Of a stretch of DNA of 54,423 bases, positions 1 to 54,423 are shown in pieces. Below the pieces are notes generated by a model. The model saw only the letters and a program-made list of their open reading frames with translations. It did not search any database and was not told where the DNA came from. The stretch's first letter is position 1; every line of letters begins with the position of its first letter. The stretch covers positions 1 to 54,423 of the forward strand of contig JAGWBU010000050.1 in NCBI GenBank assembly GCA_021295735.1, in the 5' to 3' direction. Position numbers and translations under genes: made by a program. The stretch is from Candidatus Poribacteria bacterium (GTDB lineage Bacteria > Poribacteria > WGA-4E > WGA-3G).

Positions 1-77
1 ACCAATACACACAAAACAATATCGGTCAGAACCTTATTGATGGACATGTTCCATAAACTTATGGGTAATAGTAAGAC

Positions 78-104
78 TGTAGGGCGAGGTCTCTGTGCCT
101 CGCC
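78..104. repeat. Dispersed palindromic repeat (GCGAGG...CCTCGC family)
   Basis: Short GC-rich imperfect palindrome beginning TGTAGGGCGAGG and ending CCTCGCC. Related copies are seen at 4211-4239, 14168-14242 and 35956-36069, always between genes. It resembles a REP-type intergenic repeat. No function is assigned. Confidence 0.7.
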
Positions 105-181
105 ATGTTCAACATGTCAAAGCAATGGGTCGGACCAGAGAACACCCATAACTGTCAATTTAGCGGTTCGCCACCTTTAGT

Positions 182-250
182 AGGCGCGTTTTGATGAAGA
201 TTAATTTTTTAATTCGGTATTATTTTCTTAAACTTCATCAAAACGCGCCT
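182..250. repeat. Perfect 18-bp inverted repeat hairpin
   Basis: AGGCGCGTTTTGATGAAG (182-199) is exactly reverse-complemented at 233-250, with a 33-nt AT-rich spacer. It sits downstream of the minus-strand oxidoreductase that ends at 388. It may act as a transcription barrier or be part of a mobile repeat; the long spacer is unlike a classical intrinsic terminator. Confidence 0.8.
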
Positions 251-263
251 GTCTTTGGGTAAT

Positions 264-291
264 AAATCGGGCTTAGAAGCCCTCCCACAAG
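264..291 (-). repeat. Dispersed terminator-like repeat
   Basis: Read on the minus strand it has the form CTTGTGGGAGGGCTT, a short gap, AAGCCC, then GATTTATT. The same design recurs at 14411-14439, 30664-30695, 30747-30773 and 46513-46544. Here it points downstream of the minus-strand gene at 388-1371, so it could end that transcript. Confidence 0.5.
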
Positions 292-387
292 AAAATCAGG
301 CACTAAATTGATGGCAATGGGTGGGACCAGAGAACACCCTATGATAAAGGTTGACCTATCTGAAAGGAAACTCAGACTCACAAGAGT

Positions 388-1371
388 TTAGTCAGGTAAA
401 CGAATTCGCTGCCCGGTATGTGCAGATTCATGCAATGCATCAATGACACGCATATTCCCAAGTGCATCTGTAATAGGCAAGCGGAGCGGCGTACCATTTT
501 CCACTGCTTCACACAGATTCAAAATCTCAGCCGCATAAGGATTCACACCGGTAACGCTGAAAGTTTCTCCATTTACAGTGAAGTGCGATTCACCTTCGTT
601 ATTTCCCCATGCCGACTGGACAAAGAGAGTTCCTTTTGTGCCAGCAACTTCATAACATTCACGCCATGTCCAACCAAAACTGCAGTCAAATTGTCCGGTG
701 ATACCATCGCCAAAGTCTAATGTTCCGATGAGGGTTTCCCAGACGTTGTTAATCGGTTCATACTTGCCTGTAGCGCACACAGACTGCGGTTCTTGTCCCA
801 TGACATAGCGGATAATGTTGATACAGTAGCACCCTAAATCCATCACAGCACCGCCACCGAGGTCACCTCTTAACCGCCAATTTGTTCTATCGGTGAGTCC
901 AGTGGAAAAAGAGGAGCGCGCATATCGGACATCCCCGATTGCACCTTCGTCTACTTTTTCCTTTACCGCCAACGTTAACGGATGATGTCGATACATAAAC
1001 GCTTCCATCAAGATGATGTTGGCACGTTCTGTAACTTGAACCATCTGCTCAAGTTGCGATGTATTGACAGCAATCGGCTTTTCAACGAGGATTCCCTTGA
1101 CACCACAGCGTACTGCTTCCAACACATTTTTAAGATGGCTTGAAGGCCACGTCGCAACGACAAGAATATCAGGGTTCTGCTTTTCCAGCATCTGCCGCAG
1201 GTCGTTATAGGTATTTTCAACGTTATATTCTGTGGCAAAACGCGAGAGCGACTCAAATTTCTCATCGCATGCACCGACAATCTCAATCTCTGACACATTT
1301 CGCCAGGCGTTTCCGTGCGCGTGTGAAATTCCACCGCACCCAACGATTGCCACGCGATATTTTTTCGCCAT
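388..1371 (-). CDS. Gfo/Idh/MocA family NAD(P)-dependent oxidoreductase
   Basis: A 327-residue oxidoreductase of the Gfo/Idh/MocA type, which usually oxidises or reduces sugars, sugar acids or cyclitols. The N-terminal Rossmann fold shows GCGGIS near residue 11, and the family EKP motif is at residues 97-99. The second domain has MDLGCYC, the form common in the D-xylose/glucose-fructose dehydrogenase-like subgroup. It is followed 10 bases upstream in transcription order by a second family member (1381-2352), and a third lies beyond, so the three probably form a catabolic cluster. The substrate cannot be read from sequence. Confidence 0.9.
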   Translation of the reverse strand: MAKKYRVAIVGCGGISHAHGNAWRNVSEIEIVGACDEKFESLSRFATEYNVENTYNDLRQMLEKQNPDILVVATWPSSHLKNVLEAVRCGVKGILVEKPIAVNTSQLEQMVQVTERANIILMEAFMYRHHPLTLAVKEKVDEGAIGDVRYARSSFSTGLTDRTNWRLRGDLGGGAVMDLGCYCINIIRYVMGQEPQSVCATGKYEPINNVWETLIGTLDFGDGITGQFDCSFGWTWRECYEVAGTKGTLFVQSAWGNNEGESHFTVNGETFSVTGVNPYAAEILNLCEAVENGTPLRLPITDALGNMRVIDALHESAHTGQRIRLPD

Positions 1372-1380
1372 TATTTTACC

Positions 1381-2352
1381 CTATAACGAAGAAATCTGGA
1401 CAAGTCTATTCTCCTGTGCGGAGATATTTGCTGCGAGTGATATTTCAAGCGTCTTGACTGCATCGGTATAAGGACTCAATATCTGAGATGCATCACCGCT
1501 ACGGACTGCATTCACAAAAACTTCGTCAATGGTGGGACCAGGTTCCGTCTTATCTACCCATTCACCATCTTCTTGCACAGAGACTCTCGCTGGATTCCAA
1601 TTCAACAATTCACCGTCATATAGGATATCTAAAACATTGGCATTGTTCCAACCGCCTGCATAAGCCCATGCTGCTGTCATTGAACCTACAACGCCATCAG
1701 TAAATTGGAGCGTTACACTATTGCTATCGGGACAATCAATCTCTTTCAGGAAGCGATTTGCCTGCATTGCATAGACTGATTCCACCTCACCGATGAGATT
1801 ACGCATCATGTCAATTGTGTGTGTCGCCTGTTCAACTAATTGTCCACCAGATTTGTTCATTTGTCGCAACCAACCTTCAGGATTACCACGTCCGCTGCCG
1901 CACCAATACTTGCCGACAACCATGTTAATTGTCTTGCCTGCAAGGATTTCCTGCGTTATTCGTGTTGAGCCAAGATAACGGAGTTGATAGCCGACACAGG
2001 TAATGAGTCCTGCTTTCGTAACTGCGGTTTCAACTTCACGTGCGATGTCCATGTTGATTGCCACAGGTTTCTCAACGAAGAAAGGTAAACCGCGTTCAAT
2101 CACATCTAATTCAGGTTGACCGTGTGCAAAAACAGGGAGACTCAGATAGATAGCGTCTAAGTCATCTCGTTCCAACATTACGCGGTGTTCTGTATACGGA
2201 TCCGCGTTGTGTTTTTCCGCTGCATTTTGTGCTTTCTGTGGTACAATATCACATATTGCAACGACGTTTGCGCCTTCCATTTCAGATAACCGATTCATGT
2301 GACCATTCGCATTGCCACCCGATCCAATAAACCCAATTTTAATTTCTTTCAT
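1381..2352 (-). CDS. Gfo/Idh/MocA family oxidoreductase
   Basis: A 323-residue protein with an N-terminal Rossmann motif (GFIGSGGNANGH), the EKP motif at residues 94-96, and the downstream THTIDMMR segment that matches the catalytic HxxD region of the family. It is transcribed just before the 388-1371 gene with a gap of only 9 bases, so translation is probably coupled. It is not a near-duplicate of its neighbours, which suggests different substrates or successive steps in one sugar pathway. Confidence 0.9.
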   Translation of the reverse strand: MKEIKIGFIGSGGNANGHMNRLSEMEGANVVAICDIVPQKAQNAAEKHNADPYTEHRVMLERDDLDAIYLSLPVFAHGQPELDVIERGLPFFVEKPVAINMDIAREVETAVTKAGLITCVGYQLRYLGSTRITQEILAGKTINMVVGKYWCGSGRGNPEGWLRQMNKSGGQLVEQATHTIDMMRNLIGEVESVYAMQANRFLKEIDCPDSNSVTLQFTDGVVGSMTAAWAYAGGWNNANVLDILYDGELLNWNPARVSVQEDGEWVDKTEPGPTIDEVFVNAVRSGDASQILSPYTDAVKTLEISLAANISAQENRLVQISSL

Positions 2353-2443
2353 ATTTTACCTTTCTGTTCGCAAATTCAAAGCTGCAGATTTTCTTATGTT
2401 TTGGATACTGCAGCTTGTTGTTATGCGCCGCATCTAACGACGT

Positions 2444-3658
2444 CTAACGCGCTTTAAAATTAACCTGTAATGCTTTTTCAATATCTTCACGAGGATGAAC
2501 TCCAAATTGTTCTTCAAAATTTTGATCAAACGCAGCTTCTTCGTCCGGATCCGGTTGAAGCGGGAGTTGAATCGGTTGCCGATTTGACTGCACAGAACGA
2601 CGTGCGGCGATAACCATCTCCTGATCAGCTCTACCCATCTCTCCTGTCCAAAGCGGTTGTGTATTATCTCTAACTGCACGTCCGATACCATCAAGCATTG
2701 TGGCAAGCGAAATTCCGCCCTCGGAGATTTGGGTATGCCGATAGGGATTAAGCCATTCAACCGTACCACCAAGAGATTCGAGAAGTTCAACAAAGATACG
2801 CTGCAGCACCTTATCCTCACCGTATTCCCTCTGAAATTCATAAGTTTGTGCTCTTCCTGCATTTTGGCTAATATCTTCATCTGTGCAAACGTTGACAGTT
2901 TCACCGCCAGAAGCACCTTGGTTGCCGTTTGTGATAATTGTGCCGCGCTCACCACACGTCTCAAAACCGACAAGTTTGTTCCGTCCGAGACATCCATTCT
3001 TGTTGCCTACCATTGCGATGCCGAGTCCACCATTGTCAAAATCAACAGCGTAAAATTCTAAGCCTTCCTGATTGAAATCTCGTTTTGCTCTGTCAACATA
3101 AGGCACAACAGGCATAGAATGTCCGATGCTACTTACCGTTATTGGTGCAGCGTTCATTCTACACCGTATTGCTGCAAGACCGTGATAACCTGTTGTGGAA
3201 AACAACCGATAACATTTATGCACCTTGCCAATTACGTCTTCCTGAATAAGTTTGCAGACAAACTGTTCCACAGGAACAAATGGAAAGTTCTCTGATGTTT
3301 GGAGTTGGACCCCATTTTCAGCAGCATCCGCTATCATCATATCCATCAAACCGAGAGTCGGGGCAAGTGGGGTTTCCACATTCTGTGATATACCGCAACG
3401 GGACAGGTAACAGGAAACGATATGATGTAGCGGTGCAGGCACAACGACATCGCACACATCGGGCGACATTTCGTCAACAAGTTTTCGGACATCGGTATAT
3501 GCCTTTACACCGACTCTTGCTGCGCCCGCCTCCGCTGATTCTTGATGTGCATCACACACTGCTACGATTTCAAAGGTATCCTTTAGTGCGGCAGCGGTTG
3601 ACAGATGTGCTGAACCGCGCCGTCCGTGACCGATTAATGCGTATTTTAAACGTGACAT
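2444..3658 (-). CDS. Gfo/Idh/MocA-like oxidoreductase lacking EKP
   Basis: A 404-residue member of the same superfamily, longer than its two neighbours. The Rossmann start is clear (ALIGHGRRGSAH, residues 7-18; acidic VCD after strand two). At the position of the EKP motif it reads ETP (residues 95-97), so the lysine that normally contacts nicotinamide or substrate is absent. It may be a divergent dehydrogenase with altered chemistry or a non-redox member. It is probably co-transcribed with the two downstream oxidoreductase genes. Confidence 0.8.
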   Translation of the reverse strand: MSRLKYALIGHGRRGSAHLSTAAALKDTFEIVAVCDAHQESAEAGAARVGVKAYTDVRKLVDEMSPDVCDVVVPAPLHHIVSCYLSRCGISQNVETPLAPTLGLMDMMIADAAENGVQLQTSENFPFVPVEQFVCKLIQEDVIGKVHKCYRLFSTTGYHGLAAIRCRMNAAPITVSSIGHSMPVVPYVDRAKRDFNQEGLEFYAVDFDNGGLGIAMVGNKNGCLGRNKLVGFETCGERGTIITNGNQGASGGETVNVCTDEDISQNAGRAQTYEFQREYGEDKVLQRIFVELLESLGGTVEWLNPYRHTQISEGGISLATMLDGIGRAVRDNTQPLWTGEMGRADQEMVIAARRSVQSNRQPIQLPLQPDPDEEAAFDQNFEEQFGVHPREDIEKALQVNFKAR

Positions 3659-3700
3659 TTTTCTCTTTCAATTTCTGATAATTGAAAATCGTTCCTACTA

Positions 3701-4180
3701 TCAGGGCACCTTTTCAATAGTCCAACTCCCATCAGGATTTTTACTGGCAGAAAAATTGGAGTTGAAGGATTCATCTCGCTCAATATCATTATCTCTACAA
3801 ATATTGAGGTTTTCAATTCTAACCTCAACACCCAAAACTTCCTGAAAGACTGGGCCGCCTTCTCGACATGCAGTACCATTCTGCTTGACAGAAAAGACAA
3901 CTTCCACTCCATTGGCTACGTAGGTGCATTTTTCTCCTGGCTTCAATGTCATCCCTACTGCACAGGGACCACGATCAATCAATGGTGGCTCTGGCTCCGG
4001 CACCTCTGGCTCCGGAATCGGTGATCGTTCTTGTACTGTGGGAGGAACCTCTTTTTCATTATCGGCTGAAGTTTCTGTAACTAACGGATTCACGCTCTCA
4101 TCTCCACCACAACCGGGGAGCAGAAGCAATATAAGAAGTAAGGTTGATAAGGTTAGCGTAACTTGCGGATTCACTTTCAT
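3701..4180 (-). CDS. Small lipoprotein with CxVGxxLxPGxxCxY domain
   Basis: A 159-residue predicted lipoprotein. The signal peptide ends in a lipobox (LLPGC, then GGDES), followed by an acidic, proline-rich linker with PEPE repeats. The C-terminal domain contains CAVGMTLKPGEKCTYV and ends DGSWTIEKVP. The protein at 4582-5019 has the same pattern (CQVGDILQPGDSCKYP, ending DGSWEIEEI), so the two are diverged paralogues. Function is unknown; a small extracytoplasmic domain with a cysteine pair is all that can be said. Confidence 0.8.
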   Translation of the reverse strand: MKVNPQVTLTLSTLLLILLLLPGCGGDESVNPLVTETSADNEKEVPPTVQERSPIPEPEVPEPEPPLIDRGPCAVGMTLKPGEKCTYVANGVEVVFSVKQNGTACREGGPVFQEVLGVEVRIENLNICRDNDIERDESFNSNFSASKNPDGSWTIEKVP

Positions 4181-4210
4181 TGGATGTTTCCTTTTTTATA
4201 TTTTGTTATA

Positions 4211-4239
4211 GAGGCGAGGCACGAGACCTCGCCCGACAG
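4211..4239. repeat. Dispersed palindromic repeat (GCGAGG family)
   Basis: GGCGAGG, a 7-base loop, CCTCGCC. This is the reverse-oriented form of the repeat at 78-104. It lies immediately downstream (minus strand) of the orphan sorting-domain fragment. Confidence 0.65.
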
Positions 4240-4248
4240 TTTGGAAAA

Positions 4249-4539
4249 CTACTTGCGTATCAACATTTTTCGCGTTGTAGAAAAATCACCTGTGGTAAGA
4301 GTGTAGAAATACACACCACTCGCAACGGGTTCACCGACTGCATTCCTGCCATCCCAATAGGCGGCACGGGTGCGAGCCTGATACAGGCCTGCACGCTGAT
4401 GCCCCAAATCTAAGGAACGCACAACGTACCCTTTGATGTCGTATATCGTCAGTGTAACATCGGCAGGTTTGGACAGCTGATACGGTATCCACGTCTCTGG
4501 GTTGAACGGGTTCGGGTAGTTTGCTAATATGAACCACTC
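4249..4539 (-). pseudogene. Orphan C-terminal sorting domain fragment
   Basis: In the minus-strand frame ending at 4249 the translation reads EWFILANYPNPFNPETW and continues to KMLIRK and a stop. It closely matches the last 92 residues of the large protease encoded at 5127-7823. A TGA stop (4540-4542) lies immediately before the first residue and no start codon exists, so this is a detached 3' end of a gene, left by duplication or recombination. The domain is the FlgD-like / type IX sorting-domain class. Confidence 0.85.
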
Positions 4540-4581
4540 TCAATGAATTAAGTCTATCAGATGGCTATTGATTCCTCAAGG

Positions 4582-5019
4582 TTAATCTCCAATTTCCTCT
4601 ATTTCCCATGAGCCATCATTGCGTTTACTAGCAACGAGCGTATAACGTTTACCATTGATATTTGTATTCTGAATATTCAGTCTTTGGCCGGCAGTAAAGA
4701 ACAAGAAACGGCCGCTGCTGTTATCAAGAATAGTCAGCTCGTCATTGGTGCCAGGGTACTTACAACTGTCACCGGGTTGGAGAATATCACCAACTTGACA
4801 TACTCCCTGTTCTGCAGGTTGGGGTGGTTGTTCCGGTTGCGTTTCAACCTCTTGTTCTGCGGGTTGAGGTGGTTGTTCCGGTTGCGTTTCAACCTGAACA
4901 AGCTCCGGCGATTCATCGTCTGCCCCGCAGCCCATTAAAAGAGTTATTGAACAGCCGATCAATAAACCCACTAAGATCAATATGAGGTGTTTTTGTGTCA
5001 ATTCGTTGTTTCTGAACAC
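4582..5019 (-). CDS. Small lipoprotein with CxVGxxLxPGxxCxY domain and QPEQPPQPAEQ repeats
   Basis: A 145-residue predicted lipoprotein with lipobox LLMGC at the end of the signal peptide. A linker carries two near-identical copies of ETQPEQPPQPAEQ, which are visible as a DNA direct repeat. The C-terminal domain has CQVGDILQPGDSCKYP and ends DGSWEIEEI, paralogous to the 3701-4180 protein. It lies directly downstream of the protease gene at 5127-7823, in the same order as the orphan sorting domain and the other lipoprotein, suggesting a duplicated unit. Function is unknown. Confidence 0.8.
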   Translation of the reverse strand: MFRNNELTQKHLILILVGLLIGCSITLLMGCGADDESPELVQVETQPEQPPQPAEQEVETQPEQPPQPAEQGVCQVGDILQPGDSCKYPGTNDELTILDNSSGRFLFFTAGQRLNIQNTNINGKRYTLVASKRNDGSWEIEEIGD

Positions 5020-5061
5020 AAGTAGAACTCCTTTTTATTTGTTTCCGATTGCGACATGCAT

Positions 5062-5110
5062 CGGATTGTTGAATGGAAGGATGGAAGACAACAATCCGCC
5101 ATCCTTCCAT
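5062..5110. repeat. Interleaved inverted repeats (pseudoknot-like)
   Basis: CGGATTGTTG (5062-5071) pairs with CAACAATCCG (5089-5098), and ATGGAAGGATGG (5073-5084) pairs with CCATCCTTCCAT (5099-5110). The arms interleave in the order A1-B1-A2-B2, so in RNA they could form an H-type pseudoknot or two alternative hairpins. It lies between the protease gene and the downstream lipoprotein gene. No uridine tract follows on the minus strand. Confidence 0.75.
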
Positions 5111-5126
5111 GCTTTCCCGATAAACG

Positions 5127-7823
5127 TTACTTGCGTATCAACATTTTGCGTGTAGCAGTGAAATCGCCAGCGGTGAGCGTGTAAAAATACACACCACTCG
5201 CAGCAGGTTCACCGAGTGCGTTTCTGCCATCCCAATGCGCAGCACGGCTGCGAGTTTGATACAGGCCTGCACGCTGATGTCCTAAATCTAAGGAACGCAC
5301 AACATGTCCCTTGATGTCGTATATCGTCAGTGTGACATCGGCAGGTTTGGACAGCTGATACGGAATCCACGTCTCTGGGTTGAACGGATTCGGGTAGTTC
5401 GCAAGCAGTGCGGTTTCTTCTGGTGTTAGTGCTTCCAGAAGTTGTTCAAGAAAACGTATGCCTCGCTGGAATGTAGCATCGATAGGATTCAGTTGTTGTG
5501 TTTGTCGTAACCAATGCTCTACTTGTACTCTTGTCAAGGCAGAAAAGTTATTTTGGGACAACAACGATGGTGCAGATAAAGGTTCTGTTATTTCACCAGC
5601 AACAATGACCAGATCAGAGATATTCACTATCCCGTCATCGTTGACATCTGCTCCGAGTTCTCCTGTCTGTTCCATGAGTGAAGCGACCAAAACAAGATCG
5701 GAAATGTTCACTACGCCATCACGATTAACATCACCTTTTATGTGCTGCGGTACGTTGATTTGCCCATCTTCAAACTCTGGAATAGTAGTAATTCCTTCCG
5801 GGTCACTCAGCAACATTTGCGTGATTGTCAAGGTGGATGGCTTAAGGTTAATCACCTCAAAGGTAAGTGTAGCGAGCGTGCCATTCCCATCACTACTTTG
5901 CTTAGATATTGCAGTTGCAGTGAGATATATTTGATTTTCGGCAGGTTGCGTTGCATTAAAAAAACCTCCAGTATGTAGATAATTGCCGTTTTCACTCTCC
6001 AAATATCTGAGTGCTGTGCTATCAAATTGGATAGTTGTCGAATATCCTGTAACATTTTCTGCATCAGAAATGTTAAGCGAAATAGTTAACTGCCCTCCGA
6101 GATATGGAGAAGTCACAGGGGAGGGTGAAAAACTGACAGTCGGGGTTGTCATAGTGACGGGATCAACCTCTTGCGTTTCCTCTGTAGATATACCACCTAC
6201 ATCCATATTTTCTGTGATTTCCCAGACCATGCGACCATTAGAGATTAGGGATGCATCAGTACTCCAAGCTACACTGAAAACAGGGTGCAATGCTAAAATT
6301 TCACCAACTCGTGTAAATGAATCATCTGTCCTATGTAAATTAATTTTGCCATCTGTCCCACCATAAGCAAGAAATTGACTATCTGGATCCGGACTAAAGG
6401 AAACATCATATATTGTATATTCCTCATCTACATCTATGGTTTTTATTATATCTCGAGTCGTTAAATCCCAGATATTCACTCTCTTTTGATTTGAAAAGCT
6501 TCCGTTTGCAGCTAAATACTTACCGTCAGGACTAAATGAAATATCATGTACTACGTCACCAGTTTCAAACTGTAATCCTTCCAATGTATTTTCCCACAAT
6601 TTCTCTACTTCAGCGAGTATAATTACCCCATCGTTTCTACCAATGCCAATATATCTACTGTCAGGACTGAATTCGAGTCCATCCGCAGCGGATGCACTGC
6701 CAGAAGTGATATATCGCAAATTGTCATCTGCATCATCAGGAAGTAGATCTAAAACGTATACCGTAGCGGTTTTTGAAAATGACCATGCAAGGTACTTGCT
6801 ATCTGGACTGAAACTGATAGAATATAATTCCCCAAATGATTGATTGAAAGGAAAGGAATGTATTGGAGCATCATCAAGATTGCCATCATAAATACGCAAT
6901 ATAGCAGAAGTGCCGTTGTGTCCAGCTGCAGCAAAGAAACTCCCATCAAGACTGTAGTCCAAATCCCAAATACCCTCTCCTTGTGGAGATGTAAGGTGAC
7001 CTGATACAATCAACTCACCGGTTTCCGCATCAAACTTTCGCAAAATTCCGGTAGTACTTCCAGAAACGATATTATTACCATCTGGACTAAACTCTACAGA
7101 ACCTGCTGTATAGGATATATCATTAACATTAGCAAAATCATATTTAAGCAATGTATGGGGAAAATCTGTCGATTCTGTAATCAGTTGCTTTAGTTGATTT
7201 ACAGGTACAGCAAAATTGAGATTTTGCCCATCTACTATAGTAGAAACTGATATTCCGATAACTTCACCATCACTGTTTATGACCGGTCCACCACTATTTC
7301 CTGGAGAAACAGGAGCAGTCATCTGAAGTAAACGGACACCATTTACATCTCGAATTCCACTTATAATACCATCTGAAAAAGTGCCTTCCAGGTCCTCCTG
7401 TCCCAATGGATTCCCTGCGACGTATATTTCTTGACCGACGAAAACCGTATCACTATCTCCGAGTTGAAGTGGAGTACCGTTCAGTTTATCAACTTTAATG
7501 ATGGCGAGGTCAGTAATTTCATTATAAATCCGAATTGAACTAATCCGGTATACTGTGTCTTCACCAATCAATTTGGCAGCAGCGGCTGTTGCTCCTTCAA
7601 TTACGTGATGGTTCGTTGCGATCAGACCTTCACCGATGACGAATCCGCTACCGAATTTAATTTGATCTTCAGTGAGATCAACCTGAAGATATAACGTAGA
7701 ATCTAAAGCGATCTTGGCAAGTTCTTGGGTCGTTAAGGCAGCTACACCAGATATTCCGTAGAGTAGCAATATTACAGTAAGAATTGCCATAAATAATTTT
7801 CGACTTAAAATAAACGTTGTCAT
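5127..7823 (-). CDS. Secreted trypsin-like protease with WD40, cohesin, dockerin and sorting domains
   Basis: An 898-residue exported protein. An N-terminal signal segment (about 1-30) is followed by a DegP/HtrA-like S1C protease domain with the triad H73 (NHHVIEG), D105 (DLAIIK) and S177 (GNSGGP). Residues about 225-535 hold WD40-type beta-propeller repeats (FSPDGNN, FSPDSKY, FSPDGKY and others). A cohesin-like domain follows (about 560-690), then a type I dockerin with two DVNxDGxVNISDL calcium loops. A 92-residue FlgD-like/type IX sorting domain ends KMLIRK. No PDZ domain is seen. The start is supported by AGGAG before the ATG at 7823. Likely a surface-displayed protease tethered by its sorting domain, with cohesin-dockerin contacts possible within or between proteins. 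Confidence 0.9.
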   Translation of the reverse strand: MTTFILSRKLFMAILTVILLLYGISGVAALTTQELAKIALDSTLYLQVDLTEDQIKFGSGFVIGEGLIATNHHVIEGATAAAAKLIGEDTVYRISSIRIYNEITDLAIIKVDKLNGTPLQLGDSDTVFVGQEIYVAGNPLGQEDLEGTFSDGIISGIRDVNGVRLLQMTAPVSPGNSGGPVINSDGEVIGISVSTIVDGQNLNFAVPVNQLKQLITESTDFPHTLLKYDFANVNDISYTAGSVEFSPDGNNIVSGSTTGILRKFDAETGELIVSGHLTSPQGEGIWDLDYSLDGSFFAAAGHNGTSAILRIYDGNLDDAPIHSFPFNQSFGELYSISFSPDSKYLAWSFSKTATVYVLDLLPDDADDNLRYITSGSASAADGLEFSPDSRYIGIGRNDGVIILAEVEKLWENTLEGLQFETGDVVHDISFSPDGKYLAANGSFSNQKRVNIWDLTTRDIIKTIDVDEEYTIYDVSFSPDPDSQFLAYGGTDGKINLHRTDDSFTRVGEILALHPVFSVAWSTDASLISNGRMVWEITENMDVGGISTEETQEVDPVTMTTPTVSFSPSPVTSPYLGGQLTISLNISDAENVTGYSTTIQFDSTALRYLESENGNYLHTGGFFNATQPAENQIYLTATAISKQSSDGNGTLATLTFEVINLKPSTLTITQMLLSDPEGITTIPEFEDGQINVPQHIKGDVNRDGVVNISDLVLVASLMEQTGELGADVNDDGIVNISDLVIVAGEITEPLSAPSLLSQNNFSALTRVQVEHWLRQTQQLNPIDATFQRGIRFLEQLLEALTPEETALLANYPNPFNPETWIPYQLSKPADVTLTIYDIKGHVVRSLDLGHQRAGLYQTRSRAAHWDGRNALGEPAASGVYFYTLTAGDFTATRKMLIRK

Positions 7824-7925
7824 AATAAACTCCTTATTCGTTGAAGGTATTAACCAAATATCATTATTTAGTTAATACCCTCTTAAATATGAACTCATAG
7901 CGATTACGATCTAAGAGTTTTTCAT

Positions 7926-7960
7926 TTAGTTTGTGCCGTATTGACGCAAACTAAAAGTGT
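7926..7960. repeat. Short GCAAACTAAAAGT-type repeat
   Basis: The 5' region of the protease gene holds TTTGTGCC and CGCAAACTAAAAGTG. A related stretch lies at 46552-46612, where GCGTAAACTTTCAGTTTGCGC forms a hairpin. This appears to be another dispersed intergenic repeat family. Confidence 0.45.
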
Positions 7961-7991
7961 ACAGATAATTATAGGTTTCACTATAGTTGAG

Positions 7992-8939
7992 TTAGTTGAC
8001 ACATTGATACCCAACCGCCTCAAGTTCATTCCGAATTTTGTTTATTTCAGCAGTGGACAATTGACGCAGTGGTCTGCGCATCGTCATGGATGGAAATCTA
8101 CCCATCAACCATCTGGCACACTTCATGCGTTGGTGTGCATCACTACTCGGTTCACCGAAGTTGTAAACAATCCGAGCTAAGGTATCTACCTGATTACGTG
8201 CTTTGCGTGCGCCTATCAAATCATTATTGAGCGCGGCGTGTACGACAGCGACCATCAATTCGGGAACAAATCCAGCAAATCCAATGAGTGCGCCATCGCT
8301 ACCTTCCAAGAGGGAGGCAAGTAAATATTCATCATGGCATGTTAAAATAGGGACATGTGGCGCTGCTTCTCTCAATTGTTCGTAATCCCACCGCCAACGC
8401 GCCATGTCGCGGGTGCCCATTTTAATACAAACAACTTGTGGGATTTTCACCATCTCCAACATCTCTTCAAGGCTATATCCTGCCTTTGTCCACGCGGGGT
8501 ACTGATGCACAATAATAGGTATGTCCGCACCTTCAGCGACATCTTGGAAATAGCCGACTGCGGTTTCAGGTGTTCTGCCGAAACGCAACCAGTGATGTGC
8601 AGGCATCAACAGAATCGCGTCAGCCCCTGCTTCTTTTGCTGCGAGTGCATCGTCAATTGCGGGTAGACTTCCTTCCGCGCTAACACCCGAAACAACTTTA
8701 ACCTTGTCGCCAACGGCATCTGCAGTGATTTGGGTTACGCGCTGCCGTTCATGTAAACGGAGCGACATGATTTCACCGGTGTGCCCATTACAGACGACAC
8801 CTTTTATACCTTCTACGTTGGCAAGTTCCTGCATATATTGACGTAAACCGTCTTCATCAATCGATTCATCTGAATGGAAAGGACAGAGCGTTGCCGGAAA
8901 TACGCCCGCCCACGGATGCTGCTGCCAATTAAAATTCAT
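7992..8939 (-). CDS. DapA/N-acetylneuraminate lyase family aldolase
   Basis: A 315-residue class I aldolase of the dihydrodipicolinate synthase/NAL family. NGHTGE (residues 51-56) replaces the usual GTTGE, Y147 (HQYPAW) fits the catalytic tyrosine, and K173 (CIKMG) is the expected Schiff-base lysine. The family cleaves or forms keto-acid bonds. Next to three Gfo/Idh/MocA oxidoreductases, a role in sugar-acid breakdown (2-keto-3-deoxy acid type) is more likely than lysine synthesis, but the substrate is not determinable here. It ends the minus-strand block before the divergent ccm operon. Confidence 0.85.
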   Translation of the reverse strand: MNFNWQQHPWAGVFPATLCPFHSDESIDEDGLRQYMQELANVEGIKGVVCNGHTGEIMSLRLHERQRVTQITADAVGDKVKVVSGVSAEGSLPAIDDALAAKEAGADAILLMPAHHWLRFGRTPETAVGYFQDVAEGADIPIIVHQYPAWTKAGYSLEEMLEMVKIPQVVCIKMGTRDMARWRWDYEQLREAAPHVPILTCHDEYLLASLLEGSDGALIGFAGFVPELMVAVVHAALNNDLIGARKARNQVDTLARIVYNFGEPSSDAHQRMKCARWLMGRFPSMTMRRPLRQLSTAEINKIRNELEAVGYQCVN

Positions 8940-9105
8940 GGGTTACTAATACCTCTTTTTGTCACAGATGGGAAAATATAAGAAGCACAATAAATTGCGC
9001 GATTACGAACACTTTTTGTTACTGAAAAGCGATCATTCAGAAATGGTATTATATAAGGATAAGCACGGAATTCCGTAATAGTTTTCAATTTGACACTATT
9101 TTAAC

Positions 9106-9134
9106 TTGATTTTAAATCCAAAGTCAAGTATTAT
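9106..9134 (+). promoter_or_regulatory. Candidate sigma-70 promoter for the ccm operon
   Basis: TTGATT (9106-9111), a 17-base spacer, then TATTAT (9129-9134), about 125 bases before ccmE. A second -35-like TTGACA is at 9090-9095, but its -10 partner is weak. The 8940-9258 gap holds no gene that I can support; a repeat remnant (ATTGCGCGATTACGAAC) lies near 8987. Confidence 0.5.
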
Positions 9135-9258
9135 TTTTATAATGGAAAAGGATTTATTATATCTATTTTAGGGTAATTCAATAACATCGTTGACGGACGA
9201 TTATGTTTTTCATTGGTGTGTTTTAGGGAGATTTCGTATTGTTACGGAGGATTTTCAC

Positions 9259-9684
9259 ATGAAACAGAGAAGACTGAAAATTATCGCTGCCAGTGCCATT
9301 TTGCTCTGTGGTTTCGCGTTTTTGGTGCTGTCTATGACTAAAAAAGAGAGCATGCCAGAACTTTCCCCTGCTAAACTTGTCGCTAATGCGGACAAAACGG
9401 ATAATCAAAATGTCAAGCTTGTTGGAGTCATCTTAGAGGAGAGTTCTACATGGGATGCTGCCAATACTAAATTGACCTTTGCAATACGCGAACCTGAAGG
9501 CAGTGAGACAGTTAACGTAGTTTACGCTAATCTCAAACCGGACAACTTCACTGATGGTGGCAATGTTTTTGTAGAAGGCATGTATGATGCAGAGGAAAAT
9601 CTCGTTGTGGCTACTAAGCTAACGACAAAATGTGCTTCTAAATACGAAGGCGCTGAGAGTGCGACAACGCAGAAGAGTTCCTAA
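9259..9684 (+). CDS. ccmE: CcmE-type heme chaperone, CxxxY variant
   Basis: A 141-residue periplasmic heme chaperone for cytochrome c maturation. One N-terminal membrane anchor (about 8-26) precedes an OB-fold domain (VKLVGVI...FAIREPEG...VNVVYANLKPDNF...VFVEGMY). The C-terminal heme-binding motif, normally HxxxY, reads C125-ASK-Y129. The CxxxY form is known from the variant System I* of archaea and some bacteria, where heme attaches to cysteine. I chose the ATG at 9259 because GGAGG lies 8 bases upstream and the reading frame before it adds no conserved sequence. It heads an operon with ccmF, ccmH and a ccmI-like gene. Confidence 0.9.
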   Translation: MKQRRLKIIAASAILLCGFAFLVLSMTKKESMPELSPAKLVANADKTDNQNVKLVGVILEESSTWDAANTKLTFAIREPEGSETVNVVYANLKPDNFTDGGNVFVEGMYDAEENLVVATKLTTKCASKYEGAESATTQKSS

Positions 9685-9747
9685 CTAAACTCTAACGTTA
9701 GGGATTTTTCGATACATTTCGCAACAGTCAGATAATAGAGGATTACT

Positions 9748-11904
9748 ATGTTCATAGAGGGCCTTGTGGGAAGTATACAACAGGTGACAGCTGAACTTGG
9801 GCAAGCTGCTATATGGCTTTCCGTATTCTCTGCGTTATGGACAATTGGTGCACTCCTCATTGGACTACGTCAGCGCAATTCCAACGTTGTGCGGAGTGGT
9901 CGAAACGCTATAATTGCCACCTTTATCCTCATCAGTATTGCCACTGGCGCGCTAATCTTCGGCTTTGTGACGAATGATTTCTCAATGAAATATGTCGTTG
10001 AGGTTTCCAGTGCAGCGCAACCGATCCTCTATAAAATCACGGCATTCTGGGGGGCAATGTCTGGTTCGCTCCTACTCTGGCTTTGGATACTTACCATTGC
10101 TGGTGCTATCGTTGTCTGGCAAAACCGGAAAGCAAACGATACCCTTCCGGATTATGCCCTGATTCCCATCGCCATTGTCCAACTTTTTTTCATTATCCTT
10201 GTCACTGGCTTAATTGAAGGGATTTACAATCCACTTGATCGATTTCCTGATGGCGTAGTAATGCCTGATGGTCGTGGGATGAACCCACTCCTACAGACAC
10301 CCAGCATGGCGATCCATCCACCAACGTTATATATCGGTTGGATTGGTCTAACAGTGCCATTTGCTTTTGCTGTAGCAGCGCTTATGTCCGGTAGAATAGG
10401 AAGCGATTGGATACTCCGTTCTCGAAGATGGATGTTGTTCTCATGGATTATTTTAACTATTGGCATTACCCTTGGTGGTAATTGGGCGTATCAGGAACTT
10501 GGTTGGGGCGGATACTGGGCATGGGACCCAGTTGAAAACGCTTCCTTTATGCCGTGGCTACTCGGCACCGCTTATCTGCACTCTGTGATGATTCAAGAAA
10601 AGCGGAATATGCTCAAACTGTGGAATATCCTCCTGATTACCTTAGCCTTTCAATTCACCTTGTTAGGTACATTTATAACCCGAAGTGGGATTATCACATC
10701 GGTGCATTCCTTCGCACAATCCGATATTGGCGGGTATTTTCTGGGTTTTATCCTCGCTTCAACTGGGGGTGTTATAGCACTTATGGTATACCGCTGGCAA
10801 CGACTCAAAAGTGCTAACCGTCTTGAATCTCTCCTTTCACGTGAAAGTGCTTTTGTTCTAAATAATTGGCTCCTTGTTGGATTAACCTTAATTATTCTTT
10901 GGGGAACGTTGTGGCCTATTATCTCCGAAGCGATTAAAGGTGAAAAAGCAGCTGTCCCCGAATCCTTCTTCAACCAAGTTGTTATTATTCCTGGACTCCT
11001 ACTTCTCTTTTTGACCGGTGCCGGACCCATTATTTCATGGAAAAAGATTACACCCAACAATTTTCGCCGCATGTTTTTATCACCAATTTTTGTCGGTTTG
11101 GTAGCAGCAGCAGTGGCATGGATATTTCTTGCTTTCAGAGCTACCGCTGCTACTGTCGCAACTGCAGAAGCAGCTGCTGTAGCGGTTACTGATGTTTCTA
11201 CACCTAATTTGTTTACGCGGGTATGGGAATTTCTTATTTTTAAAGGGAATTCAATCCCAATTTTTTCAGTACTCTGTGTTTTTGCCAGCGTATTTGTGAT
11301 TGTCGCAATCTTTAGCGAATTTTATCGTGGTGCTAAACTCCGAACAAAACGGCAAGAAACATCCTTCCTTAACGGTTTGTGGCTTCTTATCCAGCGCAAC
11401 AAACGCCGGTATGGCGGTTATATCATCCATATAGGGATTGTTATTGTCTACATCGGAATTATGGGGTCTAAAGGGTATTTTCTACTTGAGTCGGCAAGTC
11501 TTAAACTCGGTGAGTCAATGGAGGTAGGTGTCTATCAACTCACGATGATAGATACATTTCAGGAGGAACGCGGAAACCACTTCCGGGCGGGAGTCGTTTT
11601 TGAGGTTGAAAAAAATGGTCAACACGTGACAACAATGAGACCTGCGCGCCACTACTATTATAAAGCAGGACAAGGAGAAAAAGATACAATTGAATCTGCT
11701 ATCCATGCAATCGGTATGAACCATCTCTATATCGCCCTCGGTCCGTTGCCCGCAAATATTGATCCAGAGACCGATGTCAACGTCCAAGTTTACCACAATC
11801 CACTGATTAGGGTGGTCTGGATCGGTGTTGCTGTGATGGTGTTGGGTGGAATTATAGCGATTGCCCAGAAGTTCGATCCTGAGCCACGTTCCCAGACAGC
11901 ATAG
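9748..11904 (+). CDS. ccmF: CcmF cytochrome c heme lyase subunit
   Basis: A 718-residue polytopic membrane protein that joins heme to apocytochrome c. Many hydrophobic segments are present, and the conserved tryptophan-rich WWD region reads ELGWGGYWAWDPVENASF near residue 250. The C-terminal region has a large periplasmic loop before the last membrane helix, as in CcmF. It follows ccmE by 63 bases and precedes ccmH by 9 bases, so one transcript is likely. The length is slightly above the usual 630-660 residues. Confidence 0.93.
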   Translation: MFIEGLVGSIQQVTAELGQAAIWLSVFSALWTIGALLIGLRQRNSNVVRSGRNAIIATFILISIATGALIFGFVTNDFSMKYVVEVSSAAQPILYKITAFWGAMSGSLLLWLWILTIAGAIVVWQNRKANDTLPDYALIPIAIVQLFFIILVTGLIEGIYNPLDRFPDGVVMPDGRGMNPLLQTPSMAIHPPTLYIGWIGLTVPFAFAVAALMSGRIGSDWILRSRRWMLFSWIILTIGITLGGNWAYQELGWGGYWAWDPVENASFMPWLLGTAYLHSVMIQEKRNMLKLWNILLITLAFQFTLLGTFITRSGIITSVHSFAQSDIGGYFLGFILASTGGVIALMVYRWQRLKSANRLESLLSRESAFVLNNWLLVGLTLIILWGTLWPIISEAIKGEKAAVPESFFNQVVIIPGLLLLFLTGAGPIISWKKITPNNFRRMFLSPIFVGLVAAAVAWIFLAFRATAATVATAEAAAVAVTDVSTPNLFTRVWEFLIFKGNSIPIFSVLCVFASVFVIVAIFSEFYRGAKLRTKRQETSFLNGLWLLIQRNKRRYGGYIIHIGIVIVYIGIMGSKGYFLLESASLKLGESMEVGVYQLTMIDTFQEERGNHFRAGVVFEVEKNGQHVTTMRPARHYYYKAGQGEKDTIESAIHAIGMNHLYIALGPLPANIDPETDVNVQVYHNPLIRVVWIGVAVMVLGGIIAIAQKFDPEPRSQTA

Positions 11905-11913
11905 GTGATTGCA

Positions 11914-12450
11914 ATGAAAATTATGAATACACGTTCTGTTGAAAAAATTTGTGCCGCTCTGCTATTGGCTGCTGTTTTATTATTCTTCACTAGTTCTCCA
12001 ATAGCACAAGAAACGGGTGACGCTTTGACCATTGTATCTGATGATGGTAAAATATTTGAATCACAATTAGAAGAACTGCTGACAACGGTTTACTGTTACT
12101 GTGGATGTGTGAAAGAAACTATCAAAGCATGTGTCTGCGGGACGGCGCAAAACGTTGAAACCGATTTTCGTAATCGATTATCAGGTGGTGACACAGTTGA
12201 TGCAATTCGCACCGAGTATCTTGAAAAATGGGGGCCTCAATTTTCCGCACTTATGCCAGCAAAAGGTGTCAATCTTCTTGCCTATTTGATGCCAGCAGTT
12301 ATTCTAATTGCTATCGGGGGTGTCATCTTCATTATTCGGCATCAATCAAGCGGAAACAAGATACCCGCAGCGCAACCCAACCAACAGATTTCTGATGAAC
12401 TCCAACAAAAGCTTGAATCAGAACTCGAAAAATACAAGGAAGAAAATTAA
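11914..12450 (+). CDS. ccmH: CcmH-family thiol protein with CYCGC motif
   Basis: A 178-residue exported, membrane-anchored thiol protein of the CcmH/NrfF family, which handles reduced apocytochrome c for heme ligation. A signal peptide ends near SSPIAQ. The usual LRCxxC is replaced by VYCYCGC, with a further CVC ten residues on, then the conserved helical stretch (RNRLSGGDTVDAIRTEYLEKWG) and a C-terminal membrane helix. A GTG lies at 11905 directly after the ccmF stop, but the ATG at 11914 has AGGTGA at a better distance and was preferred. The cysteine-rich form occurs in other CcmH-like proteins and could use a different redox pair. Confidence 0.85.
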   Translation: MKIMNTRSVEKICAALLLAAVLLFFTSSPIAQETGDALTIVSDDGKIFESQLEELLTTVYCYCGCVKETIKACVCGTAQNVETDFRNRLSGGDTVDAIRTEYLEKWGPQFSALMPAKGVNLLAYLMPAVILIAIGGVIFIIRHQSSGNKIPAAQPNQQISDELQQKLESELEKYKEEN

Positions 12451-12459
12451 GGCGTTGTT

Positions 12460-12813
12460 ATGGTTTTTATTGTCTTCTTGTGGATAGTTATTCTTGGAAT
12501 TATGGTTTTGGTGTATGTCACCTTCCCACTTTTTGGTAGATCAGGTATATTCCCAGAAGCTGATCCTACAGAAGCACGCATGCAAACCCTCTCTCTTGAA
12601 CGCGAACAGAGTTATTCTGCTTTAGTTGATCTTGATGAAGATTATGAATCGGGTAAACTTTCAGAAAATGATTATAAGGAATTACGGGATGCTCTTTTGC
12701 AAGAAACAGCTGATATTGTTAGCCAGCTTGAAGCTGATAGCCAGCTTGAAACTGCTGCGAAAACAGATGTTGAAGCTGAGATTGAAAGGTATAAACAGCA
12801 GAAAAGCGGATAA
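12460..12813 (+). CDS. Short CcmI-like membrane protein
   Basis: A 117-residue protein with one N-terminal membrane helix (about 3-22) followed by a charged coiled-coil region. The segment YSALVDLDEDYESGKLSENDY matches the membrane-proximal part of CcmI, which presents apocytochrome c to the ligation complex. The TPR domain of full CcmI is absent, so this is a minimal version. It starts 9 bases after ccmH and its stop overlaps the next start (TAATG). Confidence 0.75.
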   Translation: MVFIVFLWIVILGIMVLVYVTFPLFGRSGIFPEADPTEARMQTLSLEREQSYSALVDLDEDYESGKLSENDYKELRDALLQETADIVSQLEADSQLETAAKTDVEAEIERYKQQKSG

Positions 12814-14138
12814 TGAAAATACAGAATAGTATGTTTTTTATTAAAAGGAGTTGCAGCATCTTAAGCCGTGCAAAAACCGTTAGGTCCCTTAGAAAGTTAT
12901 TGGTAGTAGCACTTGCATTTCTGTTATGGGTTCCGGTTACGCATTCCCAAAATGAGGTCGGTGACATTCACGGTAAATTGACCGACAGTAAGCAGAACGA
13001 ACCTATTGCTAATCATCCTGTTATTCTCAATATCCATAAAGCGGGAGACGTTACACAACAAGAAACGACAACTGATGAAAACGGCACCTACCGTTTTGAG
13101 AATCTGCCAATTGATTTTGAGACACACTATTCACTCTCTACAACCTATGATGGTGTTGAACATACAGAGAAGGATTTGGTACTATCTTCACTTGTGCCAA
13201 ACCTTCTTGTTGACCTTAATGTCGGTGAAGTAACGGATAAGGTGACAGATGACTCATCACAGATTCGGGTAAAATCGTATACTATTCTGATTGGGTTAGC
13301 GCCTGAACAGCACGCAAAAGAAGGGGCAGTGGCAGTCAATGAGTTTCTGAATGTAGAAAACTTGAATATCTCTCCATTCCAAATTATACGCGAAAAAGAA
13401 GCAGTTGGGTTTAGTTTTGATCTGCCTGAAAGGTCAAAGGAATTCCAACCGCGTAATCCGAAATCCCTAAAACGTAGTGCTACCGGCAATTATATCGTCC
13501 TTGATGAGCCGTTACCTCACGGTGCAACTGTAATATGGTACGACTACCTCTTTCATGCTAATACCCCCCAAAATGCCAGTAGCCTTGAACTTGATTTATC
13601 CCGACGAATGCAATTTCGCACGGACGAAATTTCTATCCTTGTCCAAGATGGTATCAACTTAACTCCACATTCAAAATATTTTAAGCAGACTAAATCTGAA
13701 GCGATTAACAATGTGGTTTACAAAGCTTACGCAGCAGTTCGAGGGGTAGGGTTCTCAGAAGGTGAAATAGTGGACTTGAAACTGGGAGTACCTAAGCCAC
13801 AATCCAATATCGGTCAAATGGTGTTTATAGCCTGTGCTGCAGCTTTGGCTGGTGGGTTTCTTGTCGCAGCGATTTTCATGCTACGCGGCGCACAACGCGT
13901 TTCCGAAGAATCTGATGATGGGCAGTCTGTGTCAACGGACGCAGGCTGGCTTCGTAAACTTAGCGATGTTGACCTTGAGCATGCACGTGCCACCAGACTT
14001 GAATTTATAACGAGACTTGATGAAATGCACGAAGAACAGAATATTTCGGAACGGGTCTACAACCGATTACGTAAGGAACAGACTGAGCGCCTCACAGAGA
14101 TTCTTAACCAACGTCAAGAACGCGGATTAAACAACTAA
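12813..14138 (+). CDS. Membrane protein with carboxypeptidase-regulatory-like domain, ccm operon
   Basis: A 441-residue protein: signal or anchor segment (about 25-46), a carboxypeptidase D regulatory-like beta-sandwich (GDIHGKLTDSKQNEPIANHPV...DENGTYRFENLP), a long extracytoplasmic region, one membrane helix (about 337-359), and a cytoplasmic charged tail. The tail segment ISERVYNRLRKEQTERL is similar in style to KLSENDYKELRDAL in the preceding CcmI-like protein. The ATG overlaps the previous stop, so it is translationally coupled to the ccm genes. A role in cytochrome maturation is inferred only from position. Confidence 0.75.
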   Translation: MKIQNSMFFIKRSCSILSRAKTVRSLRKLLVVALAFLLWVPVTHSQNEVGDIHGKLTDSKQNEPIANHPVILNIHKAGDVTQQETTTDENGTYRFENLPIDFETHYSLSTTYDGVEHTEKDLVLSSLVPNLLVDLNVGEVTDKVTDDSSQIRVKSYTILIGLAPEQHAKEGAVAVNEFLNVENLNISPFQIIREKEAVGFSFDLPERSKEFQPRNPKSLKRSATGNYIVLDEPLPHGATVIWYDYLFHANTPQNASSLELDLSRRMQFRTDEISILVQDGINLTPHSKYFKQTKSEAINNVVYKAYAAVRGVGFSEGEIVDLKLGVPKPQSNIGQMVFIACAAALAGGFLVAAIFMLRGAQRVSEESDDGQSVSTDAGWLRKLSDVDLEHARATRLEFITRLDEMHEEQNISERVYNRLRKEQTERLTEILNQRQERGLNN

Positions 14139-14521
14139 CATTACTACAACTTATCTCATAAACCACTTGTAGGGCGAGGTCCCTGTGCCTCGCCATGTCT
14201 TGAGGATGGAACATCGGGCGGGCACAGGGACCCGCCCCTACAATAGAAGTGAACTTCAGTGCGAACAATGAGTAAACTCAAAAATCGGATTTATGAGATA
14301 CACTCTACTATTATAACCTAAGTTTCTACGGACAAGATTTCAAGTTAGCAAATACTGCTTTTTACTGAAAAAACAAGGCTTTTTCGCTGCTTCTGGATGT
14401 TTTTTGTTCTAAATCGGGGTTAGAAACCCCTCCTACAAGAGCATTTGCGAAATAGGTGGCAACTTGGGTTATTATTTGATGTGTTTGTAGTCTTTTGTAG
14501 GAGCGACTTCCCGGTCGCGAC
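14139..14521. repeat. Gene-free stretch filled with dispersed repeats
   Basis: Holds a GCGAGG-family double palindrome (14168-14242), whose two halves are roughly reverse complements, a terminator-like repeat at 14411-14439 (minus orientation) and a GTAGGAGCGACTTCCCGGTCGCGAC repeat at 14494-14521 related to one at 46749-46775. No coding sequence is supportable here. Confidence 0.65.
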
Positions 14522-14643
14522 TTTAAAAACTGTAGAACACTTTGTCCGTGCCGAGTGACAATGTCCAGTTAATTGTAAAATCCACTATAAGGCGTATTAA
14601 AAGGACAAACCATTTTTTAGGAATAGCAAAAGGATTTAATAGG

Positions 14644-15258
14644 ATGAGTGATGAACAACGTATTGCAGACTTAATTGAGGATTTAGAGGAATTGGATGAC
14701 GATATTCGTGATGCTGCGAAGGTTGAATTGATTGAAATCGGTGAACCGGCAATACCGCAGCTGATTGAAGCACTGGCACATAACCTTTCGGATGTAGCTG
14801 ACCAGGCAGCCGATGTCTTAGTAGCAATCGGTGAACCCGTAATACCTAATCTTATTGATGAAATGGAAATTGCTGATAGATATCATGCACTCGCGATCGG
14901 TAGTACGCTGGCAAGTATAGGTGAACCCGCAATACCGGCGTTACTTGAAGCATTAAACAATAAACTAAGTGAGGAACTCCGCGAATATGCAGTTCGTGCA
15001 CTCAGCAGCATGGGGACTACGGCAATAAGTGCAATACCAGCACTAATTGTGGCTTTGACCGATCTTGATGTAGAGGTTCGTACTTATGCTGCTTATGCAC
15101 TCGCTAAAATGGAAGCAGCAGCAGCGGATGCAGTACCCGCTCTCATCAAGGCACTTGAAGATGATTCTGAGCGTGTTCAACATCATGTAGCTTTTGCATT
15201 GGATAAAATTGGAACTCCAGAAGCGAAACAGGCACTTATAGAATTGATCAAGGCATGA
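14644..15258 (+). CDS. HEAT-repeat protein
   Basis: A 204-residue all-helical repeat protein. Successive units share the pattern IGEPAIPxLIEAL, with A-x-x-LxxIG between (residues about 35-200), typical of short PBS-lyase/HEAT repeats used for protein contacts. A longer frame opens with TTG at 14542, but the extra 34 residues are unrelated to the repeats; AGGATTTAATAGG precedes the ATG at 14644, so that start was chosen. The gene lies between the ccm operon and a broken nuclease gene. Its partner is unknown. Confidence 0.8.
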   Translation: MSDEQRIADLIEDLEELDDDIRDAAKVELIEIGEPAIPQLIEALAHNLSDVADQAADVLVAIGEPVIPNLIDEMEIADRYHALAIGSTLASIGEPAIPALLEALNNKLSEELREYAVRALSSMGTTAISAIPALIVALTDLDVEVRTYAAYALAKMEAAAADAVPALIKALEDDSERVQHHVAFALDKIGTPEAKQALIELIKA

Positions 15259-15271
15259 CAGGAGGACTCCA

Positions 15272-15798
15272 ATGAAAATTCCCTCAAAAATTGCACCAAA
15301 ACATGTAAAAAAATTATATCATGGTGTTTGTCAATGGTTAGAAATCTTCCTCAAAGACCGCTTTCAACAAGCTGAAATTGACATACATACTCTGCCACAC
15401 ATCCAAATCTCCCGTTTCCTCCGCACATATAACAAGGCGATTTTCCCGCAGAGTGGGTTACCTGGCATATCAAAATTGATGTTGTGGAATTTGTCCATCA
15501 TTCAAACAAACCAACGGACTTGATTTTTGTGGAATGCAAAAACACCAAACTCACACTTGCACAACTTTCACAACTTCTCGGTTACAGCCGTATTGCACAA
15601 CCTCTTTATTCGTTTCTGATTTCTCCTGTAGGTTTTTCTCCAACGCTTGTCTCTTTGCTTCAAAAATACCGGCGGCATGACGTGCTGGAATACCTCTGGG
15701 AACCAGGGAAAATACCATGGCAGGTTGCCGTAGCACAATGGGATATGACCACAGCAAATCTCAACAGAAATAATATGATAGGTCGTATTGGTATATAA
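15272..15798 (+). pseudogene. PD-(D/E)XK nuclease-like gene with a frameshift
   Basis: The first frame (15272-15523) and the second (ending 15798) together make one protein of about 175 residues. Around 15430 one base appears to be missing: before it the frame gives SRFLRTY, after it the other frame gives QGDFPAEWVTWHIKIDVVEF. The second part contains DLIFVECKN, the D...ExK core of PD-(D/E)XK nucleases, then LSQLLGYSRI. AGGAGG precedes the ATG. Either an inactivated nuclease or a sequencing error; a target is not evident. Confidence 0.7.
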
Positions 15799-15863
15799 AC
15801 CCAAATATATGTATTGTTAATATATTTGTAACCGTTGCAGTAATTTTTGAAGTAAAATAAAAC

Positions 15864-15892
15864 TTGAAAACGATTTGTAAATATAGTATAAT
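15864..15892 (+). promoter_or_regulatory. Sigma-70-like promoter for the kor operon
   Basis: TTGAAA (15864-15869), exactly 17 bases, TATAAT (15887-15892). Transcription would start near 15899, about 115 bases before the first kor gene, whose ATG at 16015 has AAAGGAG upstream. Confidence 0.7.
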
Positions 15893-16014
15893 TAGAAAAA
15901 GAAGAACATTAGAATTGTTGACAAAGGAAATTTTACGAGCTTCGTTAAGAAAGCGCGAAATAATAAAATAACTAATAGACTGACAAATTTACTTCCAATT
16001 AGAAAGGAGTCAAG

Positions 16015-17808
16015 ATGGCTAAATACGATTTTGTAATTGCTGTAGGAGGGGCACCCGGACAGGGTATAGAAACGCTTGGAAAAAGTCTGGGCCAAATCTG
16101 CGCCCGGTACGGGTTACACGTTTTCACCTATAGTGCCTACCAGTCCCTCATTCGCGGTGGTCATACCTTCCTTACCATTAGAATTAGTTCTGAACCGGTC
16201 GCTAACCACGGCGACGAAATTGACCTTATCATAGCCCTTGATAAAAACAGTATAGAAAAACATCTGCCAAACGTCAGACCCGGTGGCGCATTCATCTATA
16301 ACAGTGATGATGTTAAACAAGTTCCTGAACGAGATGATATTCAATTGTGTCCTGTACCTTACAAAAAGTTCTCCAGCGGAATTGAAAATAGAAAATTACA
16401 GAAAGCATGTCTGAATACGTGTATGCTTAGTACAGCATTACGACTCGTAGGCGCGGACTTAAAGATACTTGAGGAGATCCTCATCGGCGCGCTTCTCAAA
16501 CGCAAAGGGCAAGAAACTGTGGATGCAAACATTGATGTCGCTACTTCAGGTTATGAACATGCTACCGAAAACTTTACTCCCTTTGATACACAATTTGTAA
16601 AACAAGAACCTGCACTTGCCTTCGGTGAAGGAAATGGAATTATGGCAATGGGAGGTGCAGCAGCAGGTGTTAAGTTTTATTGCGCGTATCCGATGAGTCC
16701 TTCAACTGGTGTCCTCCACTGGATGGCAGCGAACGCAAGAAATCTGAACATTATGGTCCGTCAATGTGAAGATGAAATCAGTGTCATCAATATGGTCATC
16801 GGGGCAGCGCATGCTGGATGTAGAGCGATGTGTGCCACATCAGGTGGCGGATTTGCACTCATGTCAGAGGCAATCGGCAGCGCAGCAATGATGGAAATTC
16901 CTATCGTCGTCATTAACGTCCAGCGAGGCGGTCCCTCTACAGGTTTACCTACGAAAACCGAGCAAGGTGATTTGTGGCAACTCCTCGGTGCAAGTCAAGG
17001 CGACTTCCCAAAGATTATTGTTGCCCCTACCAGTATCATGGACGGTTTTGATACAATTCCTGAACTTTTTAACCTCGTTGATAAATTCCAATGCCCCGGC
17101 ATGGTTCTCTCGGATCTTACACTCTCCATGGGTTATACAACCTTTGATCCCGATTCAATCAATTGGCAACCGGAAATTGACCGTGGTGAATTGATAACCG
17201 AACTCGCTCAAACAGATGGGGAATACCTACGTTATCAGATTACAGAGAGTGGAATTTCGCCTCGTGCTATTCCTGGCACCCCCGGTCACGTACATGTTGT
17301 TGCTACCGATGACCATGACGAAGATGGTGGTTTAATTAGTGATGAATTTACGAACCCACATAAACGTCGTGACATCATGGAGAAACGACAACGGAAAATG
17401 GAAGGGATCGTTAAACTTCTCCCACCACCAACGCTTGAAGGCCCCGAAGATGCTGAAGTGACACTCATTGGATGGGGTTCTACACACGGTGTAATTGCTG
17501 AAGCAGCGCAAACATTAACTGAAGAAGGTATCGCAACGAACCATATCCAATTCAAATGGCTCTATCCAATTGACGAAGATGTTGTAAACAAAGTGTTGGC
17601 AACATCAGGACAGGCAATTATTGTTGAATGCAACTACACAGGTCAGTTCGCGCGATTCTTACGTGGTGAAACAGGCTTTAAGGCAAATGGTCACATTCGC
17701 AAGTACGATGGTGAACCGTTTATGCCGCACCACATTGTTGACGGAGCCCGTGAACTTTTAATCGGTAAAACAGACCTCTACGTACCATACCAAGAAATTG
17801 TTGTCTAA
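16015..17808 (+). CDS. korA: 2-oxoacid:ferredoxin oxidoreductase, fused gamma-alpha subunit
   Basis: A 597-residue subunit of a 2-oxoacid:ferredoxin oxidoreductase, probably acting on 2-oxoglutarate, which makes the acyl-CoA and reduced ferredoxin. Residues 1-185 form the gamma domain (VGGAPGQGIETLGKSL, RGGHTF); the rest is the alpha domain with AYPMSPSTG, the ATSGGGFALMSEAIG region and QRGGPSTGLPTKTEQGDL. The fused gamma-alpha arrangement is common in KorA-type enzymes. The beta subunit follows after 18 bases. Together with the aconitase at 50.7 kb it supports a TCA-type cycle using ferredoxin. Confidence 0.92.
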   Translation: MAKYDFVIAVGGAPGQGIETLGKSLGQICARYGLHVFTYSAYQSLIRGGHTFLTIRISSEPVANHGDEIDLIIALDKNSIEKHLPNVRPGGAFIYNSDDVKQVPERDDIQLCPVPYKKFSSGIENRKLQKACLNTCMLSTALRLVGADLKILEEILIGALLKRKGQETVDANIDVATSGYEHATENFTPFDTQFVKQEPALAFGEGNGIMAMGGAAAGVKFYCAYPMSPSTGVLHWMAANARNLNIMVRQCEDEISVINMVIGAAHAGCRAMCATSGGGFALMSEAIGSAAMMEIPIVVINVQRGGPSTGLPTKTEQGDLWQLLGASQGDFPKIIVAPTSIMDGFDTIPELFNLVDKFQCPGMVLSDLTLSMGYTTFDPDSINWQPEIDRGELITELAQTDGEYLRYQITESGISPRAIPGTPGHVHVVATDDHDEDGGLISDEFTNPHKRRDIMEKRQRKMEGIVKLLPPPTLEGPEDAEVTLIGWGSTHGVIAEAAQTLTEEGIATNHIQFKWLYPIDEDVVNKVLATSGQAIIVECNYTGQFARFLRGETGFKANGHIRKYDGEPFMPHHIVDGARELLIGKTDLYVPYQEIVV

Positions 17809-17826
17809 CAAAGGAGGATGAATCAA

Positions 17827-18720
17827 ATGGCAAAAAAAGAAAAACCTATTCAAGGTGCACCTACAGCGAGAGATTTTAAAGGTGATGTTAATCCCGATTG
17901 GTGTCCCGGTTGTGGTGATTTTGGGGTGCTTAGTGCACTTCAAAATGCTTATGCAAAGATTGGTCGTGGTAATCATGATCACCTCACTGTCAGCGGAATC
18001 GGGTGTTCTTCTAATCTCCCTGGCTTCATCCGCACTTACGGAATGCACACGCTGCACGGGCGATCACTTGCCGTAGCAACGGGTGCTAAACTCGCTAATC
18101 ACGATTTGAATGTTGTTGTCACCGGCGGGGATGGGGACGGATACGGAATCGGCGGGAACCATTTCATCCATACGATGCGGAAAAATATAGATCTTCTCTA
18201 CATTGTGATGAACAACGAAACTTACGGATTGACTGTCGGTCAAGCCTCACCCACTACCGTTGTAGGTGAATCCACTAAAAGCACGCCATTCGGTAATATA
18301 GAAACACCCCTCAATCCTGTTGCAATGGCAATTGTATCGGGTGCAACTTATGTCGCAAGAGCATTTAGTGCTGAGCGCGCACAACTCATCGATTTGATGT
18401 ATGATGGAATGCAGCACAAAGGGTTTGCCTTCATTGATGTTATTAGTCCTTGTGTTACATGGAAGGGTGAAGATACAATTTTCCCTTATTGGAAGGAGCG
18501 AGTCAATTTTCTTGAAAATCATGACACAAGTGACAAAGCCGCAGCACTTGAACAGGCTGTCAAAATGGGTCATGATACGCAAATTGGGTTATTCTACCAT
18601 GACACAAGCCGCCCCTCCTTGGATCAGATGGAACCCGTTTTGGAAAACGGTCCTATGACACATCAATCTCTTGGTGTTACCTCTGAACAGGGTGCCGCAA
18701 TTATCCAGCGCATGATGTAA
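17827..18720 (+). CDS. korB: 2-oxoacid:ferredoxin oxidoreductase beta subunit
   Basis: A 297-residue thiamine-diphosphate-binding beta subunit. WCPGCGDFG near the N-terminus and the TPP motif GDGDGYGIGGNHF followed by N-rich NNETYGLT are characteristic. An ATG at 17818 abuts the AGGAGG ribosome site (17812-17817), too close to use, so the ATG at 17827, 9 bases away, was chosen. Partner of the gamma-alpha subunit upstream. A strong terminator follows at 18732. Confidence 0.92.
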   Translation: MAKKEKPIQGAPTARDFKGDVNPDWCPGCGDFGVLSALQNAYAKIGRGNHDHLTVSGIGCSSNLPGFIRTYGMHTLHGRSLAVATGAKLANHDLNVVVTGGDGDGYGIGGNHFIHTMRKNIDLLYIVMNNETYGLTVGQASPTTVVGESTKSTPFGNIETPLNPVAMAIVSGATYVARAFSAERAQLIDLMYDGMQHKGFAFIDVISPCVTWKGEDTIFPYWKERVNFLENHDTSDKAAALEQAVKMGHDTQIGLFYHDTSRPSLDQMEPVLENGPMTHQSLGVTSEQGAAIIQRMM

Positions 18721-18731
18721 AACGGAACGGT

Positions 18732-18763
18732 AAGGGCAGGTATGTATCTGCCCTTTTCTTTTT
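18732..18763 (+). terminator. Intrinsic terminator after the kor operon
   Basis: AAGGGCAG (18732-18739), an 8-base loop, CTGCCCTT (18748-18755), then a T-rich run TTTTCTTTTT. It ends the kor transcript 12 bases past the korB stop. It also overlaps an upstream in-frame ATG (18742) of the next gene, which argues against that start. Confidence 0.85.
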
Positions 18764-18798
18764 GCTCTACGCCAGAATTACAAATATCTCCTCACACT

Positions 18799-19512
18799 AT
18801 GCGTCTTAACGCTTCCCAGATCACAAAAAATTTCGGACACCGTACGATTGTTAAAAACGTTAATCTCACGATTAACCCTGGAGAAGTATTGGCGATTTTC
18901 GGTCCTAACGGTGCGGGTAAAACGACGTTCATTAAAATACTTGCTACTCTCCTCCGCCCCACATCGGGGAAACTTGAAATCGAAGGCATAGATGCAATCG
19001 CTGACTACGCACAAGTGAGAAATACTTTAGGCGTTATTATCCATGAGCATTTAGCGTACCCTACATTAACTCCTTATGAGAATCTCAGGTTTTTTGGGCA
19101 GATGTACGGTGTTGAACATTTAGAGACTCGCTGTAAAACACTTTTGGGTGAAGTTGGCTTGCACCGCTTTATCCATGAACCGCTTCACATCTTTTCACGG
19201 GGCATGACGCAGCGTTTTATGATTGCCAGAGCCCTCCTCCATCACCCTTCAATTTTACTACTTGATGAACCTTTCTCTGGACTTGATGCATCTGCCAAGC
19301 AGTTTGTGATAGATCGCATTGCACAAGAACGAGAAAATGGGAAAGGCATCCTCATTACAACGCACAACATCGAATTGGGATATCTTGTCGGCACGAAGTT
19401 TCTTTTTATGATAAAAGGAGAATTGGAGGAGATCGCAAAAAAAGATGAAATTGAAGTAGAGACGTTACTACACATGTACGAAGAGAGGTTGATAGACACC
19501 ACTTCAAATTGA
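18799..19512 (+). CDS. ccmA: CcmA-like heme exporter ATP-binding protein
   Basis: A 237-residue ABC ATPase. Walker A is GPNGAGKTT, the signature is FSRGMTQR, and Walker B is ILLLDEPF, followed by the H-loop TTHN. An in-frame ATG at 18742 lies inside the terminator loop, so the start at 18799 (MRLNASQ) was chosen. The adjacent gene encodes a CcmB-like permease, so the pair is most likely the CcmAB transporter that drives release of holo-CcmE, placed apart from the ccmEFH operon. ABC ATPase identity is certain; the CcmA assignment depends on the neighbour. Confidence 0.85.
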   Translation: MRLNASQITKNFGHRTIVKNVNLTINPGEVLAIFGPNGAGKTTFIKILATLLRPTSGKLEIEGIDAIADYAQVRNTLGVIIHEHLAYPTLTPYENLRFFGQMYGVEHLETRCKTLLGEVGLHRFIHEPLHIFSRGMTQRFMIARALLHHPSILLLDEPFSGLDASAKQFVIDRIAQERENGKGILITTHNIELGYLVGTKFLFMIKGELEEIAKKDEIEVETLLHMYEERLIDTTSN

Positions 19513-19519
19513 GACACAC

Positions 19520-20215
19520 ATGAAGGCACTCCGTCAGATTGCCGCGTTGATTCGTAAAGACTTTAGGCTGCAATTCCGTTCGAAAGAGACGCTGGCATTA
19601 ATTTTTGTTTTTAGCGTACTTGTTGTTCTCATTTTTGCGTTTGCGTTTGGTCCAGATTTTCCTAAAGAAGAAAATGAACGCGGAAAATTAGCCGCCAGTG
19701 TCCTCTGGGCAGCATTCGTTTTTGCGGGTATTATCAACTTGAATCGTTCATTCGTGGTAGAACGCACACACGGTGCGCTGCACGGCATGCGACTTACTGG
19801 TGTTGATGCGAGCAATATTTACCTTTCCAAAGTTGTCAGCAATTTTGTTTTTCTATTTTTACTGGAAATTGTCATTACCCCCATCGCACTTCAATTCTTA
19901 GACCTATTTGACGCTGTGACGGTGGGCATATTATTAAAACTACTTGGCGTGCTGAGTATCGGCACGCTCGGTTTTTGTGCTGTCGGTGTGCTGTTAGCTG
20001 GGATGTCTACAAGCACAAATGGTGGTGAAAGCCTACTTTCTGTAATTTTACTTCCACTTATCATTCCAATTATTATGGGCGGAACAAAATGCACTGTCTC
20101 TATTTTGGTAACTGGTGGATTAGAAGACAGTTTTTGGCTGAAAATGGTGGTAGGGTCAACTCTTATTTTTTTGGCATCAGCGTATCTGCTTGCTGATGCC
20201 GTTATTGAGGAATAG
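19520..20215 (+). CDS. ccmB: CcmB-like heme exporter permease
   Basis: A 231-residue protein with about six membrane helices. The opening (IAALIRKDFRLQFRSKETL) and NRSFVVERTHGALHGMRLT match the CcmB family, the membrane partner of CcmA. It starts 7 bases after the ccmA stop. No ccmC gene follows; the next gene is enolase. A terminator was not identified between 20215 and 20304. Confidence 0.88.
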   Translation: MKALRQIAALIRKDFRLQFRSKETLALIFVFSVLVVLIFAFAFGPDFPKEENERGKLAASVLWAAFVFAGIINLNRSFVVERTHGALHGMRLTGVDASNIYLSKVVSNFVFLFLLEIVITPIALQFLDLFDAVTVGILLKLLGVLSIGTLGFCAVGVLLAGMSTSTNGGESLLSVILLPLIIPIIMGGTKCTVSILVTGGLEDSFWLKMVVGSTLIFLASAYLLADAVIEE

Positions 20216-20276
20216 TGGTGGCTTAAATACCCGAACGGTAATATAATCGTATCAGATATTAGTCGCCACACCTTGA

Positions 20277-21605
<1,329 letters not shown>

Positions 21606-21671
21606 AACCCTGTTTTCGTATTGGGCCGGTGTTTGTGCTGTCCCAATACATCCTCTTTAAAGAGTTGCTTT

Positions 21672-21959
21672 ATGCGTATTTTTCGCGCAATCTTACTTAT
21701 CATCGCATTAGCCCTACTCATAGTCAGCGTCAGGCAATTTATGCGTGGTTATAGAGACTGGGAACAAGCGCAAATCGTTGAGAAAGGCTACCAAGCGGAA
21801 ATACGAGAGTTGGAAGCCGAACGCGATCGGCGTAAGCAGCGTGTTGAACTGCTAAAAGATGATACCTTAACCAAAGAACGTCTTGTCAGAAAAAGGTTCG
21901 GTTATGTCAAGCCTGGTGAGGTCAAATACAAAATAATTAAACCCACACAATCTGAATAA
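21672..21959 (+). CDS. FtsB/DivIC-type septum formation protein
   Basis: A 95-residue bitopic protein: short N-terminus, one membrane helix (about 5-20), a coiled coil rich in E, R and Q (QAEIRELEAERDRRKQRVELL), then the conserved KERLVRKRFGYVKPGE that ends FtsB/DivIC proteins. These act in the divisome with FtsL and FtsQ. The frame is open from 21621, but the 17 extra residues are cysteine-rich and not conserved, so the ATG at 21672 is preferred. The eno-ftsB neighbourhood supports the call. Confidence 0.85.
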   Translation: MRIFRAILLIIALALLIVSVRQFMRGYRDWEQAQIVEKGYQAEIRELEAERDRRKQRVELLKDDTLTKERLVRKRFGYVKPGEVKYKIIKPTQSE

Positions 21960-22085
21960 TTATCAAATCCAAACGAACCGTTTGTTTGATCTATAGATAA
22001 CATTCCCCGCACAATTTTACACAAAATTGAATAGAGCAAACACCTGTGTTTGTCTTCGTGTTTCGCGATTTGTCCAATAAACCTT

Positions 22086-22114
22086 TTGCAATATAGAATA
22101 ATATTAGTTATAAT
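22086..22114 (+). promoter_or_regulatory. Sigma-70-like promoter
   Basis: TTGCAA (22086-22091), 17-base spacer, TATAAT (22109-22114), about 90 bases upstream of the glycosidase gene at 22205. Confidence 0.6.
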
Positions 22115-22204
22115 TGAGAATAGCACAATCAGACAAATTCCGGGTTATAACGTTCTGACTAAAAATAGTCACGCTATTACTGCCATGAAATATAGGACAA
22201 TTTT

Positions 22205-23560
22205 ATGTTGCACGCAGAAAACAATCGCCGAAACCCTATGCCTAAGCTAATTGCTATATGTGGATTGCTGCTGCTTTTCATTTTCGTCATTAATGCTGTT
22301 CGGGTTTTTGAGAATAAGACATCTGAGCCGTCCATTACTAAAGTTGGTGTGGAGGAAACGCGGCCGAAATCTATTAGGGCAGAGGTGAAGGAATTGCGTC
22401 CGAAATCTGTTAGACGCAAGGATGCACTTGATACAAGGCGATGGCCCGATGGATTCAGGCTATACCGCTATCAGTGGGTTGGGGGCGCTGCTGTTTACGT
22501 TGCGGAAATGGATCGTGATGTCAAAAACCTTAGATTCGATATAGAACTTGCCAACTCTCAAATTCTTAGGCGTGAAACTATCACCAGTGCTACGAGACGG
22601 CTCAAACGAAAAGGAATACAACCTCTGGCGGGTGTCAATGGGAGTTTTGGGATTCGTGAGGACAGTTATGGTCGTGGCGGTATGATTTTCAACCTTCATA
22701 TCCAAGCAGGTGAACTTGTCAGTATTCCTAAATTAATTGATAGATGGGGTTATTCACCACCTTCACCATGGGGCGAAACAAGTTTTGGAGTTACCCCTGA
22801 TGGCGAATTTCTTTTACAGGCGGTTCAATTAAACGGCAAACTTCGCATTGGCGAAGAAACACTTACGATAGAAGCGGTCAACCAAATCTGCGATTCGTTG
22901 TGTCAGGCAGTGCTTTACACGCCACGTTTTGGAAGATCGACTTTGACACGTCGATGCTACGAATTCACCCTTAAAAAACTAACACTTCCGCTCACCGGTA
23001 AATACACGAGTCGTTTTGTTGTGACCGCAGTTAATCCGCGTGGCAACAGCGTCATACCGTCTGATGGTGTTGTCCTCGCTATGGAACCTCGCTTGGCAGT
23101 CCGCTGGTACAAAAAGATTTCAAAATCTACGACTGGTGTATTGGATATTGCGCTCACGCCTGAAAAATGGCAGACAGTTCAGACGGGTATTGGTGGTAAT
23201 CTACGGTTGTTACGTGACGGTGAAATTGAGCCTGAATTGTTTGAGTTTGCACGTGGTAGAAACAACAGTGCTTACAGACATAGCAATGCTGCCCATCGGC
23301 ATCCGAGAAGTGCATTAGGGTTTAATGATGAGAAACTCTTTCTTATTGTTATTGATGGCAGGCAATCTGGGTACAGCATGGGTATGACCCTTTATCAGAT
23401 GGCAGATTTTTTTAATGACATCGGCATTAAGCACGCTATTAACTTTGATGGTGGTAGTTCCTCTGCTTTGTGGGCATTGGGCAGGATTGTAAATAGACCT
23501 GCACACGGTTATGAACGTCGCATCTTCAACGTAGCGTTGATTCGCACTAAAGAAAAATAA
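22205..23560 (+). CDS. Phosphodiester glycosidase (NAGPA) domain protein
   Basis: A 451-residue membrane-anchored or secreted protein. One N-terminal hydrophobic helix (about 14-32) is followed by a basic linker with two similar units (ETRPKSIRAEVKE and ELRPKSVR). The catalytic domain has AGVNGSFGIREDSYGRGGM and ends with NFDGGSSSALWA, the signature of the phosphodiester glycosidase (NAGPA/DUF2233) family, which removes N-acetylglucosamine or related sugars from phosphodiesters or acts on exopolysaccharide. A second start (MPKLIAI) at 22238 is possible. A small lipoprotein gene follows 4 bases later. Confidence 0.85.
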   Translation: MLHAENNRRNPMPKLIAICGLLLLFIFVINAVRVFENKTSEPSITKVGVEETRPKSIRAEVKELRPKSVRRKDALDTRRWPDGFRLYRYQWVGGAAVYVAEMDRDVKNLRFDIELANSQILRRETITSATRRLKRKGIQPLAGVNGSFGIREDSYGRGGMIFNLHIQAGELVSIPKLIDRWGYSPPSPWGETSFGVTPDGEFLLQAVQLNGKLRIGEETLTIEAVNQICDSLCQAVLYTPRFGRSTLTRRCYEFTLKKLTLPLTGKYTSRFVVTAVNPRGNSVIPSDGVVLAMEPRLAVRWYKKISKSTTGVLDIALTPEKWQTVQTGIGGNLRLLRDGEIEPELFEFARGRNNSAYRHSNAAHRHPRSALGFNDEKLFLIVIDGRQSGYSMGMTLYQMADFFNDIGIKHAINFDGGSSSALWALGRIVNRPAHGYERRIFNVALIRTKEK

Positions 23561-23564
23561 TCAC

Positions 23565-23975
23565 ATGAAACTACGATATGCTATACTATCCATCCTGTTG
23601 TTAATCGCGTGTTCAAATAGGAATACCCCACAAGCAGTCGCTGAAGATTTTATCTATAATTACTACAAACTTGCTAACCAAGAAACGGCACTCCAACTGA
23701 GCTATGGACAGGCTACAGAAAAATTGGAAGCGGAAATAGTGCGGCTGCAGGATGTGCGGGCACCGGGCGATCCTGGACCCGAAATGCCAAAAATGGAATA
23801 TAAACAAACCGGAAAAGAAGTCGCGAATGAAGTTGAAAACATAGAACACATATTATTCGACTATAAATTGACAATCAAAAATAGCGTCGGCACAACAACA
23901 CATACCCGAAATGTTGTGATTACCACTGAAAACATAGAAGGGCAGTGGAAGGTTGTCAATTTTGATGAGTATTAG
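23565..23975 (+). CDS. Small lipoprotein
   Basis: A 136-residue predicted lipoprotein: signal peptide with lipobox LLIAC (C17), followed by AVAEDFIYNYYKLANQ, which resembles the start of small NTF2-like/DUF4878 extracytoplasmic domains. The chain ends EGQWKVVNFDEY, as those domains often do. It is probably co-transcribed with the glycosidase gene. Function is unknown. Confidence 0.7.
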   Translation: MKLRYAILSILLLIACSNRNTPQAVAEDFIYNYYKLANQETALQLSYGQATEKLEAEIVRLQDVRAPGDPGPEMPKMEYKQTGKEVANEVENIEHILFDYKLTIKNSVGTTTHTRNVVITTENIEGQWKVVNFDEY

Positions 23976-24031
23976 AATATTATGGTTTGAGGTGACGCGG
24001 GAATCCTAATTTTATCCAATGGAAGTTTTCC

Positions 24032-25141
24032 ATGAAAACCGGCAAGGTCGCTATCTTTACACAACCACAAACGCCGTTGGAATTTCGGGAATATCCGATC
24101 CCATCCGTAACAGCTGACGATATGCTTGTACGAATCCGAATGGCGAATATCTGCGGTTCAGATCTGCACTTTTGGCGAGGGCACGGTCCCAAAATCACAG
24201 GAGGAATTCCCCAAGTGTTGGGTCATGAAATGATCGGCACGATTGAAGCGATGGGACGCAACGTCCAAAATGACAGCATAGGACAACCGCTGACCGAAGG
24301 AGACCGAATCGTCTACTCCTATTTCAAACCCTGCCAACGCTGTTGGATGTGTCTCAACGGAAAACCTGGTTGTCCGAATCGCTACAGAGATTGGCTCGGT
24401 GTTTCAAGTGAACAACATCCACATTTCCACGGTGCTTACGGTGAATACTACTATATGAAGGCAGGACATTGGGTTTTTAAAGTGCCTGATGAACTGCCGG
24501 ACACGCTTGTTTCTCCTATAAACTGCGCTTTATCGGAAGTTATTTACGGACTCAATCAAATCGGTATCACACTTGGAGATACGGTTGTTATCCAAGGTGC
24601 TGGCGGGCTCGGGCTTTATGCAACTGCGGTGGCAAGGGAGATGGGTGCAGGGAAAATCGTTGTCCTTGATCGGCTTCCTGCACGGCTTGCACTCGCGCAT
24701 GAATTTGGCGCGGATTATACGCTCAACGTAGATGAACTTGAAATAGCAGAACGCGTTGATTATGTTCTTGACCAGACAAGTGGCATCGGTGCCGATCTTG
24801 TCGCGGAGTTTGTTGGCTCGCCGCGCGTGCTCGCTGAAGGTATAGAAATGCTTCGGTGGGGTGGACGTTATCTCTGGATCGGTAATATCAATCTCGGTTT
24901 TCCAACGGAAATTGATCCTGGTAATATCGTTCGGTGTAGCAAAGCGATTCGAGGTGTGATCGTTTATGAGCCATGGGTAATTCCGCGTGCGCTTGATTTC
25001 CTGAGCCGCACACGAGACAAATATCCGTTTCATAAAATCATCTCCGATACTTTCCCGTTTGACCATATTAACGACGCTTTCTCTTACGCTGATGAGGGTT
25101 CTGCTATCCGAGTCGGATTGAAATTTGATGAGGTCCATTAA
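24032..25141 (+). CDS. Zinc-dependent medium-chain alcohol dehydrogenase
   Basis: A 369-residue MDR-family dehydrogenase. The catalytic zinc site is C41-GSD-H45 with GHE at about 67-69. The structural-zinc lobe has CQRCWMCLNGKPGC, i.e. the four-cysteine pattern, and the NAD site is GAGGLGLYA. The C-terminal half fits sorbitol/threonine/alcohol dehydrogenase-like enzymes. Its substrate is undetermined. Confidence 0.88.
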   Translation: MKTGKVAIFTQPQTPLEFREYPIPSVTADDMLVRIRMANICGSDLHFWRGHGPKITGGIPQVLGHEMIGTIEAMGRNVQNDSIGQPLTEGDRIVYSYFKPCQRCWMCLNGKPGCPNRYRDWLGVSSEQHPHFHGAYGEYYYMKAGHWVFKVPDELPDTLVSPINCALSEVIYGLNQIGITLGDTVVIQGAGGLGLYATAVAREMGAGKIVVLDRLPARLALAHEFGADYTLNVDELEIAERVDYVLDQTSGIGADLVAEFVGSPRVLAEGIEMLRWGGRYLWIGNINLGFPTEIDPGNIVRCSKAIRGVIVYEPWVIPRALDFLSRTRDKYPFHKIISDTFPFDHINDAFSYADEGSAIRVGLKFDEVH

Positions 25142-25149
25142 TTTATGCT

Positions 25150-25470
25150 ATGGAGTTAGAAATATATCAAGACCAAAATGGGAATGAGCCTTTTTTAGAA
25201 TGGCTTTCTGGCATTAAGGACAAAGTGATGACTGCAAGAATTCGTAGTCGCTTAAGAAGGGTTGAAGAAACCGGAAAATTCGGTGATTTTCGGTCAGTAG
25301 GAAGTGGCATGTATGAATTTCGGCTGCAGTTTGGACCGGCGTACCGGATTTACTTCGGCAGAATAGGAAACGATACCATTTTACTGTTACGGGGTGGTGA
25401 CAAGGGTTCGCAAAGTCAAGATATCGGAAAAGCAAAGATAGATTGGAAAGAACATAATTCAAGGGAGTAA
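25150..25470 (+). CDS. HigB/RelE-type toxin (Gp49-like)
   Basis: A 106-residue protein of the phage Gp49-like RelE/ParE superfamily: FLEWLSGIKDK, RIRSRLRRVEETGKFGDFRSVGSGMYEFRL and YRIYFGR are typical, as is LLLRGGDKGSQ. The family cleaves mRNA at the ribosome. The toxin comes first, with the antitoxin gene 4 bases later, the higBA order. Confidence 0.88.
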   Translation: MELEIYQDQNGNEPFLEWLSGIKDKVMTARIRSRLRRVEETGKFGDFRSVGSGMYEFRLQFGPAYRIYFGRIGNDTILLLRGGDKGSQSQDIGKAKIDWKEHNSRE

Positions 25471-25474
25471 AAAA

Positions 25475-25801
25475 ATGCATAACTACAGAAAATTCAAAGA
25501 TTTTCATATTGCACAATTACGTGATCCAGAAAACGCAAAAATATATCTTTCTGTAGCACTTGAAGATTATGAGAAAAACGAAGATATAGATGCTTTTTTA
25601 CTTGCGGTTAGAGATGTAGCAGAGGCACAGGGAGACATGTCTAAGTTAGCCGAAAGTGTTAGCCTCACCAATGAGGGACTTTACAAAATTCTTTCTGAAA
25701 ACGGGAATCCACAACTTAATATGATGCGTAAAATATTGCACGAATTAGGTTTTAAATTTTCTATAGAAGCACGCGAGAACCGACTACAAGCAGGTCACTA
25801 A
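25475..25801 (+). CDS. HigA-type addiction module antidote
   Basis: A 108-residue antitoxin with a helix-turn-helix (LAESVSLTNEGLYKILSENGNPQLNMMRKIL, about 63-93) preceded by YLSVALEDYEKNEDIDAFLLAVRDVAEAQG. This is the probable-addiction-module antidote family paired with Gp49-like toxins. It likely represses its own operon. Confidence 0.88.
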   Translation: MHNYRKFKDFHIAQLRDPENAKIYLSVALEDYEKNEDIDAFLLAVRDVAEAQGDMSKLAESVSLTNEGLYKILSENGNPQLNMMRKILHELGFKFSIEARENRLQAGH

Positions 25802-25854
25802 AATAGAACAGCGTCTGTTCACGACAAATACTAAATATCAATAATCCCGTTAAA

Positions 25855-26979
25855 ATGCCATCTTCCCTCTACATCCACATTCCGTTTTGCGCGACGAAAT
25901 GCTACTATTGCGCTTTCAATACCTATTCTTTTTACAAAGAGCAAGCGAAAATTTACTTAGACGCGCTCCAAACGGAGATAGAACTTTACGCGCCGCAAAC
26001 CGACCCTTTACGAACAATTTTCATTGGCGGCGGCACCCCTTCCATCCTTTCTGCCAACGCTTTAGAACAGTTGTTTGCCGATATACAGAAACATTTCCAG
26101 ATATGTCCTGATGCCGAAATCACTGTAGAATGCAATCCGGGCACCGTTAATGGTGAAAAACTCAGTGTGATGAAAAATGCTGGTGTAAATAGACTCAGTT
26201 TCGGTTTGCAAGCGATGCAGGATGAGACATTACGGCAATTAGGCAGAATTCACACCGTTGATGAATTTCTGCACAGTTATCATTTGGCACGCGAACACGG
26301 CTTTGACAGTATCAACATTGACCTCATCTTTGCTCTTCCAAAGCAAACGAAGGAAGCATGGCAGCATACCTTGAGCGAGACAATTGCACTTGAACCCGAA
26401 CATATCTCTACCTATAATCTCGTTATGGAAGAGTCAACACCGTTTTATGACTGGTGGAAAGCCGGTGAACTTGTCCTCCCTGCTGAAGATACCGAAGCAG
26501 ATATGTTCCAATGGACTATTGAAACACTCACCTCGCACGGATATACGCACTATGAAATCTGCAATTTTGCCCGTCCGAACCGTGAGGTGAAACACAATCT
26601 TGTTTATTGGAATAATCAGGAATATGTCGGATTAGGCGTTGGCGCATGCGGGTATGTTGATGGTGTCCGTTATACGAACATCCGAGGTATCCGACCCTAT
26701 ATTGAAGCACTCCATCAGCACAAAAAACCGATTTCAGAGACTGAACGCCTAATAGGGCATGCTGAAAAAGCAGAGACTCTCATGCTTGCACTCCGTAAGC
26801 GAGAGGGTATCTGTTTAGCGGATTATGAGCGACGTTTCGGTGAAAAACTTGAGGTAGAATTTGGGGAGACTATTCAAAAGTGGACAGATTTAGATTTGTT
26901 AGAGCAGAACGGTACACATCTTCGTTTTACCCAACGCGGGCTTTTCTTGGCAAATGAGGTTTTTGTGGAATTGATGTGA
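25855..26979 (+). CDS. hemW: HemW-type radical SAM protein
   Basis: A 374-residue radical SAM protein close to coproporphyrinogen III oxidase HemN but of the HemW type, a heme chaperone. The cluster motif is C12-ATK-C16-YY-C19. FIGGGTPS, VECNPGT and RLSFGLQAMQDETLRQLGR follow as in the family. There is no long N-terminal extension with the extra HemN cysteine, which supports HemW. Heme handling fits the nearby ccm genes. Confidence 0.9.
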   Translation: MPSSLYIHIPFCATKCYYCAFNTYSFYKEQAKIYLDALQTEIELYAPQTDPLRTIFIGGGTPSILSANALEQLFADIQKHFQICPDAEITVECNPGTVNGEKLSVMKNAGVNRLSFGLQAMQDETLRQLGRIHTVDEFLHSYHLAREHGFDSINIDLIFALPKQTKEAWQHTLSETIALEPEHISTYNLVMEESTPFYDWWKAGELVLPAEDTEADMFQWTIETLTSHGYTHYEICNFARPNREVKHNLVYWNNQEYVGLGVGACGYVDGVRYTNIRGIRPYIEALHQHKKPISETERLIGHAEKAETLMLALRKREGICLADYERRFGEKLEVEFGETIQKWTDLDLLEQNGTHLRFTQRGLFLANEVFVELM

Positions 26980-27013
26980 GGATTTCCGCGTTCTTGGTTG
27001 TAAGGAAAGAATC

Positions 27014-27349
27014 TCAGCGCTCTTCTTCATAATCAGGGTTCACCCATTTAAGCATATCTGTTGTGTACTCAGGTTCGTCTTCGTCGTATGCTCGTGCCAG
27101 CATCTGCATAGAGAAACTGTACCAAGTTTCACGTTCCTCCGTCTCTTGTTCTGATTCGTACTTTTCAATCAGCGCCCCAACAACTTCCATTAATGAAACT
27201 AACGGATGATTTTCGCTTTCCCCGATAAGAGTCTTTAACTCGTCCCGTAGAGTCGAAAGTCTACGGTAATCAGTCTCTGTACGCGGTACGAATACAATAG
27301 AAGCAAGTTCTGGCCATATATCTTGAGCAGTTTGTATTTCGGGTACCAT
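27014..27349 (-). CDS. Hypothetical protein resembling the N-terminal part of HigA-like antitoxins
   Basis: A 111-residue acidic protein. YRRLSTLRDELKTLIGESENHPLVSLMEVVGALIEKYESEQ resembles the N-terminal helical segment of HigA-type antitoxins (the pattern LLxxLVxLIEDYE), but no helix-turn-helix follows; the rest is acidic and aromatic. AGGAG precedes the ATG at 27349. No toxin gene is adjacent. Either a degenerate antitoxin or an unrelated small protein. Confidence 0.55.
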   Translation of the reverse strand: MVPEIQTAQDIWPELASIVFVPRTETDYRRLSTLRDELKTLIGESENHPLVSLMEVVGALIEKYESEQETEERETWYSFSMQMLARAYDEDEPEYTTDMLKWVNPDYEEER

Positions 27350-27456
27350 GCTAACTCCTTATTAGAAGGCTAAAATTGTCCAAAACCCATACACATATTA
27401 TAACACATATTTGATGAAAACCCATCTGTTTTTGATTTAGGGTATCTAAAAGTTTG

Positions 27457-27505
27457 TCTGAATCGCGGATTTACGCGGATTACAGGATTTCGCGGATTAT
27501 GGTCT
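27457..27505. repeat. GAATCGCGGATTACGCGGATT-type dispersed repeat
   Basis: TCTGAATCGCGGATTTACG followed by a variation of GCGGATTACAGG and CGCGGATTAT. A second copy starts at 54378 and runs off the window, and a reverse copy is at 29157-29192. The nearby stretch 27554-27590 (GTTAGGTTTTGCTTGCGC...) belongs to the GTAGGTTGGGTAGA family seen at 30568. Confidence 0.65.
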
Positions 27506-27600
27506 TAGAGTGGAATTGTCTGAACGGATCGATGCTGAACACACGCGGGCAAGTTAGGTTTTGCTTGCGCTCTGCTCAACCTACGATATTCCAAAACCAA

Positions 27601-28614
27601 CTAAATATTATCTTCTCCCCAAATATGAATTCTATCTGATATATTCATACCTAAATTTTTATCTGTGCCTATATTTTTCATTGCTTTTTTAAGATTTTTG
27701 AAAAATCTTTTATCTGCCGAAATTACTGGACAAAATGGTAGATAGTATAAGTATTCCCAATCTCGTAAATATGTTTTCTCCTTCATAAAACCACAATATG
27801 CCGAACACATATTGATGAAATAGAAGTAGTAACAGTATTTAGCGTAGTCATCTGGATAGGGATAATTAGGTCTTATTGCTATCTGTTTCTTTGGCCATGA
27901 CGCGTCAAAACTGTATGCTGTAGATAAATTATTGATGATTTCTATAATTGATGTTTCTTGCAAAGTTTTCTTGACGAGTCCAATTACATCTTCTAACTGC
28001 TTTCCATAAAATGGATTGTACCCATGTTTTTTTCTATGTGCTTTGATCAACTCCTTGACATCGTTTCTGACTTGATCTTTAGGGATATATCTTTCTCCAT
28101 GTCTAAATCCATATATAACTGTTCTTTCTACTACGTCTTCTAATTCAACGGTGTGTTTCACTTGAAACCTTTGGTCGAGATTATTGAAGTATTTATAATA
28201 TTCATCAGCAGCACTTCCTTTTGCCCAATTTATTAAATCCATTCGTTCTTTTTTGTCATATGGTAAAAAATAAACAAGGTTGGAATCTTCCTCCACTTTC
28301 CTGAATGTAGAAACACCCAAATCTTTTTTCATAATTTCATGGGGAGGAGATGGAATAAAATCCTTAAGAATCATCGGTCCGTTGTGTATTGATATTATTA
28401 AAAAATCCTCAATTTTTTCTATGTGTTCTATCACTTTACATCTTTCAGCGTTTGCACATTCCATAAGAAGAACTTCTGGAAACACAAAGGCGTATTTTTG
28501 GTTTAATTTCTTCATTTCTTCTACTGTTACGTGTTCAAAAACACAACGATCAAAGATCGCGCATTGTTTTCCTGTTTCGATTATGCTTGAATCGGTTGCT
28601 GCATTCATCTTCAT
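27601..28614 (-). CDS. Hypothetical protein with PIN-like ends
   Basis: A 337-residue protein I cannot name. The N-terminal IFDRCVFEHV (D22) and PEVLLMEC (E52), with a C-terminal D285 and SADKRFF (D301), resemble the spaced acidic residues of a PIN nuclease fold interrupted by a long helical insertion (about 75-280). AGGAGG precedes the ATG at 28614. The gene is more AT-rich than its neighbours and sits between a HigA-like protein and an HNH protein, suggesting an acquired accessory island. The nuclease reading is an inference. Confidence 0.5.
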   Translation of the reverse strand: MKMNAATDSSIIETGKQCAIFDRCVFEHVTVEEMKKLNQKYAFVFPEVLLMECANAERCKVIEHIEKIEDFLIISIHNGPMILKDFIPSPPHEIMKKDLGVSTFRKVEEDSNLVYFLPYDKKERMDLINWAKGSAADEYYKYFNNLDQRFQVKHTVELEDVVERTVIYGFRHGERYIPKDQVRNDVKELIKAHRKKHGYNPFYGKQLEDVIGLVKKTLQETSIIEIINNLSTAYSFDASWPKKQIAIRPNYPYPDDYAKYCYYFYFINMCSAYCGFMKEKTYLRDWEYLYYLPFCPVISADKRFFKNLKKAMKNIGTDKNLGMNISDRIHIWGEDNI

Positions 28615-28774
28615 AATATCCTCCTATTGTAGTTTTGACATACTTCGTCCTTGAACTGCACCTGTACTTTTTAGTGCTAATAAAATCCAGTGTGTAGATT
28701 AGGTTGAGCACGATTGAAACTCAACTTGTTACTTGCTAAAAAGATAATTTCGTGCAGTGTTTATTGCCGAGGTG

Positions 28775-28990
28775 TTATTTCCCATGTATCCGTTTATGAC
28801 ACCCACCGCACACAGCGGTTAGGTCGCTGAGTCGTTCCCTACCGATATGTTTATATGTCTCGTGATGCACCTGTGTCGCGGGTCTCTTCTTACACTTCCG
28901 ACATTTATATCCTGCACGTTTCATAATTGTACGGCGTTTGCCTTGCCACTGCTTTGTTTTTCGGTATCTGCTATATGATTTCTTTTTCAT
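28775..28990 (-). CDS. Small HNH endonuclease-like protein
   Basis: A 71-residue lysine/arginine-rich protein consisting of a single zinc-bound HNH fold: CRKCKKRPATQVHHETY, then CGGCHKRIH. The two CxxC pairs and the HH...H set match compact HNH nucleases. Such small proteins occur in phage and mobile regions. A partner is not evident. Confidence 0.8.
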   Translation of the reverse strand: MKKKSYSRYRKTKQWQGKRRTIMKRAGYKCRKCKKRPATQVHHETYKHIGRERLSDLTAVCGGCHKRIHGK

Positions 28991-29110
28991 TCGTCTATCC
29001 TCAAAATTGGATTTGAAGTGTTAAAACACATCTACATATTAGTTATTATCATGATAACATATTGAAATAAGGAAGTCAAAGAGAATCACATTGAATCTGC
29101 GATGTAAGAG

Positions 29111-29192
29111 GCGCAATGAATTGCGCGACTACAAACGCTGGTACTCTTAAAATCAACGAAATCGGCGTAATCCGTATAATCCGAGATTCAGA
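29111..29192. repeat. Two dispersed repeats fused upstream of the peroxiredoxin gene
   Basis: GCGCAATGAATTGCGC is a near-perfect palindrome (29111-29126) continued by GACTACAAACG; related sequence occurs at 8987 and 46834. It is followed by a reverse copy of the GAATCGCGGATTACGC family (29157-29192). The frame of the next gene is open through this repeat, but the real start is likely further down (29236). Confidence 0.6.
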
Positions 29193-29235
29193 TTTCACAC
29201 TTGACACAACCCACATTTTCTGCGAAAATAGCCCC

Positions 29236-29748
29236 ATGCCACGCAAAAACAAGATTCTCAATATCGGCGATACAGCGCCCTCATTTTCACTGCCATCACA
29301 TCGGCGGCAAACTGTTTCACTTGCGTCTTACCGCGACGAACAACACGTGATTTTGACATTTTTTAGAGGGACATGGTGACCAAACAGCCGCCGCCAGTTG
29401 GCTGCATTACAAGAACATGCGAATGATTATGCAGAACATAACGCTACACTGATCGCTATTGCGGGACAGTGGCCTCGTGAATTACGTGGTTTTGCCGAGC
29501 GGAACGGAATTACGTACCCACTATTGGTTGACAAAGATCGGAGCGTTATCAAGAGTTATGGCGTCTACCACTGGCTCAGTTTTGAGGCTTACAACATCGC
29601 CAGACCAGCCACCTTTCTCATTGACAAACTCGGGACAATTCGGTATATGTATATTGGGTCGCATCAATTCGATTTAGTTGATCATGCTGAGGTGCTTGAA
29701 TGCTTGAAATCAATAGATAGTGGCAAAAATGATTTTGAATTGCAGTGA
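29236..29748 (+). CDS. Peroxiredoxin (AhpC/TSA family) with in-frame TGA at the peroxidatic position, candidate selenoprotein
   Basis: Read through one TGA (29377-29379), the frame gives a 170-residue peroxiredoxin: GDTAPSFSLPSHRRQTVSL, then VILTFFRGTW-U-PNSRRQLAAL, NGITYPLLVDKDRSVIKSYGVYHW, and ARPATFLIDKLGTIRYMYIG. The TGA is residue 48, exactly where related proteins have the peroxidatic cysteine of RGTWCPxC. Nothing else in the frame is broken. Bases 29390-29405 can form a hairpin (loop AGTT at 29396-29399, with G in the first two positions) at the distance expected for a bacterial SECIS. A simpler nonsense mutation or read error cannot be excluded. The ATG at 29236 is chosen because upstream sequence is repeat-derived. 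Confidence 0.75.
29380..29405 (+). promoter_or_regulatory. Candidate bacterial SECIS element
   Basis: Directly after the TGA: GCCGCC (29390-29395) pairs with GGCTGC (29400-29405) with one C.T mismatch, leaving a 4-base AGTT loop that begins 17 bases after the TGA. Alternatively CAGCC (29385-29389) pairs with GGCTG (29400-29404). Bacterial SECIS hairpins lie in the coding sequence at this distance, so the geometry fits; folding was judged by eye. Confidence 0.45.
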
Positions 29749-29930
29749 AAATATGGTATACTAATGTATGCTTAGCATTGTAGCAGATGTATCAGGTTTC
29801 GTTAAAGTCATGTAAGAGAAAGCAGAAGCACATCCTTTGGGAACAGTAAGGTCTTCATGGGTTTCATAAGTCTGGTATTTCTTGAGATATACATTACACC
29901 GAAATATTGCCTCTGTTTAATGGAATAACC

Positions 29931-30428
29931 ATGAAGAAACTTATATTCTCTTTCTCAGGGCGAATTAATCGTAAAACGTTTTGGTTATGTTCAATTTTGT
30001 GGTTAATCTGCTTTCTCTTTTATATAACATTTATCGCGTTTCTTTATGGTGCGGGATACATATCTGTGTTTTTTTATAACGTCTTATTTATATGGGGAAT
30101 GTTAACAAATGCGCCATTTTGTATTAAACGATACCAAGATAGAGGTAAACCCGCAGGGAAGCTGCTAAAATGGTCAATTATTTGGGGGTCTGTTGCTTAT
30201 ATCGCAAATTTTTCAGGTAAAATTGCAAAGCAAACGGAACAGTTCCAAATTACTGGTGAATATAATCTTGAACCAGTGAATCCTTATGATGATCCTTTAG
30301 GAACTTTTGCGGGAATATTTTTTTTAGGTGTCTTTGTTTTTATCATAATTGCTTGTGGATGTCGTAAAGGAATGGATGGACCAAATCAATACGGTGAAAG
30401 GCCTAATTTCTTTTCAGTGAGTAATTAA
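29931..30428 (+). CDS. DUF805 family membrane protein
   Basis: A 165-residue protein with about four membrane helices. The start FSFSGRINRKTFWL and the arginine-rich KRYQDRGKPAGKLL, with a DGPNQYG tail, are hallmarks of the DUF805 (YhaH-like) family of unknown function. The frame is open from 29907, but the ATG at 29931 begins the conserved part. Confidence 0.8.
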   Translation: MKKLIFSFSGRINRKTFWLCSILWLICFLFYITFIAFLYGAGYISVFFYNVLFIWGMLTNAPFCIKRYQDRGKPAGKLLKWSIIWGSVAYIANFSGKIAKQTEQFQITGEYNLEPVNPYDDPLGTFAGIFFLGVFVFIIIACGCRKGMDGPNQYGERPNFFSVSN

Positions 30429-30595
30429 ATAACCAGGACCTACGCACAAGCGGTAGGCGCTGAATCGTGGCAAGTCATTGGACTGGTAATGAACAAACTA
30501 CTTAATGAACAAACTACTTATAGAGAACTTACGTAACGTGAGTTTGATAATTAGATTGAATATAGATGTAGGTTGGGTAGAGCGAAGCGAAACCC

Positions 30596-30630
30596 AAATC
30601 AACGGTATGAATGCCTGTTGGCATTCCCCG
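30596..30630 (+). repeat. 35-nt AAATCAACG hairpin repeat, copy 1
   Basis: Starts AAATCAACGG, forms AATGCC-TGTT-GGCATT and ends CCCCG. Inserted next to the GTAGGTTGGG repeat within the inverted-repeat element. Near-identical to 36018-36052. Confidence 0.75.
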
Positions 30631-30663
30631 GGTGTCAATTTAAGAACAAATGGTTGAATTATC

Positions 30664-30695
30664 TCTTGTGGGAGGGGTTTGTAACCCCGATTTTT
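30664..30695 (+). repeat. Terminator-like dispersed repeat
   Basis: CTTGTGGGAGGGGTT, TGT, AACCCC, then GATTTTT. The GGGGTT/AACCCC stem followed by a T run fits an intrinsic terminator in the plus orientation, downstream of the DUF805 gene. Confidence 0.55.
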
Positions 30696-30716
30696 AAGAT
30701 TCAAGCAGTTAAATCC

Positions 30717-30750
30717 AAATCAACGCCAAATGCGCGTATGGCATTTGGCG
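30717..30750 (+). repeat. AAATCAACG hairpin repeat, copy 2
   Basis: Starts AAATCAACGC and forms CGCCAAATGC-GCGTAT-GGCATTTGGCG. A diverged version of the 35-nt repeat, closest to the reverse-oriented copy at 46800-46833. Confidence 0.7.
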
Positions 30751-31133
30751 GGGTTGAAAACCCCTCCCACAAGAAGATGAATCCTTAAGTTTACACCTAT
30801 GGGTAGAGCGAAGCGAAACCTAACAATTCAACCGTCTTGAGAGTAATAAAGAGTTAGGTTTCACTTATTTTTTCGGAAATATCGACCCCAAATAGGTCAA
30901 CAACCTCTCTTTAGGGTCTGTTTCTATTGTAGATTTCCGTTCTACCCAACCTACGGGATTTATCAAACTCACGTTACGTAAAATAAGGGGACCATCGTTG
31001 GTCTAAATGCCCCAGTAGAAACATTATCAATTTGAGGATAGTGAGGTCTATAGTTTTATTCGGAACACAATGATACAACAAACCAAAGGCTAAACAACGG
31101 TTTTCGATTAGAAACAGATTTCAGTTTATTACG

Positions 31134-32237
31134 ATGGATGAAGGGCATGTAGCGTTTATGCAACGCGCATTAACTTTGGCAGAACAAGGAAGGGGACGCA
31201 CGAGTCCGAATCCGCTTGTCGGTGCGGTGATTGTTAATGCTGGAAAAATCATTGGTGAAGGATATCACCAGAAAGCAGGCGAGCCACACGCTGAAGTTCA
31301 CGCGTTGCGCGCAGCTAAACAAAAAGCAAAAGGTGGTATACTCTATGTGAACCTTGAGCCTTGTTGCTACTGGGGACGGACACCTCCTTGTACCGAGGCA
31401 CTCATCCAAGCGGGAATTACACATGTTTACGCTGCACATTTAGACCCGAATCCGAAGGTTGCAGGAAAAGGTATAAAGCAGTTAGAGGAAGCAGGTATAA
31501 AAGTTGACGTAGGATTGTGTGCAGAAGCAGCGAAAAAACTAAATGAGTTCTACATAAAGCATGTGAAAACAGGTTATCCGTTTGTTATACTGAAAATGGC
31601 GATGAGTTTGGACGGGAAAATCGCAACGTCCACCGGTGAATCGCAATGGATTACATCTTCAGCATCACGGCAAAAAGCGCATAAAATACGGGATGAGGTA
31701 GACGCCATTCTGGTCGGAATTGGGACAATTACAAGCGATAATCCTGCTCTAACGACAAGACTACCGAACAAACAGGGGAAAGACGCAACGCGGATTGTTT
31801 TAGATTCACACGGACGAACACCTACATCAGCAAAGATATTCAATTCGTTGAGTGAGGCAGGTGTTATTATTGCTGTTACACCACAAGCATCTGCCAAAAA
31901 CATTGCTACTTTAGAAAAGGCGGGTGCTGAAGTCATAACCACATCTGTGAAAGGTGGACGGGTCTGTTTTAAAACGTTGATGGAGACATTAGGCGCACGC
32001 GGCATAACAAGTGTTTTGGTAGAGGGCGGTGGTAAAGTCAACGCGAGTGCATTAGCGTCAGGTGTTGTGGATAAGGCAATATGTTTTGTGGCACCTAAAT
32101 TCATCGGAGGCAAAGAAGCACCAGGTGTCCTTGATGGTGAAGGTATTAAACGTTTGGCAGATGCACCGGAATTAGAACGAGTCACTATCACCCAATTTGA
32201 CTGTGATCTATTGATTGAGGGGTATTTCGTTAAATAA
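31134..32237 (+). CDS. ribD: Bifunctional riboflavin biosynthesis deaminase/reductase RibD
   Basis: A 367-residue two-domain enzyme of riboflavin synthesis. The N-terminal deaminase domain has the zinc motif HAEVHAL and LEPCCYWGRTPPCTEAL; the C-terminal domain is the NADPH-dependent reductase (MSLDGKIAT, ITSSASRQKAH, VLVEGGGKVNASAL). It heads the rib cluster, and its TAA overlaps the ATG of ribE. I saw no FMN riboswitch upstream; a GGGG...CCCC hairpin near 30987-31013 is the only visible structure. Confidence 0.95.
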   Translation: MDEGHVAFMQRALTLAEQGRGRTSPNPLVGAVIVNAGKIIGEGYHQKAGEPHAEVHALRAAKQKAKGGILYVNLEPCCYWGRTPPCTEALIQAGITHVYAAHLDPNPKVAGKGIKQLEEAGIKVDVGLCAEAAKKLNEFYIKHVKTGYPFVILKMAMSLDGKIATSTGESQWITSSASRQKAHKIRDEVDAILVGIGTITSDNPALTTRLPNKQGKDATRIVLDSHGRTPTSAKIFNSLSEAGVIIAVTPQASAKNIATLEKAGAEVITTSVKGGRVCFKTLMETLGARGITSVLVEGGGKVNASALASGVVDKAICFVAPKFIGGKEAPGVLDGEGIKRLADAPELERVTITQFDCDLLIEGYFVK

Positions 32238-32881
32238 TGTTTACCGGTATTATTGAAGAAATTGGCACAATTACCGAAGTACAGCCACAATCCAACGGTA
32301 TAACTGTCAAAATTAAGGCAGAAACGGTGTTGGAAGATGCCAAAGTAGGTGATAGTATCGCTGTTGACGGCCCGTGCTTAACAGTGCGCGATCTTGAACA
32401 AGAAGCATTCGTAGCTGATATCAGCGAAGAGACCCTCCGCAGAACAACTTTACGTTCATGTAAAGTCGGTACACGTGTCAATCTGGAACGTTCGCTTCGG
32501 TTAGGTGATCGTATTGGTGGGCATTTGGTATTAGGTCATGTTGATGAAATTGCGACCATCAGCGGATGGAAAAACGAAGGCAGCTCTTCAATCATGCAGG
32601 TAACAGTAAGTCCAAAAGTAAAACCCTACATCGCCTATAAAGGTTCTATCGCTGTTGATGGCGTAAGTTTAACTATCGCGAACGTGTCCGATAATAAATT
32701 TGAGGTGGCACTCATTCCTCATACTTTGCAAGTTACAGCCCTTAGCGGAAAACGAAACGGCGATATCGTGAACATTGAAGTTGATGTGATGGCGCGTTAT
32801 ATTGAAACCCTGATGCAAAACCAGGTCCCGCCATCGCAGACACTTGATTTAGAATTTTTACAAAAACATGGATATGGTTAA
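32237..32881 (+). CDS. ribE: Riboflavin synthase alpha chain
   Basis: A 214-residue enzyme that makes riboflavin from two lumazine molecules. It begins MFTGIIEEIGTI and contains two similar barrels (VDGPCLTVRDL and VDGVSLTIANV), the duplicated lumazine-binding domains. Starts within the ribD stop (TAATG). Confidence 0.95.
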   Translation: MFTGIIEEIGTITEVQPQSNGITVKIKAETVLEDAKVGDSIAVDGPCLTVRDLEQEAFVADISEETLRRTTLRSCKVGTRVNLERSLRLGDRIGGHLVLGHVDEIATISGWKNEGSSSIMQVTVSPKVKPYIAYKGSIAVDGVSLTIANVSDNKFEVALIPHTLQVTALSGKRNGDIVNIEVDVMARYIETLMQNQVPPSQTLDLEFLQKHGYG

Positions 32882-32904
32882 GGAACTGAAACCCAAAATA
32901 CATC

Positions 32905-34122
32905 ATGAAATTTAGTACCATTCCCGAAGCCCTCTCTGCTATTAAAGCTGGTGAGATGATTATTGTTGTTGACGAACCTGACCGCGAAAATGAAGGCGAC
33001 CTCATTATGGCGGCGGAAAAGGTAACAGCAGAATCCATCAACTTTATGGCAAAGCACGGGCGCGGATTGATTTGCCTTCCCACCTGTTCCGAACGTCTCG
33101 CTGAACTCCAACTAAATCCGATGGTCTCGGATAACACCGCACAGATGCAGACTGCGTTTACTGTGACGATTGACGCGAAGGAAGTCACCACTGGAATTTC
33201 TGCCCAAGAAAGAGCCTACACTATTCGGAAATTTGTTGATGAAAACGCTGTTCCATCAGATTTTGTGAGACCAGGACATATCTTTCCATTAGAAGCTAAA
33301 CCGGGAGGCGTGCTACGCCGCGCAGGACACACGGAAGCAACGGTTGATTTGGCACAACTCGCAGGATTATACCCAGCAGGTGTTTTATGTGAAGTCCTCA
33401 ACGATGATGGCACGATGGCACGTGTCCCTGAACTATTTGAATTTGCACAACACCACGACCTCAAAATTATCACTATTTCTGACCTTATCGCATATCGCCG
33501 CCGCACCGAAACCCTGATAAAACGGATTTCAACAGCGGAAATTCCGACTGTTCACGGAGAATTCAAACTTCATGCTTATGAAAGCAACGTTGATGGGTCG
33601 CCAACACCGGGTGAGCCAGCTGATACACACGTTGCGTTAACTAAAGGACAAATTGTGGATGGAGGTCCTATATTAGTTCGGGTGCATTCGCAATGTTTAA
33701 CAGGCGATGTTTTCGGTTCACTCCGTTGTGATTGTGGTGAACAACTCCAAATAGCGCTTCAAAACATTGAGAAAGAGGGTAGAGGCGTGCTGCTGTATAT
33801 GCGTCAGGAAGGTAGAGGCATGGGACTCAAAGACAAAATTCGCGCGTATCACCTCCAAGACAATGAAGGTTTAGACACTGTTGAAGCGAACGAACGCCTC
33901 GGATTTCCGCCAGATTTACGCGATTACGGTATAGGTGCGCAAATACTTGTTGATTTAGGCGTTGAAAAGATGCGGCTTATGACGAATAACCCTCACAAAG
34001 TCAAAGGGTTATCAGGTTATGGGTTGGAAATCGTTGAACAAATTCCCTTGCAGACGACCCCGAATCCATATAACAAGCGTTATCTACAGACAAAACGAAC
34101 AAAATTGGGACATCTCCTCTAA
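32905..34122 (+). CDS. ribBA: Bifunctional DHBP synthase/GTP cyclohydrolase II
   Basis: A 405-residue fusion supplying both riboflavin precursors. The N-terminal DHBP synthase domain has [23 protein letters not shown] and [24 protein letters not shown]. The C-terminal GTP cyclohydrolase II domain has [20 protein letters not shown] (zinc cysteines) and RQEGRGMGL. Third gene of the rib cluster. Confidence 0.96.
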
Positions 34123-34227
34123 AATATACTATAGTTTGGACAATTCTTGTCTCGTGGAAGTTGGGTTTTAACGGAAATCTATTTTTTTAAGAGTTTCGAA
34201 TATCAGTGGAACACAGCGAAAATTGCC

Positions 34228-34330
34228 GCACTCCAGCGGAGTGCTATGTCTATAGAAAACGTTATGCCACATTCTTGCACTCCAGCGGAGTGCTATGTGT
34301 CGGAAATCACATGCCGCTCCGCTGGAGCGG
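34228..34330. repeat. Cluster of short palindromes between ribBA and ribH
   Basis: A 22-nt unit beginning GCACTCCAGCGGAGTGC occurs at 34228-34249 and again at 34277-34298; its core CACTCC-AGC-GGAGTG is a perfect hairpin. A third palindrome, CCGCTCC-GCT-GGAGCGG, is at 34314-34330. They fill the 393-base gap before ribH, in which I see no gene. Confidence 0.75.
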
Positions 34331-34515
34331 ATATATCGGTTCATAAAGTGGCTATAAACATTTTGCTCCGCTTGAACAAAGAGGGTTCCATTATGTCCGT
34401 TATGTGTTGATTGGGTGAAATAAGTGGTGAACTAATTTCTTATATCATCTCACGTTTTTAAAATTGCCCAAACTATAGCGAATTATAAGCGAATTTTATT
34501 GTAGGAACGATAACT

Positions 34516-34995
34516 ATGCCAAACATATATGAAGGTGACCTAAATAGCAGCGGACTCAAATTCGGAATCATTGTAAGTCGGTTTAACAGTTTTATCACGA
34601 CAAAACTTTTGGATGGCGCACTTGATGCTATTAAACGCCATGGCGGCAACTTAGATGAAGTAGACGTTGTCTGGATTCCTGGTGCTTTTGAAACGCCAAG
34701 TATCGCCAAACAACTTGCCGAAAGTGAGCGATACGATGCACTTATCTGTATTGGTGCTGTTATTCGCGGTGCTACACCACACTTTGATTATGTTGCGGGT
34801 GAAAGTGCCAAAGGCATCGCGCACGTTTCTCTGAATACTGGTATCCCTATTATCTATGGAATTATTACCACAGATACGATTGAACAAGCGATTGAACGCG
34901 CAGGTACAAAAGCCGGGAACAAAGGTGCTGAAGCAGCTGTAACCGCAATTGAAATGGCAAACCTTCGCAAACAACTGCAAACGCTTGATTCTTGA
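34516..34995 (+). CDS. ribH: 6,7-dimethyl-8-ribityllumazine synthase
   Basis: A 159-residue lumazine synthase. [36 protein letters not shown] and [27 protein letters not shown] are the family signatures. It completes the pathway set ribD-ribE-ribBA-ribH, but is separated from the other three by a palindrome-rich gap and may have its own promoter. Confidence 0.95.
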
Positions 34996-35115
34996 AGCAC
35001 TTGTGATACTAAAATTAACCTAATTTGCAGAGCAGGGTCTCCATGCTTCATCCTGCGGGGAGGCGAAAAATCCTTGCACTATTTGAAACGCAAACACTTT
35101 TGATGGAGATTAACG

Positions 35116-35760
35116 ATGCAATACGACAAAAACAGATACCAAATATGGGCACTACCTCACCCTCTGGTCTTATTCTGGATACTAAACCCGGCTGCGATAA
35201 TCAATGAACTGATTTTGGGGCAACGGTTGCCAAAGATAATGTTGATAGACGCAGAAAGTGATGCACCTTTTGCGGAACGTAGTTATATTCCGTGTCCTCA
35301 CTGCGAAACACTAAATGATGGTCGTATATGGGGAAAAGGAAATGCACTCGGACATTGGTTTGGGTTTGTTTGTCCAAATTGCCATCAAATAATTCCGTGT
35401 CTATGGAGTTTATATAGTTATGCTGTCTTGGCGGTTACTTATCCACTGTGGTATTTTCCTGCTCGGTTCTTCCGCGATAGATGGATAGCGAAAGAAAAAG
35501 CAAGATTGGCAACAGTTCTTGAACGTCCTTTAATTCAAGCGAATGAAGTAAATTGGCTTTTAATAGGCATTTCCTGTTTGGGTGGATTCATGTGGTTGAT
35601 TATGGGGTTTATTCCGGAGGTGCGGAATGTCTTGAATGGAGAAGAATGGGATTTTATAATGTTGTTTGTTATTCAGTTGCCACTTTGGTTGGTAACAGGC
35701 TTCTGCTGGGGCTTGTTTATGCGTATTTTCATGAATAAGAAGGGGAAGGGGAGACGCTAA
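35116..35760 (+). CDS. Zinc-ribbon membrane protein, function unknown
   Basis: A 214-residue protein with a hydrophobic N-terminal segment, a zinc-ribbon-like pair (IPCPHCETLNDGR, then FVCPNCHQIIPC) and three or four further membrane helices. It resembles small membrane proteins that fuse a rubredoxin-type knuckle with helices. I do not recognise a named family. No co-transcribed partner is evident. Confidence 0.6.
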   Translation: MQYDKNRYQIWALPHPLVLFWILNPAAIINELILGQRLPKIMLIDAESDAPFAERSYIPCPHCETLNDGRIWGKGNALGHWFGFVCPNCHQIIPCLWSLYSYAVLAVTYPLWYFPARFFRDRWIAKEKARLATVLERPLIQANEVNWLLIGISCLGGFMWLIMGFIPEVRNVLNGEEWDFIMLFVIQLPLWLVTGFCWGLFMRIFMNKKGKGRR

Positions 35761-35778
35761 ATCCAGCGCTAACCGTAA

Positions 35779-35904
35779 AGTGAGCGCGGCACTGACCGTC
35801 CCGATAACCTACAACTGCTCTGCGGTGCGTGTAATTCAACGACAGGCAACGGCACGCAGGCATAACTCATCACCCGATTGAAAGAACAAGGTGTGTTACA
35901 GTAA
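35779..35904 (+). pseudogene. C-terminal HNH remnant of a DNA methyltransferase-like gene
   Basis: In the plus frame from 35779 the translation reads SERGTDRPDNLQLLCGACNS, then TTGNGTQA, a stop in place of an expected E, LITRLKEQGVLQ and a final stop. The pattern matches the HNH tail found at the end of many site-specific DNA methyltransferases (DNLQLLCGxCNSxKGxGTQ-EL). The remainder of the gene is missing, so this is a degraded fragment. Confidence 0.65.
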
Positions 35905-35955
35905 ACAGATGCGGTAAAAGAAAATGATTGCATAGGTGTCAATTTAGTCCCACAT

Positions 35956-36069
35956 TGTAGGACGGGGTCTCTGTGCCCCGTTATCACATAGGACATGCCA
36001 GGCAACGGGCGGGCACCAAATCAACGGTATGAATGCCTTTTGGCATTTCCCGGAGACCCGCCCCTACAA
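35956..36069. repeat. GCGAGG-family double palindrome with a hairpin repeat inserted
   Basis: TGTAGGACGGGGTCTCTG begins the first half (35956), and the second half (ending CCCGCCCCTACA near 36068) is interrupted at 36018-36052 by the 35-nt AAATCAACG hairpin. The uninterrupted equivalent is at 14168-14242. The remaining parts of the 35761-36146 gap hold nothing else that I can support apart from the HNH remnant. Confidence 0.7.
36018..36052 (+). repeat. AAATCAACG hairpin repeat, copy 3
   Basis: AAATCAACGG..AATGCC-TTTT-GGCATT..CCCG; three mismatches from copy 1. Splits the GGCGGGCACC...GGAGACCCGCC repeat, showing that this unit inserts into other repeats. Confidence 0.75.
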
Positions 36070-36146
36070 TAGGGTAGGGTTTAGTTAAGCAATCATGTAA
36101 AAATTTGAAATAAATTCTTAAGTTGACAGTTATGGATAAAACATAA

Positions 36147-36758
36147 ATGATTGCAATTGTAGACTACAAAGCTGGAAACCTTACAAGCGTTGCGCGTGCT
36201 TTGGACCACCTCGGCTATGAAAACCAGATCACGGATGATGCGGAAACCATTCTTGATGTAGAACGCGTTATCTTTCCCGGAGTCGGTGCTGCAAAAGCGA
36301 CTATGGGAAACTTGCAGGATCGTTCTCTTGACGATGTGCTTCTCAAGTTCTACGAATCTGGCAAACCGATGTTAGGCATCTGTATCGGCATCCAAATCCT
36401 TTTTGAACACAGTGAAGAAGAAGATACTGAGTGCCTTGGACTGCTATCGGGTCACGTGAAAAAATACCCTGTACATAAGCGACTCAAGGTGCCACAAATC
36501 GGATGGAATGAAGTCCAGCAGGTTCGTCCGCATCAAATCTTTGAAGGCGTGCCGAATCCTGCTCACTTTTACTTTGTTAATGCCTATTATCCTGTTCCAG
36601 AGGTGGAAGAAACCATCATTGGGAAGACAACTTACGGTCTTGAATTCTGTAGTGTCATTGCCCATAACAATCTGGTCGCAACACAATTTCATTTGGAGAA
36701 AAGCGGTAGCGTCGGTTTAAAAATGTTGGCAAATTTTTTGAAATGGCAAGCGGGTTAA
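36147..36758 (+). CDS. hisH: Imidazole glycerol phosphate synthase subunit HisH
   Basis: A 203-residue class I glutamine amidotransferase that supplies ammonia to HisF in histidine synthesis. The nucleophile is C79 (GICIGIQ), with H182 and E184 (QFHLEKSG). The usual FHPEKS is FHLEKS here. hisF is not adjacent; the next gene is a sensor kinase, so hisH is isolated from other his genes. Confidence 0.92.
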   Translation: MIAIVDYKAGNLTSVARALDHLGYENQITDDAETILDVERVIFPGVGAAKATMGNLQDRSLDDVLLKFYESGKPMLGICIGIQILFEHSEEEDTECLGLLSGHVKKYPVHKRLKVPQIGWNEVQQVRPHQIFEGVPNPAHFYFVNAYYPVPEVEETIIGKTTYGLEFCSVIAHNNLVATQFHLEKSGSVGLKMLANFLKWQAG

Positions 36759-36806
36759 CTCCGTTTTCTGAAGGATTTATAACCTGTAACTGCGCGCAAA
36801 CGTCTC

Positions 36807-38360
36807 ATGAGAACGTTATTTTTAGCACTCGGTGTGGTGTGTGCGAACATCATTGTATATGTATCGGGGATGTATCAATACTATCTTCCCGTTTCGCACC
36901 TTTATTACGGCGTGATGCTGTTAGCAGCAATTTACGAAAATTCTCGTAACCAGAATTTACTGCTTGGGTTGACAACAACTGCTAATTGGATATACGTTTT
37001 GCGATATCCACAGCAAATAGAGGGTATTGCTGTGGCGTTCCTATATCCGATTATCGGGTACATCTTGTCCACAACGATTCGTCAGTTGCGGATTCAGCGT
37101 TTGAATCGTGCTAAAGAGATGGATAAGATTAGTACTGCAAAGACCACGTTAGAAAAACGCGTACGCGAGTTATCGGTTGTTTTTGAAGTAAGCCAAGCAG
37201 CGGATGCTGCACTTGAACTCGAAGAACTCTTCCATAGAATTGTAGAAATCCTCTCTAAACGACTCGGTATTTATCGTGGCGCATTGAAAATCTATGAAAA
37301 CGAAGAAATTGTGACATCCGTTGAGGTGAATTTAGGATTAACTGCTGCAGAACAAAAGCGCGGAACAGACCATCAGATAGAGGAAATTGAGAAACAGGTT
37401 TTAGCTGAAGGTGAAGCACGTGGCGTGCCACAGTATCGCATTCCACGTCCCTCCGTTAAGTTATTTCCGCCTGAGAAGGTTGAATCAAAAGATACGATCG
37501 CCTTTTGGGTCCTACCCATCTTTGTAGAGGAACGCGTTATTGGAACTTTGACGATTGACAAGGCAAAAGATGAGCTTTCGGCATCTGAAGACGAACAGTT
37601 ATTAACGATCATTACTTCAATAATTGCACAGCGGGTCAAAATTAAGCAGACAATTGACGCATTGGTGCAATCGGAACGATTGGCGGCACTCGGTAAATTG
37701 GTGACGACAATAGCACATGAGGTCCGAAATCCGTTAGGCAGTATTCGGTTAGCAACACAACTTCTGAGTGAACCTGATGATCGGTTTGCACCGCTACCTA
37801 AAGATGAACGCACCGAAATTGACGAATATACCGCAATTATTATCAAAGAGGTAGATAGACTTAACCGCTCTATTGAGCAGCTGCTTGCTTTTGGCAAACC
37901 GGCAATCGCAAATGCGGAACTTTGCAATGTTCACGAATTACTTGATAACTGCCTCGCTACCTATCAACCCGAATTTGACCGATACAATATCAATGCCGTT
38001 CGTGAATACACGGCATGTCCGTCAGTGCATATCAATCAAGATGGCATAACACAAGTCATTCTGAATCTGTTTTCTAATGCAATTGAAGCGATGGAAGTCG
38101 GAGGGAATTTGACAATTCAGACGTACACAAAGCCAGAAACCGAAAACGTTTACATTCGCTTTCAAGACACAGGCCCGGGTATTCCTACAAGCGATGTTCC
38201 TAATCTTTTTGATGCGTTTTATACTACAAAACAGAAAGGGACAGGACTTGGACTTTATATTACTCAGAAGATTTTGGCAGAACACGGTGGCAGTATTGAA
38301 GTTGATACTTCTCTTTCATCCGGCACCGCTTTTATTATAACGCTTCCTTGCACAATTTAG
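36807..38360 (+). CDS. Sensor histidine kinase with membrane and GAF domains (NtrB-like)
   Basis: A 517-residue kinase. Several N-terminal membrane helices (about 1-95) precede a coiled-coil linker, a GAF domain (about 125-290), a HisKA domain with H304 (IAHEVRNPLGSI), and an HATPase domain with QVILNLFSNAIEAM, DTGPGIP and GTGLGLYI. It is followed 32 bases later by an NtrC-type regulator, so they form one two-component system. The signal is unknown. Confidence 0.92.
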   Translation: MRTLFLALGVVCANIIVYVSGMYQYYLPVSHLYYGVMLLAAIYENSRNQNLLLGLTTTANWIYVLRYPQQIEGIAVAFLYPIIGYILSTTIRQLRIQRLNRAKEMDKISTAKTTLEKRVRELSVVFEVSQAADAALELEELFHRIVEILSKRLGIYRGALKIYENEEIVTSVEVNLGLTAAEQKRGTDHQIEEIEKQVLAEGEARGVPQYRIPRPSVKLFPPEKVESKDTIAFWVLPIFVEERVIGTLTIDKAKDELSASEDEQLLTIITSIIAQRVKIKQTIDALVQSERLAALGKLVTTIAHEVRNPLGSIRLATQLLSEPDDRFAPLPKDERTEIDEYTAIIIKEVDRLNRSIEQLLAFGKPAIANAELCNVHELLDNCLATYQPEFDRYNINAVREYTACPSVHINQDGITQVILNLFSNAIEAMEVGGNLTIQTYTKPETENVYIRFQDTGPGIPTSDVPNLFDAFYTTKQKGTGLGLYITQKILAEHGGSIEVDTSLSSGTAFIITLPCTI

Positions 38361-38392
38361 TTTTCAGCTAACCGGTAAAATGGATACAAATT

Positions 38393-39817
38393 ATGTCTAA
38401 TTCAGTTCTAATTGCGGATGACGATCATAGTCTACGTTTAGTCTTAAGTGCTGCACTTGATAAGGCGGGGTATCACACAGTCAAAGCACGAAGCGGGAAA
38501 GAGGCTATTGATTTTGTTCAGAAAGATGAGTTTGATGTTATTCTCCTTGATATCTTTTTAGGAGATGCGGACGGACTGGAATTGATAGAACCTATTCAGA
38601 AACTGAATCCGACAGCGGCTATCATTATTATCACTGGACACGGGACAACACAGACCGCTATTGATGCAGCCAAACAACGCGCTTATAGTTATCTTACCAA
38701 ACCGATTGATCTAAAACATTTGTTAGACCTCGTGTCGCGCGCTGCTTCTGCTACAAGCCAAACCAGAAATGTTAAAGCAGCAATTACTTCTATTGATGCT
38801 GATGGGAAAGGCAAAATGGTAGGGCAGAGTGCTGCCATGCAAGCGGTTTATCAGATAATTGGGCGTGCTGCTGTTAGCGATGAAACCGTCCTCATTATGG
38901 GGGAAAGTGGTACTGGTAAAGAATTGGTAGCAGAACTGATTCATCAAAATAGCCCGCGCAGTGATAATCCATTTGTGGTGGTTGATTGCAGTGCTATTCC
39001 TCCCAGTCTTATTGAAAGCACACTTTTTGGGCATGTCAAAGGTGCGTTTACAGATGCACATACTGACCGAAAGGGTAAGTTTGAACAAGCGGATAGTGGA
39101 ACTATTTTTCTTGATGAAGTTGGGGAATTGCCTATTGATGTGCAGATGAAGTTGTTACGCGTTCTCCAAGAACGAAAGATAGAACCGGTGGGTAGTAACG
39201 AAACACGACCTGTGAATGTGCGTATCATTGCTGCAACTAACCGAAAACTTGATACCGCAATATCACAAAAAACATTCAGAGACGATCTTTATTATCGTCT
39301 GAATGTCGTGCCGATTTCGCTACCACCTCTTAGGGAACGTAAAGAGGATATTCCAGAACTCATTGACCTTTTCACAAGCCGATTTGCGCAGGAATATCAA
39401 CTTCCAAAAATTGGCATTTCCGCTGAGACAATAAAGAAACTCATAGAATATGAGTGGCCTGGCAATGTGCGTGAACTTGAGAATGCTATCAAACGCGCGC
39501 TTGTGATGTGTTCTGGACAGATGTTACTGACAGAACATTTTTCACAAATTTTTGACAAACCGATTTCAGGTAGCACAACAGACAACCAAAATCCTAATCA
39601 ACAAATTCACGCGCTTCTTCAAGGTGAAGTGGAGCGCTATTTGGAATCCGATGTGGATGCAGGACAATTATATGCTGCAATTCGATCGATTTTCGAGAAA
39701 CCACTCTTTAAAATTGTCCTTGAACACACTGGCGGCAACCGCAGCAAGGCATCAGAGATACTTGGGATCAACCGAAACACCTTGCATACCAAATTAAACG
39801 AGTACGACATCAAATAA
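38393..39817 (+). CDS. NtrC-family sigma-54-dependent response regulator
   Basis: A 474-residue activator. The receiver domain has the acidic pocket DDD (9-11) and phospho-acceptor D53. The AAA+ domain has Walker A GESGTGKE, the sigma-54 contact loop GAFTDA, and Walker B TIFLDEVGEL. The Fis-type helix-turn-helix ends the chain (GGNRSKASEILGINRNTLHTKL). It would activate sigma-54 promoters; I found no convincing GG-N10-GC box upstream of the downstream microcompartment genes. Confidence 0.94.
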   Translation: MSNSVLIADDDHSLRLVLSAALDKAGYHTVKARSGKEAIDFVQKDEFDVILLDIFLGDADGLELIEPIQKLNPTAAIIIITGHGTTQTAIDAAKQRAYSYLTKPIDLKHLLDLVSRAASATSQTRNVKAAITSIDADGKGKMVGQSAAMQAVYQIIGRAAVSDETVLIMGESGTGKELVAELIHQNSPRSDNPFVVVDCSAIPPSLIESTLFGHVKGAFTDAHTDRKGKFEQADSGTIFLDEVGELPIDVQMKLLRVLQERKIEPVGSNETRPVNVRIIAATNRKLDTAISQKTFRDDLYYRLNVVPISLPPLRERKEDIPELIDLFTSRFAQEYQLPKIGISAETIKKLIEYEWPGNVRELENAIKRALVMCSGQMLLTEHFSQIFDKPISGSTTDNQNPNQQIHALLQGEVERYLESDVDAGQLYAAIRSIFEKPLFKIVLEHTGGNRSKASEILGINRNTLHTKLNEYDIK

Positions 39818-39868
39818 CAGTTTTGAATTCTAAAATAAAATGAATAAAATCAAATTGAGATCATACTA

Positions 39869-40162
39869 ATGGACATAGGAAAAGTTATTGGAACAGTTGT
39901 CGCAACGCGAAAAGACCCGAGTTTAGAAGGCACACGCCTTCTCGTCGTGCAACCTTTGGATGAAAAACATAATCCTATTTCCGAACCTCTTGTCGCAGTA
40001 GATACACTACAAGATGCGGGGGTAGGAGAAATAGTCTACATAGTTACCGGAGGCGATGCGGTAGGTGTTATACCCGGAAAGCGGATGCCGGTAGATGTGG
40101 CAATTGTCGGTATTGTTGATTCTCTCTCGCTGCTTGAAGAACCGGGCAAAACGTTACCGTAA
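39869..40162 (+). CDS. EutN/CcmL-type microcompartment vertex protein
   Basis: A 97-residue BMC pentamer. IGKVIGTVVATRKDPSLEGTRLLVVQPLD opens like CcmL/EutN, and AVDTLQDAGVGEIVYIVTGGDA completes the OB-like fold. Such pentamers cap the vertices of bacterial microcompartment shells. A second paralogue follows 57 bases later. Confidence 0.9.
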   Translation: MDIGKVIGTVVATRKDPSLEGTRLLVVQPLDEKHNPISEPLVAVDTLQDAGVGEIVYIVTGGDAVGVIPGKRMPVDVAIVGIVDSLSLLEEPGKTLP

Positions 40163-40219
40163 CATCGTGAAGTTTTAGTCTCGCGTTACGCGATATTATG
40201 CAAAATCTTGTTGGTTTTT

Positions 40220-40516
40220 ATGTACCTTGCAAAAGTAATTGGTAAAGCCGTATCTGTGCTTAAGCATCCTGCATATAAAAATCGGACGCTGCTGCTTGTC
40301 CAACCTTTGAGTCTGAAATCCGAACTTGTCCGCACACCAACAATTGCTGTGGATTATGTGGGGGCAGGTGAAGGCGACACGGTAATTGTCGGTGCCGGTC
40401 CCGGTGTTGCACAGGAGGTTTTTGGTATAGAAAATGCCCCAATCCGAGAACTCGTAATGGGTATTGTAGACCATTTTGATGTGGAATTTCTGGAGGAAAC
40501 AAAATGGCACGAGTAA
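40220..40516 (+). CDS. Second EutN/CcmL-type microcompartment vertex protein
   Basis: A 98-residue paralogue of the preceding gene product: LAKVIGKAVSVLKHPAYKNRTLLLVQPL and AVDYVGAGEGDTVIVGAGPGV. The open frame begins four codons earlier (40208), but the ATG at 40220 aligns with the family start. No hexameric shell (BMC-T/BMC-H) gene or encapsulated enzyme is seen in this window. It overlaps the following lipoprotein gene by 13 bases. Confidence 0.88.
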   Translation: MYLAKVIGKAVSVLKHPAYKNRTLLLVQPLSLKSELVRTPTIAVDYVGAGEGDTVIVGAGPGVAQEVFGIENAPIRELVMGIVDHFDVEFLEETKWHE

Positions 40517-41172
40517 GCAAAGAAAATCCTTTTAACCTCAGTCTTTTGTCACAGAGTTTTACTGTTATAGGTCCTACACTCCGAAAAGACCTATTTTGCG
40601 TTTTCTGCTTACTATTTATCTGTTTAACCCTAAATGCTTGTAACCTTGCTACGATATTATCAACGCAGTATAGTGAAAATATAGCACAAGCCAATTACGG
40701 GACCGAAGCAAACCATCCCGGTCTGAATGATGGAAACCTCGAAACTGTAGCAACTATTCCGGCAAGGAATGATCGCAACTTTGTCATCCGATTTGCTGAA
40801 GTAAACCCGGTCCGCAAAATTGTCATTCACAACGAAAACTTGTTCCGATTTGAGATGGACTACCTGAACCATGAAACCGGTAAATGGGAAACCTTCCATT
40901 CTGTCATTCAGCGGCGTAACCTTAAAGGCAAGCGTGCCCAATCCGAGTTTGTCTTTGACAGATTGAACTTTCGCACACAGATGATACGGATTACCGTAAC
41001 TCGGACTGTAGATGACATCGTTGTGAACAAATTTGTCACCGATCCTGGAGACAAAGTGGTGAACCAGCGTAAAACGATGGCTGGCCAATACTTACCTCAC
41101 TACCGAGTGGTCCGACCTTCCATTGCTCAAATCCGAGAAATTGAGGTCTATCACCTCGCCCAAAATAAGTGA
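40504..41172 (+). CDS. Lipoprotein downstream of the BMC genes
   Basis: A 222-residue predicted lipoprotein with an unusually long 30-residue N-terminus before the hydrophobic segment and lipobox LNAC (C46). The mature part (ANYGTEANHPGLNDGNLETVA...IRFAEVNPVRKIVIHNENLFRFEMDYLNHETGKWETF) resembles a discoidin/F5-8 C-like beta-sandwich, an adhesion or carbohydrate-binding fold. Its overlap with the BMC gene suggests co-transcription, though a surface lipoprotein and a cytosolic shell protein make an odd pair. Confidence 0.6.
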   Translation: MARVSKENPFNLSLLSQSFTVIGPTLRKDLFCVFCLLFICLTLNACNLATILSTQYSENIAQANYGTEANHPGLNDGNLETVATIPARNDRNFVIRFAEVNPVRKIVIHNENLFRFEMDYLNHETGKWETFHSVIQRRNLKGKRAQSEFVFDRLNFRTQMIRITVTRTVDDIVVNKFVTDPGDKVVNQRKTMAGQYLPHYRVVRPSIAQIREIEVYHLAQNK

Positions 41173-41237
41173 TCTATAGTAAATTTTACAAGTAACGATA
41201 AACTTTGATCGACGCGCTTACATAGCGCGTTTACCAG

Positions 41238-44200
41238 TTGATGTTTAATATTATGATTTCAATGATGAAACACATTACATTATTAACAGTCATTTTACTC
41301 CTTATAAATATAGTGTCTTTTTTTGCTGTTATCTCTGTGGAAGCTTCCCCAGTTACCCCTAATAACCGATCACATATTAGGGGAATATCACACAGTAGCG
41401 GAAAGATTGAATTGGTAAGTGCTACATCCCAAGGGGTAACGATTCAACTTGCTATCGCTGAATCAGATTTCGAAATAGAAACACAGGAACGTAGTGGCAA
41501 ACATTTTCAGACGCTCTCATTCCCAGAATGCCGTTTCACAACAGAACATGGAACCCACCGTCTACCTATGCAGACTGCCCTGATTGGGGTTCCAGCAGGT
41601 GCAAGTTTTACGTTACGTGTTGTTGAAAGTAGTGACTTTAGCATATATAAACTTCAACACACGCTCGCGGATCGTAGTGTTTATTTCGGGCAACACAATT
41701 TTAATGCAGCGGCGCCAACATCAGAGAAGGTTTATACAACCGATCGTTTTTTTCCACACAACCTTGCTGAAATTAGAACGGCAGGATGGATTCGGGAAAA
41801 CCGCGTTCTTCCTATCCAACTAAATCCGGTTCAATATAACCCTGTCAGTGGCGAGGTTCGGCTTTACCACCGCCTTGTAGTCGAGGTGCAATTCAACGGG
41901 TTAGGTAAAGCACCGTCAGCGTTTCAAGGATTCCCTCGTCCAGAATCTTCTATTTATGAGGAAATGTTCGGGAATCTACTGATTAATCCACAAACTGCTA
42001 AGCAGTGGCGTTCTCCAGTTATGGGTGAAATTCAAGGGAACAATGTTTCCACAGTTGGGACACTTACTGAGCGCAGTCCTGCCTTTTCTCTACCCAGTGC
42101 CCCCCCAATTACCTCGCCTCGCTATAAGATCACTATTACTGAGTCAGGCATGTACCGCATTGCGGCAAGCGACTTAGCAGCAGCTGGAGTTGATATAACT
42201 ACTATCAGACCTTCCTCATTGACAATGTCAAACAAAGGAAAACAAATCCCGCTTCTTGTGCGGAGAACAAGCAGTGGACAATCAGCAACAGAGGATGGGA
42301 TTAATTCCACTGGGTTTGATAGCAACAGTGAAATCATTTTTTTCGGTCAACGCCACGGTGGTGAAAAAACTTATATTGATCCATATTCAGATGAGAATGT
42401 CTATTGGCTTTCGTGGAATTCAGGACCGGGACTGCGGATGGAAACAAAAGTGGTTTCAACAGATACATTCGGAAGATATGAACCTAAGAACTTCCTCACA
42501 CGTGTCCATTTTGAAAAAGATAATCAGTTTAGACGTTTTAAAAATTTTGGTCTTGCAGCAGGAAGTGAATATCAACAAATTAGTGACGGTCTCCAAGAAC
42601 GGCGATTCACACTAACAGCCTTACCTGAGTTGCCAGACGATAGTTGGTTTTGGGCACAACTCAGTGCACCACAAGTAAGAGGCTTTCCTTTTACGATAAC
42701 CGGTGTTGCGGGAACAGCTGAAAAAGCTACCGTACGGATTGCGCTCCACGGCAGATCAGAAGATGTGCACTTTACTGAACTGTGGCTGAATGAGGATATT
42801 GTCCTTGGAGGACCGCGATGGGAAGGAGAAACAGAATTCCAATTTGAGAATCAACAGATTTCCCAATCCGTTCTCAAAGATGGTAGAAATACAATTAGCG
42901 CGGTTAATCCTGGGGGGAGTGGTCTGGATCTCATCATGCTGAACTGGTTTGAAATTGACTATTGGCGAACTTTTGAAGCAAATGCGGATGTTCTGCCTTT
43001 TTCAATTACATTACTCCCAGACGATGAAACCGGCAACGTTAATCCTAATTTTAAAGTTGAGTTAAAGAACTTTTCCAATCCTAACATTGAGATTTATGGT
43101 ATTGATGGCACGCGGTATGTTGGTTTATCACCGATAGAAGATGAAGATCGTCCAGGCATCTACAATGTCGTTTTTCAATCTTCACGGATAGGCGGCGTGT
43201 CGCAAAACCGATCTGCTGTACCACTTGATACAGATATCCAATATATCGCGCTAACAAGCGACAAATACCTAAAACCTAACAAAATCATCAAGGACACATC
43301 ATCGGATTTAAGCGGTCTACACAACGGTGCAGATTACATTATCATTACGGATACAGAATTTATGCGAGATGTGCAACCGCTTGTCGACTTTCGAATCCAG
43401 CAAGGAATGCGGGCTAAAGTGGTGGATGTCCAAAATATCTATGATGAGTTTAATCATGGAATTTCCAATCCTTATGCGCTCCGCGATTTCCTTAAGTATG
43501 CTTATGAAAACTGGCAACCGCCAGCACCAACCTATGTTTTGTTAGTTGGGGACACAAGCCCAAAAGACAAGGTAAGTTTTGTTCCTACAATTCAGGTGCA
43601 AATCCCGGGTTACGGTTCATCTGCGAGCGATCACCAATTCGTCACATTTCGCGGCGATGACAGTTTCCCGGATATGCTTATCGGAAGAGTGCCAGCAGCA
43701 AATAGTGTAGATGCGCGGATATTCGTTGAACGTACCATCAACTATGAAAATACTGCCGAAGTAGGTCCTTGGCACAAACGTATACTTATGCTCGCGGGCT
43801 CAGATAAAAGATTTCACGCCCAAACCGATGAACTGATTGAAGTGAGAAGGCTCCCGGAAAAATATGAAACTAAACTAATCTATGCGCCTCCTACTGCAGA
43901 AGATGAACTGACCTTAGGTGAAGGCAGCACTCCTGTTGGACGACAGGTTATTGATGGTTTCAACGATGGAGCGACTCTTGTTAATTATATCGGTCACGGT
44001 GGTGGAGGCGTTTGGTCATCCAGTCGTATGATGGATTTAGAGGATCCAGAAAAAAACCTAACAAATATATCGCGGCTTCCCTTTGTTATCAGTATGACGT
44101 GTTTCACGGGTGAATTCGACAGTCCATCAGGCTGTCTCGCGGAAGCGTTGCTTCGTTCGGAAAGTGGTGGTGCCATCGCGGTCATCGGCGGAACGAGCAT

Positions 44201-46490
44201 CGGACTATTAGATGGGGACCATCTTCTCAATAAAGAGATTTTTGAGGTTATTTTTAATGACAACACACAACATATCGGTGGCATTCTCGCCGAAGCGAAG
44301 ACACAATTTCTGATTAACTTCCCGGGATTCCTTGATCTTACGGAAGTTTTTACCCTTTTCGGTGATCCAGCGACTCGGTTGAGATTGCCGCACACGCAGA
44401 TGCAAGTCACAGTTGATTTAGATGAGACATCTGATCCGGAAAATTTCAAAACAGAAACATTACTATCTATTTCTGGAACGCTACCTAACCCCGATTTTAG
44501 TGGAGATGCCGAGATTACTGTGCTTCCGAATCCGCCAGACAGAAGCATAAAAAAGAAACGTTCAAGTCGTAATCCTCCGGATATGGTTGTTCGTCGTTCT
44601 ATAGACGACGAACCTCGTATGGAAACTGTGTCGGTGATTGATGGAAAGTTCGAAACACAAATACGGATTCCTTACAACAGCGCATTTGATGCGCTGAAGT
44701 TGAGAGTTTACGCGTGGAATGCTGAAGAAGACGCAATTGGATATATGGATTATACCCCTCTTAATCGATACATCAAAAACGTCCGTCTTGAACCTTATCC
44801 TGTTGCCCCCGCCCAACCTGTCCATATTTATGCTGAGGCAGTTAATCCAAGTGTAATTGACGAAATAACCCTCTATTGGAGTTTTTTTGTCATAGAAGAT
44901 CGTCGTACAGAGGCAGATGCAATCCCGATGGTTTTACACGAAGGAAGTACCTACAGAACTGAACAACCTATCCCCGCGCATCTATCAGGTGACCTAATTG
45001 ATTACTACCTACTTGTCAAACCGAAGGATGGGCGTATTCTTCACACAAAGGTTGTTACCTATGAAGTTGGTGAAGCGGATCTCACCGTTTTAGAACATAC
45101 TATCAACTGGAATTCCGCTGCACCTTTCTTGCTTTCCGCGCAAATTAGAAACCGCGGTTCTCTTCATGCCAAAAACGTGCCTGTCCGCTTTTTTCAGATG
45201 CGCGTGACTGATGGTTCAGAAACGCAAGAAGTAACACTTGAGGCACTCCAGAACGCGACACCTATTGGAGAGGAACAGATTATCTCTGAAGTTCCTCCCG
45301 ACGGTTCTGTTGTAGCGAGTGTCCCTTGGCAACCTGCCCTGGGTACATACCTTGTAACAGTATTTGTAGACATGCCGTCGGAAGAACAACCGAATGGTAT
45401 TCTTGCTGAATTTAGGGAACACAATAACAGCGCATCACGGCAATTTATTAATAACCAACTCTTCCTTACTCCCGATAGTCTTAATACGCCGATTCAGAGC
45501 GCAGATGGCGTTTTTCGTATAACTCTACCGCCAGAGAGCCTGCAAACACATCCAATGATGACGTTTGAAACGGAAGAATTGACTATTACGAACCAACCAG
45601 ATATAACACCTGTTCCCACAACAATTGAACAAGCTGTGCCTCTTGCCTATCGCCTTAACTTCAGTCAACAAACTGAATTGACAGGGACAGCAACGTTCAT
45701 GAACACAACGGGTGCGGACTCGCATATCTATATGCGTGACGATGAAACAGGGAATTGGATTCGGGTTGGAAAGCAGAAAGATAACGGTGAAATAATTTCC
45801 GCGGAAGTTAAACTACCGGGGACGTTCGCACTGCTCTCCTACACAGATTCTCACCCACCAACATTGGAATTAACCGTTGAAAATCAGGGATTCATTGATG
45901 GTGATTACATCTCCGATATGCCCACTATTTCTGCGAGAATAGAAGACGCAAATGGTATTGATCCTCGGCCCGAGAATATCATTCTCACCAAAAATGGTAA
46001 CCGCGTCCCACAAGACGAGTACATAGTATCCGCTTCTCCTACAAGTAGCAACGTCCTCCTGATAACCTATTCCCCGGTTGATACGCTGCAAGCAGGTGAG
46101 TACCGAATTCGGTTACAGGCTCAGGATGCAAATGGTAATGTCGCAGACACCGATCGGACAGCAAGGGTCGCAGGTGGATTTGAAATAAAAAACATCGCTA
46201 ATTTTCCAAACCCGTTCCGTTCTGGACAAGGCACTGGAAAAGGGACAGACTTCGCCTACTATCTAACAGAAAGTGCGGATAAAGTTACCCTCAAAATTTA
46301 CACACTTACCGGCAAACTTATCACTACTATTGATACACTTGACGCGTCTACTTCTTACAACGAATACCATTTTAATGGCTTGGATGCCGATGGTGAACCG
46401 CTTGCGAACGGCGTCTATATTTACAAATTTACTGCTACCAAAGGTGATGATCGCGCTCAAAAGGTTGGTAAGATAGTGGTTCTCAAGTAG
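41238..46490 (+). CDS. C25 gingipain/PorU-like cysteine peptidase with type IX sorting domain
   Basis: A 1750-residue exported protein. A signal peptide (about 1-35) precedes a long propeptide-like N-terminus, then the C25 domain (about 695-1040: YIIITDTEFM, VLLVGDTSPKD). The catalytic pair is H920 (YIGHGGGG) and C955 (SMTCFTGEF), 35 residues apart as in gingipains. Ig-like and linker regions follow, and the last 100 residues are a FlgD-like sorting domain (NFPNPFRSG...GVYIYKFTA). The size and order match PorU-type type IX secretion sortases. It may itself process proteins with C-terminal domains such as the 5127-7823 product. Confidence 0.88.
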   Translation: MMFNIMISMMKHITLLTVILLLINIVSFFAVISVEASPVTPNNRSHIRGISHSSGKIELVSATSQGVTIQLAIAESDFEIETQERSGKHFQTLSFPECRFTTEHGTHRLPMQTALIGVPAGASFTLRVVESSDFSIYKLQHTLADRSVYFGQHNFNAAAPTSEKVYTTDRFFPHNLAEIRTAGWIRENRVLPIQLNPVQYNPVSGEVRLYHRLVVEVQFNGLGKAPSAFQGFPRPESSIYEEMFGNLLINPQTAKQWRSPVMGEIQGNNVSTVGTLTERSPAFSLPSAPPITSPRYKITITESGMYRIAASDLAAAGVDITTIRPSSLTMSNKGKQIPLLVRRTSSGQSATEDGINSTGFDSNSEIIFFGQRHGGEKTYIDPYSDENVYWLSWNSGPGLRMETKVVSTDTFGRYEPKNFLTRVHFEKDNQFRRFKNFGLAAGSEYQQISDGLQERRFTLTALPELPDDSWFWAQLSAPQVRGFPFTITGVAGTAEKATVRIALHGRSEDVHFTELWLNEDIVLGGPRWEGETEFQFENQQISQSVLKDGRNTISAVNPGGSGLDLIMLNWFEIDYWRTFEANADVLPFSITLLPDDETGNVNPNFKVELKNFSNPNIEIYGIDGTRYVGLSPIEDEDRPGIYNVVFQSSRIGGVSQNRSAVPLDTDIQYIALTSDKYLKPNKIIKDTSSDLSGLHNGADYIIITDTEFMRDVQPLVDFRIQQGMRAKVVDVQNIYDEFNHGISNPYALRDFLKYAYENWQPPAPTYVLLVGDTSPKDKVSFVPTIQVQIPGYGSSASDHQFVTFRGDDSFPDMLIGRVPAANSVDARIFVERTINYENTAEVGPWHKRILMLAGSDKRFHAQTDELIEVRRLPEKYETKLIYAPPTAEDELTLGEGSTPVGRQVIDGFNDGATLVNYIGHGGGGVWSSSRMMDLEDPEKNLTNISRLPFVISMTCFTGEFDSPSGCLAEALLRSESGGAIAVIGGTSIGLLDGDHLLNKEIFEVIFNDNTQHIGGILAEAKTQFLINFPGFLDLTEVFTLFGDPATRLRLPHTQMQVTVDLDETSDPENFKTETLLSISGTLPNPDFSGDAEITVLPNPPDRSIKKKRSSRNPPDMVVRRSIDDEPRMETVSVIDGKFETQIRIPYNSAFDALKLRVYAWNAEEDAIGYMDYTPLNRYIKNVRLEPYPVAPAQPVHIYAEAVNPSVIDEITLYWSFFVIEDRRTEADAIPMVLHEGSTYRTEQPIPAHLSGDLIDYYLLVKPKDGRILHTKVVTYEVGEADLTVLEHTINWNSAAPFLLSAQIRNRGSLHAKNVPVRFFQMRVTDGSETQEVTLEALQNATPIGEEQIISEVPPDGSVVASVPWQPALGTYLVTVFVDMPSEEQPNGILAEFREHNNSASRQFINNQLFLTPDSLNTPIQSADGVFRITLPPESLQTHPMMTFETEELTITNQPDITPVPTTIEQAVPLAYRLNFSQQTELTGTATFMNTTGADSHIYMRDDETGNWIRVGKQKDNGEIISAEVKLPGTFALLSYTDSHPPTLELTVENQGFIDGDYISDMPTISARIEDANGIDPRPENIILTKNGNRVPQDEYIVSASPTSSNVLLITYSPVDTLQAGEYRIRLQAQDANGNVADTDRTARVAGGFEIKNIANFPNPFRSGQGTGKGTDFAYYLTESADKVTLKIYTLTGKLITTIDTLDASTSYNEYHFNGLDADGEPLANGVYIYKFTATKGDDRAQKVGKIVVLK

Positions 46491-46512
46491 AAGGCAATTT
46501 AGTGGTAGAGAT

Positions 46513-46544
46513 TCTTGTGGGAGGCGTTTTCAACGCCGATTTTC
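46513..46544 (+). repeat. Terminator-like dispersed repeat
   Basis: CTTGTGGGAGGCGTTTTCAA, then CGCCGATTTTC. The GGCGTT/AACGCC stem with a short T run may end the peptidase transcript. The 46491-46942 gap contains no gene; it also holds a GCGTAAACT..AGTTTGCGC hairpin (46552-46575), a GTAGGAGCGAGCTCCGGCTC hairpin (46749-46775) and a hairpin repeat (46800-46833). Confidence 0.55.
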
Positions 46545-46799
46545 TTATGTAGCGTAAACTTTCAGTTTGCGCACACAATTCGGGCATAAACTAAAAGTTC
46601 GTGCTACAGCAGAAGACTTGCTGCAACTCAGATAACACACAAGCAAATCTTTCTAAAATACAGATGTACTATCTTAAATTGACGCCCTACGGTGCGATTG
46701 GAAACCGCAACCATAACTGTCAATTTAAAAAAATCTGGATTATCTCTTCTTGTAGGAGCGAGCTCCGGCTCGCGACATCGGACGAAGGGTCGCGAGCTG

Positions 46800-46833
46800 G
46801 GCCAAATTCCAAACGCGCATTTGACGTTAATTT
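46800..46833 (-). repeat. AAATCAACG hairpin repeat, copy 4 (reverse)
   Basis: On the minus strand it reads AAATTAACGTCAAATGCG, then CGTTTGGAATTTGGCC, matching copy 2 (30717-30750) with a few mismatches. It is followed by an ATTGCGCGACTACAAACG repeat, again showing insertion among other repeats. Confidence 0.6.
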
Positions 46834-46942
46834 GACAATGAATTGCGCGACTACAAACGGCATTTCTATAAATCAAGCGGCACCTGGCGTCTGTCCTTGT
46901 CTGTGTTGATGCGGCAAATATTTATGCACACCCCTCATATAA

Positions 46943-47923
46943 TTATGATGTGCTACCAAACACCAATACATCGTAGTCCTGCCCGTTATACGTAAACTGA
47001 TTTTTGAACCTTCCTTCACAAGCAAAACCCGCTGCTTCTAAAACTGCTGCCTTCTTTTCGGCACTGCTATCAACATAACACTGCACTTTCAATTGGGGAA
47101 ACTTTAACGCTGAAAGTAACTCAGGTATAGAATCCGTAAAATTAGGGTGAAAAAAAAGATCAAGGATAGCAACGGCATTTCGCCACTGGCTGTCCCTACA
47201 GACCGTTGCCCACCCAACAATTGCCCCGCTTTCTGTGACCAACAGTTTTGCATCATCGTAAGCGTCATCAGTTTCCAAAGCGTGCTTAAAACCAAGAAAA
47301 CCACCTTCCAGATTCGTTGGTCCAAAAACGTTCCATGTAAGGCTGCGAAGTGCATCCCATCCGACGATAGCGGACAACGCTGTTAACTTCGCCCAGTCAT
47401 GCCATTCTACGGATTTCGGCTTTGCAGGCGCGGGTGAGAAATAGCGCTCTTCAAAATCCGTGTTCACATGATACTTCATAAAACCAGACTCTGTAAAAAC
47501 GCTCTCAAATCCAAAACTGTGGTAGATATGGTAAGGATGACCACCGTACCCTGTTCCAAGGTATAGTGCGCGGCCATCTCTTTGCCGAAAATCTTCCATC
47601 TGATAAGCCATTGCGCCCTTACATGCTCCCTTTCTACGTTGGTCTGGCAATGTAAATACATGTCCTAAAATACCGATACCTTCATGTTCAACCGTCATGA
47701 TGTTGGTAATTACGTTTCCGTCAATTTTCCCAACATAGAAGCGAGTTTCTAACGCATCAAGTGATTCCGTAACACATCGTTCAATATGCCATTTATAGTT
47801 CCCCGGTTTATGTCCGAGAAATTTCTTTATCTCTTCGGCATGTGGTTCATCAGGTACATCAATCATACCAACTTCCATGTTCTCGCCTGTTTTTAGCACT
47901 GTGTTTCCCAATTTTTTATACAT
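46943..47923 (-). CDS. GNAT-family acetyltransferase with a degenerate second domain
   Basis: A 326-residue protein. The first half is a GNAT domain with the acetyl-CoA loop VFTLPDQRRKGACKGAM and Y-rich strand (YLGTGYGGHPYHIYHSFGFE). The second half repeats the fold weakly (VGWATVCRDSQWRNAVAILDLFFHP, LEAAGFACEGRFKNQF) without a clear cofactor motif. Substrate unknown. It is divergent from ndk and shares the promoter region at 47924-48070. Confidence 0.82.
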   Translation of the reverse strand: MYKKLGNTVLKTGENMEVGMIDVPDEPHAEEIKKFLGHKPGNYKWHIERCVTESLDALETRFYVGKIDGNVITNIMTVEHEGIGILGHVFTLPDQRRKGACKGAMAYQMEDFRQRDGRALYLGTGYGGHPYHIYHSFGFESVFTESGFMKYHVNTDFEERYFSPAPAKPKSVEWHDWAKLTALSAIVGWDALRSLTWNVFGPTNLEGGFLGFKHALETDDAYDDAKLLVTESGAIVGWATVCRDSQWRNAVAILDLFFHPNFTDSIPELLSALKFPQLKVQCYVDSSAEKKAAVLEAAGFACEGRFKNQFTYNGQDYDVLVFGSTS

Positions 47924-47960
47924 TTTTCCCTCACATCCAGAAAATTTTAACTTTTAATAT

Positions 47961-47989
47961 TTGACAAAATTTTTAAAATATCATATACT
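47961..47989 (+). promoter_or_regulatory. Sigma-70-like promoter for ndk
   Basis: TTGACA (47961-47966), 17-base spacer, TATACT (47984-47989), about 80 bases before the ndk ATG. Confidence 0.75.
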
Positions 47990-48070
47990 TAAAAAGATTA
48001 GGTGTCAAGAACGAACACCGTCTTTTAAATTGTATAAAACCTTATTGTTAAGAACTGAAACGGAGTTGAT

Positions 48071-48490
48071 ATGGAAATAGAACAGACACTGATTCTGGTA
48101 AAACCAGATGGTGTTCAACGTGGGCTTATTGGAGAGATCATTTCCCGCTACGAACGAAAAGGGCTAAAACTTATTGGGTTGAAATTATTACAACTTCCGC
48201 TCGTTAAAGCGGAAGAACTGTATGCTATCCATAAAGGACAACCTTTTTATGAACGACTCATCGAATTTATGACATCAACTCCTATTGTTGCAATGGCTGT
48301 TGAGGGTAAGAACGCTATTAAATTAGCCCGTCTCATCAACGGTGCAACTGATCCACTTGAATCTGCACCTGGAAGTATTCGCGGGGATTATTCAATTGAC
48401 ATCACATATAACCTTGTACATGCATCGGATTGTTTAGAGAACGCCAAGTGTGAATTATCTATTCTATTTTCAGCAGAAGAACTCTGTTAA
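48071..48490 (+). CDS. ndk: Nucleoside diphosphate kinase
   Basis: A 139-residue enzyme that balances nucleoside triphosphates. LVKPDGVQRGLIGEII opens the fold, HKGQPFYERLIEFM follows, and the phospho-histidine is H117 (NLVHASD). Length is typical. The gene has its own promoter (47961-47989) and is divergent from the GNAT gene. Confidence 0.96.
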   Translation: MEIEQTLILVKPDGVQRGLIGEIISRYERKGLKLIGLKLLQLPLVKAEELYAIHKGQPFYERLIEFMTSTPIVAMAVEGKNAIKLARLINGATDPLESAPGSIRGDYSIDITYNLVHASDCLENAKCELSILFSAEELC

Positions 48491-48695
48491 TACCGTTTAA
48501 CTGTTATAACAATTTGTGTTCGTTGGCTTTTTATTTTAAATTCAAACGTCACTTTGAAAATTTTAATCCAGAGAGTGATATATGAGGTTAATTATTACTA
48601 TAATTAATCACAGATAGTTGAAAAATTTTGGCTATCGCAAAGTGTTGGTACAGCAATTTGTATCCAACAAACTTTAATTTATATAGGAGGTTAAT

Positions 48696-49489
48696 ATGAA
48701 TTTTGCTAATATGTTTAGAGGATTTAATAATGGCATACGTGTAGAGCGTTTTGCCTTCATCGTAATGGTGCTCACCATTGGAGTTGCTTTCAGTGTGTAT
48801 GCTGGAAAAGACGATTGCACAAATATTGATGGTGATGGTGACAAACCTATTAAAGAGGTAGGTAAAGAAGATGTTGGCGTTGTGAATGATTACGATGAAG
48901 TTGTTGAAGAGGATGACCGTAAGGGTGTTATCTATCTCGCTCTAATAGGTGGAAGCCAACCGAAAGCAAACGCCTGTGGGCTTATTCCAAAGAATGATGC
49001 AGGCCAATGGACAGGTTGGGGTGGTCCCCTAAACTTTGATAATGTCACTATCGGTGAAGGTGGCGCTACCCGAAACCATATCGTCATCGGCGGCACCTAT
49101 TTTGAGCGCGGTTTCGGCGCGCATGCCGTTGGTACTTTTGTCTACGATTTGACTGGCGATGATTACACCAAATTTGAAGCGTATGTCGGCATGTCCGATG
49201 AAAAAGCGGTAGCAGTGATTTCACTTTTTCTGTTGATGGAAAAGAGGCTTTCAAATCCGAGACGCTTAAAGGTTCAGATGGCGGCGAAAATATTGAAGCG
49301 GTCAAGGTCGAATTTGACATCCCCGCAAATGCCAAGGAACTCACAATCGTGATGGGCGACGGTGGCGACGGAATAGGCTGCGACCATTCAACAATTGGAG
49401 ACGCTAAACTCCTTACCGCACAAGCACTTGCGGTTGAACCCGCTAACAAACTCCCTACAATTTGGGGGCATCTGAAAGCGCGCTATTAA
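48696..49489 (+). pseudogene. NPCBM-like secreted protein, copy 1, frameshifted
   Basis: Signal peptide ending FSVYA, then an acidic segment (NDYDEVVEEDDRKGVIYLAL) and an NPCBM-like carbohydrate-binding domain (RNHIVIGGTYFERGFGAHAVG...YDLTGDDYTKFEAYVGMSDEK). After the run GAAAAAG (49200-49206) the frame must slip by -1 to continue as SGSSDFTFSVDGKEAFKSE and later CDHSTIGDAKLL to the stop at 49487-49489. Without the slip, translation ends at 49352. Either a one-base loss from an A6 tract, a read/assembly error or a programmed shift. GGAGG precedes the ATG. Confidence 0.75.
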
Positions 49490-49682
49490 ACATTGCAGCA
49501 TGAAAATAGGTATTACTTATATCTGCTCGTTTTACTTATAGCAGATTTTACAATTAACGGCATATTTTGATAGACACACCTACAAGTGAGTGTTGACTTA
49601 TTTTGTTTCACTATAGTCAACTGGTAAATTAACTATATGTATTAGATTACGTTTTTATCAAAACTAATGGAGGTTAAGAACA

Positions 49683-50430
49683 TTGAAACTTACTAATCTT
49701 TTTGCGATAAGCACCTTACTAATCGTCGGACTCGTTTTCAGCGTTTACGCTGACAAAAGCGACTGTACGAATCTTGAAGGTGACGGTGCCAAACCTATTA
49801 CAAAGGTTGCCGATGAAGATCCCGGTGTCCAAAATGACTACGATACAGTCGTTGAAGAAGATGACCGAGATGGTGTCGTTTATCTCGCTTTAATTGGTGG
49901 AAGTCAACCGAAACCCAATGCATGTGGTCTCATTCCAAAAAATCCAGCTGGCGAATGGACAGGTTGGGGTGGCCCGTTAAACTTTGACAATGCTACTATC
50001 GGTGAAGGTGCAACTACCCGAAACCATATTGTCATTGGCGGCATCTACTTTGAGCGCGGTTTCGGTGCACATGCTGTTGGTACTTTTGTCTACGATTTGA
50101 CTGGCGATGATTACACCAAATTTGAAGCGTATGTCGGCATGTCCGATGAAAAAGAGTCATTTCACTTTTTCTGTTGATGGAAATGAGGTGGTTGCAACCG
50201 AAACGTTGCAAGGTGCGGTAGATGGTGAAAATGTTGAGGCATTCAAAGTTGAATTTGACATCCCCGCTAACGCCGAAGAACTCACAATCGTTATGGGTGA
50301 TGGCGGTGACGGCATAGGCTGCGACCATTCTGCAATTGGGGACGCCAAACTCCTCACGACGAAAGCAACCGCAGTTGAACCTGCTAACAAACTTCCCACA
50401 ATTTGGGGACATCTGAAAGCACGTTATTAG
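49683..50430 (+). pseudogene. NPCBM-like secreted protein, copy 2, frameshifted at the same point
   Basis: Paralogue of the preceding gene: TTG start with GGAGG at 49669-49673, signal peptide ending FSVYA, the same acidic segment and NPCBM-like domain. After GMSDEK (ending about 50153) a +1 shift is needed to continue as SHFTFSVDGNEVVATETLQG and CDHSAIGDAKLL to the stop at 50428-50430; the unshifted frame ends at 50177. A 79-nt run (50076-50154) is identical to 49128-49206 in copy 1 and ends exactly at both frame breaks. A terminator follows. Confidence 0.75.
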
Positions 50431-50507
50431 GTTTTAATGTGTGAGGGCAGGTCTTCAGATTGCCCATTTCTACACCTTAAATACTGTCCGTGCTTACGTA
50501 ATGTATT

Positions 50508-50558
50508 AAACCTGATTCAGTTAAGACGCATTGTGTATTGGCTGAATCAGGTTTTTTT
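50508..50558 (+). terminator. Strong intrinsic terminator
   Basis: AAACCTGATTCAG (50508-50520) pairs with CTGAATCAGGTTT (50542-50554) across a 21-base loop, and seven T residues follow the core stem (50552-50558). Ends the NPCBM-like pair transcripts. Confidence 0.85.
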
Positions 50559-50603
50559 CCAATTTGTTCAACCCTTCCGTCCAAGAAACTCCTTTGAAAA
50601 TGA

Positions 50604-50632
50604 TTGAATTCCAACGCTTGTTATGGTAAAAT
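50604..50632 (+). promoter_or_regulatory. Sigma-70-like promoter for aconitase
   Basis: TTGAAT (50604-50609), 17-base spacer, TAAAAT (50627-50632), about 38 bases before the chosen acnA start. Confidence 0.55.
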
Positions 50633-50669
50633 TACTTAAAAAACATCTACTGTATGAAGGAGTTTGAAA

Positions 50670-53339
50670 ATGCCCCACCCCTCTCACAATCTGTTCAATA
50701 CGCGCCGATCCCTTGGAAGCGAAAGGTTTGAGTGCGCCTACTATTCGCTTCCTGCTTTAGCAGAAGCAGGTGAAGGTTCGATTGAGATCTTACCTGTCAG
50801 TATTCGAATTCTACTTGAATCGTTATTACGGAATTACGATGGACATCAAATCACCGAACAGGACGTTATCAACTTAGCAAATTGGGATGCACATTCCCCG
50901 AAGGCAGCGGAAATTCCGTTCAAACCTGCACGTGTGGTAGCACAAGATTTCACAGGCGTTCCACTTGTTGTTGATATTGCTGCGATGCGGTCTGCTGTCG
51001 CAGAACTCGACGGCGATGCGCAAATGATTGAGCCGCTTGTACCTGTTGATTTGGTGATTGATCACTCTATTCAGGTTGATGCGTACGGCACAGAGAACGC
51101 TTTTCAATTTAACACCCGTAGAGAGTTTGAACGTAATAAGGAACGTTATGAATTTCTGAAATGGGGACAGCAGGCGTTTGAAAAGTTCAAAATCATTCCG
51201 CCATCTATCGGTATTGTGCATCAGGTAAATTTGGAATACCTCGCGCAGGTCGTGATGACAGAAGAATCGGTTGCTTATCCTGATACTGTTGTCGGCACAG
51301 ATTCGCATACTACTATGATTAATGGATTAGGCATTGTCGGTTGGGGTGTTGGTGGTATTGAGGCTGAAGCGGCGATGTTGGGGCAGCCAGTATACATTTT
51401 GACGCCTGAAGTGCTCGGCGTTCACATGAAAGGCGAACTCCAAGAAGGCGTAACAGCAACGGATCTGGTATTGACTGTAACGCAACGACTCAGAGCGGCT
51501 GCGGTTGTTGGTAAATTTGTTGAATTTTTCGGTGAAGGTGTAGAAGCGCTTGCGCTGCCTGACCGAGCAACACTCTCTAACATGTGTCCCGAATATGGGG
51601 CGACTATTGGATTTTTCCCACCCGATGCTGAGACGATGAATTACCTCCGTCTAACCGGACGCGACGAAGCACATGTTGACTTTGTAGAAGCGTATCTAAA
51701 AGCACAAGGATTGTTCGGTATTCCGCGCCTCGGAGAAGTTAAATACTCCGATGTGTTGGAGATTGATCTCAGTGATATTGAGCCGAGCATCGCCGGACCG
51801 AAACGACCACAAGACCGAATCGCCTTGTCAGATGTCAAAAACACTTTTAATGAACTCCTCACGAAACCCATAGCAGATGATGGGTTTGGCGTAACGGAAG
51901 GGACAGGTGATGGCAATATCACTCACGGGTCAGTCGTTATCTCAGCAATTACAAGTTGCACAAACACCAGTAACCCATCTGTAATGATTGGCGCTGGATT
52001 ACTCGCCAAAAAAGCGGTCGAGAAAGGTTTGCGCGTTCCCGACTATGTTAAAACAAGTTTAGCGCCGGGTTCACGAGTCGTAACTGAGTATCTGCGAAAC
52101 ACAGGATTATTGCCCTATTTAGAAAAGTTAGGCTATAACGTGGTAGGTTATGGCTGCACAACTTGTATTGGTAACAGTGGGCCTCTCAATGAAGTTGTTC
52201 AGGAAGCAATTGACACAGAAAATCTTGTGACTGCCAGTGTCTTAAGTGGGAATAGGAATTTTGAAGCGCGTGTACATCCAGAGATAAAAGCCAATTTCCT
52301 GATGTCGCCACCACTTGTCGTTGCTTATGGACTTGCCGGACGGATTGACATTGACCTCGCCACAGAACCCATCGGGCATAATGATGCTGGTGAAGCAGTT
52401 TACCTACGAGATATTTGGCCCACACGCCAAGAAATTGCTGATATGATTAGCGCTGCTGTTGACCGAAAGACGTTTAAGGAGATATACGAATCTATCGGTA
52501 ATCAAGCGCCGGAATGGGAAGAACTCGCTGGTGCTACAGGTGTGCTTTATCCGTGGAACGAAAGAAGTACCTATATTCAACATCCACCATTCTTTGAAGG
52601 ATTTTCACGCGAACCCGCGCAGATTTCGGATATTGTTGATACGCGCATCCTCGGCATCTTCGGCGATTCTGTCACCACAGACCATATCTCTCCCGCAGGT
52701 GCAATCGCAGCAGCCAGTCCTGCAGGCAGTTATCTGCAGGAATGTGGTGTTGAAACACAAGATTTCAATACCTACGGCGCAAGACGCGGCAACGACCGTG
52801 TGATGAGTCGTGGCACATTTGCGAACCGTCGTGTCCGAAACTTGATGACGCCCGATGTAGAAGGTGGATATACCGTTCAGTATCCACAAGGCACACAAAC
52901 GACTATTTACGAAGCGGCACTCCATTATAGCGAAAACGATATTCCAACGGTTATTTTTGCAGGACAGGATTACGGTATGGGAAGTTCACGCGATTGGGCT
53001 GCAAAGGGACCTAAGCTGCTTGGGGTTAAAGCGGTTGTCGTAGAAAGCTATGAGCGAATCCACCGTAGCAATCTCATCGGCATGGGTATTTTACCATTGC
53101 AGTTTAAAGACGGTGAAAATGCACAGACGCTCGATCTTGATGGTAGTGAGATTATCAGCATCACAGGATTTGCTGATGACCTACAACCGGGACAAATGAC
53201 AACGATGAAAATTGTCCGATCCAATGGTGAGGCGCACACAACGGAATTGCTTATCCGAATTGATTCACCTGTAGAGGTAGAATACTACAAGCATGGCGGG
53301 ATATTGGATTATGTGATTCGGAATTTCTTGTCTATATAG
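50670..53339 (+). CDS. acnA: Aconitate hydratase A
   Basis: An 889-residue aconitase that interconverts citrate and isocitrate. The 4Fe-4S cluster ligands appear in [15 protein letters not shown] and in [14 protein letters not shown], with substrate-site [11 protein letters not shown] upstream and [12 protein letters not shown] in the swivelling domain. The open frame begins with TTG at 50664, but GAAGGAG at 50656-50662 is better spaced for the ATG at 50670. It supports a functional TCA cycle with the ferredoxin-linked 2-oxoacid oxidoreductase. Confidence 0.96.
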
Positions 53340-53483
53340 TGCAAGCTATCTGCCCTCATGGGTAGAGTTTATTCCATTTTTTGCATCGCATTTTTTTGAC
53401 GTAAGGGGTTAATATTGTGTCATTTTGTGATATTGGAAATTTAGTATGCTATCAAAAACCGTTGCTAATGGAGGATTTTGAGC

Positions 53484-53807
53484 ATGGCAGAAACAATTGA
53501 AACTTTAGCCAACAGGTTAGACCGGTTGGAAAAAACGTTAGAAAAAGTAACCCTGCAACTTTCTTATCTTGTTGATGAACTGGTGCCAAACGCTCCGGAT
53601 CATTACAAAACAAACACAGAGGTGCACACTTCTAACAAAGCAGACAAGAAAGAGGCTACCAAGATAATCAATGAACTCCTTGAAAAAATGGGAATTGCTG
53701 AAGTAGAACCAATTCCTGTTGAGGAGGTTCGCAAAAGTATGGCAAGCCGTATTCGCGCCGAGGATAACGAATTTAGCCGAGCAATTATTGAAGAACGTGA
53801 GAAATAA
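53484..53807 (+). CDS. Putative VapB-like antitoxin
   Basis: A 107-residue protein. An N-terminal coiled coil (ETLANRLDRLEKTLEKVTLQL) replaces the usual DNA-binding fold; the C-terminal stretch (EVRKSMASRIRAEDNEFSRAIIEERE) is typical of antitoxin tails that bind a PIN toxin. GGAGG precedes the ATG at 53484; the TTG at 53478 is less likely. The PIN gene starts 2 bases after its stop. Confidence 0.75.
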   Translation: MAETIETLANRLDRLEKTLEKVTLQLSYLVDELVPNAPDHYKTNTEVHTSNKADKKEATKIINELLEKMGIAEVEPIPVEEVRKSMASRIRAEDNEFSRAIIEEREK

Positions 53808-53809
53808 CC

Positions 53810-54307
53810 GTGTATCATTTCTACTTTGATGCAAGCGCACTTGTCAAGCGGTATACCGAAGAGCTTGGCAGCGATAAAATTGATTACCTCTTTGTCAATG
53901 TTCCTTTAAACCGGTTAAGATGTTTGACTATTGGTGCTGCAGAAGTCTTTTGGATATGTGTTCGTAAGAAAAATGATGGACGTATCACACAGCATGAATT
54001 TACGCATGCACTCATAAACTTAACTCGTGAGGTAACCTCGGAAGCGTCAGATTTTGACACAGCATCTGTTCCAGATTCACTTGTTTGGGCATCACTAAAT
54101 TTGGTTGAAACTTACTCTCTGAACAGCGTTGATGCGATAGTGTTGTGTTCTGCCTTAGAAGTCGCTACAGAACTTCGTAGTACGGGTGACAAACTGATAC
54201 TTGTAGCATCTGATCAACGCTTATTGAGAGCTGCAAGAAATGAAGGACTATTAATTTTCAATCCAGAAATTGATCCGGAAGAAACATTAGACATTATAAC
54301 CTTTTAA
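53810..54307 (+). CDS. PIN-domain toxin (VapC-like)
   Basis: A 165-residue PIN nuclease. YFDASALVKRYTEE places D7 at the active site; AAEVFW supplies the acidic residue of the second strand, and SVDAIVLCSAL with ASDQRLLRAA complete the metal site. The family cleaves tRNA or rRNA. GTG start, 2 bases after the antitoxin stop. Together a type II toxin-antitoxin module. Confidence 0.88.
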   Translation: MYHFYFDASALVKRYTEELGSDKIDYLFVNVPLNRLRCLTIGAAEVFWICVRKKNDGRITQHEFTHALINLTREVTSEASDFDTASVPDSLVWASLNLVETYSLNSVDAIVLCSALEVATELRSTGDKLILVASDQRLLRAARNEGLLIFNPEIDPEETLDIITF

Positions 54308-54377
54308 TTGTGAGTTATTGGTCTGCGGAAAAATTTTATGTTTATCCGTTGGGCAGATGAGGCATCGCGCGCAACTT

Positions 54378-54423
54378 TCTGAATCGCGGATTTATCGGAT
54401 GACGCAGATGGCACGGATTATTG
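54378..54423. repeat. GAATCGCGGATT dispersed repeat, truncated by window end
   Basis: TCTGAATCGCGGATTTATCG and then GGATGACGCAGATGGCACGGATTATTG, the same family as 27457-27505. The copy continues beyond the window. Confidence 0.6.

Follow-up and report, generated by a model that had tools for sequence, protein, structure and literature searches.

A phylum-wide peroxiredoxin-fold protein of Candidatus Poribacteria in which an in-frame TGA very probably encodes selenocysteine

Introduction

Does a reading frame that is interrupted by a single TGA represent a dead gene, or one in which the TGA is read as selenocysteine (Sec)? This question is raised by a gene on contig C119 of a Poribacteria MAG (5.07 Mb in 230 contigs, 93.5% complete, 5.55% contaminated). 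The contig, which was analysed over its whole length of 54,423 nucleotides, is referred to here as the window. An earlier note had interpreted the gene, from the sequence of the window, as a peroxiredoxin (Prx) that carries Sec at its catalytic position. Here we compare the gene with its relatives in the phylum, with the Sec machinery of its own genome, and with known selenoproteins.

The gene and its setting

In the ORF translation, the frame at 29236-29748 on the forward strand runs for 170 residues to a TGA stop and contains a single internal TGA. The break that had been reported at 29377-29379 was borne out and corresponds to codon 48, within the sequence RGTW-U-PNSRRQL. An ORF listing with a minimum of 100 codons shows just the downstream fragment of the gene. 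In a search for related loci, the closest relatives of the protein were Candidatus Poribacteria records. The features of the window discussed below are:

29236..29748, + strand: predicted gene for a selenoprotein of Prx fold, 170 codons plus TGA stop, with one internal TGA (based on conservation, PF00578 and AF2)
29377..29379, + strand: TGA read as selenocysteine (U48); TGA in 53/54 aligned sequences, TGT in 1/54
29386..29388, + strand: codon of Ser51, where (C/U)xxC motifs have their second Cys; invariant in a 21-row alignment, Cys in distant relatives of the class
29390..29405, + strand: bacterial SECIS-like hairpin, with an AGUU apical loop at 29396-29399 and 16 nt from UGA to loop
31134..34122, + strand: riboflavin genes (RibD, lumazine-binding protein, DHBP synthase/GTP cyclohydrolase II), assigned by Pfam; conserved downstream neighbours

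RibD lies beside the gene in 41 of the 53 loci whose flanks were examined, several of these flanks being incomplete. The window also contains a minus-strand ORF of 337 codons (27601-28614), for which neither a Pfam match (E 1e-5) nor a tblastn match in the 53 loci (1e-8) was found.

Conservation of the TGA codon

The earlier note had proposed an alignment with homologues that have C or U at codon 48. The related-locus search returned 54 loci, of which L064 (Chloroflexota, 25% identity) was excluded as not orthologous. Codon 48 was counted in the window plus L011-L063, a total of 54 sequences; two of these, L061 (labelled Gemmatimonadota) and L063 (incomplete at its end), were excluded from all statistics beyond this count. 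Every sequence has TGA except L027, which has TGT (Cys), and such a frequency is more than chance would produce. Coding quality had been described as equal on the two sides of the TGA, and this was confirmed by NG86 dN/dS values against the window of about 0.06 before and after it: the median over codons 1-47 is 0.062, from the 36 of 51 pairs that could be computed, and that over codons 49-160 is 0.065, from 31 of 51.

A survey of the phylum gave a match to the protein in 72 of 84 genomes, and 70 of these 72 contain an in-frame TGA. The survey counts TGAs only, the position of the TGA having been read for the aligned, folded and distant loci; moreover, the aligned loci and the surveyed genomes overlap and are not independent sets. 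Close orthologues (at least 60% identity) are held by 65 of the 70 TGA-bearing genomes, and distant homologues, 33-39% identical, by the other five (G014, G015, G016, G018 and G022). The two matching genomes without an in-frame TGA are G035, which the selB coordinates identify as the genome of L027, and G017, where the match is a distant Cys homologue with the motif CPVC.

The copy at L061:3001-3595, on the contig labelled Gemmatimonadota, has the TGA but reads UKRS and contains an inserted stretch. The sample set from which it derives (RHO2) also yielded Poribacteria bins. This copy may reflect either horizontal transfer or misbinning.

Selenocysteine machinery

The presence of selA, selB, selD and tRNA-Sec had been suggested as a check on the selenoprotein reading. 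All three protein-coding genes are found in the window's own genome, with profile search scores of 525.5 bits for SelA, 344.1 bits for SelB and 371.8 bits for SelD. Their frames are free of lesions apart from an in-frame TGA in selD (CAGUASK motif), and this is a conserved feature: all 8 Poribacteria genomes searched carry an in-frame TGA in selD, within CAGUASK or CGUAAK (e.g., L088:1531-1533; L089-L095).

SelB scores above the cut-off in 75 of the 84 genomes of the phylum, which points to Sec decoding as a general trait of Poribacteria. By hand tally, selB is found in 65 of the 70 TGA-bearing genomes and in all 56 of those that are at least 90% complete; selB is missing from five (G036, G039, G054, G065 and G066), which are 73-83% complete. 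Among all genomes of at least 90% completeness, only G011 lacks selB, and it also gives no match to the protein. Nine genomes have selB and no match to the protein, as is expected if selB serves other selenoproteins too. Co-occurrence of SelA and SelB in most sponge symbiont bins, from various phyla, is described in PMC5649159.

The tRNA-Sec gene (selC) is also present in the window's own genome, but its 5' end is missing as assembled. It adjoins selB (C204:24041-24106) and scores 38 bits, under the gathering score of 47. The anticodon, variable and T arms are kept, as is the 3' acceptor strand, and the first 16-17 nt, comprising the 5' strand of the acceptor and D stems, are absent. In their place, the selB stop is followed by about 90 nt of unrelated sequence, whereas in the nearest relatives (L130, L132 and L139) some 20 nt of spacer separate selB from the first 16-17 nt of the tRNA. 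Of 16 loci, 12 (11 relatives and the own locus) were caught by the search motif and aligned for this comparison. The missing 5' piece was sought across the own assembly, allowing up to 2 mismatches, and was not found. Whole selC genes, scoring 74-80 bits, occur in 15 of the 18 genomes of the genus; the other genus genomes without one are G036 and G039, which are 73-81% complete and also lack the core pattern and selB.

In the Rfam tRNA-Sec search of the own genome, the best match was a tRNA-Leu under the gathering score, which was rejected; the truncated selC ranked fifth. The tRNA-Sec region with the shortened 5' end and the odd sequence spans C204:24041-24220 (L007, L070). Besides itself, the odd spacer has only two weak partial matches in the own genome. 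One of them is a stretch of 34 bp in the window (30717-30750), which is 85% identical to part of this odd sequence and may be a dispersed repeat.

There is a small chance that selC is truly broken in this strain, in which case the UGA would go undecoded and the gene would be a very recent pseudogene, with the selenoprotein found elsewhere in the phylum. The replacement of the 5' acceptor and D strands by different sequence, and the absence of the missing piece from the rest of the assembly, would fit such a loss. However, selA, selB and selD show no lesion beyond the conserved TGA of selD, the Prx frame shows no other lesion and has a low dN/dS against near relatives, and selC is whole elsewhere in the genus save for the two genomes that lack selB too. 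A chimeric join is an easy explanation of the broken selC in a MAG of so many contigs and this level of contamination, and we consider a faulty join the likeliest cause of the gap. Even a genuine loss of selC in this strain would be compatible with the selenoprotein reading for the family as a whole.

The SECIS-like hairpin

The earlier note had placed a hairpin with an AGTT loop at 17 bases after the TGA. It is the AGTT loop that starts at the 17th base, and the stem starts at about 29390 instead. Statistics on this element were drawn from 52 sequences, L061 and L063 having been left out. Bases 17-20 after the TGA read AGTT in all 52. All 52 have CAG at codon 54, while Gln elsewhere in the gene is split between 163 CAA and 173 CAG. 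At codon 55, 47 sequences have TTG and 5 have TTA, never CTN, whereas Leu outside codon 55 is mostly encoded by CTN in the same sequences; where codon 56 encodes Ser, it is TCG in 15 of 15 cases. When 157 codons are ranked by synonymous bias, codon 55 is first, 51 third, 56 fifth, 52 eighth and 53 ninth, with codon 54 at rank 22.

Base pairing, with positions numbered from the TGA, was counted in the 46 sequences that share the main register. Pairs 16-21, 14-23 and 11-26 form in all 46, 12-25 in 42, 15-22 in 30 and 13-24 in 28. The encoded amino acids largely dictate pairs 14-23 and 11-26. At 15-22 the pair is variously C-G, U-G, U-A or A-U, with a mismatch in 16 of the 46. In the remaining six sequences, which belong to another family, pairing is mostly offset by one position. 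Under synonymous recoding, the lowest mean fold z values among 37 folding windows (-1.01, -0.97 and -0.89) belong to those that start at codons 41, 45 and 49, respectively, and these cover or adjoin the hairpin.

The AGUU hairpin of the window itself is weak (-7.0 kcal/mol, with a stem of 3+2 bp around a mismatch), and the MFE structure of the 42 nt after its TGA is a competing stem. A 60-nt stretch of the window folds no better than shuffled sequences (z 0.32), and on this result folding of the single sequence was rejected as evidence for a SECIS. By our own count, an AGUU(N) apex appears in the MFE structure of only 19 of the 52 sequences; folds of 27 nt range from -4.5 to -14.7 kcal/mol. 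As the hairpin in the window is weak and not the MFE structure, a single-sequence hairpin proves little here, and it is the comparison across relatives that is informative. The bSECIS model set out in PMC13188914 has a G in the first two loop bases, a spacing of 16-37 nt, a stem of 4-16 bp and an MFE <=-7.5; the loop and spacing match this model as given there, and the stem and energy of the window's hairpin are borderline. Taken together, the conserved AGUU loop and the frozen synonymous codons are those of a predicted bacterial SECIS, one that is weak in the window itself.

Fold and active site

The designation of the protein as a peroxiredoxin holds for its fold and domain, but not for a canonical active site. 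The AhpC-TSA domain (PF00578) is matched with 107 bits (cut-off 26), and PF13911 scores 21 bits, under its cut-off of 27. Ten NCBIfam families were matched at E 0.01, all of them under their own cut-offs, including PrxU (22.5 bits, cut-off 270), a SelL-related family (48.6, cut-off 120), BCP (66.3, cut-off 140) and ResA (60, cut-off 170). An AlphaFold2 model built with 21 sequences has a mean pLDDT of 86.3, rising to 90-95 in the blocks that span residues 31-60, and adopts the Prx fold. In Foldseek, it matches Bcp/PrxQ and AhpE proteins best (Bcp4, TM 0.85/0.92); ResA chains are among the best 50 matches listed, and there is no GPx among the Foldseek matches listed.

The TGA had been thought to lie exactly at the peroxidatic position, and this proved incorrect. 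HMMER alignments to AhpE and the Aeropyrum PrxQ pair U48 with the Thr/Ser of the (T/S)xxC motif, and it is Ser51 that occupies the place of the peroxidatic Cys. Read by eye, the same alignments place the Prx Pro on R44 and the Arg on P124. In AhpE and PrxQ, the Pro, Thr/Ser, Cys and Arg residues are the ones that we take to be catalytic; the canonical combination of PxxxTxxC, with Cys or Sec last, plus Arg is not found in the Poribacteria protein. In thioredoxin, ResA and GPx the catalytic chalcogen occupies the N-terminal position of a W-C/U-x-x-C/S/T motif. Since U48 lies on the Thr/Ser position, its Sec is N-terminal as in these enzymes (UxxT in GPx).

The observation that Ser takes the place of the second Cys was correct, Ser51 being invariant in the 21-row alignment. 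Just one Cys column, 156, is common, with Cys in 25 of 52 sequences, and 26 of 52 have no Cys at all in codons 1-160. As no second Cys is conserved, the simplest interpretation is that a single selenol acts with an outside reductant, and by its sequence the protein is probably a single-selenol enzyme that is resolved by an outside thiol. The residues G77-Q78-W79-P80-R81-E82 are also invariant in the 21-row alignment; it is speculation that they take the part of the Gln and Trp of GPx.

Proposed mechanism and other readings of the TGA

The central claim of the earlier note, that the gene encodes a selenoprotein, is supported by the conserved TGA, the Cys counterpart, the presence of selA, selB and selD, the co-occurrence with selB, and the SECIS-like loop. 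We consider it very probable that the gene specifies a small selenoprotein of Prx fold, in which Sec is inserted at residue 48 by means of SelB and the AGUU hairpin and acts through single-selenol chemistry. From its conservation and the machinery present, the AGUU hairpin, whose loop lies 16 nt beyond the UGA, would recruit SelB carrying Sec-tRNA(Sec), and selenocysteine would be incorporated at residue 48. The selenol of U48, in the motif WUPNS and at the N-terminal position seen in thioredoxin and GPx, would be the only conserved chalcogen of the enzyme and probably attacks a peroxide or a disulfide as putative substrates. Because its partner residue is Ser51, oxidised Sec would be reduced by an outside thiol, in a one-Sec mechanism that may be comparable to that of the 1-Cys AhpE or of monothiol enzymes.

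Two further readings have very little probability. A single in-frame TGA in a MAG might be a sequencing error for TGC or TGT, or the mark of an ordinary dead gene, but the TGA recurs in nearly all aligned sequences, these come from many separate records, and the codons before and after it are under purifying selection. Nor is it credible that the TGA encodes another amino acid through a genome-wide code change, or separates two overlapping or coupled genes, for which a TTG start at 29398 that opens a downstream ORF of 116 codons might be cited: the gene ends in TGA itself, as do several relatives, codon 48 encodes Cys in one locus, the Sec machinery is present, and the residues on either side of the TGA lie in one predicted fold (pLDDT 90-95, residues 31-60).

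An apparently broken gene of the uncultured, sponge-associated Poribacteria is, on the selenoprotein reading, almost certainly intact. Standard gene finders end the frame at such a TGA, and annotations of these sponge symbionts are therefore likely to miss or split a conserved redox enzyme.

A cysteine form and distant UxxC relatives

The Cys (TGT) version at L027:3001-3480 still has the hairpin, with 6 bp and -12.0 kcal/mol, and its genome retains selB, selC and selD. With both hairpin and machinery in place, L027 looks like, and probably is, a recent Sec-to-Cys change. Such changes have been described for other genes in PMC1794560.

In the five genomes with distant TGA-bearing homologues, the copies read WUPxC or FUPFC, that is, a UxxC motif (one of the two G014 copies was read). 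The distant phylum homologues L155, L156 and L158-L161 are UxxC selenoproteins. Five of them (L155, L156, L158, L159 and L161) were folded and form hairpins of 6-7 bp with GGA or GGC triloops after the TGA; the Cys homologue L157, folded likewise, gave no such hairpin. We infer that the family either arose from the UxxC Prx-like proteins of the same class or has a common ancestor with them. UxxC, UxxS and one CxxS that still has a good SECIS-like hairpin make up a natural series for the question of Sec versus Cys.

We lean towards viewing the Poribacteria proteins as a separate, unnamed subfamily of the Prx fold. In this subfamily all conserved Cys would have been lost, including the resolving Cys of the UxxC relatives, and Sec would have been kept, leaving a GPx-like or monothiol selenol with Ser and an AGUU SECIS of its own.

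Comparison with known systems

The best relatives of solved structure, by sequence and by fold, are the mycobacterial AhpE (a 1-Cys Prx) and the archaeal PrxQ/Bcp, but their Pro, Thr/Ser, Cys and Arg are replaced by R44, U48, S51 and P124. ResA/TlpA and glutathione peroxidase (UxxT) have the N-terminal catalytic chalcogen in common with the Poribacteria protein. Unlike ResA/TlpA, the protein has no second Cys, and its score with the ResA profile is far under the cut-off.

Among selenoproteins, a Sec-containing peroxiredoxin with the motif TxxU, in full PxxxTxxU, is described in PMC13188914. Both this protein and the NCBIfam family NF040737 (PrxU) combine a Prx domain with Sec, as does the Poribacteria protein, but in them Sec occupies the last rather than the first of the four motif residues, and the PrxU score falls far short of its cut-off, as given above. 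Prx-like thiol:disulfide oxidoreductase selenoproteins with UxxC or UxxU and PF00578 appear in PMC13188914 and PMC1088965, and Prx-like selenoproteins with UGC are likewise known. The UxxC/UxxU proteins, as described there, have in common with the Poribacteria protein PF00578 and a thioredoxin-like motif in which Sec takes the N-terminal place; the latter differs in having Ser for the second Cys and no conserved Cys.

The tables of PMC13188914 and PMC9312934 list a UxxS selenoprotein of the AhpC/TSA type (cd02970/PF13911; member MDX2448127.1), which they credit to a paper on an Olavius algarvensis symbiont. Compared by its description in these tables, it has a Prx-like domain and the UxxS motif in common with the Poribacteria protein, but is assigned to PF13911/cd02970, and the Poribacteria protein matches PF00578. 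No mention of a Poribacteria selenoprotein was found in the literature searched, which covers part of the journals. Selenocysteine in Prx-like proteins is already known; what appears to be new is a member that extends across the phylum Poribacteria.
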